This document shows positions 1 through 64,000 of a DNA stretch of 64,000 bases, piece after piece. Every line of letters begins with the position of its first letter. The stretch's first letter is position 1. The notes below the pieces were generated by a model. It had not been told where the DNA came from, did not search any database, and saw nothing but the letters and a program-made list of their open reading frames with translations. The stretch comes from Paracoccaceae bacterium (GTDB lineage Bacteria > Pseudomonadota > Alphaproteobacteria > Rhodobacterales > Rhodobacteraceae): positions 1-64,000 of the forward strand of contig JAIXSA010000156.1 of assembly GCA_027484915.1 (NCBI GenBank). Direction: 5' to 3'. The translations under genes and the position numbers were made by a program.

Positions 1-428
1 AGAAGGCCGTGAACGCGGCCCTGACCGAGGCCGGCTATCCGATGGTTGCGGCGGATAACACCACCGTGGCCAAGGCTGCCGGGTTCTTCGACATCTTCCA
101 CCCCCAGAACCTGGAGATCATCGCGATCCTGACCTTCCTCATCATCCTGGTGACGATGGTCTATGGCCCGATCGCGGCCATGCTGGTCGAACTGTTCCCG
201 ACCCGCATCCGCTACTCTGGCCTGTCGCTGCCTTACCACATCGGCAACGGATGGTTTGGTGGTCTGATGCCTGCCACGGCGCTCGCCATGTCGGCACAGA
301 CTGGGAACATCTACTACGGTCTGTGGTACCCGATCGTGATCGCTGCGGCGACCGTGATCATCGGCCTGATCTTCGTGCCGGGCGGAACCCACAAGAAGGA
401 CATCTTCGCCGACGACGCGTCGCGCTAA
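1..428 (+). CDS. MFS transporter (MHS/ProP-like), C-terminal part, truncated by window edge
   Basis: Hydrophobic translation with ELFPTRIRYSGLSLPYHIGNGWFGG motif typical of MHS-family MFS C-terminal half; reading frame runs off left edge. Confidence 0.75.
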   Translation, partial: KAVNAALTEAGYPMVAADNTTVAKAAGFFDIFHPQNLEIIAILTFLIILVTMVYGPIAAMLVELFPTRIRYSGLSLPYHIGNGWFGGLMPATALAMSAQTGNIYYGLWYPIVIAAATVIIGLIFVPGGTHKKDIFADDASR

Positions 429-438
429 GGGTCAATGG

Positions 439-470
439 CCCGGGCCGGAGCCACGTGCTCTCGGCCCGGG
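439..470 (+). terminator. Hairpin downstream of MFS gene
   Basis: cccgggccg ... cggcccggg 9-bp inverted repeat just after stop codon; no strong T-run. Confidence 0.4.
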
Positions 471-573
471 TCGCCTCTGCTTCCTGACAAGCCCATGCGG
501 GTTTTTCTGGGCGCAGACTGGCGGGCAGGATTTCGGGCGCGCCGTTTTCTCGCCAGAGGAATCGTAAGACTGC

Positions 574-849
574 CTAGCCGCGCAGACGCCGGATGATCAT
601 TGCAAGGGCCAGCACGATGCCAAGGATGATCAGGTTCGACACCAGCCCCGCCAGCACCGCATCGGTGACGCTGGACGCGCCCGCGCCATGCGTCGTGGGC
701 AGGATCACCGCGACGAAGACCACGCCCAGGGCCAGCGGAATGACGGTGCCGGTTACGACTTGGGTGCGGAACATCGTGTACACCAGGGCCATGATCAGGC
801 CGATGCGGAACGGGTCCATCAGCTGCGACTGGATAAGCTCGGTCACCAT
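574..849 (-). CDS. Small membrane protein (about 91 aa), unknown
   Basis: ORF 574..1011 with internal ATG at 849 preceded by AGGGAGGATTG-type RBS; two to three hydrophobic segments. Confidence 0.5.
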   Translation of the reverse strand: MVTELIQSQLMDPFRIGLIMALVYTMFRTQVVTGTVIPLALGVVFVAVILPTTHGAGASSVTDAVLAGLVSNLIILGIVLALAMIIRRLRG

Positions 850-915
850 CAATCCTCCCTTTGCGACACATTCCCCGATCCTGCGGGCGCGCACAAGACC
901 TGCGGGGGCGGCGGC

Positions 916-1293
916 ATGACCGGCACGGCACCCCGAATCCTGGTGGTCGAGGACGAGGACAACATCGCCACGGCGCTGGAATTCCTGATCACGCGGGAAG
1001 GCTATGACCACGACCGCGTCGCCAACGGGGCCGAGGCGCTGACGCGCATCCGCGACACCCGGCCGAACCTGGTCCTGCTGGACGTGATGCTGCCCGAGGT
1101 GTCGGGCTACGAGATCTGCGAGGGGATCCGCACCGACCCCAGCCTGTCCGGGATCAAGGTGCTGATGATGACCGCGCGCGGGTCGGTCATCGAACGGCGG
1201 AAAAGCCTGGAGCTTGGCGCGAACGGGTTCATCTCCAAGCCGTTCGAGCTGAAGGACCTGCGCGACGAGGTGCGCCGGTTGCTTGCCTCCTGA
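916..1293 (+). CDS. Single-domain response regulator (REC)
   Basis: RILVVEDEDN...LVLLDVMLPEVSG...VLMMTARG...GANGFISKPFELKDL: full set of receiver residues. Confidence 0.85.
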   Translation: MTGTAPRILVVEDEDNIATALEFLITREGYDHDRVANGAEALTRIRDTRPNLVLLDVMLPEVSGYEICEGIRTDPSLSGIKVLMMTARGSVIERRKSLELGANGFISKPFELKDLRDEVRRLLAS

Positions 1294-1325
1294 CGCGTGG
1301 ACCCTTGCGCGGACCGATGTGCGGT

Positions 1326-1347
1326 CCGGAGTTTTTGAAAACTCCGG
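1326..1347. repeat. Palindromic element CCGGAGTTTTTGAAAACTCCGG
   Basis: 22-nt near-perfect palindrome between response regulator and truA; variant of the element at 4755. Confidence 0.7.
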
Positions 1348-1354
1348 CGCTTCG

Positions 1355-2128
1355 TTACCCCGCGAAGGGATCGGCTGGATAGGTCACGCCGACAAGATAC
1401 AGGCCTTGCGGCGGGCAGACCGGCCCGCAGGCCGCGCGGTCCCGTGCCGCCAGTGCCACGCGCACATCCGCAGGCGTCCAGGCCCCGGCACCTACCCGTT
1501 CCAGCGTGCCGACGATGGAGCGGACCTGATTGTGCAGGAAGCTGCGCGCGGCCAGCTCGAAGCGATACTCGGTCCCGCCGGGGTAGGGGTGTTCGGAAAT
1601 GTCGATCCGGTCCAGCGTCTTGACCGGGCTTTTCGCCTGGCAAAGGGTCGACCGGAAGGTGGTGAAGTCGTGGTTGCCGATCATCTCAGCGGCTCCGGCC
1701 CGCATCGCCGCCAAGTCCAGGCCGGGCAGCACCTGCCAGACGCGGCCCCTGTCATGCGTCACCGGGGCGCGGCGGGCGACAAGGCGGAAGACGTAGCGTC
1801 GGCCGGTGGCCGAGAAGCGGGCGTGGAAGTCGTCGGGCACCTGGGCGCAAGCCAGGATCGCCACCGGGTCGGGCCGAAGGTGGGCGTTCAGCGCCGAGGC
1901 GAGGCGGAACGGGTCCCAGTCCTTGGCCAGGTCGGCATGGGCGACCTGCGCGGTGGCATGGACGCCTGCATCGGTGCGCCCGGCGGCGGCGATGGTGTGG
2001 GGGCCGGGTTCCAGTTTGCCAAGCGCGCGTTCGACCGCCGCCTGCACCGAGGGCAACTCTTGCGCCTGTCGCTGCCAGCCCGCAAACGGGCCGCCGTCAT
2101 ATTCGATCTGGAGGGCGTAGCGGGGCAT
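1355..2128 (-). CDS. truA: tRNA pseudouridine(38-40) synthase TruA
   Basis: [42 protein letters not shown] motifs. Confidence 0.95.
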
Positions 2129-2247
2129 GGGTCCTCCCTACCCCGGAAGGGGCCCCCCGTGCAATCCTTGCCAAATCCCTAATGTCTAGGGCCAACCCGT
2201 TGATTTCATGAGGACCGTGCCTCTGTCCGCGCGTGGGCAACGCAAGC

Positions 2248-2275
2248 GTAGGGTGGGCAATATTGCCCAACCTAC
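2248..2275. repeat. Palindromic intergenic element GTAGGGTGGGCAATATTGCCCAACCTAC
   Basis: 28-nt imperfect palindrome read directly in sequence. Confidence 0.55.
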
Positions 2276-2339
2276 CCACCCGCCTTCCATTCCGGCACGC
2301 CCACCCTTATCTTGAGTCTCACGCAGGAAAGGGACGGCC

Positions 2340-3755
2340 GTGGCATTTTCCGGACTGACGGACGGGATCACCCGCGGGATCGAAGGTGCGGGTGCAAGCC
2401 TTTCCGAGACCCTCTTCGACACCACGCTGCGCCTCGGCGTGACCGGCCTCTCCCGTGCGGGCAAGACCGTCTTCATCACCGCCCTCGTCGCGAACCTGCT
2501 GAACCGGGGCCGGATGGCGCAGTTGAAGGCCCAAGCCCAGGGCCGAATCCAGGCGATCTACCTGCAGCCGCAGCCCGACGTGACGCTGCCCCGCTTCGAC
2601 TATGAGGCGCATCTTGCCGCTTTGACAGGCAACAGCCCCCGCTGGCCCGCCTCGACCCGAGCCATCAGCGAGCTGCGCCTGTCGTTCCGGGTGCAGCCTG
2701 CCGGGTTCTTGTCTTCCTGGCGGGGGCCGCACACGCTGCACCTCGACATCGTGGACTATCCGGGGGAATGGCTTCTGGACCTGTCGCTTCTCGACCAGAC
2801 CTATGAAGCGTGGTCCGAAGCCACCCTCGCCCGCCTGGAGAAACGTGCCGAAGCCGCCCCTTTCCTCGCGCTTGCCCGGGCCGAGGACGGGGCATTGCGG
2901 TTGGACGAGGCGAAGGCCCGCCAACTGGCAGAGACCTTCACCGGATACCTGACCGCCGCCCGCGATCTGGGCCGGGTGGACGTGACGCCGGGGCGGTTCC
3001 TGCTGCCGGGGGACCTGGCCGGGTCTCCTGTCCTGACCTTCGCTCCCCTGCCAAAGCCCGCCACCACCGGCCGCAGCAGCCTTTGGCGCGAGATGGAGCG
3101 GCGGTATGAAGCCTACAAGTCCCGCGTTGTCCGCCCCTTCTTCCGCGACCATTTCGCGAAGATCGACCGGCAGGTGGTGCTGGCCGACGTGCTGGGGGCG
3201 ATCCACCAGGGGCCGAGGGCGGTGGAGGACCTGCGGCGGGTGATGGCGGAGGTGCTGGGAAGCTTCCGGCCGGGGCGGAACACCTGGCTCTCGGGCCTTT
3301 TCGGTGCGCATCGGGTGGAGCGTATCCTGTTCGCGGCCACCAAGGCAGACCATCTGCACCACGAACAGCACCCGGCTTTGACGGCGATCACGGCAAGCCT
3401 GTTGGCCGAGGCGAAGCAGCGGGCCGACTTCTCTGGCGCGCGGACCGAGGCGATGTCGCTGGCCAGCTTGCGGGCGACGGTGGAGGAGGTGGTGACGCGC
3501 GATGGGGCGGAGGTTCCGGCGGTACGGGGGGTGCTGCAGGCGACGGGCAAGCCCGCGCTGATGTACCCGGGCGCGCTGCCGTCGGACCCGTCGCGGCTTC
3601 TGTCCCCGGCGCGGGAGGGTGCGGAGGCCTGGCTCGATGCCGATTACAGCCTGATGACCTTTGCGCCCGCCCGGCTGAACTTGCGACCGGGCGAGGGGCC
3701 GCCGCATATCCGGCTGGACCGGGCTGTGGAGTTTCTGATCGGAGATCAGTTGTGA
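2340..3755 (+). CDS. YcjX-family GTP-binding protein (DUF463), GTG start
   Basis: GVTGLSRAGKTVFITALVANLL P-loop and family-typical DIVDYPGEWLLDLSLL. Confidence 0.85.
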   Translation: MAFSGLTDGITRGIEGAGASLSETLFDTTLRLGVTGLSRAGKTVFITALVANLLNRGRMAQLKAQAQGRIQAIYLQPQPDVTLPRFDYEAHLAALTGNSPRWPASTRAISELRLSFRVQPAGFLSSWRGPHTLHLDIVDYPGEWLLDLSLLDQTYEAWSEATLARLEKRAEAAPFLALARAEDGALRLDEAKARQLAETFTGYLTAARDLGRVDVTPGRFLLPGDLAGSPVLTFAPLPKPATTGRSSLWREMERRYEAYKSRVVRPFFRDHFAKIDRQVVLADVLGAIHQGPRAVEDLRRVMAEVLGSFRPGRNTWLSGLFGAHRVERILFAATKADHLHHEQHPALTAITASLLAEAKQRADFSGARTEAMSLASLRATVEEVVTRDGAEVPAVRGVLQATGKPALMYPGALPSDPSRLLSPAREGAEAWLDADYSLMTFAPARLNLRPGEGPPHIRLDRAVEFLIGDQL

Positions 3756-4741
3756 GCCGCCCGCCGAAGCCGTTCCTGGAGGAGATGGAGGAGGCCGTCG
3801 ATCCGTCGCTTGCCCCGCCGGTTCCCGATGCGCTGCCCGAGGGGCAGGCGATGCAGGCTGTGGCGGCGTTGAGCCAGAAGCGCGGCTCGGCCCTGACGCG
3901 CTTTGCTGTCTGGGCGTTTGGCACCTTGTTCAGCTTTGCGCTGTCGGTCGCAGCCTATGACTTCGTCGTGGGCCTTCTGGCGCGGAACGTGGTGCTGGGC
4001 TGGCTGGCCTTTGCGCTGGTCGTGGTGGCCGTGGCGGCGGGGCTGGTGCTTGCCTTGCGCGAATGGGGGGCCTTCCTGCGGCTTTCGCGGCTGGACACCT
4101 TGCGGGCGCGGGCGGTCGAGGCGCGCGGCACGGCTGACCTGAAGGAAGCGCGGCGGGTGGTGTCCGGCCTGGTCGGCCTTTACGGCGCGCGGGGGGATAC
4201 GGCCTGGGGCCGGGCGCGACTGGCCGAGCGGGAGGGCGAGGTGATGGACGCCGATGCCCTGTTGGCGCTGGCCGAGCGGGAGTTGCTGACAACGCTGGAT
4301 ACCGAAGCGCGCCTGGTGATCGAGGGCGCGGCGCGTCAGGTGGCGACGGTGACGGCGCTGGTGCCGCTGGCGCTGGCCGATGTGGCGACGGCGCTGGTGG
4401 CGAACCTGCGGATGATCCGGCGGATCGCCGAGATCTACGGCGGGCGGTCGGGGAGTTTCGGGAGTCTGAAGCTCTTGCGCCGGGTGTTCGGGTCCCTGGT
4501 GGCGGCGGGGGCCCTGGCGCTGACCGATGACATGATCGGGTCCGTGGCGGGTGGCGGCGTCCTGTCCAAGCTGTCGCGCCGGTTCGGGGAAGGTGTTGTG
4601 AACGGCGCGCTGACGGCGCGGGTGGGCGTGGCCGCGATGGAGTTGTGCCGGCCCCTGCCTTTTGTGGCGCTGGAGCGGCCGGCGGTGTCGTCGCTTGTCA
4701 GCCGGGCGCTGACGGGGTTGGTCAGCCGGGGCGAGCGCTGA
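3752..4741 (+). CDS. YcjF-family membrane protein (DUF697)
   Basis: Overlaps ycjX-like stop by 4 nt (GTGA); two TM segments and C-terminal DUF697-like region LVPLALADVATALVANLRMIRRIAEIYGGR. Confidence 0.8.
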   Translation: MSRPPKPFLEEMEEAVDPSLAPPVPDALPEGQAMQAVAALSQKRGSALTRFAVWAFGTLFSFALSVAAYDFVVGLLARNVVLGWLAFALVVVAVAAGLVLALREWGAFLRLSRLDTLRARAVEARGTADLKEARRVVSGLVGLYGARGDTAWGRARLAEREGEVMDADALLALAERELLTTLDTEARLVIEGAARQVATVTALVPLALADVATALVANLRMIRRIAEIYGGRSGSFGSLKLLRRVFGSLVAAGALALTDDMIGSVAGGGVLSKLSRRFGEGVVNGALTARVGVAAMELCRPLPFVALERPAVSSLVSRALTGLVSRGER

Positions 4742-4754
4742 TCCTGGGCGCGAC

Positions 4755-4799
4755 CCGGAGTTTTCGAAAACTCCGGTCCGATTTCTTCGAAGAAATCGG
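4755..4799. repeat. Two adjacent perfect 22-nt palindromes
   Basis: CCGGAGTTTTCGAAAACTCCGG (4755-4776) and CCGATTTCTTCGAAGAAATCGG (4778-4799). Confidence 0.85.
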
Positions 4800-4813
4800 T
4801 GCGCGGTCGGTCG

Positions 4814-5488
4814 TCAGCGAAATTTGTCCAGCAGTTTCTGCATCGGGCTGCGGTTGTCCTCGACGGGTTGCGGGGCCGGGGCTTTAGCCTCGGACTTCTC
4901 GTTCGTTGTCGAAGAGCGCGGGGGCGCGGTGCGCAGAGCGACGGCGTTCATGAACTTTTGTCCGTCGCCTGCGGCGAGGGCCTCGGCCCCGTCGGAGATG
5001 CCGCGGAGGAGGTCTTCAAGCCACTCGGCGTCGGCCTTGGTGAAGTCGTGCAGCACGTAGGCCGCGACGGCGTCCTTGTGGCCGGGGTGGCCGATGCCAA
5101 GGCGGATGCGGGCATAATTGTCGCCGAGGTGGCCGTGGATCGAGCGGAGGCCGTTGTGCCCCGCGTGGCCGCCGCCCTGTTTCAGGCGCATCTTGCCGGG
5201 GGCGAGGTCAAGCTCGTCATGGAAGACGGTGAGGTCGGCGAGGGGGAGTTTCCAGAAGGCGACAGCGGCCTGGACCGACTGGCCAGAGAGGTTCATGAAG
5301 GTCTCGGGCTTGAGGAGGGCGACCTTTTCGGTGCCAAGCCGGCCTTCGGCGACGAGACCCTGGAACGCCTTCCGCCAGGGGGTGAAGCCGTGGTCAGCGG
5401 CGATGCGGTCCAGTGCCATGAAGCCGATATTGTGCCGGTTGCCCGCGTATTTCGCGCCGGGATTGCCGAGGCCGACCCAGAGTTTCAT
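4814..5488 (-). CDS. pth: Peptidyl-tRNA hydrolase
   Basis: MKLWVGLGNPGAKYAGNRHNIGFMALD, KPETFMNLSGQSV, HDELDLAPGKMRLKQGGGHAGHNGLRSI. Confidence 0.95.
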   Translation of the reverse strand: MKLWVGLGNPGAKYAGNRHNIGFMALDRIAADHGFTPWRKAFQGLVAEGRLGTEKVALLKPETFMNLSGQSVQAAVAFWKLPLADLTVFHDELDLAPGKMRLKQGGGHAGHNGLRSIHGHLGDNYARIRLGIGHPGHKDAVAAYVLHDFTKADAEWLEDLLRGISDGAEALAAGDGQKFMNAVALRTAPPRSSTTNEKSEAKAPAPQPVEDNRSPMQKLLDKFR

Positions 5489-5561
5489 CCTTTGCTCTCC
5501 CCAAGCGCATCGGGTGGGGTATAGCTTTGGCGCTGGTCTGAGACAACCAAGCGGGACCCGA

Positions 5562-6245
5562 ATGCGCGCTTTCACCCTTCGCGGCCTGACGCTGTACCTG
5601 CCGGAGACGGCGCTGAAGGGGAACCTGGAGCGGGCCTTGTCCAGTGGGCGGTATGAGAACCACGAGGCGGATGCTCTGCTGTTGCATCTGCGGCCGGGGG
5701 ACCGGCTTCTGGACCTGGGTGCAGGGCTGGGGTTCATTTGTGCGCTGGCGGCGGGGATCCTGGGCGAGGACGCGGTGATCGGCGTCGAGGCGGGACCGGA
5801 GACGGGGAAGCTGGCGCGACGGAACCTTGCTGCAAACGGGTTTAAGGGCGTCAAGGTGTTGAAGGGCGCTGCGGTTGGCACGGGCGAGGGCGAGGTGGAG
5901 TTCGGCCAGCGCCCGGCCTTTTGGGCCAGTGCCATCAAGGGACCGGAGGGCTGGCCGGAGAATGCTGAAGTGATCCGGGTTCCGGCGCGTCCCGTCCGCA
6001 AATTGCTGGCGAAATTCGCCCCGACCGCCCTCTGCTGCGACATAGAGGGGGGCGAGCTGGAGGTGCTGACCCAGCCCCTGCCGGGGGTGCGGCTGGTGGT
6101 CGTCGAGACGCATCCGCAGGTCTATGGGGCTGGGGGTGTGGCTCGGATCGTGGCGGCTCTGCGCGCCCAGGGCTTTGCCGAAGCCGAGGGCGCGAAGAAG
6201 GACACGCTGGTCTTTCGCCGGTCAGGCGGCGCGGGCGCCGAGTAG
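5562..6245 (+). CDS. FkbM-family methyltransferase
   Basis: LDLGAGLGFICALAAGILGEDAVIGVEAGPETGKLARRNLAANG and CCDIEGGELEVL. Confidence 0.75.
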   Translation: MRAFTLRGLTLYLPETALKGNLERALSSGRYENHEADALLLHLRPGDRLLDLGAGLGFICALAAGILGEDAVIGVEAGPETGKLARRNLAANGFKGVKVLKGAAVGTGEGEVEFGQRPAFWASAIKGPEGWPENAEVIRVPARPVRKLLAKFAPTALCCDIEGGELEVLTQPLPGVRLVVVETHPQVYGAGGVARIVAALRAQGFAEAEGAKKDTLVFRRSGGAGAE

Positions 6246-6809
6246 GCGGGTGTCGTTGATCCACCGCGCGCGACGCTGGGGCGAGCTGTGTTCGACCGGC
6301 GAGAAATGGGTGTGGCGCACCGGCTTCAGCCCGACGAAGCCAAGGATCTGGCGGTGGACCTGCTGTTTCAGCGCCCGGCCGTACATCAGCCAGAAGGCCC
6401 AGGCCGGGGTGTCGGAGGTCAGCATGAAATGTGCCGTCCGCCCGGACAGAAGCGGGGTCGGCACGCCCATCCGGCGTTGGCGTGGGTCGAAGGCGAAGCC
6501 GGGCAGGAGCACGCGGTCGAAAAGCCCCTTGGCCTTGGCGGGCAGCCCGCCCCACCACATCGGAGTGACGAGAACGACATGCTCGGCCCAGAGCAGGTCT
6601 TCGCGGAAGGACTCAAGGTCCGGTTCCAGCGCGGGGGCGTTGCGGAAGCTGGCCTGTCCGAAGTCAGGGTCGAAGGCCATCTCCGACAGGGCGGCGGTGC
6701 GAACCTCGTGGCCTGCAGAGCGCGCGCCGTCGCGATAGGCTTGCGCAAGGGCGGCGCTGAGTGACAGTCTGCCGGGGTGCAGATCGGCGATGAGAATGCG
6801 TCGGGACAT
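6222..6809 (-). CDS. NAD(P)H-dependent flavin oxidoreductase / quinone reductase family (flavodoxin-like fold)
   Basis: AEHVVLVTPMWWGGLPAKAKGLFDRVLLPGFAF motif of NQO/MdaB-type proteins. Confidence 0.8.
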   Translation of the reverse strand: MSRRILIADLHPGRLSLSAALAQAYRDGARSAGHEVRTAALSEMAFDPDFGQASFRNAPALEPDLESFREDLLWAEHVVLVTPMWWGGLPAKAKGLFDRVLLPGFAFDPRQRRMGVPTPLLSGRTAHFMLTSDTPAWAFWLMYGRALKQQVHRQILGFVGLKPVRHTHFSPVEHSSPQRRARWINDTRLLGARAA

Positions 6810-6823
6810 GAGGGCTCCATAAA

Positions 6824-6863
6824 TTGACTTTGGTCAATATTGCAGAGAAAATGACCGTAGTCA
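6824..6863. promoter_or_regulatory. Candidate TetR operators in divergent promoter
   Basis: Two inverted repeats TTGAC-TTTG-GTCAA (6824-6837) and TGAC-CGTA-GTCA (6852-6863), centres 27 bp apart, between quinone reductase (-) and TetR gene (+). Confidence 0.6.
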
Positions 6864-6900
6864 AATATTTCGACGATAATCGGTTTCACGGGGGCCGCGC

Positions 6901-7485
6901 ATGACGCGGAAGGTGCAGGCGCGGACGCTGGCAACGCGGGACCGGCTTTTGGCGGCAGGGCGTGAGATCGTGACCGTGTCGGGCATGGCGGGGCTGCGGA
7001 CCGAAGAGGTCGTGCTGCGGGCCGGGACCGCGAAGGGAACGTTCTTCGCGCATTTCACGGATCGGGATCACTTCCTGGCGGCACTTCTGGCCGAAAGCCT
7101 GGCGGGGGAGCTTGCTCCGCTGGGCGCGCCGCAGGACCGGGCGGCGCTGATGCGGGTGCTGGAGCGGGTCTATGTCCTGTTTGCGGCGGATGCCGAGACG
7201 GTGGCGCTGCTGGCGCGATTCAGCGGGCCGGCCGGGGCGGGGCTGGGGCTGGACCGGCTGATCTGCGAGGTGGTCGACCGGCTGGCAGAGGGTCTTGGCA
7301 TGATGCAGGCGCGGGGCGAGGTTGGCGCGCGCGCCAGGCCCGAGGTGCTGGCCGAGGGGTTGATGGCGCTGATCTTCCACGCTGCGGCCTCGGCGCAATG
7401 TGGGATGCATGGCGATGCGGTGGCGGTCAGGGCGCGGGCGGACCGGCTGCTGGTCGAGATGGCCGAGGCGCTGCTCTGGCCCTAG
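6901..7485 (+). CDS. TetR-family transcriptional regulator
   Basis: N-terminal HTH: RDRLLAAGREIVTVSGMAGLRTEEVVLRAGTAKGTFFAHFTDRDHFLAALLAE. Confidence 0.8.
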   Translation: MTRKVQARTLATRDRLLAAGREIVTVSGMAGLRTEEVVLRAGTAKGTFFAHFTDRDHFLAALLAESLAGELAPLGAPQDRAALMRVLERVYVLFAADAETVALLARFSGPAGAGLGLDRLICEVVDRLAEGLGMMQARGEVGARARPEVLAEGLMALIFHAAASAQCGMHGDAVAVRARADRLLVEMAEALLWP

Positions 7486-7534
7486 GCTGCGCCGGATCGC
7501 AATCCCGTCTGGGCGGGTCGTCGCAAAAGCGAAC

Positions 7535-7554
7535 GGGGGGCCCGAAGGCCCCCC
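7535..7554. terminator. Hairpin between convergent TetR and rplY genes
   Basis: ggggggcc-cgaa-ggcccccc perfect 8-bp stem. Confidence 0.7.
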
Positions 7555-7578
7555 GCGCTATCGATCTTGTCACACGCC

Positions 7579-8184
7579 TCAGGCGGTGGCGGCTTCGTCC
7601 TCGGCGACAGCGAGGCCAGCCGGAGCGGCCACGTTCGCGATCACGAAGTTCCGGGCGATCGTCGGACGCACGCCTGCAGGCAGTTCCACGTCGTTGATGT
7701 GGATGACGTCGCCGATCTTCTTGCCGGTCAGGTCGACCGTGATGTGATCGGGGATATCCGATGCGGTCACTTCCAGTTCGACTTCCGGACGCACCACTGT
7801 CAGCGTGCCGCCGCGCTTGAGGCCGGGCGAGGCTTCGTGGTTGATGAACGTCACGTGGATGAACAGCTCGATCCGGCTGTCGTCGTGGATGCGCATGAAG
7901 TCGACATGCGTCGGCAGGTCCTTGACCACATCGCGCTGGACGCCCCGGCACACGACGTGCACGTCGGGCTGGCCTTCGACCTTGAGGTTGAAGAGCGTCT
8001 GCAGGAAGCGACCCTGCCGCAGCTTGGTCAGGAGGTAGTTGTATTTCACCTTGATCGGCGTGGGTTCAGCCCCGTCGCCGTAGATGATGCCAGGTACGTA
8101 GCCCTCACGACGGGCTTGACGGGCGGCCCCCTTGCCTGTCCCCGTCCGTACCTCGGCCAGAAGATCGGTGATCTCGCGTGCCAT
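7579..8184 (-). CDS. rplY: 50S ribosomal protein L25/general stress protein Ctc
   Basis: [21 protein letters not shown]...[34 protein letters not shown]. Confidence 0.93.
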
Positions 8185-8385
8185 CGGTTTTCTCCATGTA
8201 AGTCCGCCATCCTCCAAGGGTGCATGGCGCGACCGGGGGCCTATAGCGGGGAATCGGGGGGAAGGGAAGGGGGATGTTCCCAAGGGTGGGTTCATGTCGC
8301 TTTCGACCAGGTGGCGCGTCGCGGGCGGACTGGATCGCGTCGGGTTGGCGGGCTAGCTGTCGTGTTCCTGCGCCGGAGCGGTCCG

Positions 8386-9531
8386 ATGTTTTCCCCTGCC
8401 ACCCTTGCCCATGCCCGTCCAACCATCGGGGCCTTTGCGGCCATGGGCGTGTTGTGGGGCACCTTTGCCGCGGTGTTGCCGGACCTGAAGACGATGCTTG
8501 GGGTGAATGAGGCGCAACTGGGCCTTCTGATCTTCATGACGCCCATTGCTGCGATCAGTGCAATGCTGGTCGCGCCAATGTTCGGGGCGGCGATGGGTCG
8601 GGCGGCGCTGCCGCTGGCGGTCCTTCTGATGGCGCTGGCCTTCATGCTGCCGGGTCAGGCGTCGGTCTGGTGGCTTTTCCCGCTGGCGATGGCTTGCGCG
8701 GGGGCGACGACGGGGTTGACCGACGTGCTGATGAACGCCCGCGTTGCCGAGATCGAGACGCAGCGGGGCCTGCACCTGATGAACCTTGCCCATGCGGCCT
8801 ATTCCTTTGGCTATGCCGGGGGCGCGGTCCTGACCGGGGTCCTGCGTGGCGCGGGCTGGGGGCCGGACTGGGTCATGGGCACGATGGCGGCGGTGGGGGT
8901 CCTGTGCGCCGCGCTGACCATCGAGAGGGACGGGCGCATCGACGGGCTGCGCAAACCGAAGGACGGGACCGCGCTGCCCTTGGGTCTGGTGCCGGTGATC
9001 GGCGGGGGCATCGTGCTGATCGCCTTCATGACCGAGAACGCGGCCGAGAACTGGTCCGCCCTGCATATCGAGAAGACGCTGGGTGGCAGCCCCAAGGAGG
9101 GGGCGCTGGGTCCTGCCATGCTGGCGCTGACGATGGGTTTTGCCCGGTTGGGCGGGCAGTGGCTGGCGGGGCGGGTCAATGCCTTCACCATCCTGCGGAC
9201 GGGTGCCGTGATCGCGGCGGCGGGCGCGCTGGTCGTGGCGCAGGCGTCCGGGCCTCTGGCGGCCTACGCGGGCTTCTTCGTCATGGGCATCGGCGCCTCG
9301 GTCCTGGCGCCGACGGCGTTCTCGTTGGTCGGCCAGATGAGCCCCGACGAAGCCCGGGCGCGGGCCATCGCGCGGGCGACGCTGCTGGGCTACTTCGGTT
9401 ACTTCGTCGGCCCGCCGCTTCTGGGCCTTCTGGCCGGGACCTTCGGACTGCGCTTCGCCTTTCTCTGGGCCGCCTGCCTGGTCGGGATGGTTTTCGTCCT
9501 GGCCCCGATCCTGAAGCGTCAGGGGACCTGA
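8386..9531 (+). CDS. MFS transporter
   Basis: Twelve-TM-like hydrophobic profile; start at ATG 8386 within longer ORF. Confidence 0.8.
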   Translation: MFSPATLAHARPTIGAFAAMGVLWGTFAAVLPDLKTMLGVNEAQLGLLIFMTPIAAISAMLVAPMFGAAMGRAALPLAVLLMALAFMLPGQASVWWLFPLAMACAGATTGLTDVLMNARVAEIETQRGLHLMNLAHAAYSFGYAGGAVLTGVLRGAGWGPDWVMGTMAAVGVLCAALTIERDGRIDGLRKPKDGTALPLGLVPVIGGGIVLIAFMTENAAENWSALHIEKTLGGSPKEGALGPAMLALTMGFARLGGQWLAGRVNAFTILRTGAVIAAAGALVVAQASGPLAAYAGFFVMGIGASVLAPTAFSLVGQMSPDEARARAIARATLLGYFGYFVGPPLLGLLAGTFGLRFAFLWAACLVGMVFVLAPILKRQGT

Positions 9532-11102
9532 ATCTCCAGGAAGCGCGGGCCGTCGTGCGGGGTGATCAGCAACTCGCCCAGCTGGTCGGGGTCGGGGGGC
9601 ACGCTGGCGAAGACCATGTCGCAGGCCATTGCAAAATGCTCCATGTCCAGGGGCGAGGGGTTGCAGCCGATGATCGTTTCAACCTTGGCCTGACGGAGGG
9701 AGTCCTCGATCTCGCGGAAGCCGGCGTTGTTCCAGACGACGTAGGTGATGGGCAGCTTTTCATCGACGGCGGTACGAAGCTCGCCCGGGCTGAACTGGAG
9801 GCCCCCGTCGCCGATCAGGCAGACCACGGGCACGCCAGGCGCGGCGAGGGCGGCACCGATGGCCGCGCCGGGGGCAAAACCAAGCGCGCCGTAGCCGGTG
9901 GCCGCGTTGAACCAGCCGCGCGGGCGGTCGTGGTCGTAATAGAGGTTCGCGGCGTAGACCGGCTGGGTGCTGTCGCCGACGATGATCGAGTTCGGCATGG
10001 CGTCGCGGATCACCTCGACCATGTCGAGCTGGCCGGGCATCTCCGCGTTCAGCGTCGCAATCTCGGCGCGGGCGGCCTGACGGACGGCCTCGGCACGGCT
10101 GGCCCCGTCCCGGTTGGCGCGGATGGTCATCGGCATGAGCGCGGCCATCATCGCCCCGGCGTCCGCCTTGATTGGCATCTTTGCCGGATGGCGCGCAAGC
10201 TGGTCGGCGCAGATGTCGATGCGGATCATGTCCGACAGGTTCGGGACGCGACCGTTGGCGTACATGTCATAGTCGGTCGGCCCAAGCTCGGTCCCGATGG
10301 CAAGGATCTGGTCGGCATCGGCGATGAACTTCCTGACCGAGGTCAGGCTGGGTGAGGCGGGGATGGTCAGCCGGTGGCCGAACATCGCACCGCGGGCGTT
10401 GACGGTCTGGATCACCGGGGCGTCGAGGGATTCGGCCAGTTTCTGCAACGGTCCCTCGGCGCCGCGGGTGCCGCCACCAGCCAGGATGACGACCCTCTCG
10501 GCAGCGTTCAGCGCGGCGGCGATGCTGCGCAGGCGGCCCAGAGGCAGCGGCACGGCGCTGGAGGAGACCACGGGGGGCGGCAGTTCCGGGCAGGGCTGGC
10601 CCATCATGTTCGTGGATATCTGGATATGGGCGGGGCCGGGGCGACCGGCCGTCATCGCGGCGAAGGCGCGGTCCAGCACCTCGCCCAGTTTTTTGGGGTC
10701 GGTGACGGTTTCGGTGTGGCACAGTGTGGCGACCATTGCGCCCTGGTCGGGGAGTTCGTGCAGACGGCCAAGGCCCTTGCCCAGGGTGTCGCTGCGGCCA
10801 AGGCCGGAGATGACCAGCATTGGGACAGAGTCCGCCTTGGCCTGGGCCATCGCGGTCAGGGTGTTGGTCAGGCCCGGCCCCGTGATGACGAAGGCGGCGG
10901 CAGGCTTGCCGGAGATGCGGGCATAGCCGTCGGCCATGAAGCCCGCGCCCTGTTCGTGGCGGGGGGTGACGTGGCGGATCTTGCCCTGCGCGGCGGCGAG
11001 GCCCCGATAGAGTTCAATCGTGTGAACGCCGGGAATGCCGAAAACGGTATCGATTCCCCGCGCGATCAGGCCTTCGATCAGACGGATGCCGACGGTGGTC
11101 AT
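9519..11102 (-). CDS. Thiamine-pyrophosphate enzyme, acetolactate-synthase-like; likely 5-guanidino-2-oxopentanoate decarboxylase (AruI type)
   Basis: GIPGVHTIELYRGL...HEQGAGFMADGYARISGKPAAAFVITGPGLTN; GDGGLQFSPGELRTAVDEKLPITYVVWNN TPP motif; next to aminotransferase. Confidence 0.8.
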   Translation of the reverse strand: MTTVGIRLIEGLIARGIDTVFGIPGVHTIELYRGLAAAQGKIRHVTPRHEQGAGFMADGYARISGKPAAAFVITGPGLTNTLTAMAQAKADSVPMLVISGLGRSDTLGKGLGRLHELPDQGAMVATLCHTETVTDPKKLGEVLDRAFAAMTAGRPGPAHIQISTNMMGQPCPELPPPVVSSSAVPLPLGRLRSIAAALNAAERVVILAGGGTRGAEGPLQKLAESLDAPVIQTVNARGAMFGHRLTIPASPSLTSVRKFIADADQILAIGTELGPTDYDMYANGRVPNLSDMIRIDICADQLARHPAKMPIKADAGAMMAALMPMTIRANRDGASRAEAVRQAARAEIATLNAEMPGQLDMVEVIRDAMPNSIIVGDSTQPVYAANLYYDHDRPRGWFNAATGYGALGFAPGAAIGAALAAPGVPVVCLIGDGGLQFSPGELRTAVDEKLPITYVVWNNAGFREIEDSLRQAKVETIIGCNPSPLDMEHFAMACDMVFASVPPDPDQLGELLITPHDGPRFLEIQVP

Positions 11103-12286
11103 GCTGCGTTCCCCAGGATGCTTGCCGCGTGGGCGGCGATACGTTTCGCGGCTTCCACCGTGCGGTCGTCGGGTTGGGTGAGCGACAGGCGCAGCCAGCT
11201 GGTGAGCCCCGCGCCGAAGCTTTCGCCGGGCATGACGGCGACCTTCTGCCGGTCGAGGAGACCGTAGGCGAAGGCTTCTCCCGAAAGGCCGGTGGCGCGG
11301 ACGTCGATCAGGGCGAACATCCCCGCCTCGGGCCGGTGGACGTAAAGGCCGTTCACGCCAGACAGCGTGTCGGCGATGATCCCGGCGCGGCGTGAGAAGC
11401 GTTCCGCCATGCCAGCCGCGACGGGCGAAGGTTCGGAAACTGCAAGCTGGGTGGCATCAGCAAGGAAAGGTTGGCTACCGAAAAGCATGGTTTCTGAAAG
11501 CGGCAGCATTCGCGCGCAGAATTCGGCCGGGCCGACGCACCAGCCCGAGCGGAAGCCGGGGGCGGCGTGAGACTTGGAGATAGAGGAGGCGACGACGGTG
11601 CGATCGGCAAGGTCGGGATAGTCCAGCGGTGAGGTGAAGGTCACGCCGGGGAAGACCAGATCCTCGTAGACCTCGTCGCAGAGGATCCAGAGGTCATGCG
11701 CCTTGGCGAGGTCGCCCAAGGCACGGATGTCCTCGGCGCGCAGGACGGCGCCGGTGGGGTTGTGGGGCGAGTTGAGGAACAGCACGCGAGAGCGCGGGGT
11801 GATGCGGGAGGCGACATCGGCGACCTGCATCCGGAAGCCGTTTTCGGGCTTCAGCGGGACCGGGACAACCTTTGCGCCGGTCTGGGCAATGAGCCCCTCG
11901 TAGGTCGCATACATCGGGTCGCCAAGCAGGACCTCGTCCCCCGCTTCGACCAAGGTGCGGAGGATGCCGTAAAGCACGGTCTGGGTGCCGGGCAGGCACA
12001 TGATCTGGTCACGCGTGATCTCGCGCCCGCGGCGGGCGGTGTAGCGGGCCGCAAGGGCGGCGACGAGGCCCGGTTCACCCCGGCCGTTGGAATAGCCGGT
12101 GCGGCCGGCCTGCATCGCCTTTGTCGCCGCCTCGAGGAAGCGGGTCGGGGTCGGGACGTCGGGTTCGCCGATGGTGAACTCGATGATCTCTTCCCCGGCG
12201 GCCTTCATGGCGCGGGCGCGGGCGTGCAGAGCCCATTTGGCACCGCCAAGGCCGGACAGACGGTCGGTGACGGAGGCGTATCTCAT
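11099..12286 (-). CDS. PLP-dependent class I/II aminotransferase (AruH-like)
   Basis: FTIGEPDVPTP, NSPHNPTGAV, CDEVYEDLVF, SSISKSHAAPGFRSGW PLP-lysine motif; 4-nt ATGA overlap with downstream gene. Confidence 0.85.
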   Translation of the reverse strand: MRYASVTDRLSGLGGAKWALHARARAMKAAGEEIIEFTIGEPDVPTPTRFLEAATKAMQAGRTGYSNGRGEPGLVAALAARYTARRGREITRDQIMCLPGTQTVLYGILRTLVEAGDEVLLGDPMYATYEGLIAQTGAKVVPVPLKPENGFRMQVADVASRITPRSRVLFLNSPHNPTGAVLRAEDIRALGDLAKAHDLWILCDEVYEDLVFPGVTFTSPLDYPDLADRTVVASSISKSHAAPGFRSGWCVGPAEFCARMLPLSETMLFGSQPFLADATQLAVSEPSPVAAGMAERFSRRAGIIADTLSGVNGLYVHRPEAGMFALIDVRATGLSGEAFAYGLLDRQKVAVMPGESFGAGLTSWLRLSLTQPDDRTVEAAKRIAAHAASILGNAA

Positions 12287-12942
12287 GGCGTGGTCTTTCC
12301 GAAATCGGGGAGCATGGCGGTGTGTTCCAGCAGGTTCACGCCCAGGATGGCGCTGACCGAGGAGAGGCCGATGGTGATGACCTCACCCGGCGCGAAGGTG
12401 GCGGGGAGGAGCGAGCCTTCGACCCAGAGCCCATCAATCAGTGCGTTGCAGGCGATGGCCTCGGCGCGGGTCTGGCCGGGCAGGACCGTGCGCGGAAGGG
12501 TCTCGATCAGTCTTTGCAGCGTGTCGCGATAGGCAAGGTAGGCGGCTTCGTGCACGGCCATCAGGTCGGGATCGCTGCGGACCTTGTGCATGTATCCGGC
12601 CCAGAGGACGACGGCGCCAGCGTCCAGCACCGGCGGGCGCAGCGAGGCGGCGATGAAGGCGGCGAGGCGTTCTTCGGGGCCGGCGCCGACGCCTTCGATC
12701 GCATCGGACCCCTTGGCAGTCATCCCGTCCATCAGGGCGCGATAGGCGGCGCGGGTAAGTTCGTCCTTAGACTGGAAGTAGTGGCGTATGAGGCCCGGCG
12801 TCACCCCGGCGCGTTCGGCGATGGCGCGCACCGTCGCGGCCTCGGGCCCGCCTTCGGCCACCAGTTCCTGCGTGGCCGAAATCAGCGCGGTACGGCGGCT
12901 TTCTTCGCTTTCACGGCGGTAGAGGCGGCGGGCGGGTTGCAT
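12283..12942 (-). CDS. TetR/BetI-like transcriptional regulator
   Basis: AEGGPEAATVRAIAERAGVTPGLIRHYFQSKDELTRAAYRALM HTH. Confidence 0.85.
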   Translation of the reverse strand: MQPARRLYRRESEESRRTALISATQELVAEGGPEAATVRAIAERAGVTPGLIRHYFQSKDELTRAAYRALMDGMTAKGSDAIEGVGAGPEERLAAFIAASLRPPVLDAGAVVLWAGYMHKVRSDPDLMAVHEAAYLAYRDTLQRLIETLPRTVLPGQTRAEAIACNALIDGLWVEGSLLPATFAPGEVITIGLSSVSAILGVNLLEHTAMLPDFGKTTP

Positions 12943-12999
12943 GGTGTCCGTTTGTTATACGCATGTATAATCGTGCGGAGGCGGTGGGAAGTCAACCGC

Positions 13000-13890
13000 T
13001 TACGTCTCTCGGTGGACGTCCTTGTGGATGATGACGTCGGCGTGGGGGTAGGCCTCGATGATCGCGCGGCGGAGGCTGGCGCCGATGTCGTGGGCCGCGC
13101 GCAGCGACTGGTCACCGTCCAGCTCGATATGGAGGTTGACGAAGACGCGGCTGCCGGCGGTCCGGGTCTTGAGGTCATGATAGCCGCGCACGCCGGGCCA
13201 GTCGGCGGCGATCCTGCCGATCCCTTCGATGATGCGGGGATCGGCGGAGCGGTCCATAAGCGCGTCCCAGGCGTCCTTGCCGATGTGGAGCGCGCCGATG
13301 GCCATGACACCGGCGGCGGCCAGCGCCACTACGGCGTCGACGGAGCCGATGCCGTAGCGGCTGGAGGCCCAAAGCGCTCCGATGGCCCCGAGGCTGGGCA
13401 GAAGGTCGCCAAGGTAGTGCAGCCGGTCGGCGGCGACCACCTTGCTGCCGGTGCGGCGGGCGACGCGGCCCTGCCACCAGACGAGCGCCAGGGTCAAAAG
13501 GATCGAGACGACCATGACGATCAGCCCGCGCCCTTCGGACGCTAGTTGGCGCGGGGTGTCGGCCATCAGGCGGTGGACGGCGGTCCAGCCGATCACGCCA
13601 GAGGAGACGAGGATGAAGGTCGATTGCGCCAGCGCGGCAAGGTCTTCGGCCGAGGTGTGGCCGAAGGCGTGGTCTTCGTCGGCGGGACGGGCCGCGTAGA
13701 CGATGGCAGCTGCGGCCCCGAGCGACATCATCAGGTCCAGCGCCGAGTCGGCCAGCGAGGCGGCAATCGACAGGGCCCCGGTCTCGGCCAGGGCCCAGAG
13801 CTTCAGCGCCACGAGGACGGCTGCGACGAGGACCGAGGCGAGCCCTGCCGAGATCGCCAGGCTGACGCCTGATTTCGGGCTATTCGACAA
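13000..13890 (-). CDS. Cation diffusion facilitator family transporter
   Basis: SIAASLADSALDLMMSLGA, ADEDHAFGHTSAEDLAALAQS; C-terminal cytosolic HxDxH-like domain. Confidence 0.9.
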   Translation of the reverse strand: MSNSPKSGVSLAISAGLASVLVAAVLVALKLWALAETGALSIAASLADSALDLMMSLGAAAAIVYAARPADEDHAFGHTSAEDLAALAQSTFILVSSGVIGWTAVHRLMADTPRQLASEGRGLIVMVVSILLTLALVWWQGRVARRTGSKVVAADRLHYLGDLLPSLGAIGALWASSRYGIGSVDAVVALAAAGVMAIGALHIGKDAWDALMDRSADPRIIEGIGRIAADWPGVRGYHDLKTRTAGSRVFVNLHIELDGDQSLRAAHDIGASLRRAIIEAYPHADVIIHKDVHRET

Positions 13891-14458
13891 TCTCGTCTTC
13901 CTTCACGCCCCAGATGGCGGTCTTCTGGATCCAGCCGCGGGTTCCGTCGAAGGAGATCCGGCACCAGGCCTCGTTGCATTCCAGGATTCGACCGATGACC
14001 CCAAGTTCGGCCTGGGCAACCACGGTCGATCCGTCCTTGGGGGCGTCGTGCACCTCGGCCATGTCGAGGGTGACAAGGGCGGTGCGGACACCTGACAGCA
14101 GGGAATAGTGAACCCAGCCGCCTGCGCCTTCGTAATCCTCGACCCGACGCCAGTTCTCGAATTCTGCAGTGATCTTCAGGGGCATGCCGGACCGGGTGAA
14201 GACCCAGTCGATGCGGTGGGTAAGGCCTGGGCCGCGACGCGCGTTGCCTTCGGACCCCTTGAGCGAGACGAAGCGGGGCAGGGGGAGGTTCGTCACGCAG
14301 CCGATGTCCGGCTGGCACTGCTTTTCGGGCGGCTTGTCGCTGACCTTCGGGGCTTCGGTCTCGGGCGCGCCTGCCTCGGGGGGCGTGGACTCCTGCGCGA
14401 CGACGGTCGTGCCCAGAAGAGCGCCCAGAAGTGCCAGAACCGCGACCAACCGTTTCAT
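13880..14458 (-). CDS. Exported SH3-domain protein
   Basis: Signal peptide; LPLPRFVSLKGSEGNARRGPGLTHRIDWVFTRSGMPLKITAEFENWRRVEDYEGAGGWVHYSLLSG. Confidence 0.8.
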   Translation of the reverse strand: MKRLVAVLALLGALLGTTVVAQESTPPEAGAPETEAPKVSDKPPEKQCQPDIGCVTNLPLPRFVSLKGSEGNARRGPGLTHRIDWVFTRSGMPLKITAEFENWRRVEDYEGAGGWVHYSLLSGVRTALVTLDMAEVHDAPKDGSTVVAQAELGVIGRILECNEAWCRISFDGTRGWIQKTAIWGVKEDEIVE

Positions 14459-14587
14459 CTTGCCGCCTTCCGGGATACCGCGCAGGGCATCCGTGTCGTT
14501 ACCGCTCTACCTGGGTCTTGTGCATCGCCCCGCTTGGCTGCACCTTGCCCCAAGGACGCCGGATTTGGAAGTGTCGGGGAGAAGAGC

Positions 14588-15574
14588 ATGCCTGCCAGCC
14601 GCCTGACTGTGGTCGTGACGCGACGGCTGCCCGAGGTCGTGGAGACGCGGATGAAGGAGTTGTTCGACGTCGACCTTCGCGACCCCGACGTTGCGATGAC
14701 GCGCGAGGAACTGGCCGAGGCGATGCGGAGGGCGGACGTGCTGGTGCCGACGATCACCGACACGATCGACGCGGGGCTTCTGGCGCAGGCGGGCGAGAAG
14801 CTGAAGCTGATCGCGAACTATGGCGCGGGTGTCGATCACATCGACGTGGCGACGGCGCGGCAGCGGGGAATCCTGGTGTCGAACACGCCGGGGGTCACGA
14901 CCGAGGACACGGCGGACATGGTTATGGCGCTGATCCTCGCGGTGACGCGGCGCATCCCGCAGGGTCTGCAGGTGATGCAGGCGGGCGGCTGGACCGGCTG
15001 GTCGCCGATGGCCAACCTGGGCGGGCGGCTGGGCGGGCGGCGACTTGGCATCCTGGGTATGGGCCGGATCGGTCAGGCGGTGGCGCGCCGCGCGCGGGCC
15101 TTCGGGTTGCAGGTGCACTACCACAACCGAAAGCGCGTTCGTCCCGAGGTCGAAGCCGAGCTTGAGGCGACCTATTGGGAAAGCCTGGACCAGATGCTGG
15201 CGCGGATGGACATCGTCAGCGTGAACTGCCCGCACACGCCGTCGACCTTCCATCTGCTGAACGCGCGGAGGCTGAAGCTGATGAAGCCCTCGGCCGTCGT
15301 CGTGAACACGTCGCGCGGCGAGGTGATCGACCAGAATGCCCTGACCCGGGCGCTGCGGGCAGGCGAGCTGGCCGGGGCTGGGTTGGACGTCTACGAGCAC
15401 GGCACCGACATCAATCCGCGGCTGGTGGAATTGCCGAACGTCGTCCTGTTGCCGCACATGGGGTCGGCCACCCTGGAGGGGCGTATAGAGATGGGCGAGA
15501 AGGTCATCATCAACATCAAGACCTTTGCCGATGGCCACCGCCCACCGGATCAGGTTGTGCCCGGAATGTTCTGA
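14588..15574 (+). CDS. D-isomer-specific 2-hydroxyacid dehydrogenase (glyoxylate/D-glycerate dehydrogenase-like)
   Basis: LGGRRLGILGMGRIGQAVARRARAFG, NTSRGEVIDQNAL, LPHMGSATLEGR. Confidence 0.92.
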   Translation: MPASRLTVVVTRRLPEVVETRMKELFDVDLRDPDVAMTREELAEAMRRADVLVPTITDTIDAGLLAQAGEKLKLIANYGAGVDHIDVATARQRGILVSNTPGVTTEDTADMVMALILAVTRRIPQGLQVMQAGGWTGWSPMANLGGRLGGRRLGILGMGRIGQAVARRARAFGLQVHYHNRKRVRPEVEAELEATYWESLDQMLARMDIVSVNCPHTPSTFHLLNARRLKLMKPSAVVVNTSRGEVIDQNALTRALRAGELAGAGLDVYEHGTDINPRLVELPNVVLLPHMGSATLEGRIEMGEKVIINIKTFADGHRPPDQVVPGMF

Positions 15575-15726
15575 AAACACAACCTGTAGGCGACTCTCGA
15601 AAGATTCCTGTGGAGAAACTGTTTCCACGCGCCCGGATTGATTGCCCAAGGATTGTTGGCGCACTAAGGAAATCAGGCAGTTTTGTGACATACCCGTCGC
15701 GTCTCTGCGAGATTTGGGAGATTGAT

Positions 15727-15960
15727 ATGTTTAAAGTCCTTAAGGCCGGGCTGGTGGCCGTGACCGCTCTGACCGCCTCGACGGCCTATGCCGGAGGCCC
15801 GGTCCTGATCGAGGAAGGCAACAACGAGCTGATCACAGAGGCACCCTCCAGCCGCGTCGGCATCCTGCCGGTAATTGGCGCGTTGGTGCTGGTGTGCCTT
15901 CTCGCCTGCGGCGGCGGCGATGACGACCCTGCACCCGAGCCGGATCCCGATCCGAAATGA
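15727..15960 (+). CDS. Micro-gene array unit 1: small exported/membrane protein, 77 aa
   Basis: MFKVLKAGLVAVTALTASTAYAGGPVLIEEG...SSRVGILPVIGALVLVCLLACGGGDDDPAPEPDPDPK; signal peptide + AGGPV + TM + C-G + acidic tail. Confidence 0.75.
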   Translation: MFKVLKAGLVAVTALTASTAYAGGPVLIEEGNNELITEAPSSRVGILPVIGALVLVCLLACGGGDDDPAPEPDPDPK

Positions 15961-15977
15961 ACACACGGCTAGCGGCA

Positions 15978-15995
15978 GGGCCCCACTCGGGGCCC
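15978..15995 (+). terminator. Terminator of array unit 1
   Basis: gggcccc-actc-ggggccc stem followed by gttttg. Confidence 0.6.
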
Positions 15996-16222
15996 GCCGA
16001 CGTTTTGGGCAGAGGCGGCATGAAGTGCACCCTGCCTTCCGTCATCCCCTACAAGACGATGAACCAGACTTGGGATTTTGCGACACGTCTGTTGCATTAA
16101 AGCCAAAGCGTCGCACTCATTCTTCACGCTGCTACACGAATCCGTTGTGCCGTTATCCGAACATGCCATAGCGTTAAGACATGAGTTCTCCCGGGCTGCC
16201 CGGACAATAGAAAGGAAATGCC

Positions 16223-16420
16223 ATGAAAAAGTTTCTTGGGTCGATGCTGGCCGCCACGATGATCACTTCGGCTGCTTACGCTGGTGGTCCGGTCGTCGTT
16301 GAAGAAGAGCCGGTTGTCGAAGCTTCGTCCCCGCGTTCGGGCTGGATTGTTCCGGTCATCATTGGCGCGATCGTGCTCTGCGCCATCGCCTGCGGCAACG
16401 ACGACGATCCGCAAACCTGA
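16223..16420 (+). CDS. Micro-gene array unit 2, 65 aa
   Basis: MKKFLGSMLAATMITSAAYAGGPVVVEEEPVVEASSPRSGWIVPVIIGAIVLCAIACGNDDDPQT; RBS GAAAGGAAA. Confidence 0.8.
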   Translation: MKKFLGSMLAATMITSAAYAGGPVVVEEEPVVEASSPRSGWIVPVIIGAIVLCAIACGNDDDPQT

Positions 16421-16445
16421 TCCAGGTTCCAGTCGATTGGACGGA

Positions 16446-16466
16446 CGGCAGCGCAGTGCGCTGCCG
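16446..16466 (+). terminator. Terminator of array unit 2
   Basis: cggcagcg-cagtg-cgctgccg followed by TTTGCATTTTC. Confidence 0.75.
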
Positions 16467-16616
16467 TTTGCATTTTCGCCCTGCCGATGATGCATCATTG
16501 GCACAGGGAGCGGGCATTGTCGGGTCGGGGAGGCGTGGAGTTCTAGAATCGAGGGCGCATGTGCTATCGATACACTAGGTCGGTAACGTCCGGCTGTTCA
16601 CCCAAGGAAGAACGCA

Positions 16617-16829
16617 ATGATCAAAATCGCGTCGAGCCTCCTGGCCCTTACCCTTGCCTTCGGCTCTGCCGTTTCGGCTGGTGGTCCTGTGGTCGTCGAA
16701 GAAGAAGGCCAGCCTGAAGTCGTGGCCGAAAGCCCGCGTTCGGGCTGGATCGTTCCCATCATCATCGGCGGCATCATCCTGTGCGCCATCGCCTGCGGGA
16801 ACGATGACGAGCAGACTCCTCCTCCGTGA
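16617..16829 (+). CDS. Micro-gene array unit 3, 70 aa
   Basis: MIKIASSLLALTLAFGSAVSAGGPVVVEEEGQPEVVAESPRSGWIVPIIIGGIILCAIACGNDDEQTPPP. Confidence 0.8.
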   Translation: MIKIASSLLALTLAFGSAVSAGGPVVVEEEGQPEVVAESPRSGWIVPIIIGGIILCAIACGNDDEQTPPP

Positions 16830-16852
16830 TCGAATGTCCAAGAATGGACCTA

Positions 16853-16874
16853 CGGCAGCGCTTAGGCGCTGCCG
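16853..16874 (+). terminator. Terminator of array unit 3
   Basis: cggcagcgc-ttag-gcgctgccg followed by TTTGCTTTT. Confidence 0.75.
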
Positions 16875-17032
16875 TTTGCTTTTGGACCGACCGTCACGCG
16901 ATGATGCATCTTGGGCACAGGAGAGCGTTCACCGTTCGGTCGGGGTGCCGAAAGAGTTCAGTTCTGTCTAAAGCGTGTGCTAGGGGAAATCACGCCGGCA
17001 ACGTCCGGTTTGCATATCCAAGGAAAAACAGA

Positions 17033-17242
17033 ATGACCAAGATCGCATCGAGCATCCTCGCCTTTACCCTTGCCTTTGGCTCTGCCGTTTCGGCCGGTGG
17101 CCCTGTCGTCGTCGTGGAAGAAGGCCAGCCGGAAGTTGTGGCTGAAAGCCCGCGTTCGGGCTGGATTGTTCCCGTCATCATCGGCGGCATCATCCTGTGC
17201 GCCATCGCCTGCGGCAACGACGACGAACAACAGCGCGGTTGA
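17033..17242 (+). CDS. Micro-gene array unit 4, 69 aa
   Basis: MTKIASSILAFTLAFGSAVSAGGPVVVVEEGQPEVVAESPRSGWIVPVIIGGIILCAIACGNDDEQQRG; internal ATG of ORF 16826..17242. Confidence 0.8.
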   Translation: MTKIASSILAFTLAFGSAVSAGGPVVVVEEGQPEVVAESPRSGWIVPVIIGGIILCAIACGNDDEQQRG

Positions 17243-17268
17243 TTGACGGTTCCAGTCTGCTGGACGGA

Positions 17269-17289
17269 CGGCAGCGCAGTGCGCTGCCG
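17269..17289 (+). terminator. Terminator of array unit 4
   Basis: Same 21-mer cggcagcgcagtgcgctgccg as unit 2, followed by TTTTCGTTTT. Confidence 0.75.
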
Positions 17290-17524
17290 TTTTCGTTTTG
17301 GCAGTGAGCGTCTTTGAATGGTTTCTTCGCCACAGGGAGCGACACCGTCAGAATTGGACGCCCGGAAGCCAAATGCGCTCTTGCGGCGCTGATATTGATG
17401 CAGGGCGGATACAGGTGTGTCCGGCTAGCCGAACTGCAGTGGCTGATCTCTCGCAGGAACGGCATCCTGTGATAGTGTCGGAATGACCGGCGCGATGCGT
17501 CTGTTTCCTTTGAAGGAGTCATCC

Positions 17525-17731
17525 ATGACCAAGATTGCAGCCTCAGTTCTTGCCCTGTCCCTGGCCTTCGGTTCGGCCGTTTCCGCCGGCGGCCCCGTCG
17601 TCGTCGAAGAGGAAGGCCAGCCCGAAGTGGTGGCCGAGAGCCCGCGTTCGGGCTGGATCGTTCCCGTCATCATCGGCGCGATTGTCATCTGCGCCATCGC
17701 CTGCGGCAACGACGATCCCGTCGACGACTGA
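17525..17731 (+). CDS. Micro-gene array unit 5, 68 aa
   Basis: MTKIAASVLALSLAFGSAVSAGGPVVVEEEGQPEVVAESPRSGWIVPVIIGAIVICAIACGNDDPVDD; RBS GAAGGAG. Confidence 0.8.
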   Translation: MTKIAASVLALSLAFGSAVSAGGPVVVEEEGQPEVVAESPRSGWIVPVIIGAIVICAIACGNDDPVDD

Positions 17732-17794
17732 TCCCGACCAAAGCCTTTGGCATTGGCCCCGGGTGTCGTGACGGCAGCCAGGGCCTTTGCGCAT

Positions 17795-18670
17795 TCAGAT
17801 CCCGTTGATCGGCACCTTCAGGAAGCGCTTCCCGTCCTCGTCCGCAGGGGGGAGGTCTCCGCCGCGCATGTTGATCTGCAGCGAGGGGATGATCAGCTTT
17901 GGCATCGCCAGCGTCCTGTCGCGCGCGGTCCGCAGCGCGACGAATTCCTCACGCGATTTGCCGGCGACGTGGATGTTGTGCGCCCTCTCCTCCCGCACGG
18001 TGGTTTCATAGGCGATGTCGCGGCCGTTCGGGCCGTAGTCGTGGCACATGAAAAGCCGCATCTCGTCCGGCAGGGACAGGACCTTCTGGATGCTGTCGTA
18101 CAACTGCCCGGCGTCGCCACCGGGAAAGTCGGCCCGGGCCGAGCCGCCGTCAGGCATGAAGAGCGTGTCGCCGACGAAGGCCGCGTCGCCCATGACATGC
18201 GTCATGCAGGCAGGCGTGTGGCCGGGGGTGTGAAGCGCGGTGCAGGTCATGGTGCCCACAGTGTAGGTATCGCCGTCGTCGAACAGCCGGTCGAACTGTG
18301 ACCCGTCGCGCTGGAACTCGGTCCCCTCGTTAAAGATCTTGCCGAAGGTGTCCTGCACCACGGTGATGTTGCGGCCGATGCCGATCTGGCCGCCAAGCTG
18401 CCGCTGGATATAGGGCGCGGCAGAAAGGTGGTCGGCGTGGACATGCGTCTCGATCAGCCATTCCAGGGTCAGCGCCTGATCACGGACGTAGGCGATCAGT
18501 TCGTCGGCATGGGTGTAGGTGATGCGGCCGGCGGCATAGTCGATGTCCATCACGCTGTCGACGATGGCACAGGCGGCAGAGGCCGGGTCCTTCACCACGT
18601 AGCTGATGGTGTTGGTGGCGGGATCGAAGAAGCCCTTCACCAGGGGTTTGACGGACAGATCGATTGTCAT
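17795..18670 (-). CDS. MBL-fold metallohydrolase, persulfide-dioxygenase/Blh-like
   Basis: LIETHVHADHLSAAPYIQRQLGGQIGIG, HTPGHTPACMTHVMGDAAFVGDTLFMPDGGSARADFPGGDA. Confidence 0.88.
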   Translation of the reverse strand: MTIDLSVKPLVKGFFDPATNTISYVVKDPASAACAIVDSVMDIDYAAGRITYTHADELIAYVRDQALTLEWLIETHVHADHLSAAPYIQRQLGGQIGIGRNITVVQDTFGKIFNEGTEFQRDGSQFDRLFDDGDTYTVGTMTCTALHTPGHTPACMTHVMGDAAFVGDTLFMPDGGSARADFPGGDAGQLYDSIQKVLSLPDEMRLFMCHDYGPNGRDIAYETTVREERAHNIHVAGKSREEFVALRTARDRTLAMPKLIIPSLQINMRGGDLPPADEDGKRFLKVPINGI

Positions 18671-18685
18671 GGCAACCTCCGTGTT

Positions 18686-19117
18686 TCAGGCGGGTTTCCG
18701 GGCGGGAGAGCAGGCTTGCAGCGCCCGGGCGACGAAGAGGCCGCCGATCAGGGCGGCGAGGAACAGGAAGACGGCCGGGTCGCCGGTGCCGATGGCGGGC
18801 AGCGCGCCGCCCGGGCAGAACCCGGCAATGCCCCAGCCGACGCCGAAGGTGGCCGAGCCCAGGACAAGCCGGCGGTCGATGACGCGGGTGTCGGGCAGTT
18901 GGAAGCGCGGCTCGAACGCGGGGGCGGGGCGGGCGAGGACCAGGCGGTAGCCGGGGATGGCGACGGCGAGCGCTCCGCCCATGACGAAGGCGAGGCTGGG
19001 GTCCCAGGTGCCCGCGAGGTCGAAGAAGTTGAGGACTTTGGCCGGGTTGATCATGCCCGAGATGGCAATGCCGAGGCCGAAGACAAGGCCGATGAGAAGG
19101 GCGGTCAGAAGGCGCAT
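18686..19117 (-). CDS. YeeE/YedE-family (DUF6691-type) membrane protein, sulfur transport
   Basis: LVFGLGIAISGMINPAKVLNFFDLAGTWDPSLAFVMGGAL...GVGWGIAGFCPGGAL. Confidence 0.85.
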   Translation of the reverse strand: MRLLTALLIGLVFGLGIAISGMINPAKVLNFFDLAGTWDPSLAFVMGGALAVAIPGYRLVLARPAPAFEPRFQLPDTRVIDRRLVLGSATFGVGWGIAGFCPGGALPAIGTGDPAVFLFLAALIGGLFVARALQACSPARKPA

Positions 19118-19118
19118 G

Positions 19119-19550
19119 TCAGGCCCCCACCACGTGACGCAGGACAAAGACGGTGGCGAAGGCGGTGGCCATAAAGCAGACCGTCGCGACCATCGACCGG
19201 CGCGAGAACCGGGCGTTGCCGCAGACCCCGTGGCCCGAGGTGCAGCCTCCGCCGTAGCTGACGCCGATCCCGACGATCAGGCCGCCGACGACCACGGCAA
19301 GGTTGGAAATCGGCAGGTCGATCACGGGCATCTGCCCGGTCGCCATAAGATAAACAAGCGGCCCGGCGGCCATGCCGACGAGTAGGGCCGCACGGAGCCG
19401 CCTGTCCGACAGATCGTCCAGCCGAAAGAGGCCGCTCAGGATGCCGGTGGCCCCTAGGATGCGACCGTGAAGTGCCATCAGGAGAACGGCCGCGAGGCCG
19501 ATCAGGGCGCCTCCCCCCAGTGAGGCCCAGGGGGTGAAAGCTGTTTCCAT
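19119..19550 (-). CDS. YeeE/YedE-family membrane protein, sulfur transport
   Basis: GGALIGLAAVLLMALHGRILGATGILSGLF...GIGVSYGGGCTSGHGVCGNARFSRRSMVATVCFM. Confidence 0.88.
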   Translation of the reverse strand: METAFTPWASLGGGALIGLAAVLLMALHGRILGATGILSGLFRLDDLSDRRLRAALLVGMAAGPLVYLMATGQMPVIDLPISNLAVVVGGLIVGIGVSYGGGCTSGHGVCGNARFSRRSMVATVCFMATAFATVFVLRHVVGA

Positions 19551-19557
19551 GTAATCC

Positions 19558-19761
19558 TCAGATCCTGCAGGTGTTGATCCCCACCAGCCGGTAAAGCGGG
19601 CAGAAGCCCATCGCGGCGGTGACCAGCATGATGACACCAACCACGACCGCTGCCCAGACCATCCAGCCCGAGAACCATCCCAGCACGAACGCGCCCAGCA
19701 GTGCCAGGATCCCGATCAGCGCGCGCAGCGCCCGGTCGGCGTTTCCAATGTTGTGTCCCAT
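19558..19761 (-). CDS. DUF2892 (YgaP-TM-like) membrane protein
   Basis: NIGNADRALRALIGILALLGAF...GFCPLYRLVGINTCRI. Confidence 0.85.
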   Translation of the reverse strand: MGHNIGNADRALRALIGILALLGAFVLGWFSGWMVWAAVVVGVIMLVTAAMGFCPLYRLVGINTCRI

Positions 19762-19824
19762 CTCGAAAACTCCTTTGCGTTTCGATGGGCCCACTATGCC
19801 ACTTCGGAAACCCTGCGTCGGTGA

Positions 19825-20481
19825 CTAGGTCACAGAGCGGGCGAAATGTTCGAGGCCAGTCCGCTGGCTGACGCGGATTTCGCCGCGCGCGGTTTCCACC
19901 CAGCCGCGGCGATGGAATTCGGCCAGTGTGCGCGAGATCACTTCACGGGCCGTCCCAAGCTCGACCGCGAGGGCCTGGTGGGTGGCGTGGACCACGCCGT
20001 TCTGTTCCAGTTGCAGCAGGCGCTCGGCCAGGCGGACGTCGATGCGCTGGAAGACGATAGCGTCGATCAGCGCGAATAGGTCGGCGATTCGGCGGGAATA
20101 GGCGCGGAAGATGATGGTGCGGAACTGGAGCGACCTCCCCGTGAGGTCGTCGAAGGTCTGGCGCGGGATGGCGACAGCCTCGACATCGGTTTCGGCGATG
20201 CCTTCTGCGGCGTAATCCTCATCGGCCAGGATGCAGGCGGTGGTCAGGATGCAGCTTTCCCCGGCGTGGACGCGGTAGAGAAAGACCTCGCGCCCGGTGT
20301 CTGAGACTTGCTGGACCCTGACGCTGCCCGTCAGGAGGAGAAGCATGTTCTGCGCCCGCTGGCCGGCCTCGAACACGCGGGTTCCTGCTGGCAATCGGAC
20401 AATGCGGCTGCGGGCGACGAGGTCGGCGGCGATGTCGGCAGGAAGCGCGTCAAGGTCGGGGAAGCGCCGGGTCCAGGACAT
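19825..20481 (-). CDS. Crp/Fnr-family transcriptional regulator
   Basis: cNMP-binding fold N-terminus and C-terminal HTH THQALAVELGTAREVISRTLAEFHRRGWVE. Confidence 0.88.
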   Translation of the reverse strand: MSWTRRFPDLDALPADIAADLVARSRIVRLPAGTRVFEAGQRAQNMLLLLTGSVRVQQVSDTGREVFLYRVHAGESCILTTACILADEDYAAEGIAETDVEAVAIPRQTFDDLTGRSLQFRTIIFRAYSRRIADLFALIDAIVFQRIDVRLAERLLQLEQNGVVHATHQALAVELGTAREVISRTLAEFHRRGWVETARGEIRVSQRTGLEHFARSVT

Positions 20482-22923
20482 CTAGGCGCGGATCCGGTGG
20501 CTGGCTGGATCGTAGGGCGGGTCCAGCGTAACTTCGGCGGGGGTCTCTTCGCCAGCGATGACCAGGGCATAGCGGCCCTGGGCCACCCAGGCCGGCGTCG
20601 CGCCCTTGTCATTCCGGACATAGCCGTAGCCGATTCTTTTGCCGATGGTATAGCCATAGCCGCCCGAGGTGAGGTAGCCCACCGGCTGCCCATCGCGCAG
20701 GATCGTCTCGCGCCCGACAAGGACGGCGGTCGGATCAGCGACGGTGAACCCGGCGAAAAGCTTGGGAAGCGGCTGGGTCAGCTTTTCGACAAGCGCCTCG
20801 CGTCCCAGAAACGGCAGGCCGGATTTCAGCTTCACCGCCCAGCCGACGCCCGCCTCGAAGGGCGTGTCGTTGGGGGTGATGTCCGACGACCAGGCGCGGT
20901 AGCCCTTCTCCAGCCGTAAGGATTCCAGTGCGCGGTAGCCGACGGGTTTAAGCTGCGGGTCGGCTGACATGAGGGCGTCGTAGACGGTGCCAAGCGCGGC
21001 GATGGGAACGTGGAGTTCCCAGCCAAGCTCGCCCACATAGGTCACCCGCAAAGCGCGCACGGCGGTGCCCGCGATAGTGATCTCGCGCGCTGACCCGAAG
21101 GGCAGGGCGGTGTTCGAGACGTCTGCGGACGTGACGTTTGCCAGGATGTTGCGGGCGCGGGGGCCCATGAGGGAGAGGGTGCCCCAACCCTCGGTCACGT
21201 CGGTGAGGGTCGTGCCGGTGGGGGGCAGGTGGTCGGCGATCCAGCCGAAATCATGGGTCCGGAAGCCGGTGCCGGTGACAATGTAGAAATGGTCGTCGGC
21301 CAGGCGCGCAACGGTCAGGTCGGCTTCGATGCCCCCGCGAGAGTTGAGAAGCTGGGTGTAGGTCAGGCGGCCCACGTCACGCGCGACCCGGTTGGCGCAG
21401 ATGGCTTCGAGGGCTTCCGCGGCCTTGGGGCCGGTCAGTTCGTACTTGGCGAAGGACGACTGGTCGAAGACCCCGGCATGGGCGCGGACGTGACAGTGCT
21501 CGGACCCCACGGCGTCAAACCAGTTCTGGCGGCCCATCGAGTAGATGTCCTTTGGTTCCATGCCTTTGGGCGCGAACCAGTTCGGACGTTCCCAGCCGAG
21601 TTTCGACCCGAAGACCGCGCCTGCGGCCTTCAACCGGTCGTAAAGCGGCGAGACGATGCGGGGGCGGCCGGAGGTGTACTCCTCATGTGGGAAAGCGACG
21701 GTGTAGTGCTTCCCGTAGGCCTCCAAGGTGCGCTCGGCCACCCAATCGCGGTCACGGTGGAGGGTGGAGAAGCGGCGGATGTCGACGGCCCAAAGGTCGA
21801 GCGGTGCCTCGCCGTTCATCACCCAGTCGGCGAGGACCCAGCCCGCCCCGCCGCCCGAAGCGATCCCGAAGGCGTTGAAGCCCGCGCCGACATACATGTT
21901 GGCGCATTCCGGGGCAGGGCCGAGGATGAAGTTCCCGTCTGGGGTAAAGCTTTCCGCGCCGTTGATCATCTGCTTGACGCCGACATCGGCGAGGGCCGGG
22001 ACACGCGCGATGGCCTGTTCCAAGTGCTGGCCGAAGTGGTCGTAGTCGTCGTCGAAGAGGCGGAACTCCCAGTTCTCCGGGATGTCGCCGGTTACCCAGC
22101 CTTGCGGGTTCGGCTCATAGCCGCCCATGACCAGGCCGCCGACCTCCTCCTTGAAGTAGGTGCGGCGGTCGGGGTCGCGGAGGGTGGCGGCCTCGGGGGA
22201 AAGGCCGGGGATCTTCTCGGTCACGATGTACTGGTGCTTGACCGGGTGAAGGGGCACAGCAACGCCCGCCATCGCGCCAATCTGCCGGGCCCACATGCCG
22301 CCGCAGTTGACGACCTTGTCGCAGGCGATGACGCCCTGGTCGGTCTCGACATGGGTGATACGACGGCCGTCCATGCGGAAGCCGGTCACCTTGACGCCCT
22401 CGTGGATCTTCGCTCCATGCATCCGCGCGCCCTTGGCAAGGGACTGCGTGATGTCCGAGGGGCTGGCCTGCCCGTCCGTGGGCAGCCAGGACGCGCCGAT
22501 CAGGTCGGCGACGTCCATCAGCGGCCACATCCGCTTCACCTCGTCGGGGCCAATGAGGTCCATCTCCATCCCGAAGCTGCGGGCGGTGGTGGCCAGCCGC
22601 TTGAACTCCGTCCAGCGGTCGGGTGTGGTGGCCAGGCGCAGGCAGCCCGTCATCTTCCAGCCGGTATCCAGACCCGTCTCGGCGGCGAGGCCCTTGTAAA
22701 GGTCCACCGAATACTTGAGCACCTTGGTGATCGAGGCCGAGGACCGCAACTGCCCCACCAGCCCCGCCGCGTGCCAGGTGGAGCCCGAGGTGACCTTGCC
22801 CTGTTCGAGAAGGATCACGTCGGCCTTGTGGTCGCGGGCCAGGTGATAGGCTGTCGAGCAGCCAATGATCCCGCCGCCTATGACGATGATCTGGGCCTGG
22901 GCAGGTAGGGTCATGTCGGGCAT
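20482..22923 (-). CDS. FAD-dependent oxidoreductase with GcvT C-terminus (dimethylglycine/sarcosine dehydrogenase-like)
   Basis: IIVIGGGIIGCSTAYHLA FAD motif; GcvT-type C-terminus RALRVTYVGELGWELHVP. Confidence 0.88.
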   Translation of the reverse strand: MPDMTLPAQAQIIVIGGGIIGCSTAYHLARDHKADVILLEQGKVTSGSTWHAAGLVGQLRSSASITKVLKYSVDLYKGLAAETGLDTGWKMTGCLRLATTPDRWTEFKRLATTARSFGMEMDLIGPDEVKRMWPLMDVADLIGASWLPTDGQASPSDITQSLAKGARMHGAKIHEGVKVTGFRMDGRRITHVETDQGVIACDKVVNCGGMWARQIGAMAGVAVPLHPVKHQYIVTEKIPGLSPEAATLRDPDRRTYFKEEVGGLVMGGYEPNPQGWVTGDIPENWEFRLFDDDYDHFGQHLEQAIARVPALADVGVKQMINGAESFTPDGNFILGPAPECANMYVGAGFNAFGIASGGGAGWVLADWVMNGEAPLDLWAVDIRRFSTLHRDRDWVAERTLEAYGKHYTVAFPHEEYTSGRPRIVSPLYDRLKAAGAVFGSKLGWERPNWFAPKGMEPKDIYSMGRQNWFDAVGSEHCHVRAHAGVFDQSSFAKYELTGPKAAEALEAICANRVARDVGRLTYTQLLNSRGGIEADLTVARLADDHFYIVTGTGFRTHDFGWIADHLPPTGTTLTDVTEGWGTLSLMGPRARNILANVTSADVSNTALPFGSAREITIAGTAVRALRVTYVGELGWELHVPIAALGTVYDALMSADPQLKPVGYRALESLRLEKGYRAWSSDITPNDTPFEAGVGWAVKLKSGLPFLGREALVEKLTQPLPKLFAGFTVADPTAVLVGRETILRDGQPVGYLTSGGYGYTIGKRIGYGYVRNDKGATPAWVAQGRYALVIAGEETPAEVTLDPPYDPASHRIRA

Positions 22924-23075
22924 CCCTTAGTGGCGACCGGCCATCAGGAGGGACCTGCCCTCTAAGCCGCGACGGCAGGTTAGTGCGGGCTTTGCCGGAA
23001 CAGAAGCCTTTCTGGCTGTCTTGCCCCCCACCTTTCCGCTTGCCGCCGCCCCGGCACCCCGATAAACGGGCAGGC

Positions 23076-23165
23076 GGAGACGTGGCCGAGTGGTCGAAGG
23101 CACGCCCCTGCTAAGGGCGCAGACCCGAAAGGGTCTCGAGGGTTCGAATCCCTTCGTCTCCGCCA
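23076..23165 (+). tRNA. tRNA-Ser (anticodon GCU), CCA encoded
   Basis: GGAGACG...CGTCTCC acceptor pair, long variable arm (CAGACCCGAAAGGGTCTC), GGGTTCGAATCCC T-arm, anticodon loop CTGCTAA. Confidence 0.93.
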
Positions 23166-23521
23166 TACTTGTCTGATGTTTTGTGGTCCTTCCCTTCCAG
23201 TGGAAATTGACCCCAAGTAACCGCGGGTTGCGGCGGTTTCCCTTCAGGAAAGACGCGTCCCGCGCCCTCCAGTCCCTGCACACCCGTCTCGCGTCTCTGG
23301 GGGCCGTGCGTCCTGTTTGGTTTGCTCGCCCTGTCCGGAACTTCAAGACGCACCCGGTGAGCATCCACCTTGCGGTGAGGGGTTCTTTCAGAGGAACTTT
23401 GGTTACCGCGCGGCAGGGCACCCGGCTAAGCTTCCGGACTGACCAAACGCTCCCCTTTCCGACACTTCGAGACGAGCCCCAAGAACATCCTCCTGGCGGT
23501 GACACGTTGCAGAAGTTCGCG

Positions 23522-23818
23522 TCAGTGCATTCCTCGGTCCACAACCACTTTCCAACGGAGCGCCATTTCAAAGATCGCGTCACCTCCAAGCAGACGCCAG
23601 CCGCACTCTCGCCGAGTGGCGCGGCCTTGTCGCTGCCTGATCATTGCGTGGGTAGGGGTAACGGAGACCGGTTCGCATTCGTCTGACATCACCTCCATGA
23701 TGCCTTGCGCATTAGTCTCCATGATCACCTGCAGCACTGTCTTGGTAGTGCCGCGCAGAAAGTAGCCGTTATCGTGCTTGGCCAGTAGCACGAAAAAGTC
23801 CATGTTCGGGTTGGGCAT
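23522..23818 (-). CDS. Hypothetical protein (about 98 aa)
   Basis: Start MPNPNMDFFVLLAKHDNGYFLRGTTKTVLQVIMETNAQGIMEVMSDE; composition protein-like in first half only. Confidence 0.3.
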   Translation of the reverse strand: MPNPNMDFFVLLAKHDNGYFLRGTTKTVLQVIMETNAQGIMEVMSDECEPVSVTPTHAMIRQRQGRATRRECGWRLLGGDAIFEMALRWKVVVDRGMH

Positions 23819-23968
23819 CGGGGTCTCAATGGGGTCCTTGCTTGAAGTCGCCAAACTCCACCGTGAACAAGCACATCGATGACCACCATGGATGATGACA
23901 TTTAACCAGATCTTTGAACGCCAACTTAAGTACAACCTAGATCGGCGCTTTTCACCCGAGGGAAAAAC

Positions 23969-25561
23969 ATGCCAGTTGTTCAAGACAGCAGTGTGCGAGC
24001 GTTTCAGACCTTTGCGACCATCTTTCATTCAATCGCGCTCGTCCTTCTTATTTACGCAGCACTGCAAATGACCGATGGGCGGCTGATCTACACGCTCGAT
24101 GACCCCTACATTCATTTGGCGGTTGCTGAGTCGATCGTTGATGCCGGGTAAGGCATCAACTCAAACGAGTTTGCCTCACCGTCGTCATCGATCCTGTTTC
24201 CCTTCTTGCTTGCGCTTGGCCTTCGCTTGGGGCTTGGGTCGGGCGAGCTATTGCCGCTGGTTCTGTCCGTTCCATTTTCCCTTGTAGGGACATGGATGCT
24301 GGCTGGATTCATATGGCGCAGGATTGGCTGGGGAAAAGGACTTGTTACCGTGTCATCTGCCATCATCTTGGCACCTGCAATCGTCCTATCTACAAATGCC
24401 ATTGCCCTGCCATTGACGGGGATGGAGCATTCAATCCACGTCTTTGCGACAATCCTTGCGTTGACGAGCCTCTACAACTTATCACTGAATCCGTCTAGCC
24501 GATCGTCACTGGCTCTTGTGATCCTCGGGACTCTGATTTGCGCAACGATCAGGTTCGAAGGCCTATCGCTCGTCGTTGCCATCATAGCTGCGCTATATGC
24601 CTTGGGCCTTCGTTGGCAGGCGCTTACGACTGCGGTGGTCGTTCTGTGCATTCTTGGCAGCTACGCCCTCATGATGAAGTCACTTGGCCTGCCGGTCTTT
24701 CCCAGTTCTGTCATGACCAAGTCTGACATTGCGGCGCAGGCAGGCGATGGCAATGCATTTGGGATCATTCGTGGCCTTTTATCCAATATCTGGAATGCCT
24801 TGAACACCCGGTGGGGACCCTTGATCGCGATCGCATCAGTGATCCTTCTAGCCGCATCCTTCTCTCATGTGGATAGAATTCAACGACTGAGAGTATTCAT
24901 CCTGACGGTTGTGTTCATCCTTTGCTCGCACCTCATAGCCGGACAGTATGGCTGGTTCGGTCGATATGAAGTATATGTCATTGTTGCCATGTTGCTGGGT
25001 CTTTTCTCACTTGCACCGTTGCTTCCGGCAACGGCAGCGGCCCTACCAGTGGCCTCGCTTCTATTGCTGATCATTGGAGCGCCTTATGCTTGGACTACCT
25101 TCAAGAGCCCTGCGGCCTCTGCCAACATCTACCAGCAGCACTATCAGATGCACCGCTTTGTCCAGGAGTACTTTCCGGACCGCGTGGCGGTTAATGATCT
25201 TGGCTATGTATCATTCGGAAACGACAACTATGTGCTCGACCTTTGGGGGCTAGGTTCGGAGGAGGCGCGACGGCTGAGCTCGAACAACAGGTGGACACCT
25301 GATCTGCTGGACCAGATTACTCAAAGACACGACATCGCCTACGCAATGATTTACGAGGACTGGTTTGAGGAAACGCCTGCGGATTGGTGCAGGATAGCCG
25401 AATTGATTACGACACAGGTCACCAGTGACCGCAACACTGTAGCGTTCTATTTGATCCAGTTGGACCGCCAGGAAGAAATGCTTGAAGCATTGACTGCGTT
25501 CGCAGCAGACCTTCCTTCGGGGGCAAGGATTGAAATCCTTGATTGTCAGCATGACCGGTGA
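23969..25561 (+). pseudogene. Multi-TM membrane protein (glycosyltransferase/mannosyltransferase-like), split by one in-frame TAA at about 24149-24151
   Basis: ORFs 23969..24151 and 24206..25561 are in the same frame; readthrough gives ...DDPYIHLAVAESIVDAG*GINSNEFASPSSSILFPFLLALGLRLG..., continuous family-like sequence. Confidence 0.75.
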
Positions 25562-25579
25562 AGTTGTCGTGGTAGTTGG

Positions 25580-25651
25580 GGCATCCCGTGCTGCAGGCAT
25601 CGGTGCAGCGGTCGCTACGTTTGGACGCGTTTTCCAGTCATCATGCGGATG
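25580..25651. repeat. 72-bp direct repeat, copy A
   Basis: Gapless 57/72 match to 34087..34158, including identical GTGCTGCAGGCATC. Confidence 0.7.
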
Positions 25652-25850
25652 AAGTGGACCGACCGTTCGGTGTTGTCAGAGCAACCCGGTTTGAGGGGAC
25701 CAAGGTGCCGGCTGACGTTCAGCATGATCACCTGAGCCGAGCGCCGCCGCTTTCTGGCGCGGAAATCAAGTTCATCAGATGACGGGGGCGCTCAAGACGT
25801 AGGTCTTGCACGGAATGACAGTCTGCGGCCTTTCGCGGTGAAAGAACCTG

Positions 25851-26561
25851 TCATTTGCGAAAGATCGCGACAAGGTCGCTGGTGTCTTCTGCAGGGCTGC
25901 TCAGTTCCAGATGGCCCTCGATGTGGCGCAGGTGCTTTACCATCAGGCGCGATGCAGTCTCACTGTCACGACTGCGGAAGGCAGCGAAGATCTCGTCATG
26001 GTCCTCGTCGCGGCAGTTCGAAACCCCTGGGCTGCCAAAGATGCCGATGATGAGAGATGTTCGGGTCACCAGTTCCTTGACCATGCGCAACGTCACTGCG
26101 TTGTCCGCGATTTCGGCCAGAAGCACATGGAACTGGCCGGAAAGCCGAATGGCATCGCGGCGCTTGCTGCTGGTGTGCGCCTCATGTTCAAGCTGGAGAT
26201 GGCGTTCCAGCATCAGCAGGTCATCATCCGTGGCGCGTTCAGCGGCAAGGCGTGCCACATTCGGTTCGATCATCAGGCGGGCCTCGAACACCTCGCGCGC
26301 CTGCTCGGCGGAGGGTGAGGCGACAAAAGCCCCGCGGTTCGGAAGAAGGTCTACTACCTCACGGCTGGCCAATAGCAGCAGGCTTTGACGGATACGCATC
26401 CGCCCAACGCCGAAAGCCTCGCACAGCGCGGCTTCAGAAAGCTTGGTGCCCGGCGGGAGACGCTGGTCGATGATCGCCTCGAAGATTCGACCGACGATCT
26501 CCTCCTCGCCCAGTTCCTCGTCTTGGATCTCCTGTTCGGCCGGGTTGGCGAGGCTGTTCAT
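25851..26561 (-). CDS. GntR-family (FadR subfamily) regulator
   Basis: GRIFEAIIDQRLPPGTKLSEAALCEAFGVGRMRIRQSLLLLASREVVDLLPNRGAFVASPS. Confidence 0.9.
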   Translation of the reverse strand: MNSLANPAEQEIQDEELGEEEIVGRIFEAIIDQRLPPGTKLSEAALCEAFGVGRMRIRQSLLLLASREVVDLLPNRGAFVASPSAEQAREVFEARLMIEPNVARLAAERATDDDLLMLERHLQLEHEAHTSSKRRDAIRLSGQFHVLLAEIADNAVTLRMVKELVTRTSLIIGIFGSPGVSNCRDEDHDEIFAAFRSRDSETASRLMVKHLRHIEGHLELSSPAEDTSDLVAIFRK

Positions 26562-26645
26562 GACTGGTGTCCATTCTGAAAGCGGCTTGCTTGCACGCTA
26601 CAGGGGATCAACCTCGACCATCAAGGGGCGCATCGTGGACGAGCT

Positions 26646-26662
26646 GTCAAATTTTTGTTGAC
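26646..26662. promoter_or_regulatory. Candidate GntR operator
   Basis: GTCAA-ATTTTTG-TTGAC inverted repeat between divergent gntR and ABC operon, overlapping a second TTGACAATCGTGTCA half-pair. Confidence 0.4.
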
Positions 26663-26736
26663 AATCGTGTCAGCAGGCATGTCAATCGCCTTGTCGCGGA
26701 CTCGAATTCCGCAGACTCACAACAGGGAGCAAAAGA

Positions 26737-27924
26737 ATGAAGAGACGCGTTTTCCTTGCATCCTCGGGCCTGTCCCTTGTCCTTGCCGTGGCGGCAAGCA
26801 CGGCAGCCTGGGCCGAGAATGCCACGCTGAAGATCGGCTTTGTCGGCGTCACCTCAGGCCCGGCTGCGGCCTGGGGGATTTCCAACCAACGGTCGATGGA
26901 GACCCGGGCAGCCTGGCTGAACGAGCTGGGCGGGGTCAAGATCGGCGACACGACCTACAACATCGAGATCGTCCCCTTCGATGACCAGAAGGACCCCAAG
27001 CGCGCCATCGCGGGCATGGAAAAGATGGCGCAGGACGGCATCCACTACGTCGTCGGTCCAAACGTCGATGACGGCGCCGCCGCGGTCCGTCCGGTGGCCG
27101 AGCAGAACGGGATCATGTACTTCCCCTATGCCTTCCCGAAAGAGCTGTATACCGCACCGGCATCGAACGCGATCCTGGGCATGGTGGCCAACTACCAGTC
27201 GGGCCCGGCAATCTACAAATACCTGATGGAAGAGAAGGGCGTGAAGAAGGTTGCCTTCATCGCCGGCAACGAATCCGACCCGCTGTCGCAGCGCGATTCC
27301 GGTTCCGCCGCCGCCAAGGCGTTGGGGCTTGAGGTCGTGTCGGATACCGTGACCTACCAGATGGATACCACGGACTTCACCCCTGTCCTTCTTCCCGTGA
27401 TCCAGACCGCGCCGGACCTTCTGGTCCTGTCGGGTGTCTCGCCTGCCAACGCGCCGCAGCTGATCCGCTCGGCCCGGGAACTGGGCTACACGGGCCTGAT
27501 TTCCACCGAGACCGCACAGGATGCGGCGGTTCTGGCGGAAGGCGCAGGCGAACTGGCGAATGGCTTCATCTCGGTCGGCGGGGCCTCGACGCCCGAGCTT
27601 GCCAGCGATGCGATGAAGGAATTCGTCACCCGCTACACCGCGATGTTCGGCGAATACAATGACGAGTCGAACACCAAGGTCTATGCGCTGGAATACATCA
27701 TCGAAACGCTGAAGGCGAACCCTGCGGCGATCGACAATGTGGACGAGTTCAAGAAGACGATGGACACGTTCAGCGCGCCGAACCCCTTCATGGTTGGCGA
27801 TGCGAAGCTGACCTATGTCGGCACCACGTCCTTCGGCCAGAAGCGCCAGGTTTCAGTTCCGCTGGTGGTGAACGAGTTCAAGGACGGCAAGTTCGAGACG
27901 CTGTTCGTCGCTCAGGTCGACTGA
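26737..27924 (+). CDS. ABC transporter substrate-binding protein (branched-chain amino acid/amide type)
   Basis: Signal peptide; KIGFVGVTSGPAAAWG...DDQKDPKRAIAGMEKMAQDGIHYVVGP periplasmic-binding family. Confidence 0.9.
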   Translation: MKRRVFLASSGLSLVLAVAASTAAWAENATLKIGFVGVTSGPAAAWGISNQRSMETRAAWLNELGGVKIGDTTYNIEIVPFDDQKDPKRAIAGMEKMAQDGIHYVVGPNVDDGAAAVRPVAEQNGIMYFPYAFPKELYTAPASNAILGMVANYQSGPAIYKYLMEEKGVKKVAFIAGNESDPLSQRDSGSAAAKALGLEVVSDTVTYQMDTTDFTPVLLPVIQTAPDLLVLSGVSPANAPQLIRSARELGYTGLISTETAQDAAVLAEGAGELANGFISVGGASTPELASDAMKEFVTRYTAMFGEYNDESNTKVYALEYIIETLKANPAAIDNVDEFKKTMDTFSAPNPFMVGDAKLTYVGTTSFGQKRQVSVPLVVNEFKDGKFETLFVAQVD

Positions 27925-27996
27925 CGCCCTCTTCCCGGCGTAAACTGGGGCCGCCGTCGCGGCGGCCCAACTTTCCTGAAAACCGGAGGGACCGGC

Positions 27997-28866
27997 ATGG
28001 AGCAGATCCTTGCAAACGGGCTGTACCTTGGCGCGCAGTACGCTCTGATCGCGCTTGGGCTTACCCTGATCTTCTCGCTGATGAACGTACTGAATTTTGC
28101 TCATGGGCAGATGTATGTCTTCGGTGGGTTTGTGACGTATACCGTCGTCGCCCAGTTGGGCCTTCCTTTCATCGTGGGGCTTTTCGCTTCGGCCGTGGTG
28201 CTGGCGGTGATGGGTGCGCTGATCGAGAAGTTCCTGTTCCGGCCTGTCATCCGGAAGTCGAAGCGCGACGAATCCACAATGCTGCTGGCCGCAGGGATCG
28301 CCTTTTTCCTGGACGCAGTAATCCTGCTGCTGTTCGGCGAAAAGCAGCGCGGCGTGCCAAAGGTGGTGGACGGCGTCCTGAACTGGGACATGCGTATCAT
28401 CATGCCCTATGACCGCATCCTGATCGCGGTCCTCGCCATCGCGCTGATCGTGGGTTTCATCCTCTTCATGCAATATTCCCGAACCGGCCGCGCCATGCGC
28501 GCGCTGGCGCAGGACCGGGTCGCCGCACAGCTGATGGGCGTGGACGTCGACCGTTATTCGATGATCGGCTTTGCTCTGGGGGCCATGCTGGCGGGCCTCG
28601 TCGGCGGGCTTCTGGTCACGATAACCGGCATCAATCTTGGCATGGGCGGCCCGACATCGGTCAAGGCGTTCCTCATGATCATGATCGGCGGGGCCGGGGT
28701 GATCTCGGGCGCCATCGCCGGCGGGTTCATCCTGGGGATGATGGAGTCCGTCGGGCTGACCCTTCTCGCCTCTTACGGAGACGTCACCTACCTGGTGATC
28801 TTCGTCACCCTCATGATCTTCCTCGCCATCCGGCCGCAGGGCCTGATGGGCAAGCCGTGGGGTTGA
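27997..28866 (+). CDS. Branched-chain-type ABC transporter permease (LivH-like)
   Basis: GLYLGAQYALIALGLTLIFSLMNVLNFAHGQMYVFGGF; RAMRALAQDRVAAQLMGVDV. Confidence 0.93.
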   Translation: MEQILANGLYLGAQYALIALGLTLIFSLMNVLNFAHGQMYVFGGFVTYTVVAQLGLPFIVGLFASAVVLAVMGALIEKFLFRPVIRKSKRDESTMLLAAGIAFFLDAVILLLFGEKQRGVPKVVDGVLNWDMRIIMPYDRILIAVLAIALIVGFILFMQYSRTGRAMRALAQDRVAAQLMGVDVDRYSMIGFALGAMLAGLVGGLLVTITGINLGMGGPTSVKAFLMIMIGGAGVISGAIAGGFILGMMESVGLTLLASYGDVTYLVIFVTLMIFLAIRPQGLMGKPWG

Positions 28867-28870
28867 GGCC

Positions 28871-29881
28871 ATGACCGATCAAACGCAATCCGTTGCCGGA
28901 GGACGCTCGATGTCGATGCCCCGCCTTGCTGGAGTCCTGGCATTCCTGCTGGGGGTCTTCGTCCTGGTTCCCCTCGTCATCGGAATGACGGGCCGGTGGG
29001 ACTTCTACTACACTCTTACGTCCGTGGCCCTTCTTTCGGTGGCGGCTGCCGGGGTCTGGCTGACCTTCTACATCGGGCGGATCAACATCGGCCAAGGCGC
29101 CTATGCACTCATGGGGGGCTATGTCTCGGCCGTCCTGATGACGCAGTACGGGGTCAGCTTCTGGCTGACGCTGCCGCTTGCTGGCATCTTCTGCGCCGCC
29201 ATTTCGGTGCTGATCGGCCTGCCCATCCTGCGACTGCGCGGCGTCTACTTCGCCATGGTCACACTGGTACTGACCGAGGTTGCCCGCCTGACCGCCCTGG
29301 CGCTGCCCATCACCAACGGTGCGAAGGGTATCACCTCGATCCCGCTGCCGGGGGAACTGTCGGTCTTCGGCATGACGATCATCCCGGACTTCGCGACGCT
29401 GGAAAACCCCAAGCTGGCCTTCTACCTGATGGCTGCTTTGCTCATGACGCTGACCTACCTGATCCTCTGGCGCATCGTGAATTCGCGGCTGGGCCACCTC
29501 TGCCGGTCGCTGCAGCAGAACGAGGAACTGTCGGCCTCGATCGGCGTCAACACGGCGATGCTGCGGGTCTTGGCCTATGCCATCTCGTCCTTCTTCGGCG
29601 GCCTGGCTGGCGCGATCTTCGTCGCCATCTCGCAGTCGATCTATCCGTCATCCTTCGTGGTGCAGGATAGCGTGAACTTCATGCTCTACTGCTTCCTCGG
29701 CGGGCTCGGCTACGTCTTCGGGCCGATGCTGGGGACGCTGCTCCTCTACTTCGGCTGGGACCTTCTCTCCATCGCCAAGGAATACCAGCTCCTCATCTAC
29801 TCCGGCGCCTTGATCGCCCTGATGCTGGTGCTGCCGAACGGGGTTCTCAGCCTGTTGGACAAGAAAGGCGGCCGCAAATGA
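28871..29881 (+). CDS. Branched-chain-type ABC transporter permease (LivM-like)
   Basis: INIGQGAYALMGGYVSAVL...GVYFAMVTLVLTEVARLTAL. Confidence 0.93.
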   Translation: MTDQTQSVAGGRSMSMPRLAGVLAFLLGVFVLVPLVIGMTGRWDFYYTLTSVALLSVAAAGVWLTFYIGRINIGQGAYALMGGYVSAVLMTQYGVSFWLTLPLAGIFCAAISVLIGLPILRLRGVYFAMVTLVLTEVARLTALALPITNGAKGITSIPLPGELSVFGMTIIPDFATLENPKLAFYLMAALLMTLTYLILWRIVNSRLGHLCRSLQQNEELSASIGVNTAMLRVLAYAISSFFGGLAGAIFVAISQSIYPSSFVVQDSVNFMLYCFLGGLGYVFGPMLGTLLLYFGWDLLSIAKEYQLLIYSGALIALMLVLPNGVLSLLDKKGGRK

Positions 29882-30660
29882 ACGCCATCCTGCAAGTGAA
29901 GGGCGTCACCAAGCGCTATGGCGGGCTGACGGCCAACAATGACATCACCTTCGACGTCGCCCCGCAGGAGATCCTGTCGGTGATCGGGCCGAATGGGGCG
30001 GGGAAGTCCACCCTGTTCAAGCAGATCGCCGGGTTCGTCACGCCGACGACGGGTGAGGTGATCTACAAGGGGACCAGGATCTCTGGCCTGCCGCCGCACA
30101 AGGTGGCGCGGATGGGGGTGGTGCGGACCTTCCAGGAGACGACGATCTTCAAGTCGATGACGGTGCGGGAAAACGTCATTGTGTCGCATCACCTGCGGTC
30201 GAAGGCCTCGCTGCTTGGGTTCTTCTTCGGCTCGGCCCAGGCCAAGGCGGACGAGGCGGAATTCGGCAAGTCGGCGGATGACATCATCGACTTCCTCGGG
30301 CTTCAGGCAATCCGGAACGAGATGGCGTCGAACCTGCCACAGGGCCATCTGCGCGCCCTGGGGATGGCCATTGGTCTGGCAACACATCCCGAGATCATCC
30401 TTTTGGACGAACCCTTTGCCGGGATGAACCACGACGAGACGATGCGGATGGTAGCCCTTGTGCGCCGCCTGCGCGACGAACGGGGGCTGACGGTCCTCCT
30501 CGTCGAACACGACATGCCGGCGGTGATGAAGATTTCCGACCGGATCGTCTGCATCAACTTCGGCGAGAAGATCGCCGAAGGCACGCCTGCCGAAATCCAG
30601 GCCAACCCCCGCGTGATCGAGGCCTATCTGGGCAGCGAAGACGCTGCGATCGGGATGTAA
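29878..30660 (+). CDS. ABC transporter ATP-binding protein (LivG-like)
   Basis: GPNGAGKSTLFKQIAGF Walker A; LPQGHLRALGMAIGLATHPEIILLDEPFAGMN. Confidence 0.93.
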   Translation: MNAILQVKGVTKRYGGLTANNDITFDVAPQEILSVIGPNGAGKSTLFKQIAGFVTPTTGEVIYKGTRISGLPPHKVARMGVVRTFQETTIFKSMTVRENVIVSHHLRSKASLLGFFFGSAQAKADEAEFGKSADDIIDFLGLQAIRNEMASNLPQGHLRALGMAIGLATHPEIILLDEPFAGMNHDETMRMVALVRRLRDERGLTVLLVEHDMPAVMKISDRIVCINFGEKIAEGTPAEIQANPRVIEAYLGSEDAAIGM

Positions 30661-30663
30661 GAG

Positions 30664-31416
30664 ATGACCCAGACAGCGACCAAGCTTGAACCGGCGAAAA
30701 AGATGCTCAGCTTCGACAATGTCGAGCTGTATTATGACCACGTCTATGCGCTGAAGGGCGTCTCCATCGACCTGATGGAGGGCGAAACCGTCGCCCTGAT
30801 CGGCGCGAACGGGGCGGGGAAATCCTCGATCCTGCGCGCTATCACAGGCCTTCGGAAGATCAAGTCCGGCTCCATCAGCTACCTTGGCGACCGGATCGAC
30901 GGGCGCCCGGCGGCCGAGATCGTCAAGCGCGGGATCGCCATGGTGCCGGAAGGCCGCCGCGTCTTCCCGCTGATGAGCGTGAAGGACAACCTGCTCATGG
31001 GCGCCTTCACCCGCACCGACAAGCAGGGGATCGAACAGACGCTGGAAAGCGTCCTGTCCCGCTTCCCCCGCCTCAAGGAACGCTTTCACCAGCAGGCCAG
31101 CACGCTGTCGGGCGGCGAGCAGCAGATGATGGTGATCGGCCGCGCGCTGATGGCCAAGCCGAAGCTTCTCCTCCTTGACGAGCCCTCCCTTGGGATCGCG
31201 CCGAAGCTGGTGCAGGACATTGCCCGCGCCATCGTGGCGATCAGCCGGGACGAGGGCGTCAGCGTCCTTCTCGTCGAACAGAACAGCCGCATGGCGCTGT
31301 CGATCTCGAACCGCGCCTATGCGCTGTCCACAGGTCAGGTTGTGTTGTCCGGTATTTCGAAGGACCTGATGCACGACGACCGAATAAAGGCTGCCTATCT
31401 GGGCGGAGAGCTTTGA
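30664..31416 (+). CDS. ABC transporter ATP-binding protein (LivF-like)
   Basis: GANGAGKSSILRAITGL; LSGGEQQMMVIGRALMAKPKLLLLDEPSLGIAP. Confidence 0.93.
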   Translation: MTQTATKLEPAKKMLSFDNVELYYDHVYALKGVSIDLMEGETVALIGANGAGKSSILRAITGLRKIKSGSISYLGDRIDGRPAAEIVKRGIAMVPEGRRVFPLMSVKDNLLMGAFTRTDKQGIEQTLESVLSRFPRLKERFHQQASTLSGGEQQMMVIGRALMAKPKLLLLDEPSLGIAPKLVQDIARAIVAISRDEGVSVLLVEQNSRMALSISNRAYALSTGQVVLSGISKDLMHDDRIKAAYLGGEL

Positions 31417-31417
31417 A

Positions 31418-32128
31418 ATGCGCCTTCTGGTTATAAACCCGAACTCTACAGCTTCGATGACCCAGAAGATCGGCCTCGCAGCACAGGGCGCGGCAAGTGC
31501 AGGGACCGAGGTCATCGCAGTGAATCCCCTGGGCGGGCCTGTATCGATCGAGGGCTATTATGACGAGGCGCTGTCCGTCCCTGGCCTTCTTCACCTTATC
31601 CAGACCACACCGGGCTTCGACGCCGTCATCATCGCCTGCTTCGATGACACCGGTCTCGACGCCGCGCGTTGCCTGACCGACAAGCCGGTGATCGGGATCG
31701 GCGAGGCGGCCTATCATTTCGCCTCGATGATCGCGAACAAGTTCTCGGTCGTCACGACGCTGGCCCGCTCCGTCCCTGCGCTGGAGCACAACCTTCACAA
31801 GTATGGCCTCGACGCTCGCTGTGCGCGGGTCCGGTCGTCGGAGGTGGCGGTGCTGGAGTTGGAGCATCCGGGATCGGACGCCTGCAACCGGATCAGCGCC
31901 GAAATCAGCCGGGCAATGCAAGAGGACCGGGCCGAGGCGATCGTTCTCGGCTGCGCCGGAATGGCCGACTTGGCTGGCCGGTTGGCCGTTGAACATGGCT
32001 TGCCAGTGCTGGATGGTGTCACTTGTGCCGTTCGACTTGCCGAGGCAATGGTGGGACTTGGGCTTCGGACATCCAGACTTGGCGGATATGCCCCGTCTCC
32101 GCCACACAAACTGCGCGCCACGGCGTGA
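31418..32128 (+). CDS. Aspartate/glutamate/hydantoin racemase family protein
   Basis: LLVINPNSTASMTQKIGL...IIACFDDTGLDAAR...AIVLGCAGMADLA. Confidence 0.9.
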   Translation: MRLLVINPNSTASMTQKIGLAAQGAASAGTEVIAVNPLGGPVSIEGYYDEALSVPGLLHLIQTTPGFDAVIIACFDDTGLDAARCLTDKPVIGIGEAAYHFASMIANKFSVVTTLARSVPALEHNLHKYGLDARCARVRSSEVAVLELEHPGSDACNRISAEISRAMQEDRAEAIVLGCAGMADLAGRLAVEHGLPVLDGVTCAVRLAEAMVGLGLRTSRLGGYAPSPPHKLRATA

Positions 32129-32184
32129 GGTCTTGCCTTAGGTTCAGCTTCTTCAGGGCTTGCCTAGGGCTCCAGACTTGATCG

Positions 32185-32342
32185 TCAAAGCCAGTGCATG
32201 ACGGCAGCGGCTGTGTCGGCGGCAGACAGGAAGGTCTTGGCTCATCTGCGGGTAGCGGGTTCCGACCCTGCGCCAGCCCTTCAGTCGCCCGAACATGAGT
32301 TCGATGCGGTTGCGGCGATAGCACCAAGGTGGGACTGCAAGG
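32185..32342 (-). pseudogene. IS5-type transposase 3' remnant, frameshifted
   Basis: Minus-strand CYRRNRIELMFGRLKGWRRVGTRY, then after a frame change AKTFLSAADTAAAVMHWL*. Confidence 0.8.
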
Positions 32343-32389
32343 TTCCTGTCTACTCCCGAAAGCGAACTAGCGGGAGTATGCAGAGCACA

Positions 32390-34015
32390 TTACTCAATGC
32401 TTTCGATGAATTGTCTTGCGTGCAACTCGAACTCCTCACTGAAAATACTTCTTGAGAATCTTGCCTTTTCGTGTGTGGCATCGGGATTCAATTGACCAGA
32501 AATCCCCAAAAAATCCTCAAGTCCTGCAAGCTCGCCAAGTGGATCAGACAGCAGTTTATCATAAGAAATCAACATGGCGCGGTGCTTCAACTTATGAAGC
32601 AAGACATCTGAAATCCTTCGATAGCTTTTCAAATGCTGCGTTATTGATTTCAGACTGTACGCATAGAAGTTCTTACTTCTGTACTTCTTGAGATAAATCT
32701 CGGCGCCAGTATCGAAATCATCCCGATCCATGAAAATAAACTTCGCCTGTGGGAACAAATCCGATATCAGATGCACTTTCGAAATCGCGTATGGCGACGT
32801 AAAACTAATCCCTTTAAGCTGTCTTTCCCTATAGTCGGAATTGGACAGATATGAGATATCCGATATGTCAAGCGCTGGCAGTTGATCCGACAAACTGCAT
32901 GAGTGAAGTTCGTTGATCCTATCTCCAAGTCTGCAAGCCTCATGCGCGCGTTCCAGGTCAAAATACTTTGCAACAAGTCGGTCGCATGTGGTCTTTCCAG
33001 ACCGTGATGGACCAAGGATAAAGATGAGTCTTGGACTATCCTCTGTCTCGCGCTTTGGGCAGGGATTCCAAGCTTCGACAGCCGTCAATGTCGCGGCCAA
33101 TGCCTGCTCTTCCTCAGCCAACTTGAGGTCGTAGTCCGGAATACATTTGAGATACAGATCATTTGCAGTCTTTAGGTTCGAGAAGGATGCGCGTAGGTTA
33201 TTCTTATGTTTCTCCAGGTGCGCCAGCAGAAAATAGTCATCCGCAGTCACTGGCAAAGATAACCGTTCGGACGCTGCGTGTTCTAGGTCACTAAGGAGCT
33301 TCTCATTTGCCAAGCCGGGCGGCAATGATGCAATCATTCCTTGAATCTTTGGATTCTTCGGATCGTGCGAGAAAGCGGCGATCAACTCCTCGATCGCATC
33401 GGAGATCAAATCCGCTTCAGCCAGAGAGTTGACGAGATTCAATCTGATGCTTGTTGCGTGTGGGGCGTATCGTAGTGCTTTCCTGAAGAATGGAACGGAT
33501 AATTTGAACATCCCGCGCTCGGAATATAGAACCCCCAGAAAGTTATTGAAGAAGTCATCAGACGGGTGCTTGATCAAGGCGAAGCGACAAAGCTGGAACG
33601 CATCATCCAAGCGACGGGCATTGAGCAAATAGTCAAGGGCCTCGCGCAGAAGGCTTTTGTCCTTTCCATCAATTAACGCTGCCTCTACATATGCTATTCC
33701 TGCAACGGTCCTGTGTTTTCTGGCGGCGGCAATTCTTGCCAGTTCAAGCCAGTCATTCTTGTTGGCTGGGTTGAGCGTAACCTTGGATATTGCAGGTTCA
33801 ATTGCGCCGCTCCACGGATGGGCCGCAGGCTTTGGGTGGGCGTTGAGAAGGGAAAAGCCGTCTTTAGCTCTCTTGGGCAGCTTGGATAATCTGAAATTCT
33901 CCAGCTGAGCCTTTGGGTACTTTTCAGCAAGCGAAGCAAGAACACAAAGCGCCTGTTCAAGGTTGCCTTGATGGAAGTAGTTTGTGGCGATCTTGCTTAT
34001 CTCTTGTCGTTTCAC
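32390..34015 (-). CDS. TPR-containing sulfotransferase-like protein
   Basis: N-terminal TPR-like helices, then LIFILGPSRSGKTTCDRLVAKYF (PAPS 5'-PSB-like loop) and HLISDLFPQAKFIFMDRDDFDTGAEIYLKKY. Confidence 0.75.
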   Translation of the reverse strand: MKRQEISKIATNYFHQGNLEQALCVLASLAEKYPKAQLENFRLSKLPKRAKDGFSLLNAHPKPAAHPWSGAIEPAISKVTLNPANKNDWLELARIAAARKHRTVAGIAYVEAALIDGKDKSLLREALDYLLNARRLDDAFQLCRFALIKHPSDDFFNNFLGVLYSERGMFKLSVPFFRKALRYAPHATSIRLNLVNSLAEADLISDAIEELIAAFSHDPKNPKIQGMIASLPPGLANEKLLSDLEHAASERLSLPVTADDYFLLAHLEKHKNNLRASFSNLKTANDLYLKCIPDYDLKLAEEEQALAATLTAVEAWNPCPKRETEDSPRLIFILGPSRSGKTTCDRLVAKYFDLERAHEACRLGDRINELHSCSLSDQLPALDISDISYLSNSDYRERQLKGISFTSPYAISKVHLISDLFPQAKFIFMDRDDFDTGAEIYLKKYRSKNFYAYSLKSITQHLKSYRRISDVLLHKLKHRAMLISYDKLLSDPLGELAGLEDFLGISGQLNPDATHEKARFSRSIFSEEFELHARQFIESIE

Positions 34016-34086
34016 TTATGCTTCCCCATGGCCTTTCTGCCGAGATTCCCCAGTTGGCAATAGGTTTTATGTGGAATGAAACGTGC

Positions 34087-34158
34087 GGTATCCTGTGCTG
34101 CAGGCATCTGCGCATAGGCCGCTGAGATTGGAAGCGTTATCCAGTCCTGATGCGAATG
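34087..34158. repeat. 72-bp direct repeat, copy B
   Basis: Gapless 57/72 match to 25580..25651. Confidence 0.7.
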
Positions 34159-34222
34159 CGGTTTCCCTGACCGTTTTGCTCTGACCGTGAAACGCATCGC
34201 CGAATGCCGATGGCAGATGCCG

Positions 34223-34732
34223 TCAGACGCCGCCGCTGCGGTGGTTCAGCATGGCGGCCTCAAGTGCTTGGGTCAGGCGCGAGGGGGTCAAAGGAAGACG
34301 CAAAGTGCTATCGCAGATGGCACGGCGATGATGGCCGAAGTCATCCGATGCGACGTTTGCGGTCGCCATGACGACAAATGTGCACGGGCTTGCGCGGCGA
34401 AAGCGCATCAACCGGTCAACGCCCATCTCGAGGTCCGCATAGCGGTCGATGTTGACCAAGATCCCATCGTATCGCAGCGCCCCAGGCTTGCCGAGGCCAA
34501 TCGGGTAAACGCTTTCCGACCCTGCGACATTTCGGGCACCAAGACCTTTGGCTGTTTCGCCGATCTGAATTCCATCGTCCCGGGAGAAGCCGAGATGCAG
34601 AACCGCGAGACCGGCCAAGGGAGTCGAACACACAGGCGCGCTGTTCAAAATTGTTCCGACCGGCGGGAGCGTGGTGCGGCGGAAGAGCGGGGTCGCAGGC
34701 GTGGGGTCTATCAAACGGGTTAGGGTCAACAT
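34223..34732 (-). CDS. Degenerate receiver-like protein, unknown
   Basis: C-terminal half ALRYDGILVNIDRYADLEMGVDRLMRF...CTFVVMATANV...LRLPLTPSRLTQALEAAM follows a REC beta/alpha pattern without canonical residues. Confidence 0.45.
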   Translation of the reverse strand: MLTLTRLIDPTPATPLFRRTTLPPVGTILNSAPVCSTPLAGLAVLHLGFSRDDGIQIGETAKGLGARNVAGSESVYPIGLGKPGALRYDGILVNIDRYADLEMGVDRLMRFRRASPCTFVVMATANVASDDFGHHRRAICDSTLRLPLTPSRLTQALEAAMLNHRSGGV

Positions 34733-34749
34733 TTGTTTCTCCAAGACGA

Positions 34750-35118
34750 TCACGAAAGTATTCGGATCAGCTGCGACTCGACGTCGGCAGGATCGGAAAC
34801 CGAGATGACTGGGCCAAACGGCCACCGTCTTCTGATTTTGTCGAACTGAAGGCGGTTCTCCTGACGGTCAAGAAAACCCTTCAGAACGACCACCACGGGC
34901 ACATTGTGGGCATTCAGAAAATTTGCGCCGGACAGAACTTCACAGCCCAGCGACTGCAGCATTGCGCGCACTTCAAGCGCCTCACCGGCATCTCCTGCCA
35001 GTAGAATGACGTCACAATCGTAGGCATCGAAGCCGAATTTCGCTGCGGCGCGGGCGCTTACTGCATGGGCATGAGCCGAACTGTGCGCAAGGAAGACACA
35101 CCCGCGGTCGAGTGGCAT
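34750..35118 (-). CDS. Hypothetical alpha/beta protein (receiver- or flavodoxin-like pattern)
   Basis: MPLDRGCVFLAHSSAHAHAVSARAAAKFGFDAYDCDVILLAGDAGEALEVRAMLQSLGCEVLSG...; TGATG overlap with upstream micro-ORF. Confidence 0.5.
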   Translation of the reverse strand: MPLDRGCVFLAHSSAHAHAVSARAAAKFGFDAYDCDVILLAGDAGEALEVRAMLQSLGCEVLSGANFLNAHNVPVVVVLKGFLDRQENRLQFDKIRRRWPFGPVISVSDPADVESQLIRILS

Positions 35119-35267
35119 CACAACAATCCTAGGGCGTAGAAGATCCCGATCCAGCCTGCTAGACCAATCACGGCAGCAGGCAGGATCCACCAACCGCCAG
35201 GCATACGATCATGTTCTTCAAAATTATCGAGGGCGGACGCCGCTGCCTTACCACTGGCATGTGTCAT
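35118..35267 (-). CDS. 49-aa membrane micro-protein with FixP_N-like sequence
   Basis: Manual translation MTHASGKAAASALDNFEEHDRMPGGWWILPAAVIGLAGWIGIFYALGLL*; not in supplied ORF list (below size cut-off); stop overlaps next ATG. Confidence 0.6.
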   Translation of the reverse strand: MTHASGKAAASALDNFEEHDRMPGGWWILPAAVIGLAGWIGIFYALGLL

Positions 35268-35431
35268 CTATTTCACCGAAGAAGAGGGTTGCTTTTTACC
35301 CTTTCTTCATAGCCGCCAGTGCCGCCCCTCGTGATATATCGTTCTGCCAATTCGGGACGTCGCGGCTTATCGTGCGTCACGGGAGTGATCTAAGGGGGAT
35401 TATGGGGCGCGATGGATATAGAAATATATCT

Positions 35432-38041
35432 TTAGTGAGTCGGAACGCTCGTTTTCGACTTTCTCTCCAGAAGCAGCCCCCAGTCACGTGAAGTATCTGC
35501 GACTGTCTGTCGCCAGATCACAAGGAAAGCCGGACTGGGGCCTTGTTTTGTGGACCTGGAAACCGTTTCCCCCTCGAGAGACAACTCTCGCAGTCTTCCT
35601 GCCCCCAGCATGCCGGCCGAGCCGGCTACCTTGTGAAACTTGGCCGACAACCCGTCGTCCAGATTGCCGGAGTCCAGCTGTTCCTCAAGGTCTTCAATCT
35701 CGTCGAAAAAGGCCTTCAGAAGCGCCTCGATTATCGCCCTTGGAAGCGTGTCCAGCAGGTCCTGGGCGGCGCGGCGATCAATGACGGGCGGCAGATCACC
35801 TGGTGACGTTGGGGCGTGGTGCAGGGCTCCCGTGAGCCAACTGCGCAGCTCTTCAAGGCGCAGAGGCTTGAGCAGGAAGCCATCAAAGTCTGAACCGGCC
35901 TTGTCGACGACCTGCCGTGCAAGCACATTTGCAGTCAATGCCACGATGACCGCCCACTTCGAGGTGCCTTCCCGCCGAATTTCAGCGGCCGCGGCGAAGC
36001 CATCCATGTTCGGCATCGAGAGGTCCATGAGGATGAGGTCATAACTGAAAGCCTGTGCCATCTTCACCGCTTCGATACCGGATTCGGCGACATCGGCCTT
36101 GAGACCGAGAGAGGAGAACATCTGCTGGATCAGTGTGCGGTTCACATGGGAGTCGTCCACGACCAGAACTTTCAGGTGCGATGGAAGCTCGCCGAAAACG
36201 GGAAGAGCTTGGGGTTCGGTCATCGTGGTTTGTTCAACCGCCGGGGCGGGAAAGCTGAACCAGAAGGTACTGCCCTTTCCAACGACGCTTTCCAGACCAT
36301 GTTGCCCCGACATTGCCTGGACGGCCTCGACGAAGAGACCGAGGCCCAATCCTGCCCCCTTGCCTGCGGCATTGGACACTGGGTTGCGAGTGTAGTGGTC
36401 GCGGAAGATCACCTGCTGCAATTCCGATGGGATGCCGGGTCCGGTGTCTGCTACTTCCACCCGCAGCACATCGTCTATCCGGCTGAGCCGGAGCTTGATC
36501 GTTCCGTCCCTGGTGAACTTGACCGCATTGGCCAGCAGGTTTGCGACCGCGTGCCAGAAACATGCGCGCAGTCCCAGGATGGGACTATCGGCGCCCGGTC
36601 CGATTTCGACGGCAAGCCTCGTACCCGCGTTCAAGGCCGTCGGTCCGTTCATTTCGGCCAGGGCGGCAAGGATCTTGCTTGGCATGAACACGCCGGGTTC
36701 GGCAGCATCCATTTCGTGCTCTGCCCGGCCGTTTTCCAGTACGGCGTCTGCTTCCTGCAGGGCAATCCGGGCCGCGTCCATCGCGATGGCGTGAAGATCG
36801 GCCAGTGCCGCAGCCTCGGGCCGTTGCCGCGCAAGGTCCAGCGAGGCCATGATCGCATGCAAAGGCGAGCGGATTTCGTGGCTCATCACGGCCAGAAAGC
36901 GTTGATAGCGCGCCGCTTCGGTTTCAGCCAGGCGCCGTTCCCTGCGCAGCGCCCGCAAGGCGCGCTGCGTTTCGGAGATGTCTCGCACGAAGAGAGCGGT
37001 CGTGGTGTCTCCGCTCTCGGCCATCATCGGAATTCGGGTAACCTCGGCAGCGACGAGTCCGCGGTCAGCGCGACGGATGATGTCCCGGAACGTGCCCGAC
37101 CGACCACGCTGTTCGCCGCATTCCAAGGTATGCGCGCTGCCCTTGCGGGCCCGGCGCTGGAGACCCGGAAAGTAGTAGTCCAGTGTATGCGGGCCTGGCC
37201 CCTGGCTTTCGTTTTCGCCAAGCAGTGTGGCAGCCGCCGTGTTCTGCCAAACGATCGCACGATTGCTGTCGGTGATCAGGATTGCGTCGGGCTTGGCATT
37301 GAAGACGCGGTATAGGTTCTCGCTCAGCCGCCGTTCAGCCGCCGCCCGGAGGCCGACTTGGCGGTATAGGACCAGGACCACCAGGCTGATCGCCCCCATC
37401 ACGACGACCATTGTCACGCTCTGAACCAGAAGCGTCCTTTGTTCAGCGATGTGGTTCAGACGCCGCTCGGTTGCCTGGCTGGAAAGGTTGGTCAAGGTCG
37501 TGACGCTAAGTTCGCGCACATCCGTCGCGATATCGGCCATGCTAGCTTCAAGGACGTCAAGCCAGATCTCTCCGCCGGGCGTCCCTGACCGGTCCATCAT
37601 CGCGGCTAGGGCATTCCTGCGGTGGTTGAGCCTGTCCAGAATCTGCAGGCTCTTGTCCCAGCGATCCGAATCCTCTGACCAGCCCTTGATCCTGTTGGAG
37701 ACGGTTCCCACCCGGGAATAGAAGATATCGAACCGATCCAGGACGTCTTGGGGCAGTTTCAGAAGCATTACGCCAGAAACGGAATCCGACCCCACGGACC
37801 CAAGCCTACTGACTGCCAATGCCAACTTGAGATAATCTACCTCGAGTTGCGCAATCACCCACGTCTGGTCATCGGTCACGTCCAGGCGGGCGGTCTGCAT
37901 GTGTTCGCTCATCTGGACTGCCCGGGTAACAAGAATGGGTAGCATCAACAGGATGATCACGATCACCACAGAAAGCAGGATGCGAGGATGGGCCACGTAG
38001 CGGATCGGGCCCGTCTGCTCGTTCAGCCGGTACATCTCCAC
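35432..38041 (-). CDS. Hybrid sensor histidine kinase (HisKA-HATPase-REC-Hpt)
   Basis: FLAVMSHEIRSPLHAIMASLD H-box; VADTGPGIPSELQQVIF; VLVVDDSHVNRTLIQQMF...LILMDLSMPNMDG; AKFHKVAGSAGMLGAGRL Hpt. Confidence 0.92.
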   Translation of the reverse strand: MEMYRLNEQTGPIRYVAHPRILLSVVIVIILLMLPILVTRAVQMSEHMQTARLDVTDDQTWVIAQLEVDYLKLALAVSRLGSVGSDSVSGVMLLKLPQDVLDRFDIFYSRVGTVSNRIKGWSEDSDRWDKSLQILDRLNHRRNALAAMMDRSGTPGGEIWLDVLEASMADIATDVRELSVTTLTNLSSQATERRLNHIAEQRTLLVQSVTMVVVMGAISLVVLVLYRQVGLRAAAERRLSENLYRVFNAKPDAILITDSNRAIVWQNTAAATLLGENESQGPGPHTLDYYFPGLQRRARKGSAHTLECGEQRGRSGTFRDIIRRADRGLVAAEVTRIPMMAESGDTTTALFVRDISETQRALRALRRERRLAETEAARYQRFLAVMSHEIRSPLHAIMASLDLARQRPEAAALADLHAIAMDAARIALQEADAVLENGRAEHEMDAAEPGVFMPSKILAALAEMNGPTALNAGTRLAVEIGPGADSPILGLRACFWHAVANLLANAVKFTRDGTIKLRLSRIDDVLRVEVADTGPGIPSELQQVIFRDHYTRNPVSNAAGKGAGLGLGLFVEAVQAMSGQHGLESVVGKGSTFWFSFPAPAVEQTTMTEPQALPVFGELPSHLKVLVVDDSHVNRTLIQQMFSSLGLKADVAESGIEAVKMAQAFSYDLILMDLSMPNMDGFAAAAEIRREGTSKWAVIVALTANVLARQVVDKAGSDFDGFLLKPLRLEELRSWLTGALHHAPTSPGDLPPVIDRRAAQDLLDTLPRAIIEALLKAFFDEIEDLEEQLDSGNLDDGLSAKFHKVAGSAGMLGAGRLRELSLEGETVSRSTKQGPSPAFLVIWRQTVADTSRDWGLLLERKSKTSVPTH

Positions 38042-38044
38042 AGA

Positions 38045-38551
38045 TCAATCCTTGCTGTACGCGAGGCTGACAAGTTGCCAGATGCTGGCAGCAAAGACGT
38101 TCTCGGAGCGGTAGTCTGCCGAGGAATCATAGGGATAGATGATCCACAACGGCCCGAGTTCACGCTTGTCGAAGGGTTCTCCGTCGATCCGGACGGCAAT
38201 GATCGGATAATCGGGGCCTATGAGATCGGGCGTTATCGTCACCATGTAGTCGTTTGCAGCCGTCGCCTGGACCGGTACGCCCGACAGCCCGGCCAGGGCC
38301 AATACCTCGCTAAGTCGCGGCCCGCTGTAGCGCGCTGATCCCTCGGTCCAGTTAGTGGCGGTCTCGAACTCGACCTGCGGCAAGGCCTCAAGCTCCTCTC
38401 GCGTCAGTTCGACGGCGGGACCGTCCTTCGGCTGAAGCTCGAGAAGGATTTCCGACGGGTCCTGCGCCAAAGCCGCAAATGGTGCCGAGACGAACAACAC
38501 AAAGGTTGCCATACTGAGCGTAAGGCGCGGCATTACAATCACAGATTGCAT
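38045..38551 (-). CDS. Periplasmic oxidoreductase-molybdopterin-binding-fold protein without cysteine
   Basis: Signal peptide ...FAALAQ; YSGPRLSEVLALAGLSG...VTITPDLIGPDYPIIAVRIDGEPF...GPLWIIYPYD; 3-nt gap to kinase. Confidence 0.75.
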   Translation of the reverse strand: MQSVIVMPRLTLSMATFVLFVSAPFAALAQDPSEILLELQPKDGPAVELTREELEALPQVEFETATNWTEGSARYSGPRLSEVLALAGLSGVPVQATAANDYMVTITPDLIGPDYPIIAVRIDGEPFDKRELGPLWIIYPYDSSADYRSENVFAASIWQLVSLAYSKD

Positions 38552-38762
38552 TTCGTTATCCTGAAAGTTGCATCAAATAGGCACCATATATCGACCATCT
38601 GGGCAAATCATGATATCTTTAGACATATTGGATGTCGCACGATGAGCTTACGCACACACGATTTCGTTGTTACCTCGCATTATGCTTGCGAATCATCGCG
38701 TACTGCAGCTGCGGGAAGACCCAGTCGGCGGGTGTGCGCACTAAAGAAAGGTTAGACGACCG

Positions 38763-39398
38763 GTGCAGAAAGAGACTGCCGCCATAAGCGTGCTGCTCGT
38801 CGACGATCACAGTCTGATTGTCGAGCTTGTGAAGACCTTCCTCACGGCCGATGGCGGGTTTTCCGTGACCGTTTGCGGAGATCTGGCAGGTGCACTTTCC
38901 CTGATCGAGGAGTCCGGCGGTTTCGATGTCGTGCTGCTGGATGTCGTTCTGCCCGGACTCACCGGGATCACTGACGTGGCGAAGGTGGTCCGGGTCAACG
39001 GCGACGGCGCGGTTGTGCTGTTTTCGGGATCCGTGTCGGCGGGCTTCGTAGAAAAGGCGGTGCAGGCCGGCGCGCGCGGCTTCATTCCAAAGACTTTGCC
39101 GCTGCGTGCCTTGACCAGCGCGATACGGCTTGTGGCCGTGGGCCAGACCTTCATCCCTGGAAATCTCACCTACGGACAGGCGGCCGAAACCGTGCAACCC
39201 GGTGAGCCGCGCATGACCCAACTTGAATCGTCGGTTCTGCGCCATTTGGGGGAAGGCCTGGCCAACAAGGAGATCGCCTTCCGCCTGCAGATGAGCGAGT
39301 CCACCGTCAAGATGCATGTCCGCGCGATCTGCCGGAAGCTCGGAGCCAGGAACCGGACTCATGCCGTGATCATGGGCAGGGCGGACGGACTGCTTTAG
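38763..39398 (+). CDS. LuxR/NarL-family response regulator
   Basis: VLLVDDHSLIVELVKTFL...VVLLDVVLPGLTG; HTH LTQLESSVLRHLGEGLANKEIAFRLQMSESTVKMHVRAICRKLGARNRTHAV-type. Confidence 0.9.
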   Translation: MQKETAAISVLLVDDHSLIVELVKTFLTADGGFSVTVCGDLAGALSLIEESGGFDVVLLDVVLPGLTGITDVAKVVRVNGDGAVVLFSGSVSAGFVEKAVQAGARGFIPKTLPLRALTSAIRLVAVGQTFIPGNLTYGQAAETVQPGEPRMTQLESSVLRHLGEGLANKEIAFRLQMSESTVKMHVRAICRKLGARNRTHAVIMGRADGLL

Positions 39399-39859
39399 GC
39401 CGGTGCGCCCTTTCGCGCATCCCCGCAATCATGAAGCACAGCAGCGCGGCATGGTGTTCGCCCCCGAATTCCCGGTGGGTGCCTTTGCCAGCTTGCCTAG
39501 CACTGCCCGCTCTGGTCGGGTCGGTTTTCCGTCCGGTTGCCGCGCTTTCGTCGAGGCAACGTGCCGCGCCACTGCCAAGTGAACGGGCAGGCTCTATTGG
39601 ACTTTCCCCCTGACATGACCTGCCAGTCCCTGCTTCGCGCTTTGGATCCGGCAGCCCTGACAGCAATCAGTTGAGACAGATCGACTATACTAAGCGCATG
39701 CAGCGCGCGTCGAAATCAATCATCCCGGTCGATAGAGAGTAGAAATGCCCAAGTGGCATGACGAACCACTTCATGAGGGCGGCTAGAATCGAAACCTAGA
39801 AGTCAGAGTTAGAATTCACAGGCAAGATCAGACAGATGCCCTCAAGCCATCATCTGTTG

Positions 39860-40191
39860 TCCGTCCCAGCTCCGCATGGGACAGCATGGCCCGGGTTGAT
39901 CATTGGCGGCAGGGCCGACGCACAAAACGGGATCGAAGGCTGCTGCTCTGCCGAGGGCACGGGATTGTGGGCGCTGATCTGTCGTTCGGTCGGGCCGTCC
40001 CTGGAAACGAGAAATCCACAAATCCCGCAGCGTGACTTGCTGCGGAACACCCAACATCCTGGCGGTTCATCGCCAGGCTGCCCCCTCATCGCCTGACCAG
40101 CGATCAGGGTATCTGCGGGGGCAATGCCCTTTCTCCCGCAGCCTCTGTGGTCACACGCCGCCTTGACCCCACCTTCGGGTGGGGTCCTTTT
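39860..40191 (+). ncRNA. Candidate structured non-coding RNA ending in intrinsic terminator
   Basis: No credible ORF; series of hairpins including cctggcg-gttcat-cgccagg and ctgcggg...cccgcag, then gaccccacc-ttcg-ggtggggtc-cttttc. Confidence 0.35.
40165..40191 (+). terminator. Strong intrinsic terminator, UUCG loop
   Basis: gaccccacc-ttcg-ggtggggtc perfect 9-bp stem then CTTTTC. Confidence 0.8.
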
Positions 40192-40267
40192 CTTCCCAGG
40201 TGCGGACCAACCGACCAAACCTCGAAGCCCACCGCTGGCTTTACGGCACGACCCGGCTTCCCCCGTT

Positions 40268-40951
40268 TCAGCTCAGAGCCTGGAATTCCACCCGCCGGTT
40301 CTGGTCCGAGTCGGGATCATAGTCCTCAAGCAGGAACCTTTCGCCAAGGCCGACGGCTTCCAGCCGGCTGGCCGCAATGCCGCAGTCGTTGACGAAGAAG
40401 CGCTGCACTTCCTCGGCCCGCAGGCGCGAGAGCCGTTCGTTGTAGTCGTCCGACCCCGACGCATCGGTATGGCCGATGATCCGGAAGAGCTGGATGTCGG
40501 CAGCCCGCATCACGTTGCACAGCTTCTGCAGCTTCGGCTTCTGCGCATCGTCAAGCGCTGCGCTGTCGAAGGCGAACTCGATGCGGATGTTGACGCCCAT
40601 GCCCTCGGGCATCTTGACCAATGTCGCGGTCTCGTTGCTGGAAACCACCGTCTCGGTCGGCGGCGTCACGGTTTCGGTTGGGCTGTCAGCGGCAACCTCG
40701 GTCGCGACGGGTTCGGCTGCGGTCTCCCCAGTGGCGACCTCTTTGGTGACTTCGGTGGCAATCTCGACATCGTCGGCAGTGATCAGCGTCAGCCCGCGGG
40801 TCAAAGCGGTATTGCCTTCGACGGCTGCCTTGTAGGCGTCGCGCTGGGCCAGGAACAACTGCAACAATTCTTCTTCGGACAGGTCCTGGGCCGGGCTGGC
40901 GGAGGGCATCAGCGCGGCACAGACCGCGAGGCTGGTCAGCAACTTATGCAT
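40268..40951 (-). CDS. OmpA-family protein
   Basis: Signal peptide; IRIEFAFDSAALDDAQKPKLQKLCNVM...FRIIGHTDASGSDDYNERLSRLRAEEVQRFF...DQNRRVEFQ. Confidence 0.88.
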   Translation of the reverse strand: MHKLLTSLAVCAALMPSASPAQDLSEEELLQLFLAQRDAYKAAVEGNTALTRGLTLITADDVEIATEVTKEVATGETAAEPVATEVAADSPTETVTPPTETVVSSNETATLVKMPEGMGVNIRIEFAFDSAALDDAQKPKLQKLCNVMRAADIQLFRIIGHTDASGSDDYNERLSRLRAEEVQRFFVNDCGIAASRLEAVGLGERFLLEDYDPDSDQNRRVEFQALS

Positions 40952-41102
40952 CGTCGAAGCACCTTCCAAAAAACGGATTTATAGCTGGGTAAAGTCTAGG
41001 CTATGATGCCCTTGCATTCAATTCACACCTTTGGGCGGGCTTGGCGATGCTGAACTGTTCGCGCAGACGTTTTACCGGCCTCCCTTCTGGTGTGGAGGCG
41101 CA

Positions 41103-41858
41103 ATGAACACCCCGATCACCGTCGTTCCTGGTCAGGCCAATCGGTTGCCGGTGGCCGTGGGGTCCGGGCTGACCAACCGCGGCATGGTGCGCGAGCGCAA
41201 CGAGGATTCGATCCTGACCGATCCGACGGGGGTGCTGTGGGCGGTGGCCGACGGGATGGGGGGCTATGGCAATGGCGATGTCGCGTCCGAGATCGTGATC
41301 GACTGCCTGGCGCAGATCCCGGACGGCGTCGATCCCGGGCCGGCACTGGTCGCGCGGCTGCAGCAGGCGAATGATCTGGTCGTGCAGCGCCAGCGCAGCC
41401 CTGGCATGGGACGGATGGGGGCCACGGTGGTCGCGGTGCTGATCTCGGGGGCTGTGGCGCATGTGGCTTGGGTGGGTGACAGCCGGGCCTACCTCTTGCG
41501 GGGCGGTCGGCTTCGCCCGCTGACGCGCGACCATTCCGTGGTGCAAGAGATGATTGACCGCGGCGAGTTGTCCCCGGCCGAGGCTGAGAGTCACCCCGAG
41601 TCACATGTCATCACCCGCGCCGTTGGGGGCGGGGCGGTGCTTGAGGTTGATCAGGTCAGCGTGCCATTGGCTGTCGGCGACCGGCTTCTACTGTGCAGTG
41701 ACGGACTGACGCGCTGCGTCTACGAGCAGACTGTAGAGGCCCTTCTGCGCGATGCGCAAAGCCCCGAGGAGGCCTGTCAGAAACTGGTGCGCGAAGCACT
41801 GGACAGCGGCGCACCCGACAACGTCTCGGCCATCGCCGTGCATATCCGCGAGGGTTGA
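41103..41858 (+). CDS. PP2C-family Ser/Thr phosphatase (T6SS-associated, PppA-like)
   Basis: GLTNRGMVRERNEDSIL, WAVADGMGGYGNGDVAS, WVGDSRAYLLRGGRLRPLTRDHS, LCSDGLTRCV. Confidence 0.92.
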   Translation: MNTPITVVPGQANRLPVAVGSGLTNRGMVRERNEDSILTDPTGVLWAVADGMGGYGNGDVASEIVIDCLAQIPDGVDPGPALVARLQQANDLVVQRQRSPGMGRMGATVVAVLISGAVAHVAWVGDSRAYLLRGGRLRPLTRDHSVVQEMIDRGELSPAEAESHPESHVITRAVGGGAVLEVDQVSVPLAVGDRLLLCSDGLTRCVYEQTVEALLRDAQSPEEACQKLVREALDSGAPDNVSAIAVHIREG

Positions 41859-42746
41859 ATGCAATCGAACAACCTTATCGCCCCCATCATCGTCGCCATC
41901 GGCGTGATCATCGCCGCCGTGGCCTTTGCGATGGTCACGACACTTCTGGAATCCGCCGACAGCGGTGCCGACCTGCGGCTGACCCGGCTGGAAGAGGCCT
42001 TCGACGCCGAGTCGGCGCAGCGGGCGCGGCTTGAGGCAGAGATTGCCACGCTGAAGGCAGACCTTGCGCGGCTGCGGGACGACATGAGCCTTCTGGCCAA
42101 TCGTGCACCGGTTGCGCCTTCGACGGTCGAGGCTCCGGTGGTGGACGCCGAGGGGCTTACAGCGGGCGAGGATGCGCAGCACCAGCCCGAGACCGAGGCG
42201 CTGACCGAACAGATGCGGGCGGCGCGCGACCGGTTCAACAAGGGCATCACCCAGCCGCGCAACAAGACGATGCTCGCGCTTCTGGGCCGCCCGCGTGAGG
42301 ACCTGGGCACCGATTGCCGGGGCATCACCAATCCACGGCTGAAGGATCTGGTCGAGACCCGCCAGGTCGGCCCGATCAAGGCCACGATGCTGAAGCCGGC
42401 GCTGGACAGTCTGGAGCGGATCGTGGCCAAGCTGCAAGCGGACGAGCCCGACATCGCCGCCAAGCTGGGCACGGCAGGGGCCTTGTGCGTGCGGCTGATC
42501 CGGGGATCGAACAGCTCGGTCTCGAACCACTCGTTCGGGACCGCCATCGACATAACGCTGCAGGGCGAGCTTGACCCCTTTGCGGACGGGACGATGCAGA
42601 TCGGCCTGGTGATCCTGGCCGAGCATTTCAACGAAGAAGGCTGGTACTGGGGCGGTGGCTACAACCGCGAGGACGGGATGCATTTCGAGGTCGGCGAAGA
42701 GACGCTGCAGAAATGGGTCGACGAGGGGCTGATCCCGTCGCAATGA
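41859..42746 (+). CDS. Membrane-anchored M15/VanY-like peptidase
   Basis: N-terminal TM and coiled coil; NHSFGTAIDITLQGELDPF...GWYWGGGYNREDGMHFEV matches M15 SxHxxGxAxD...HFE pattern. Confidence 0.75.
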   Translation: MQSNNLIAPIIVAIGVIIAAVAFAMVTTLLESADSGADLRLTRLEEAFDAESAQRARLEAEIATLKADLARLRDDMSLLANRAPVAPSTVEAPVVDAEGLTAGEDAQHQPETEALTEQMRAARDRFNKGITQPRNKTMLALLGRPREDLGTDCRGITNPRLKDLVETRQVGPIKATMLKPALDSLERIVAKLQADEPDIAAKLGTAGALCVRLIRGSNSSVSNHSFGTAIDITLQGELDPFADGTMQIGLVILAEHFNEEGWYWGGGYNREDGMHFEVGEETLQKWVDEGLIPSQ

Positions 42747-45220
42747 GTTCCGATCCGAACAGCCCCCGGACCGTGCTGCCGCCGAAACGCGGCGCGCGGC
42801 GATCGGACCCGGAGGTCTACGAGGCCGCGGCAGCCCCGGTCCTGCGGATGGTTGGCCAACTGGCGTCCGTCCGCGGCGTGGAAGCGCAAGTGCTGGTCCA
42901 GCGCGCGGCCGAGGCGCTGGACCGCTTCGACGCGGATCTGGAACGGGCGGGGGTGCCGCCCTCGTCCATCCAGCCCGCCCGCTATGCGCTGGGCTTGCTT
43001 CTGGACCATACGGCGCGCAAGAACCGGGCGGTGGATGTGGCCCAGTGGGGGGCGGGGGCGCATCGGCTGATCTTCGACGGCCGTGACATCTCGGCGGCCA
43101 CCGTGCGCGAGTTCATTCGCAAGGCGGGCGAGGCGGGGCCGGATTTCGCAGGCGTGCAGCAGTTCATGGAGCGGCGGCTGGCGGTGGTGGAGGGGAGCCG
43201 GACCACCTTTGACCGCAATGATGCAGCGGGCTGGACGGGGATCACTCTGGTCCTAATCCTGGCCTTCGTCCTCTTGGTCGCAGGCTGGGCTGGCTTTGTC
43301 GAATGGCGCTTTCACCGCGACCTGACCCGGCTTTTCGAGGCCGAGGCACTGGACATCGGACTGGACCGGGACGCGGTGCTGCCTGACCTGCCGCAGCGGC
43401 TGACCCGGCTTGGCGCAGCCTCGGACAGGGTGGCGCGGGCGGCAGAAAAGGCGCCGATCCGTCTTTTTGCCGGGGTCCTGGGCTTTGACGCCGCCGCGCG
43501 GGCCGATGCGGTCTATGACGCGGCGGTCCAGAAGCACCTGCCGGGGGCCTTGGCACGGGCGGTCGATGCCGCCTTGGCCGCCGAGGGTGAAAGCCTGCCG
43601 CTTTACGACACGCTGCGGGCCTGGTCGGTCCTGTCGGGACAGGCGGACTGGTCCCCTGCCTACCTTGCTGGCTGGCTGGGCGACCGTGCCGGGGCGATGC
43701 CTGACCTGCAACCCCTGCTTCCCCATCTTGCCCGTCTGCGCCCACCCGAGGCCCCGCTGCCGCCGCTGGACGCAGAACTTCTGGCCCAGGCCCGCGTCTT
43801 TGCGGCCGAGGCCCCAGAACCCGAGCGCGCCTATCTGGAACTGAAACGCTCCTCCGGGGCGGCTGAATTGGCACCCTGGGCTCCGGAAACGGCCGTGCCG
43901 GGGCTTTCGGTCGTGCTGCAGCGCCGGTCGGGTGTCGGGATCGAGGTGCCGCTTCCCGGTCTCTACACGCAAGGCGGCTGGGACTATGCGCGTCAGGTGG
44001 GCGCGGGGCTGGCCGTGCAGACCGCGCGCAGCGAGGCCGCGCGGTTGTTTGATGCGGTTCAGCCCGGCCCCAATGATGCACCCGATCAGGTGCTGGACCT
44101 TCTGCAACGCGAGACTTTGGCGCGGTGGAAGGCCTTCCTCGGCGATGTCCAGGTGCGCCCCTTTGGCGATCCTGAGCAGGCGGTTCTGGTCTCGGGCCGG
44201 TTGGCCGCACCGGATTCGCCGCTGGCGGCGCTATTGCCCGAAGTCTGGATGCAGGTCGGAGGGCTGGACCGTTCCCGGCCCCACGCGCTGCAGCTGCGCA
44301 TCGCGTCGGATTTCGCGGCGCTGATCCAGTATTCCGATGACGGTCGGATGGACGACATCGCGGACCTCTTCGCCGGCCTGAATGTGGCGCTGGGCGCGAT
44401 GGACCGGGACGAGCCTCGCGGGCTGCAGCGTCTGATGTCGGCGCAATCGCGCGGGGCGACGCTGGCCGCGCTGCGCACCGCCCCGCCGATGGTGGTGCAG
44501 ATCGTCGAGGACGTTCTGGCCCAGAGCAGCGCGGCACAGGCCGACCCCCTGTCGAACCCCCTTACCAAGGCCTGGCAGACCGAGGTGCTTTCCTTGTGCA
44601 AGGAGGTGACGACGGACCGCTATCCCTTCGCTGCCGGTGGAGAGGCCTCCGTTGCCGAGGTCGCGGCCCTGCTGGGGCCGGGAGGGGCGATCGACCGGTT
44701 CTTCCGCACTCGGGCCGAGCCCTATATCGACACCTCGACGACGCCCTGGCGCTGGAAGCCGGACGCACGCTTCGCCGGACTTGATCCGAAGGGCGCGGAA
44801 TTCCTGCAACGGACCCAGGCCATTGCGGCGGGTTTCGCGGGGCAGTCCAGCCAGTTGACCCTTGCTGCACTGGCCGAGCGTGGCAAGGCCTTCGTGGCCA
44901 TCGGCGGGCAAGGCGGGCCGGTCGAGACCACGGTCGAGCCGTTGACCCTGACCTGGCCCGGCCCGTCCCCCGCAACGGGTGGCGAGGTGCGTTTCAGCAC
45001 GGCCGAGGGCAATGCGACCCTGGCCGAGCCCGGCGAATGGGGCTTCTTCCGCATTCTGGACGGGGTCCGGCTGCGCGAACGCGACGGGGGCAAGCGCTTT
45101 CTCGTCGACCTGAGGTCCGGCGGGGCGCGGCTTTTCATGGAAGTTCAGTTCCCGGCCGAAGCCAACCCTCTGTCGCGCTGGCCGCTTCTCAAGGGTCTGG
45201 CTTGCCCGACCGCGCTGTGA
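42743..45220 (+). CDS. DotU-like N-terminus + TM + TssM C-terminal domain fusion, no P-loop (ImcF-related)
   Basis: N-terminal helical ARYALGLLLDHTARKN...AQWGAGAHRLI DotU-like; C-terminal TKAWQTEVLSLCKEVTTDRYPF...RAEPYIDTSTTPWRWKP...LTWPGPSP...GLACP parallels TssM 48265..51795. Confidence 0.75.
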   Translation: MSSDPNSPRTVLPPKRGARRSDPEVYEAAAAPVLRMVGQLASVRGVEAQVLVQRAAEALDRFDADLERAGVPPSSIQPARYALGLLLDHTARKNRAVDVAQWGAGAHRLIFDGRDISAATVREFIRKAGEAGPDFAGVQQFMERRLAVVEGSRTTFDRNDAAGWTGITLVLILAFVLLVAGWAGFVEWRFHRDLTRLFEAEALDIGLDRDAVLPDLPQRLTRLGAASDRVARAAEKAPIRLFAGVLGFDAAARADAVYDAAVQKHLPGALARAVDAALAAEGESLPLYDTLRAWSVLSGQADWSPAYLAGWLGDRAGAMPDLQPLLPHLARLRPPEAPLPPLDAELLAQARVFAAEAPEPERAYLELKRSSGAAELAPWAPETAVPGLSVVLQRRSGVGIEVPLPGLYTQGGWDYARQVGAGLAVQTARSEAARLFDAVQPGPNDAPDQVLDLLQRETLARWKAFLGDVQVRPFGDPEQAVLVSGRLAAPDSPLAALLPEVWMQVGGLDRSRPHALQLRIASDFAALIQYSDDGRMDDIADLFAGLNVALGAMDRDEPRGLQRLMSAQSRGATLAALRTAPPMVVQIVEDVLAQSSAAQADPLSNPLTKAWQTEVLSLCKEVTTDRYPFAAGGEASVAEVAALLGPGGAIDRFFRTRAEPYIDTSTTPWRWKPDARFAGLDPKGAEFLQRTQAIAAGFAGQSSQLTLAALAERGKAFVAIGGQGGPVETTVEPLTLTWPGPSPATGGEVRFSTAEGNATLAEPGEWGFFRILDGVRLRERDGGKRFLVDLRSGGARLFMEVQFPAEANPLSRWPLLKGLACPTAL

Positions 45221-45317
45221 ACGCTTTTCGCCACACGGCACCCGATTTTCAGCTAGACTGACCGCGCATTTGCCACGTGACGCGATTTGACAAAGCTTTC
45301 GGACAGGAGAGATCAGC

Positions 45318-47624
45318 ATGGCTGATGGTCGCAACATCTCGGTCAGCACGGCGCTTGGCGATACGCTGCTGTTTTCGCGGATGGACGGCTTCGACGAGAT
45401 CAGCCAGTGCTTCCGCTACGATGTCGGGCTGATCAGCAAGGACATCAACGTCAAGGCCGAGGACCTGCTGGGCACCCCGCTGACGATCACCCTGCGCACC
45501 GACAGTGCAAAGCGCCACTTCCACGGCATCGTGGCCGAGTTCGCCTTTTTGGAGCTGCGCGACGACTATGCCCATTACCGGGCGGTGCTGCGGCCCTGGC
45601 TATGGTTCCTGACCCACCGCAGCGACAACCGCATTTTCCAGAAGAAGAGCGTGGTCGAAATCATCGAAGAGGTGTTCAAACCGCATGCCCATGTGAAGGT
45701 CGAGAAGCGGCTGAAGAAGTCCTATCCGCCGCGTGACTATTGCGTGCAGTACCGCGAAAGCGACCTCGACTTCGTGCAACGGCTGATGGAGCACGAGGGC
45801 ATCTTCTACCATTTCGACCATGCCGAGGAGGAGCACACTCTGGTCCTCTCCGACGCCAATGCCAGCGTGAAGGACGCCGAGGGCTTTGATACCGTGAAGT
45901 TCCGCGGCGCACCGGGGACAGTGGTGAACGAGACCGACGTCATCTCGACCTTCCTGCCGCGGGCGTCGGTCCGGTCGGGGGGCTATGTCCACACCGACTA
46001 CGACTTCAAGAAACCGGCGACGGACCTGATGACCAAGTCCGAAGCGCCCAAGTCGCACGAGGCGGCGAAGGGCGAGCTTTACCACTATCCTGGCGACTAC
46101 ATCGAGGTTGGCGCGGGCGAGCCCCTGGCGGCGATCCGACTGGAGGAAGCCCAGGCCCCGCATGTGCGGGTCGAGGCCAAGGGGACGGTGCGGGGGCTGT
46201 GGTCCGGCGTCAGCTTCCAGCTTGAGGAGTTCGACCGCGAGGCTGACAACGTCAAATACCTTGTGCTGCGGTCGGACTACGAGATGTGGGACGCGCTTTA
46301 CCGCTCGGGCCAGAACCCGCAGGGCGAAGAGGGGTTCGAGGTCCGCCTGACGCTGCAGCCTCTGAGCCTTGCCTTCCGTCCGGAACGCCGCACGCCGAAG
46401 CCGCTGATGTCGGGGCCGCAGACGGCGGTGGTGGTCGGGCCATCGGGCGAAGAGATCTTCACCGACGAATATGCCCGGGTGAAGGTCCAGTTCCATTGGG
46501 ACCGGCTGGGTGGGAAGGACGAAAACTCCAGCTGCTTTGTTCGCGTCAGCTCGGTCTGGGCGGGGTCGGGCTGGGGGTTCATCCAGATCCCCCGCATCGG
46601 GCAGGAGGTGATCGTAGATTTTCTGGAGGGCGATCCCGACGCGCCGATCATCACCGGCCGCGTCTACAACGCCGCGCAGATGCCGCCCTATGGGCTGCCG
46701 GGAAGCGCCACGCAATCGGGCTGGAAGTCGAATTCGTCCCCCGGCGGCGGCGGCTGGAACGAGATGCGGTTCGAGGACAAGAAGGGGTCGGAAGAGGTCT
46801 ACTTCCAGGCCGAGAAGGACCACAACGAACTGATCAAGAACAACGAGACCCGTACCATCGGCAACGACTTCGCCGAGGATGTGGGCCACGACGCCAAGCA
46901 GGACATCGGCCACGACCGGATCGAGACGGTGGGCAACGACAAGTCGGTCACGGTGGGCCACGACCAGACCACCAGCATAGGCAACAACGACACCGAGACG
47001 GTAGGGGTCGACCGGGTGTTGTCGGTGGGGTCGAACGAGACGATCAGCATCGGGTCGAACTCCAGCGAGACGATCGGGCTGAACCACACGCAGACCGTGG
47101 CAGTGGCGCAGACGATCACGGTGGGGGCCGCGCGGGTGGACAGTGTGGGTGCGTCCGAGACGCGGACGGTAGGCGCGGCGCAGGACAACACCATCGGTGC
47201 CTCGCGCAGCGTGACGGTCGGCGCGTCGGAGACACACTCGGTCGGCTCGGACGACAGCTGGACCATCGGGTCGAACCGCTCGATCTCGGTGGGGGCCGAC
47301 GAGTCCATGACGGTGGGCGGGAACCAGACCGAGACGGTTTCGGGCGATGTGGCGCTCAAGATCGGCAAAGGCCGGGCCACGGACATCGCCAATGCCGAGA
47401 TGATCAACGTCGGCAAGGACATGGGGATCAAGGTCGGGAAGAAGTTCGTCCTGGACGTGACAGACGAGATCACCCTGAAATGCGGCGACGCGCAGATCAC
47501 GATGAAGAAGGACGGAACGATCACCATCAAGGGCAAGGACATCAGCCTGACCGGATCGGGCAAGATCAATGCCAAGGCGGATGGCAATGTCACGATCAAG
47601 GGCGCGAAGATCAACCAGAACTGA
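45318..47624 (+). CDS. vgrG: T6SS spike protein VgrG/TssI
   Basis: YCVQYRESDLDFVQRLMEHEGIFYHF, VKVQFHWDRLGGKDENSSCFVRVSSVWAGSGWGFIQIPRIGQEVIVDFLEGDPDAPIITGRVYN. Confidence 0.96.
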   Translation: MADGRNISVSTALGDTLLFSRMDGFDEISQCFRYDVGLISKDINVKAEDLLGTPLTITLRTDSAKRHFHGIVAEFAFLELRDDYAHYRAVLRPWLWFLTHRSDNRIFQKKSVVEIIEEVFKPHAHVKVEKRLKKSYPPRDYCVQYRESDLDFVQRLMEHEGIFYHFDHAEEEHTLVLSDANASVKDAEGFDTVKFRGAPGTVVNETDVISTFLPRASVRSGGYVHTDYDFKKPATDLMTKSEAPKSHEAAKGELYHYPGDYIEVGAGEPLAAIRLEEAQAPHVRVEAKGTVRGLWSGVSFQLEEFDREADNVKYLVLRSDYEMWDALYRSGQNPQGEEGFEVRLTLQPLSLAFRPERRTPKPLMSGPQTAVVVGPSGEEIFTDEYARVKVQFHWDRLGGKDENSSCFVRVSSVWAGSGWGFIQIPRIGQEVIVDFLEGDPDAPIITGRVYNAAQMPPYGLPGSATQSGWKSNSSPGGGGWNEMRFEDKKGSEEVYFQAEKDHNELIKNNETRTIGNDFAEDVGHDAKQDIGHDRIETVGNDKSVTVGHDQTTSIGNNDTETVGVDRVLSVGSNETISIGSNSSETIGLNHTQTVAVAQTITVGAARVDSVGASETRTVGAAQDNTIGASRSVTVGASETHSVGSDDSWTIGSNRSISVGADESMTVGGNQTETVSGDVALKIGKGRATDIANAEMINVGKDMGIKVGKKFVLDVTDEITLKCGDAQITMKKDGTITIKGKDISLTGSGKINAKADGNVTIKGAKINQN
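46851..47354 (+). repeat. 21 consecutive octapeptide (24-nt) repeats encoding VgrG beta-helix
   Basis: RTIGNDFA EDVGHDAK QDIGHDRI ... MTVGGNQT ETVSGDVA, in register, counted by hand. Confidence 0.85.
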
Positions 47625-47685
47625 CGCGGGATCGGGCGGCTTTCATATTGAGCGCCTTGACAGGCGCGAAGACCTTTCCTGTCGC

Positions 47686-47710
47686 GGTTTTGTGTGAAGG
47701 ACACAAAACC
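47686..47710. terminator. Terminator between convergent vgrG and tagF
   Basis: ggttttgtgt-gaagg-acacaaaacc perfect 10-bp stem. Confidence 0.75.
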
Positions 47711-47755
47711 CCTCCGCGTGCCTCCGGCGGGGATATTTGGGCAAATGTGAAAGGC

Positions 47756-48283
47756 TTAGTCAGAGCCCAGGAGCTGCTTGAGTGCGGCTTCGGGCGTAGC
47801 GGGGTCGGTTGCGATCGCTTCTTGGCCGGGGGTCCAGAGCTGCATCGGGCCAGTGGCCGCGCCAGTGGGTATTGGGGACGGCAGCGCGTCGAGGGCGTGC
47901 CACAGATCATCCGCGGCCAAGGTCTCGGGCTCTAGCGCCAGGGCGGTGTCGCACCAGGGGTCGATTTGCAGCGGCGTGAGGTCGCCGTCGGCCAGCAAGA
48001 GGAGAGAGAGAGGAAAGTGCCTCCCTGCCTTGTCGCGGCTGGGAACGATCACCCCTGCGGCAAGTCGGCCGCCCGAGGGCAGGCGGAAGCGCAGGCCGCC
48101 GGGCGGGAAGGATTGGCCGTGGCGCTGGAGATGGGCGATGTGGCGGGTCAGCCAGAAGTCCCAGTGCTTGCGGAAGGCTTCAGGCAGCCCGCGCCAGACG
48201 AAATCGCCCGTGGCGGGAAGCTTTCCGAAGATCGCTGCCACGGGCCTCCGGTCCTCGCCTTCGGTCAGAACTTCGTCGGGCAT
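47756..48283 (-). CDS. tagF: T6SS-associated protein TagF/ImpM
   Basis: AIFGKLPATGDFVWRGLPEAFRKHWDFWLTRHI; overlaps tssM end. Confidence 0.9.
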   Translation of the reverse strand: MPDEVLTEGEDRRPVAAIFGKLPATGDFVWRGLPEAFRKHWDFWLTRHIAHLQRHGQSFPPGGLRFRLPSGGRLAAGVIVPSRDKAGRHFPLSLLLLADGDLTPLQIDPWCDTALALEPETLAADDLWHALDALPSPIPTGAATGPMQLWTPGQEAIATDPATPEAALKQLLGSD

Positions 48284-51200
48284 TTGAAGTTGCCGAACAT
48301 CTTCAGGTCGAAGGGGTTGTCGACCGAGGCGGCACGCAACTCGAAGGCCGCCGAGAAGCCCGAAAGACCAAGGCTGAGGTTGAACACCTCGGGCAGCGAG
48401 GTTCCCGAGAGGCTGCCTTTGCGGATCAGCCGCAGCCAGGCCCAGGAGCCGGTTTCCGACGTCAGGACCTCGCCCGTGCCATCGGCTGGCTGGAACGAGA
48501 GCGAGATGAGATTGGTGCCGTCCGGGCCGGGCCAGGTCATCGGCATCGGGCGGGTGGCGGCGTTGAGATAGGTCAGCACCTGCCCGTCTACGTTCAGGGT
48601 GACGCTGGCCGCGTTGGGCGTCAGGTCCTTGGCTTCCAGCGTAAAGGCCATGACGGGGCCAGTGCCGCCGGGGAAAAGCCCGTCACGGATCGACCGCGCG
48701 CGCTCGAACGGGGCGAGGAGCGCGCCGTCAAGGCCGAAGTCGGCGCGCCAGGCCCAGGGTTTCACCGTAGTGTCGATGTAGGGCAGGAGGTTGTCGGTCA
48801 CGAACTTGTCGATCCGCGCACCGGGGGCGAACAGTTCGCGGAAGTCGGCGACGTTGACGTCGATGGCCGAGGCTTCGTCGAACGGGTAGCGACCTTCCGT
48901 GGCCTTGACGCAGAAGTCGTAGACATCGGCGCGCCAGCGGTCGTTCAGTTGGGCGATCACCGCGTCGCGGGTCACGGCGATGGTATCGCCCGCAATGCCC
49001 GCGACCCAATCGTCCAGCGGGTCAGGCAGCGTCTTTGCCGCGTTGGCGACAGCGCCGGTCAGCTCTCCCAGACCGCCACGGGCGAGGAGGGTTGCCTCGG
49101 GGTCGGGCGAATTCATCGCGCTGGCCAGTTCCTTTGCAAGTCCGTCCAGCTGCAGGCCGACGTCGTCAAGCAGGGGCGGCAGGCCGTCGACCTCCTCGAT
49201 GGCGGCCTTCAGGGGCGCGAAGTGCAGCGCGATGTCGGTGCCGGGAGGCGGCCCTTCGATGCCGCCGGTCGAAGTGGCAAGCTTGCTGCCCGCCTTGAGC
49301 AGTTTGCCCACCTTGCCCAGCTTGGCGGTTGCCTTCTTGACGACGCCGTCCGCTGCCGCGTTCTCTTCCTCGGGGATGACACGGGTCAGGTCGACCTCGT
49401 CCACCACGGCGCGGACGAGGCGGCGGAGCGTGCTGTCGGGGCTGGCGAGGTCCTTCATGTTGGCCGTGGCTGTGGGCAGGTCGGTGATCGGGGCAAGGCG
49501 GATGTCGCGCAGGAAGCCGTTCCACTGGGCGATGAAATCATCCTGGTAGAGCTTGAGGATATCGGCCTCCAGCGAGGCGACCGAGGCGTCGGAGCTTTCG
49601 GCGCAGCCGCCGGCGAAGACCTGCTGGTCCAGCGCGGCGGTGGCGGCGACTTCGGGGATCAGGGGCAGGACAGTGTTGTGGAAGCCGTCGTAGGTGAAGG
49701 CACCCGGAAGGCCGACGCGGAGGGTCTTTTCCGAGATGCGGGTCAGGACGCGGGTGGCGTTGGGGCCTGCCTTTTCGGCCGGGATCCACTCCGGCAGGGC
49801 GGTGACGGTGGGATCGGATATGAGCGCGCTGTAGGCGCGGGCGGCCAAGGGGATGGTGCAGATCGACTGCAGGGCCTGCTGGACGAGGTCCTGGTCGGGG
49901 GCGATCTTCTGTTCCTCGGACCCCATGCGGTCGATGGCGGCAAGCTGGTGTTCCAGCGCGGCTTCGGTCGGGAAGGGGTCAGTGGGGGCGTTCAGGGGAA
50001 GCTGGTCCTGCCACCACTGCGCCGCGAATTGGCGGTCGTAAGGCGCAAGGCCGGTCATCATGTAATAGACCTTCAGCGCGCCCAGGAGGTATTCCGGGTC
50101 CCGGATCTGGCGCCACATCGTGGCTTCCAGCATGGCGACCATCCGGGGTTCCAGGATGTTGCGCAAGGAGCGGTCATAGGCGATGCGCTGTGCTTCAGCC
50201 AGTTCGGAGCGGGCGGTCGGGCCGATGTAGGTGAGGGGTGACGTCTGGACTTCGGTCGCGGCTGCCTCCACCTCAGTCACGCCTTCAAGGGCGAGTTCGA
50301 GATCGAGCGGGTCGGTCGGGGCTTGCCGGGCGGCGACATTGGCCAGGCGGCCGGAGAGATCGGCCAGCAGACGTTCCTGGTCGTCAATGCCGCCAGAGTA
50401 GCGCAGGAAGCTGAAGAGGAACACGAGACCGGCGATGAGGGTGACAAGCGAGGCCCCGGCGATGGAGCCGCGCCAGATCCATTTGCGGCGCTCTTCGGCG
50501 GCGGCGTCGAAGGTGCCAAGACCGGCCTCGGGGAAGATGAGGTCGGTCAGCATGTTGCGCAGGAAGTAGGAGCGCTTTTCGCCGAAGGCGCGGCGGGGGG
50601 CGGCGTCGGCGTTCAGGCCGAAGGAACCGGCTAGTTCGCCGACCAGCCGGTCGATGGGCGATCCTTCCTGGGTGGCCGAAGTCAGGTAGAAGCCGCGCAG
50701 CCAGGGGCTTTCCTCATACCGGCTTTCGCCGAAGACGGTGTCGATCAGAAGCTTGAGCGGGGCTTCCAGGCGTTCGACTTGCGAGGGGAAGCGGAAGACC
50801 TCGGCCCGTTGGTCAAGCGGCACATCCTCGGCCATGCGGGTGGTGAGACGGGTTTCGAGGTTTGCCAGAAGCGCCTTGATCTCGCGTTCGATGGTGGTGC
50901 GGTCGATGCGGGCGTCAGTGGGGAGAGTGGCGCCCCAGACCTGCTCGCGGTCCTTGGTGGGGAGGGTGCCGAAGAAGGCCTCAAACCCGGGGACGAGGTC
51001 GACCTTGGTGAGCATCAGGTAGACCGGCAGCTGGATCTGCAGGCGTTCGCGGAGTTCGGCGAGGCGCTTGCGGATCTCGCGGCCGTGTTCGCGGACGGAG
51101 GCTTCGCCGGCGAGGAGTTCCTTGAGGCTGAGGGTCAGGATCACCCCGTTCAGTGCGCGTTTGCCCCGGTGCTTCTTCAGCATGTCGAGGAAGCCCAGCC

Positions 51201-51795
51201 ATTCGGCCGAGTCGATTTCCGGGTCGCTTTGCTGCTGGACGTAGCGGCCCGCGGTGTCGACGAGGACGGCGTCCTCGGTGAAAAACCAGTCGCAGTTGCG
51301 GGTGCCGCCGACGCCCTTCAGGTCATCCGACAGGTCGATGGGGAAGTGCAGGCCCGACTGGCGCAAAGCGGTGGTCTTGCCGCTGCCGGGGGGGCCGATG
51401 ATCACATACCACGGCATGTCGCGCAGGAATTTCTTCCCGCCGAGCTTGGACCGTTTCATCTCGGTCAGGACAGAGGCGAACTTGGTGTTGATCTCGGCGA
51501 CGTTGGCCTCTCCCGGAAGCGAGACCTTGGGGCGTTCCGGCTGGGCGAGTTCGGTCACGAACAGCTGGTTCTTCTTCGCGGCGCGAAGCTGCGCGAGGAG
51601 AAGGGAGAAAAGCCAGAGAACCAGGATGACGGCGATGACGATCATCCGGACGAGATCGTCTTCCAGCGGGACCATCGCCCCGACCGAGACGAGGGGGCCG
51701 AAGAACCAGATCAGCGTGCAAAGAAGGACGACGCCGATGAAGGTCCAGAGACGGCGCGAGAAGAGGAAACGGAAGATGGCCTTGAGCACTTTCAT
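48265..51795 (-). CDS. tssM: T6SS inner-membrane protein TssM/IcmF with P-loop
   Basis: WYVIIGPPGSGKTTALRQSGLHFP, CDWFFTEDAVLVDTAGRY, YIDTTVKPWAW. Confidence 0.96.
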   Translation of the reverse strand: MKVLKAIFRFLFSRRLWTFIGVVLLCTLIWFFGPLVSVGAMVPLEDDLVRMIVIAVILVLWLFSLLLAQLRAAKKNQLFVTELAQPERPKVSLPGEANVAEINTKFASVLTEMKRSKLGGKKFLRDMPWYVIIGPPGSGKTTALRQSGLHFPIDLSDDLKGVGGTRNCDWFFTEDAVLVDTAGRYVQQQSDPEIDSAEWLGFLDMLKKHRGKRALNGVILTLSLKELLAGEASVREHGREIRKRLAELRERLQIQLPVYLMLTKVDLVPGFEAFFGTLPTKDREQVWGATLPTDARIDRTTIEREIKALLANLETRLTTRMAEDVPLDQRAEVFRFPSQVERLEAPLKLLIDTVFGESRYEESPWLRGFYLTSATQEGSPIDRLVGELAGSFGLNADAAPRRAFGEKRSYFLRNMLTDLIFPEAGLGTFDAAAEERRKWIWRGSIAGASLVTLIAGLVFLFSFLRYSGGIDDQERLLADLSGRLANVAARQAPTDPLDLELALEGVTEVEAAATEVQTSPLTYIGPTARSELAEAQRIAYDRSLRNILEPRMVAMLEATMWRQIRDPEYLLGALKVYYMMTGLAPYDRQFAAQWWQDQLPLNAPTDPFPTEAALEHQLAAIDRMGSEEQKIAPDQDLVQQALQSICTIPLAARAYSALISDPTVTALPEWIPAEKAGPNATRVLTRISEKTLRVGLPGAFTYDGFHNTVLPLIPEVAATAALDQQVFAGGCAESSDASVASLEADILKLYQDDFIAQWNGFLRDIRLAPITDLPTATANMKDLASPDSTLRRLVRAVVDEVDLTRVIPEEENAAADGVVKKATAKLGKVGKLLKAGSKLATSTGGIEGPPPGTDIALHFAPLKAAIEEVDGLPPLLDDVGLQLDGLAKELASAMNSPDPEATLLARGGLGELTGAVANAAKTLPDPLDDWVAGIAGDTIAVTRDAVIAQLNDRWRADVYDFCVKATEGRYPFDEASAIDVNVADFRELFAPGARIDKFVTDNLLPYIDTTVKPWAWRADFGLDGALLAPFERARSIRDGLFPGGTGPVMAFTLEAKDLTPNAASVTLNVDGQVLTYLNAATRPMPMTWPGPDGTNLISLSFQPADGTGEVLTSETGSWAWLRLIRKGSLSGTSLPEVFNLSLGLSGFSAAFELRAASVDNPFDLKMFGNFKCPTKF

Positions 51796-53259
51796 CTAGA
51801 GCTTCTTCTCGATCTTGATCTCGATGCGGCGGTTTTCGGCGCGGCCCTGCTTGGTCTTGTTGTCGCCCACGGGCTCGCTGTCTGCGCGGCCTTCCGACGC
51901 CAGCAGTTCCGGCGGCACCCCCGCGGCGGTCAGAAGGTCGGCGATGGTCTTGGCGCGGGCCTCAGAGAGGCCCTGGTTTGAGGCGAAGGGGTTCGAGGCC
52001 TGGACGGGTACGCTGTCGGTGTGACCGATGATGGTGACCTTGCCGATGACGTCGATGTTTTCGGTAATGCACGCAGCCAGCGCGGTCACGAGGGGGCCGT
52101 AAACTTCGTTGATGTCGGCCTTGGCACTGCGGAAGACCTCGGGGTTCGACCCGCGCAAGGTCATGAAGGCAAGGCCCACGTCATCCTTCCCGCTGAGTGC
52201 GGCGGCGGTGTCTTGCGGCGCCTTGGCCAGGCACGAAGGGACGAGTTCGATCACCACCGGCTTGATCTCGATCTCGGGCGCTGCGGGTTCGGCGTTGGTG
52301 CGGACAGGGCGGAAGATTTCGGCCCGTTCGGGGGGCGGAAGAAGGCGTGCGAGCGCGTAAAGCTGGGTGGCCTTGTTCGACAGCTGGATGCCCAAGCCGA
52401 CATAGATCGCGGTGATGACGGCAACGGCGGCCAGCCCAATGGTCCATAGGGGGACGGCAAACCGGGGCTTTTCGTCTGGCGCGACGACGCCCTTCCAGTG
52501 CGGGGAGAGTGGGGCAGCCTCGGCCTCGGGGTTGCGGATGGCGCGGGCGATGGCGGACCGCATGGCGAGGAGGGCTGCGTCGCCGGTGCGGCCCTCGACC
52601 CGGTATTTCCCCCGGAAGCCAAGGTTCAGGCAGTGGAAGCCCAGTTCCAGGATCTCGGGGTCGCGGTTGGGGTAGCGCAGAAGCTCTTCCAGCCGGTCGA
52701 AGAACTTGGTTCCGGCGTCGACCTCTCCGGAAAGGCCCACGACGAGGGGTTGGCGGGGCCAGCTGGAATGGCCGCCCCAGGGGGTGTTGAGCGCGATGTC
52801 ATCGACCAGTGCGGCGACGAACCAGGCGGCCTGGTTTGCGCGGGTCATCGGGACGCCCATGCCCACGGCCGAGTCACGCGCGTCGATCAGATTCTCCTGC
52901 AGACGCAGCCGAAGTGCTTCGGCATTGGCCGGTGGCATCGCGCGTTCCAGTTCCGGGGCAAGTTCAAGGAGAGAGGAGAAGGCGACGATCAGCGGGTTCG
53001 GATGCGCGCGGGTGAGGCGCGGTTTCGGGGCGCGCTGGCCGGTGTCCGGAGGGGTGCCGAAGGGTTGGTTGTAGCCCTGGCCGTATTGCTGGCCGCCATA
53101 GGCTTGTCCGCCATAGGGCTGCTGCGGGGGCGGCGCGGGCCGTTCCGCCTCGAAGGTTGGCGGCTGCGGCGTGGTGGCCGGAGTACCGGACTTCACCGGC
53201 CGGATGCGGGTGCGTCCGGCGTCGTTCGACAGGCCGAAGGGATCGTCCGGGTCGCTCAT
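51796..53259 (-). CDS. tssL: T6SS TssL/DotU with C-terminal OmpA peptidoglycan-binding domain
   Basis: AAWFVAALVDDIALNTPWGGHSSW...FFDRLEELLRYP...LELGFHCLNLGFRGKYRV; C-term IIGHTDSVPV...GRAENRRIEI. Confidence 0.95.
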   Translation of the reverse strand: MSDPDDPFGLSNDAGRTRIRPVKSGTPATTPQPPTFEAERPAPPPQQPYGGQAYGGQQYGQGYNQPFGTPPDTGQRAPKPRLTRAHPNPLIVAFSSLLELAPELERAMPPANAEALRLRLQENLIDARDSAVGMGVPMTRANQAAWFVAALVDDIALNTPWGGHSSWPRQPLVVGLSGEVDAGTKFFDRLEELLRYPNRDPEILELGFHCLNLGFRGKYRVEGRTGDAALLAMRSAIARAIRNPEAEAAPLSPHWKGVVAPDEKPRFAVPLWTIGLAAVAVITAIYVGLGIQLSNKATQLYALARLLPPPERAEIFRPVRTNAEPAAPEIEIKPVVIELVPSCLAKAPQDTAAALSGKDDVGLAFMTLRGSNPEVFRSAKADINEVYGPLVTALAACITENIDVIGKVTIIGHTDSVPVQASNPFASNQGLSEARAKTIADLLTAAGVPPELLASEGRADSEPVGDNKTKQGRAENRRIEIKIEKKL

Positions 53260-54587
53260 CGGTTCACGGCGTAGCAGTCGATTTCGGGTTCGCGCTCCAA
53301 GGCACCCGACACGCCGATGACAAAGCCGGGCGCGTCGGTCAGCTGGGCGAAATGTTCGGACTTCTGGTCAAGCTCCAGGCAGAGGCGCTCTCCATCGTAA
53401 GGTATCTCGCGCGGCTGGGAGTGGAGGGGTTTCAGCGGAATGCCGGGCAGGCGGGATTTCCACAATTTTTCGAAGGCGTCGGCTGCGCCCACGGTGGCTT
53501 GGCTGACGAAGATGCGGCGCAGGCTTTCGTCCGACATTTCAGACCCGATGCGCAGCACGATGCGGCTGGTCTTCAGAAGGTCCGGATTGTCGATCCGGAC
53601 TTTCCAGATGTTCTGGGCGTGGCGGGCCACCTGCAGGGCGCGGGACTTCGGTTCGACGTGCCGGAGCGACAGCATCAGCGACCGCAGCGTGTCGGCCAGC
53701 GCCGCAAAAGCGGGTTGCGGGTCAAGATGGTCATAGGCGGGCAGGTCCGACAGGCGGCGGGAGGAGGAGCCATAGGTCGCCATCCGGCCCGCCAGCCCTG
53801 CGAGTTCCATGAAGAATTCGGACGGGTGGTGCAGGTTCTGTGCCAGCATGTGCGCGACGCGGGGGCGGGCGGTGTTGGCAAGTTCGAGGAGGAGGAGGTT
53901 CTCGATCGACCGGCCCGCGCCGCCAAGCACAAGCTTGCCATGCGCCTCGGCGATGCGGTCTAGGCCGGTGACGACCTCTTGCGCAAGGCCGGAGTACCAT
54001 GGGTTGGCGGACAGGCAAAGGGCCGGGGTCAGCGCACCTTCCGAGATCGCGACGGACCCGTCGGCACGCAGCCCCTCGACCTTGGCGACGGGCAGGGCCA
54101 CATAGCCCGCCGCGTCTTCGCCTGGAAGGATCAGGCGCGCGGCCAAGCGGGCGACCTCCAGCTCTTCGGGTTCCGCACCGCCCCGGATCGCATCGCGGAC
54201 AGTCTGGATCACCCCACGATAGCGCGACCCCGCGGGGTCGGCATGGGCCGGGTCGATGGTGGCAGTGCCGGGGCGTTCGATGGGGACCGCCAGCGACACG
54301 TGACCGGACATGTCGGACTTGATCGGGACGGGGGCGGGGGCGGACATGGTGTCGGGGATCGCGAAGGGGGTGCCGTCCGGGAAGATGCCGGAGGCGGAGG
54401 CGATGGCGACCCGGCCCGCGTCCAGCGCGGGCTTGTCCAGGGTCAGGGAGCGGAAGCCCCAGGCCTGCATGGGCGCGGCCTGAAGCGCGCCGCGCACCAG
54501 GCCTTCGGTATAGCGGTCCTGCTGCTGCAGGTGCTGGGTGCGCAGGAACAGCCCTTCGGACCAGACGACCTTGTTCTTGTCACTCAT
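53256..54587 (-). CDS. tssK: T6SS baseplate protein TssK
   Basis: KVVWSEGLFLRTQHLQQQDRYTEGLV; ANPWYSGLAQEV. Confidence 0.95.
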   Translation of the reverse strand: MSDKNKVVWSEGLFLRTQHLQQQDRYTEGLVRGALQAAPMQAWGFRSLTLDKPALDAGRVAIASASGIFPDGTPFAIPDTMSAPAPVPIKSDMSGHVSLAVPIERPGTATIDPAHADPAGSRYRGVIQTVRDAIRGGAEPEELEVARLAARLILPGEDAAGYVALPVAKVEGLRADGSVAISEGALTPALCLSANPWYSGLAQEVVTGLDRIAEAHGKLVLGGAGRSIENLLLLELANTARPRVAHMLAQNLHHPSEFFMELAGLAGRMATYGSSSRRLSDLPAYDHLDPQPAFAALADTLRSLMLSLRHVEPKSRALQVARHAQNIWKVRIDNPDLLKTSRIVLRIGSEMSDESLRRIFVSQATVGAADAFEKLWKSRLPGIPLKPLHSQPREIPYDGERLCLELDQKSEHFAQLTDAPGFVIGVSGALEREPEIDCYAVNR

Positions 54588-54618
54588 TCTTGCGTCCTGT
54601 TCCTGGCACCCAAAGGGG

Positions 54619-55077
54619 TCACATCGGGGTCAGCTTGATCCCGCTGGCGGTCACGTCAAGCGCGAACGTCACCGAGTCCGTGGGCGATACTGCAGACTTC
54701 GCGCGGAACTGTTTGCCCGTCGGGTCGCGGAAGCCCGCGACGACGGCGATCATCGCGGTCGTCGCCTCCAGCGCCACGGTCTTTGTTGCCTTTCCGCCAG
54801 GGGCAAGCGTGATGGTATCGGCCTTCACCAGATCGCCGCCCAGCGTGGCCGCGGCGTTCTGCAACCCGAAGAAGTCGGCACCGTCGAAGGCGCCCGAGCC
54901 GCGCAATTGCAGGACCTGCAGGGTCAAGGGCCGGTCGGCGCCGTCGGGACCGGGGTTCATCCCCGCCGTCCCTTGCGCGACGATGGTCACCGCACCCGGC
55001 CCCGCAGGGGCGCAGGCGACAAGGAGGAGCGCACCGCTCCCGATCAGAAAGGCACGGCGTGGAATGTCATTTGTCAT
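54619..55077 (-). CDS. tssJ: T6SS outer-membrane lipoprotein TssJ
   Basis: GALLLVACAPAGPG lipobox; PLTLQVLQLRGSGAFDGADFFGLQ. Confidence 0.88.
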   Translation of the reverse strand: MTNDIPRRAFLIGSGALLLVACAPAGPGAVTIVAQGTAGMNPGPDGADRPLTLQVLQLRGSGAFDGADFFGLQNAAATLGGDLVKADTITLAPGGKATKTVALEATTAMIAVVAGFRDPTGKQFRAKSAVSPTDSVTFALDVTASGIKLTPM

Positions 55078-56533
55078 CGGTCTTCTCCCTGTTGCCTTCA
55101 TATGCGTCGCGGAAATCCGCCCCGACTTCGCCCAGGAACCGGTCCTCGGCTGCCCGAGCGAGGTCCTTGTAGCGGTCGGTGTAAGCCTTCCAGAGCTTGG
55201 CGTTGCGCCCGCCGGAGAGGAGGCTCTCCAGCATGCCAAGGTCTTCCAGATCCTTCTCCACCGCCGCCGGATCGAAGCGGTCGATCATCCGGCGCAGCGC
55301 GGACTGAACCCCGACCCAGGACCGGACCTGATGGTCGGCCAGATCGCGGAACGCCGCGTTTATCGCGGTGTCGGGATCCAGGTAGCCGGGTCCCTTCGGC
55401 GTGACGAGGGCCGCAATGGCCTCGTTCGTGGTGGCAAGGAACTTGAGCGGGTTGACGTCCGTGTTGCTGATCACCGTCTGCGCCACGCGGGCGTTCTGCT
55501 TTTCCTTGGCCCGGGTGCGCAGCATGAGCATCAGCCCCTCGACAAGAAGGCGAAAGCGCTGGCCAAGGGCCTCCATCTCGGCCTCGGCGTCGGGCGTGGC
55601 ACCGGGATCGAGGCCCATGCCCCGAAAGAAGGCCTCGCGCAGGGCAGCGTCGGATGTGGCGGGTGCTTGCGGCAGCGGGGGGGCGGGAGGCGGTTCGCCG
55701 CGCTGACGGGTCCGGTTCTCCTCGTCGATGACGGGGGGCGCAACCGGGGGCTCCGGGATCGGCCGCAGGCGTTCCGGTGCGGGTGGCTCGGGCGCGGGTG
55801 GCAGGGGGTCGGGTGCGGCGACAGGGGGCGGCATGGCCCACCAGTCGCCGGCGGGCGGGGCCGTTGCGGGCTGCACCGAAGGAGGTTCGGGTGCACGAGG
55901 CTTGGCAGGTTCGTCGAAGAACGACCCAAAGCCGAAGTCATTGCCACGTGGCGCTATGGGCTCTGGCACACTGCCGGCGGGGCGTGCGGCCACGGAACGA
56001 TCAAGCGTGAAGGGATCGTCGAAAAGCGGCGGTGGTGGCGCGCGATCCGGTGTCGCATCATAGCGGCGTAGGTCGGTGGGACCCGTGTCGAAGGGCTGCG
56101 GCAGGCCCTCAGGGCGCTGAACCGGCGGGGGCGGCGTGACCGGCGCCGAGAAGAAATCGTCATGCGTCATCTGCCGCTGCGCCGGTCCTTGCGTCCGCGG
56201 TGCCGCCACGGCGACGGAGGTTTCGATCTCGACCCGGATCACCGTGTCTCCAAGCCGCAGGCGCATCCCGGGTTCCAGCCGGGCGGCGTTGCCGGGACCA
56301 AGCGGCTGATCCTTCCCGTCGATGAAAAGGCCCCCCCGGCTGGCATCGGTCACGATGAACTGCCCGGCCTCTCCGGTGATCACGCAATGCTTGCGCGAGA
56401 CGTACATGTCGGGGTCATTGATCTGCCAGGAACACTCCGCCCCGCGACCGATGCTGAACTCGCCCCCCGGATGGCGCATCTCGCGGCGGTCCTGGGGGTG
56501 CGGGCTGTGCTCGATGGTCAAGCGCAGGGTCAT
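55067..56533 (-). CDS. tagH: FHA-domain T6SS protein TagH/ImpI
   Basis: FSIGRGAECSWQINDPDMYVSRKHCVI FHA; C-terminal type VI FHA domain DPAAVEKDL...AKLWKAYTDRYKDL. Confidence 0.92.
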   Translation of the reverse strand: MTLRLTIEHSPHPQDRREMRHPGGEFSIGRGAECSWQINDPDMYVSRKHCVITGEAGQFIVTDASRGGLFIDGKDQPLGPGNAARLEPGMRLRLGDTVIRVEIETSVAVAAPRTQGPAQRQMTHDDFFSAPVTPPPPVQRPEGLPQPFDTGPTDLRRYDATPDRAPPPPLFDDPFTLDRSVAARPAGSVPEPIAPRGNDFGFGSFFDEPAKPRAPEPPSVQPATAPPAGDWWAMPPPVAAPDPLPPAPEPPAPERLRPIPEPPVAPPVIDEENRTRQRGEPPPAPPLPQAPATSDAALREAFFRGMGLDPGATPDAEAEMEALGQRFRLLVEGLMLMLRTRAKEKQNARVAQTVISNTDVNPLKFLATTNEAIAALVTPKGPGYLDPDTAINAAFRDLADHQVRSWVGVQSALRRMIDRFDPAAVEKDLEDLGMLESLLSGGRNAKLWKAYTDRYKDLARAAEDRFLGEVGADFRDAYEGNREKTDDK

Positions 56534-57558
56534 GCGGCCTCCACTGCGGCGACACGGGTCAAGCGCAGGTCGTCGGCGTCCTTGTCGCGCTTGGGCGAAA
56601 GCCACGTGGTGCGGCCAAGCTGGCACTGGCCAAGGCGCGCGTCGGGGATGGCCTCACGCGCCAGTACAAGGCGCAGGTTGAACTCTGTCTCGCGGCCCAT
56701 CGCATGCCGAAGCGCATGGCGAAGGCGGTCGGTCAAGGCGGGGTCGGCAAGGAACTCGGTGAAGCGCGCAAGGGGCAGAGGGCCGACCCGCAGCTCGACA
56801 AGGGTCTGGCGCTGGAAGCTGCGGGCCCCGACGACGGCGGACCGGCCAAGCTGGGCGTGCTGCCTGCCCAGGCGGGATTGCAGGCGGGGCGGGATCTCGG
56901 TCCATGTGCCCAGGAATTCGACAAGGCTGACCGGGGCCTCCAGCAGGTCGCCAAGATAGGCGGTCAGGCGTTCGACACTGTGGACCTGACGGCCAAGCGC
57001 CGTGGCATGGCGCTGTTTCAGCCGCGTCTGAGCATCGGGGACCTTTGGCTTCGTTCCCGGCAGGGCGACACCCGCCAGCGCTTCCACCAGCGCCTGCACC
57101 CGGCCTGCCGCGCCGTGTTCGATCTGCACCTCGGGTCGCGCATCGCCCCAGGCCCGCCAGTAAAGCGCCATCATCCGGTGCTGCAAGAGATTGCAGAAAT
57201 CAAGGAATGTGGTGTCCGAAGCCGCATCGCTGCCCTCGGTGAACCAGCGGTCGGACAGGCGGCCAAGAACCCAGCGGGTCAGGTGCAGCGGCATCGCGCC
57301 CTCGGGGCCCAGAAGGCCCAGAACCTCGACATCCACCTTCGGCGGGGCTCCGGGATGGAAGCCTGCCACGTCGCGTGTCCCGAAGGTCAGCCGGGCCCGC
57401 TGGCCCAGGCGCGCGGGTTCCCGAGACGGTCCGCCCGACCGGCCAAAGCGCATCTGGTCGCGCTCAAGCCGGCGCAGCAGCTCGAAAAAGCCCATGCTTT
57501 CCGGCGCGGGCACGTCTCCGGTCAGATCAGGGCGCGGTTGCCCGGCGTCATCGGCCAC
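56530..57558 (-). CDS. tssG: T6SS baseplate protein TssG
   Basis: SMGFFELLRRLERDQMRFGRSGGPSREPARLGQRARLTFGTRDVAGF. Confidence 0.93.
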   Translation of the reverse strand: MADDAGQPRPDLTGDVPAPESMGFFELLRRLERDQMRFGRSGGPSREPARLGQRARLTFGTRDVAGFHPGAPPKVDVEVLGLLGPEGAMPLHLTRWVLGRLSDRWFTEGSDAASDTTFLDFCNLLQHRMMALYWRAWGDARPEVQIEHGAAGRVQALVEALAGVALPGTKPKVPDAQTRLKQRHATALGRQVHSVERLTAYLGDLLEAPVSLVEFLGTWTEIPPRLQSRLGRQHAQLGRSAVVGARSFQRQTLVELRVGPLPLARFTEFLADPALTDRLRHALRHAMGRETEFNLRLVLAREAIPDARLGQCQLGRTTWLSPKRDKDADDLRLTRVAAVEAA

Positions 57559-59390
57559 GACACGTCCTCCTGTCTTTGCATGAGATGGGTTTTCGTGCGA
57601 ACGAAGGAATTGATCGCGGCGTGGCGGGCGAAGAGCTGGTTGAGCAGGGCCGACAAAAGCAGGGTCGAGCCCCCGGCCAGGGTGTTTTCCTCGACGTCCA
57701 GGGTGATCTCGACCCCGTGGCCAAAGCAGATCGGGCCGGGGATGCCCAGCCGCTCGACCACCTGACGTGACCGGACGCGGGTGATCGACCGGGCGTGGCG
57801 CGAAAGCGCAGGGTCGCCGCGTCCCGCATAAAGGTCCAGCATGGCGCGCAGCGGTTCGGCGTCCTGTCCCGGTTCTGCAAGCGACAGGTGGTTCAGCGAC
57901 AGCTGCGCCACCAGCCGCCAGGCCAGGTCATCCAGTTGGCTTTCCCCGCCGGAAACCACATTCGGCAGCGCCGAGGCGACCGAGGAGCGGGGGCGACGGA
58001 ACGGGGCGATCAGCTCGATCCGGCCGACGGGGTCTCCGGTCTCCAGCGAAAGCTTCGGGCTGTCGTCGAGGATCGGCAGGTCCCGGTTGGTGCACAGCGC
58101 GCGGATGTCCAGCCGCCGGATCGCCTTGGTCACCGTCACGTCCGCGGGCCGTGCTATCGACAGGAAAAGGTCGTCACCCGTGTAACTGGTGCGGGTCTGG
58201 CCGCGCCGGATTTCATCCTCACCGGGGCGCCGCGCGCGGCGTTCGGTGGTGTAGACCAGGCCCGATCCGCGGTGCTGGCCCACGGAATACAGCGGCTCGA
58301 CCTTCGCGTCCGGGCCATCGCTGTCGGCGTCCTCTACATTCGTCAGCCGGTAGATTTCAAAGTCCCGCGGGCGGGTGCGGTCGGCGTGGACGACATGGGC
58401 GGCCGAGCGGCCGTCGATCTCGATCACGTTGCACTCTTTTTCGAAGAGGTTGACCAGCGGCGTGACGAAAAGGCGAAAGTCCTTGGCGGCGATGTCGGAC
58501 AGCTCAGGCCGTGCGACGTCTAGGTAGACGACGACCTCGCAGGGGCCCGTGGTGCAACTGCGCAGCGCGGGATTCAGGCAGTCCAGCCGCAGGAAGTGGA
58601 AGCGGTCCGGCATCAGGAAGTATTCCCGCATCAGGCGGTAGCCCTCGAACGAGGGTCGGACGCGGGGCAAAAGACCCTCGCGGTCCGTGATCCCGACCAG
58701 CGAGGGGCCGACAAGCGGGTGGGATTTGCCCTTGACCGCCCGCGCGATGGCTGCAGCACCGTGGCCGAAAAGCCCGTCGAAGATCGCACCGCCACGACTG
58801 CCGCCCACGAACCACAGGTCAAGCCGGTCCAGCGACAACTCTGCCAGGCTTCCCGGCCCGACACGGGCCAGGGTGAAGCGGATCGCCGCCTCGGCGTCCG
58901 CCCGGTCAAGGCCCGCGGCGTTCATCGCGCCCTTGTCCTGCAGGTAGTCGACCTTCTCCAGCGCGATGGCCCACAGCGTCACGTCCTGCGCTGTCGTATA
59001 GGTCGCACGGGTGGCGATCCCCTCGCGGTAGGCGGCGACCGAACGGGTGCCGCGCACGACGGTATGGCCGTCCAGCATGGTCTGCACCTGCGGGCCGGGG
59101 TGGAGGACAGCCATCGTCATGGCGGGGGCGGGGCAGACAAGGTCAGGGTAGAGCTCGTCCAGAAGGTTGCGGACATAGCGGCTGCTCTCCGCGTCGACCT
59201 TCAGCCGGGTCCGGGCGGCAAGGTAGGCGACACCTTCCAGCAGCCTCTCGACATAGGGGTCGGGACAAGGAACCGAATCCAGCGACAGGTTGCGGGCCAC
59301 CGTCGGGTGCAGCGCCGCGAATTCGGTCGCAAGCTCGCGGATATGGGCCAGTTCATCTTCGTAGTAGCTTAGGAAGTTGCGATCCATCAC
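57522..59390 (-). CDS. tssF: T6SS baseplate protein TssF
   Basis: FLSYYEDELAHIRELATEFAALHPTVARNL...DPYVERLLEGVAYLAARTRLKVD. Confidence 0.95.
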   Translation of the reverse strand: MMDRNFLSYYEDELAHIRELATEFAALHPTVARNLSLDSVPCPDPYVERLLEGVAYLAARTRLKVDAESSRYVRNLLDELYPDLVCPAPAMTMAVLHPGPQVQTMLDGHTVVRGTRSVAAYREGIATRATYTTAQDVTLWAIALEKVDYLQDKGAMNAAGLDRADAEAAIRFTLARVGPGSLAELSLDRLDLWFVGGSRGGAIFDGLFGHGAAAIARAVKGKSHPLVGPSLVGITDREGLLPRVRPSFEGYRLMREYFLMPDRFHFLRLDCLNPALRSCTTGPCEVVVYLDVARPELSDIAAKDFRLFVTPLVNLFEKECNVIEIDGRSAAHVVHADRTRPRDFEIYRLTNVEDADSDGPDAKVEPLYSVGQHRGSGLVYTTERRARRPGEDEIRRGQTRTSYTGDDLFLSIARPADVTVTKAIRRLDIRALCTNRDLPILDDSPKLSLETGDPVGRIELIAPFRRPRSSVASALPNVVSGGESQLDDLAWRLVAQLSLNHLSLAEPGQDAEPLRAMLDLYAGRGDPALSRHARSITRVRSRQVVERLGIPGPICFGHGVEITLDVEENTLAGGSTLLLSALLNQLFARHAAINSFVRTKTHLMQRQEDVSWPMTPGNRALI

Positions 59391-60103
59391 GCGTCCTCCA
59401 CCGCCGTGGTGGCGCGTCCGTTGTCGAGGTCGACCATCGTCGACAGCCGCAGCCGTTCCGGCACTGGCGAGAGCATGAGCATCGCATCGACCTCGATCTT
59501 CATCCCGGCCCGGTCGCCCGGCGCGACCTTCACGCGGATGCTGTCGCGCTTGAGGCGCGGCTCGAAGACGGCGATGACTTCGCGCAACTCTCGGGCAAGT
59601 GCGGCAAGGTCAAAGTCGGTGATGCTGCGCCCGGAAAAGGACGGGACGCCATAGTTGATCACCGACCGCCGGACATGCGGAAAATTGGCGATCAGTTCCT
59701 CGGGCGTTTCGAAGCCCTTGCGTTCTAGGTCCGACAGTTGCAGGCCGGATTCGAAGCGCTCGACGTTGAAAAGCGCCTCGATGTCGCGGCGCACCGCCTC
59801 GCGCAGGACCGAGGCGCTGACGACGATGCCGCGCTCCTCCAGAAAGGCGCGGCGGGCCATCTGGGTCAGGAAAAGATGCAGGTCGCGCCGGGTCTCTGCG
59901 TCCAGATCGGGGTCTGACTGTACGGTGCGCGCGCCACCCGAAAGCACCGTTTGCAGCTTTTCGGACCCGATCCGCGTCGCAAGATCGGCGCGCTGGCGGT
60001 TGGTCTCCGAGACAATCCCGGGCAGATCGTCGACGAGGCGGTCCCACAGGCTGGGTTGGACCGCCTCGCGTCGTGACTGGGGTGCCTGGGTCGGATCAGA
60101 CAT
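59387..60103 (-). CDS. tssE: T6SS baseplate protein TssE (GpW/gp25-like)
   Basis: LRRDIEALFNVERF-type SVxRDLExLLNTR equivalent; SVINYGVPSFSGRSITD. Confidence 0.92.
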   Translation of the reverse strand: MSDPTQAPQSRREAVQPSLWDRLVDDLPGIVSETNRQRADLATRIGSEKLQTVLSGGARTVQSDPDLDAETRRDLHLFLTQMARRAFLEERGIVVSASVLREAVRRDIEALFNVERFESGLQLSDLERKGFETPEELIANFPHVRRSVINYGVPSFSGRSITDFDLAALARELREVIAVFEPRLKRDSIRVKVAPGDRAGMKIEVDAMLMLSPVPERLRLSTMVDLDNGRATTAVEDA

Positions 60104-60139
60104 CGCTGCGTTGCCCTATCCTTCCGGCGTTCGCGGGTG

Positions 60140-60616
60140 TCAGGCCTGGGCCTTGAGGTCGTATTCGAATTCGTTCTCGCCGGCGTCGGAATGGTCCGAG
60201 GCGAGCTTTTTGTAGACCGCCTTGATCTTGGCATAGTTCAGGCTGACGGTTTCCATCGGCGTCTCGCCGCCGGACGCCACCGAGTAGCCCGAGATGAAGA
60301 CATCGGACAGTTCGTAGGTCAGGTAGGTGAACCCATCCTCGCCGTTGTCGCGCACGAACGAGATCATCACCGTGGCAAGCGACTTGCCCTTCGCCATCCC
60401 GACGAGGATGTCGTTGGTCGAGATGTCCACTGTCTTCGAGAAGGAAAGCTCCGAAAAGTTGGGACGGCTGGTTTCGCGGATGCCGCTGGTGAAGGCGCCG
60501 ACGGCGCGGCCGACACCCCACTGCAGCGAAGAGGCGGCGATATGGTCCTCGAAACCGATCTGAGTGCTCTCGCCCTTGATGCCGTTGCCGAGGTCGATGA
60601 AAATTCCGGCTGCCAT
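60140..60616 (-). CDS. hcp: T6SS tube protein Hcp/TssD
   Basis: GIFIDLGNGIKGESTQIGFEDHIAASSLQWGVGRAV...SRPNFSELSFSKTVDIST. Confidence 0.95.
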   Translation of the reverse strand: MAAGIFIDLGNGIKGESTQIGFEDHIAASSLQWGVGRAVGAFTSGIRETSRPNFSELSFSKTVDISTNDILVGMAKGKSLATVMISFVRDNGEDGFTYLTYELSDVFISGYSVASGGETPMETVSLNYAKIKAVYKKLASDHSDAGENEFEYDLKAQA

Positions 60617-60657
60617 AGCTTAACTCCTTTAGGATTGATGTACTGTGGGTCTAAAAT

Positions 60658-62169
60658 TCATCCGTTCTTCACCGAGGGAAGCTCGGACACCAGGCGAAGG
60701 CTGGCGTTGATCCCCTCAAGTTGGTAATGCGGCCGCAGATAGAACCGCGCCGCGTAATAGCCGGGCCGACCCTCGACCGAGTCGACCTGAACTTCCGCCT
60801 TTGCAAGCGGTCGCTTCGCCTTGGACTTGTCGTCTGCCATTTCCGGATTGGCCAGGACGTAGCGGTTGATCCACTCCGACAGCCATTTCTGCATGTCGCC
60901 GCGTTCCTTGTAGGTCCCGACCTTGTCGCGCGCGATGGCCTTCAGGTAGTGCGCAAAGCGGCTGACCGGGAAGAGGTAGGGCAGGTTGGCCGACAGCCGT
61001 TCGTTCGATTGGGCATCCGGGTCGACCAGGCGTCCGGCACGGGCTTCGTCGTCCTGCAGGCTGTGCGCCCCGATGAAGGCGGCGATGTCGGTGTTCTTGC
61101 GGTGCAGGATCGGCATGAACCCAAGCTTGGCCAGTTCCGCCTCTCGCCGGTCGTCGATGGCAATCTCCGTCGGGCACTTCATCGAGATGGACCCGTCGTC
61201 CGTCGGGAAGCTGTGCACCGGCAGGTTGACCACCGCGCCGCCCGATTCCACGCCCCGGATCTGGGTGCCCCAGCCATACAGCTTGTGACTGCGATTGATG
61301 TTCACGCCCATCGCGAAGGCCGCGTTCATCCAGACGTAGTGGTCATGCTTGCCGTCGATCTCTTCCTCGAAGGCGAAGCCTTTCACCGGGATCGTCGCCG
61401 CACCATAGGGCAGACGCGCCAGAACACGCGGCATCGTCAGCCCGATGTAGCGGGCGTCTTCGCTTTCACGCAGAGATTGCCAGCTTGCATAGTCGGGCGA
61501 GGACACGATCTGCTGCAGATCCTGCGGGTTCGGCAGTTCCTGCCAGCTTTCCATGCGGAACAGCTTGGGCGAAGCCGCCGCGATGAAGGGCGCGTGCGCG
61601 CTGGCGCAGATGCCCGACATGTTGCGCAGAAGGCCCACGTCGCGCGGGTGGTGGCTGAACTCGTAGGCCCCTACGATGGCCCCGAACGGCTCGCCGCCGA
61701 ACATCGAGTATTCGTCGGTGTACAGCCGCTTGAAGATGGGGGACTGGTCCCACATCTGGCCCTCGAAATCCTCCAGCGTGTCGGCCAGCTGGTCCTTGGT
61801 GATGTTCATCACCCGGATCTTCAGCTTCTGGTCGGTCTCGGTGTTGTTGACCAGGTAGTGCAGCCCGCGCCAGGTGCCTTCGATCTCGCGCACTTCGGGG
61901 GCGTGCATGATCTCGTTCATCTGGGTGGTCAGCAGGCTGTCGATCCCGGCAATCAGGTTCTTGATCGATTTGACCGCATTGCCCGAGATGGTCGCTGTGC
62001 CCGACCGGTCGGTCGCGGCCAGCGCCAGGTTCTGCACCAGCGCGTGCAGCTTCTGGCTTTCGTCTTCCTTGACGCGAAAATCCTTTTCAAGAAGGTCGCT
62101 GAATTCGCCAAGATCGACGGCCTGGGCTTCGGCGGCGGTGGCAGAGCCCTGCTTTTCCTGTTCGGCCAT
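60658..62169 (-). CDS. tssC: T6SS sheath large subunit TssC
   Basis: EGTWRGLHYLVNNTETDQKLKIRVMN, FGGEPFGAIVGAYEF, RMESWQELPNPQDL, RAWRG-type sheath motifs. Confidence 0.97.
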   Translation of the reverse strand: MAEQEKQGSATAAEAQAVDLGEFSDLLEKDFRVKEDESQKLHALVQNLALAATDRSGTATISGNAVKSIKNLIAGIDSLLTTQMNEIMHAPEVREIEGTWRGLHYLVNNTETDQKLKIRVMNITKDQLADTLEDFEGQMWDQSPIFKRLYTDEYSMFGGEPFGAIVGAYEFSHHPRDVGLLRNMSGICASAHAPFIAAASPKLFRMESWQELPNPQDLQQIVSSPDYASWQSLRESEDARYIGLTMPRVLARLPYGAATIPVKGFAFEEEIDGKHDHYVWMNAAFAMGVNINRSHKLYGWGTQIRGVESGGAVVNLPVHSFPTDDGSISMKCPTEIAIDDRREAELAKLGFMPILHRKNTDIAAFIGAHSLQDDEARAGRLVDPDAQSNERLSANLPYLFPVSRFAHYLKAIARDKVGTYKERGDMQKWLSEWINRYVLANPEMADDKSKAKRPLAKAEVQVDSVEGRPGYYAARFYLRPHYQLEGINASLRLVSELPSVKNG

Positions 62170-62172
62170 TCC

Positions 62173-62697
62173 TCAGCCCTCCTTCTTCATGGCTTCTTCG
62201 GCGACCTGCTGCAGCAGGGGCTCGTTCTGCAGAAGCTGGGCGATCCGCTTTTCCGCGTTCACCTTGCCATCCATGTAGCCAAGCAGTTCCTCAAGCTGGC
62301 GTCGCATCTTCAGCAACTCGGCCAACGCGGGGACCTGTTCGGCCACCTTGTCGGGGGTGAAGTCGGACATGCTCTTGAACGTGAGGTCGACGAACATCTC
62401 CTCGTCGGCCGCGCCGTCCTTGGACGGCAGGCGGTTCGGCACCCGTGCCTTCACGCGGGGGGCGAGGGCCTCCATGAACTTGCCGAAGCGGCCCGCGTCG
62501 ACGTCGACGAAGGTGCGGTCGTTGACCGGCTTCATCGCCTCTTTCGTTTCGGACTTGCCGGCGAGGTCGGCCATCACCCCCATCACGAAGGGAAGTTCGA
62601 TGGTGGTCGGGCTGCCGTAGTGTTCGACGTCATAGGCGATCTGCACGCGCGGGGCGCGGTTGCGTTCGATCACCTTTGCCTTGCTTTCACTTGCCAT
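62173..62697 (-). CDS. tssB: T6SS sheath small subunit TssB
   Basis: NRAPRVQIAYDVEHYGSPTTIELPFVMGVMADLAG. Confidence 0.96.
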   Translation of the reverse strand: MASESKAKVIERNRAPRVQIAYDVEHYGSPTTIELPFVMGVMADLAGKSETKEAMKPVNDRTFVDVDAGRFGKFMEALAPRVKARVPNRLPSKDGAADEEMFVDLTFKSMSDFTPDKVAEQVPALAELLKMRRQLEELLGYMDGKVNAEKRIAQLLQNEPLLQQVAEEAMKKEG

Positions 62698-62727
62698 GTC
62701 TCAGACCTCTCCTGATCGTCCTGGGGC

Positions 62728-63873
62728 CTATTGCGAGGCCGATTTCTTGTCGTCGACGCCGGCGACGTTCTTGAATTCCTTCATCCCGCTCGGGGCGATC
62801 TCTTCCATCAGCTGCAGGAAGTTCATCGGCACCATCTTCCGCATCCGCCGCGCCAGATGCGGGATCGGGCTGGAGGGTTCGGTGCGTTCGTAAAAATCGA
62901 TGATCATGTCGAGACAGCGCTCGACATCCCGGCGCGAGTTGACCGAACCGGGAATGCCGCCCTGCGCCGGGGCCGGATGGGCGCCGTTCAGGGCGGGTGC
63001 GGGCAAGACCGTTTCGGTCATGGCAGTCCCCTGGGTTGAGACTTGGTCGGTGGACGACTGCTGGCCCCGGGCGGCGGCCAGGGGGCTGAGCATGCGCGCC
63101 AGAACCTTGTCCAGCTCCTTGAAGCGGACGCCGACGCCGTTTTCCATGACGCGCGCATTCAGCGCGGCTTCCAGCTGGCCAAGCGCCGTCCGTGCGGCCT
63201 CGATGCCCTGGATCAGGGCCGCCAGGTCGTCGGGCCGCTCGGCGGCCTGGGCACGGCAGGCTGTGGTCGCCCGGTTCTGTTGCGCCTCGTGCCGGGCCAG
63301 GTGTTCAGCCACCTCGCGCTCGCCCAGCCCGCTGGGCAATTCGGACTGCGCCTGGTTGCGCGTCAGCCCTCCGGCACAGAGGTCCGCGCCGGTGATCGGC
63401 CCGATGCCACGGGGATTGAGGACAACCGTAAACTCCAGGTCGCAAAGCAGACCGTTGTCGGAATTCTCCAGCTGGAAAAGCGAGTTGATGCGCCGGGTTG
63501 CCGCTTCGCGCGGCGAGGGGCTTTCGCGCAGGGTGGGGTGGGCGCTGTCCCAGTACTGTTCGACCGTCGCCGTCAGCAGGCCAAGGCCGCTGGCCAGTCC
63601 GCTGAACCCCTCGGCATTGGACAGACTGCGGACGACGATGACCAGAAGCCGGATGTCGCGCCCGGTGGCGGCCAGTTCTGCCGCCTGCTCCAGCACTGCC
63701 GACCAGTCGATGTTAACACTGCCGATGCCGCCGCTGCGCACATTCTCCAGCCGGACCGCCCGCGCGGCAGGCTCAAGAACCCGCTCGATCCCGTGGAAGC
63801 GGGGATCGTTGCGAAGTTCCAGCCCCGAGGCATTCCCTTCGCCCAACGGAACCAGAAACGGTTCAAGGTCCAT
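62728..63873 (-). CDS. tssA: T6SS protein TssA
   Basis: MDLEPFLVPLGEGNASGLELRND; ImpA-N region WDSAHPTL; GIPGSVNSRRDVERCLDMIIDFYERTEPSSPIPHLARRMRKMVPMNFLQLM. Confidence 0.93.
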   Translation of the reverse strand: MDLEPFLVPLGEGNASGLELRNDPRFHGIERVLEPAARAVRLENVRSGGIGSVNIDWSAVLEQAAELAATGRDIRLLVIVVRSLSNAEGFSGLASGLGLLTATVEQYWDSAHPTLRESPSPREAATRRINSLFQLENSDNGLLCDLEFTVVLNPRGIGPITGADLCAGGLTRNQAQSELPSGLGEREVAEHLARHEAQQNRATTACRAQAAERPDDLAALIQGIEAARTALGQLEAALNARVMENGVGVRFKELDKVLARMLSPLAAARGQQSSTDQVSTQGTAMTETVLPAPALNGAHPAPAQGGIPGSVNSRRDVERCLDMIIDFYERTEPSSPIPHLARRMRKMVPMNFLQLMEEIAPSGMKEFKNVAGVDDKKSASQ

Positions 63874-64000
63874 ATGTGTCCAAAACCTTCTGCGAAACGC
63901 CAAATGCACAATCTACGCGGGCAAGTCTTGCACCACCTCACTTAAAGTCAAGGTCTTGCATCGATGACCCTCGAGGCGATTGACACGATGTTCCCGGGTT

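Follow-up and report, generated by a model that had tools for sequence, protein, structure and literature searches.

Five short genes standing in tandem in the window (the whole stretch of DNA that was analyzed, 64,000 nucleotides, contig C22 in a draft assembly of 3.8 Mb) represent, as judged from sequence comparison, a previously unclassified family of exported micro-proteins of the Rhodobacteraceae. We set at roughly 0.5 the probability that their products are Sec-exported single-helix envelope proteins which act as the GfcA/YjbE of a YjbF-YjbH system. Within the Rhodobacteraceae, the genome falls in the Tabrizicola group; the named records nearest to it are those of Tabrizicola thermarum, T. 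flagellatus, and MAGs of this genus. None of the models in Pfam, NCBIfam, PHROGs, or PADLOC covers the units, a sequence search of the PDB gave no useful match, and nothing relevant was found in the literature on the family or on yjb genes in Rhodobacter-type bacteria; a homologous family of established function, which would have told against the original prediction, was not encountered. Because they are short and match no Pfam or NCBIfam family, genes of this kind are readily missed or annotated as hypothetical.

The predicted tandem array of five exported paralogues of 65-77 aa was recovered in full, every ORF and the shared plan included. The units are listed below with their hairpins and flanking genes; unit coordinates include the stop codon.

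14588-15574, plus strand: left flank, D-2-hydroxyacid dehydrogenase gene, a conserved neighbor of the array in the genus, outside the family
15727-15960, plus strand: unit 1, 77 aa, divergent, core PVIGALVLVCLLAC, tail GGGDDDPAPEPDPDPK, first position of the array
15978-15995, plus strand: hairpin after unit 1, short and GC-rich, 7 bp stem, possibly a weak terminator
16223-16420, plus strand: unit 2, 65 aa, core PVIIGAIVLCAIAC
16445-16467, plus strand: terminator-like hairpin after unit 2, 11 bp stem, T-rich tail
16617-16829, plus strand: unit 3, 70 aa, core PIIIGGIILCAIAC
16852-16875, plus strand: terminator-like hairpin after unit 3, 10 bp stem, T-rich tail
17033-17242, plus strand: unit 4, 69 aa, core PVIIGGIILCAIAC
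17266-17292, plus strand: terminator-like hairpin after unit 4, 11-12 bp stem, T-rich tail
17525-17731, plus strand: unit 5, 68 aa, core PVIIGAIVICAIAC, helix at residues 45-60 in the AlphaFold model
17795-18670, minus strand: right flank, MBL-fold hydrolase gene, followed by sulfur-transport genes, outside the family

Each unit consists of an AxA-type signal peptide, AGGPV, an acidic linker, one helix containing C-x3-C, and an acidic tail. The mature protein starts at (A)GGPV, the linker is rich in Val with a net charge of -3 to -4, and the hydrophobic stretch ending in C-x3-C has a mean Kyte-Doolittle value of 2.3-2.7. An AlphaFold model built with 28 family members shows a signal-peptide helix (residues 3-19) and a single confident helix (45-60). 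If the signal peptide is cleaved, the acidic tail should end up in the cytoplasm, contrary to the usual charge rule, and full translocation is therefore possible. As had been claimed, units 2-5 have in common the sequence SPRSGWIVP(V/I)IIGxIxxCAIACGND, in place of which unit 1 carries GILPVIGALVLVCLLACGGGDDD, and exactly five of the first 66 residues distinguish unit 3 from unit 4. For unit 5 an upstream ATG at 17483, which would give a longer ORF, is not a likely start. The suggestion that unit 1 is founder-like was not borne out; this unit is a separate orthologous lineage, which takes the first place behind the 2-hydroxyacid dehydrogenase gene in the window and, as positional orthologues, in ten other genomes.

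The array units are genuine genes rather than chance ORFs: their profile recovers further copies in this genome and related genes in 31 of 32 same-genus genomes, the core is under purifying selection, and among approximately 140 copies just one is frameshifted and one decayed, so that the frameshifts in relatives named as grounds for doubt prove rare. The two defective copies (L066:3394-3633 and L084:3011-3145) lie in arrays of relatives and are consistent with birth-and-death turnover, assembly error being possible in these draft genomes. Units are spaced about 195-285 bp apart, and a hairpin lies no more than 80 nt downstream of 74 of the 111 array copies across the genus, with none in shuffled sequence; on this basis the array resembles a row of individually terminated genes rather than a single operon. 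The intergenic hairpins were also considered as an RNA element, but Rfam matches were sub-threshold only and their appearance is that of terminators. A consensus search found no sigma-70-type promoters, and although some 7-mers upstream of the units, TGTTGCA for instance, are enriched, no clear common promoter emerged.

A comparison of copy number across relatives placed the family in 31 of 32 same-genus genomes, mostly as arrays of 2-6; the remaining genome (88% complete) has YjbF and no family member. Of 121 Rhodobacteraceae genera, 64 contain members, while none was found in any other genome of the 191 sampled across the class. Plasmids, phages, and viral contigs yielded none with single-protein queries, which distant members would escape, and a phage or plasmid origin of the family finds no support in these searches. 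Within the genome itself, a profile of the five units picks up a sixth, unlinked copy of their own type (E = 5e-29) along with three remoter paralogues; the four further members comprise a CAIACGND copy (C128), a YjbF-linked copy (C44), one with an S74-like tail (C143), and one devoid of C-x3-C (C160). The AxA-GG site is present in 131 of the 137 extracted members. Distant members retain the signal peptide, AGG, the acidic/Val region, SSS-G, and the hydrophobic helix; most are without cysteines and some without the tail.

In much of the genus the array is bounded by the D-2-hydroxyacid dehydrogenase gene on one side and a DAO-type FAD oxidoreductase gene on the other, past which come iron-alcohol dehydrogenase and aldehyde dehydrogenase genes. 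The subclade of the window has a different right side (the MBL-fold hydrolase and sulfur-transport genes), and a single copy, on C128, stands by the FAD oxidoreductase elsewhere; the altered flank and this lone copy are consistent with the splitting of an older array by rearrangement.

The original proposal of selection on the membrane-helix-plus-Cys core of the mature peptide is strongly supported, both by pN/pS and by the matching of cores within genomes. Inside arrays the core has pN/pS of 0.023/0.324 (CVALC-type) and 0.053/0.317 (CAIAC-type), which denotes strong purifying selection. The paralogues evolve in concert, with signal peptides following orthologous position and the helix core homogenized inside each genome. 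The figures for this come from the CVALC-type arrays (56 members, a core of 19 residues), where the position of a copy is recognizable from its signal peptide. First-position signal peptides differ by 0.325 across genomes versus 0.593 from their own array mates, whereas the cores of first-position copies differ by 0.265 across genomes versus 0.057 from array mates. Only 3 of 54 signal peptides, but 27 of 54 cores, have their nearest neighbor within their own genome. The ratio of within- to between-genome amino acid difference is 1.08 for the signal peptide, 0.75 for the linker, 0.56 for PASSxGIL, 0.17 for the core, and 0.57 for the tail; third-position ratios are 0.99 (signal peptide) and 0.69 (core), with noncoding flanks at 1.00. 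This constitutes a clear bacterial case of concerted evolution limited to the mature part of a micro-protein, the signal peptides being free to diverge.

Gene conversion explains some of this homogenization. Unit 1 of T. thermarum (L049:3513-3737) is visibly a gene-conversion chimera, in which a unit-1 signal peptide and tail enclose a core whose DNA is 83-92% identical to array mates and 50-68% identical to its own orthologues. Conversion by itself is probably insufficient, because cores still match where synonymous divergence within a genome equals the level between genomes: same-genome pairs with synonymous divergence of at least 0.35 (n = 29) differ at about 0.06-0.08 of amino acids versus 0.22-0.29 between genomes, although such divergence is near saturation and the timing accordingly rough. 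From this we infer that the core is tuned to something specific to each genome, either a common partner or the other copies. Covariation of the core between the YjbF-linked copy and the array gave p = 0.02 in 10 CVALC-type genomes, a result confounded by phylogeny.

The paralogue on C44 lies approximately 157 bp past a gene for a YjbF/GfcB lipoprotein (E = 2e-25), which adjoins YjbH/GfcD (E = 2e-79) and has TamB on its other side. The products of gfcABCD and yjbEFGH have been implicated in capsule or exopolysaccharide (PMC8592465, PMC11494523). Many loci having been reached via family hits, YjbF was used as the starting point of a fair count: it is present in all 32 genus genomes, with a family member beside it in 24 and none in 8, and the adjacent member is usually accompanied by YjbH too. 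Comparison of positions places a family member within about 500 bp of YjbF in 18 other genera, where the expectation by chance is essentially nil, and two genera (L164, L170) have three-copy arrays beside YjbF.

The resemblance to GfcA/YjbE (PF11106) lies in size, the signal peptide, a hydrophobic segment with an Asp-containing stretch behind it, tails rich in Thr in some family copies, and linkage to YjbF (GfcB) and YjbH (GfcD), the last holding for the paralogue lineage and not for the window array. The differences are that the mature part gives no significant sequence match, that GfcA/YjbE lacks the AGGPV-acidic linker and C-x3-C, that the YjbF-linked family gene is last or convergent, after YjbF, whereas the E. 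coli small gene is the first of its operon, and that the family, unlike GfcA/YjbE, is amplified in arrays. With PF11106, unit 1 scores E = 0.049 and 14.3 bits (cut-off 27.9) and the other units give no match; the model exceeds its cut-off in only 4 genomes, all of one family (f39) outside the window's own, and in the E. coli control. Alignment of the family with YjbE by hhalign gave a weak match of 60% over the full length and one of 84% with a wider alignment, the latter over the signal peptide only; both scores exceed segment-shuffled controls (0/200), and the signal peptide dominates the match. We do not claim membership in PF11106, and the suggestion that the family may work like GfcA draws on position and plan. 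GfcA is itself small and was described as entirely uncharacterized in 2024 (PMC11494523); the presence of several family copies per genome, natural variation in copy number, and helix matching offer a tractable handle on this small partner of YjbF/YjbH.

The sequence strongly indicates that each of the five paralogous precursors has a cleavable signal peptide ahead of an AGGPV-acidic N-terminus, a hydrophobic helix, and a short acidic tail; on the preferred reading, the product would stay in the envelope, held by the helix. There it would serve as a small accessory partner of an outer-membrane polysaccharide-export system of the YjbF-YjbH (GfcB-GfcD) type, an envelope or capsule role being probable since a sister copy adjoins polysaccharide-export genes. 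Amplification in an array may provide a higher dose together with copy-specific expression; the paralogues would work interchangeably or jointly, their differing signal peptides and upstream regions leading to different expression. A partner common to all products, or their assembly with one another, would account for why the cores stay alike; that gene conversion and purifying selection bring about the matching within a genome is strongly indicated. Among the roles originally listed, that of a structural membrane or envelope peptide thus fits best, and the YjbF/YjbH context sharpens it.

The window array does not adjoin YjbF/YjbH, and it is conceivable, though we hold it the less probable view, that these micro-proteins have a general structural or stress role in the membrane or envelope, that the YjbF link concerns only one paralogue lineage, and that the array supports membrane integrity without any connection with polysaccharide. 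The many copies per genome and the variety of unrelated niches agree with this, other paralogue lineages sitting by a ferrochelatase, Lon, or zeta-toxin-like gene. Yet proximity to YjbF recurs in the 18 other genera, arrays included, and is hardly incidental. Regarding these niches, a distant Cys-less clade (about 58 aa, MKKLALAAAL..AGGM.EPVMEP..SSSAGGIVVPLLLLLVVAAAASN) adjoins the ferrochelatase gene in several Rhodobacteraceae genera (L147, L153, L155, L161, L163, L166). In the window's genome the paralogue MKKTLTATLMAALAAPAMAGGPVLLED.. on C160 (L016:1489-2788) immediately precedes a gene for a zeta-toxin-like P-loop ATPase, a related version of which arrangement is seen in L107.

That the peptides are instead cargo exported by YjbH, or subunits of a membrane or surface assembly, seems unlikely. 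Such subunits would explain why cores match within a genome even at saturated synonymous sites, and the linkage to YjbH, the resemblance of the N-terminal barrel of YjbH/GfcD to the amyloid transporter FapF (PMC9603273), and the proposal that GfcA is an exported, modified protein (PMC8592465) count in the same direction. A strongly hydrophobic helix, however, would normally stop in the membrane, and export past the inner membrane is only hypothetical. Were it true, the helix cores would match because distinct copies have to pack against one another, and every species would maintain a matched subunit set of its own, the genes of which differ in regulation and in signal peptide.

Greater doubt attaches to the C-x3-C pair as a metal or redox site by which the peptides handle metal or buffer thiols in the envelope. 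The pair is kept in 122 of 137 members, its flanks are acidic, and a cation-efflux gene is a common neighbor of the array; but both cysteines are missing from 12 of the approximately 137 extracted members and from nearly all distant ones, some of them beside YjbF, which excludes this part of the original proposal as a general function, and the cysteines lie inside the helix or at its end. Toxin-like or pore-forming peptides (type I toxin or bacteriocin), likewise listed at first, are disfavored to the point of being very improbable: the genes are small, hydrophobic, multicopy, and tandem, but they are near-universal in the genus, encode a cleavable signal peptide, match no toxin family, have no conserved antitoxin, immunity, or exporter gene adjoining the array, and went unrecovered from the plasmids, phages, and viral contigs searched.

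Equally improbable are lipoproteins with a lipobox near the C-terminus (inverted lipoproteins). The family shares with NF058595 (invert_tail, the "lipo-invert" putative C-terminal anchoring domain) a Cys-bearing hydrophobic segment at the C-terminus ahead of an acidic tail, the end of unit 1 (LLAC-GGGDDD) reads as a lipobox, and unit 1 (E 0.07) and an L059 copy (E 0.01) weakly resemble the model. The lipobox is nevertheless missing in most members, a strict [LVI][ASTVI][GAS]C occurring at the second Cys in 8 of 122 and at the first in 0 of 122, with Leu, Met, Val, or Phe ahead of the second Cys in 75 of 122; the best NF058595 score, 16.2 bits, is far under the curated cut-off of 37, which is passed in 0 of 61 family genomes, and both a C-terminal lipobox and NF058595 identity are rejected.

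Two further observations concern the sequences themselves. The paralogue on C143 (L015:1477-1905) bears, after its acidic tail, a C-terminal domain (SDIRLKEDI...) of the Peptidase_S74/tail-fiber chaperone type (PF13884), with E = 5e-5 in Pfam and E = 7e-17 to a PHROG virion-structural family. The domain is missing from all five window units and is confined to this lineage (L015, L099, L102, L104, L105, L108), which in the genus adjoins a gene pair including Lon protease, and to a single member of an array of six in another genus (L148). Within the array, a repeated element, GATGATGCATC.TTGG.CACAGG, occurs at 16482-16510 and 16897-16925, past the terminators of units 2 and 3 and about 100 bp ahead of the next unit start; it may be either a relic of duplication or a regulatory site.
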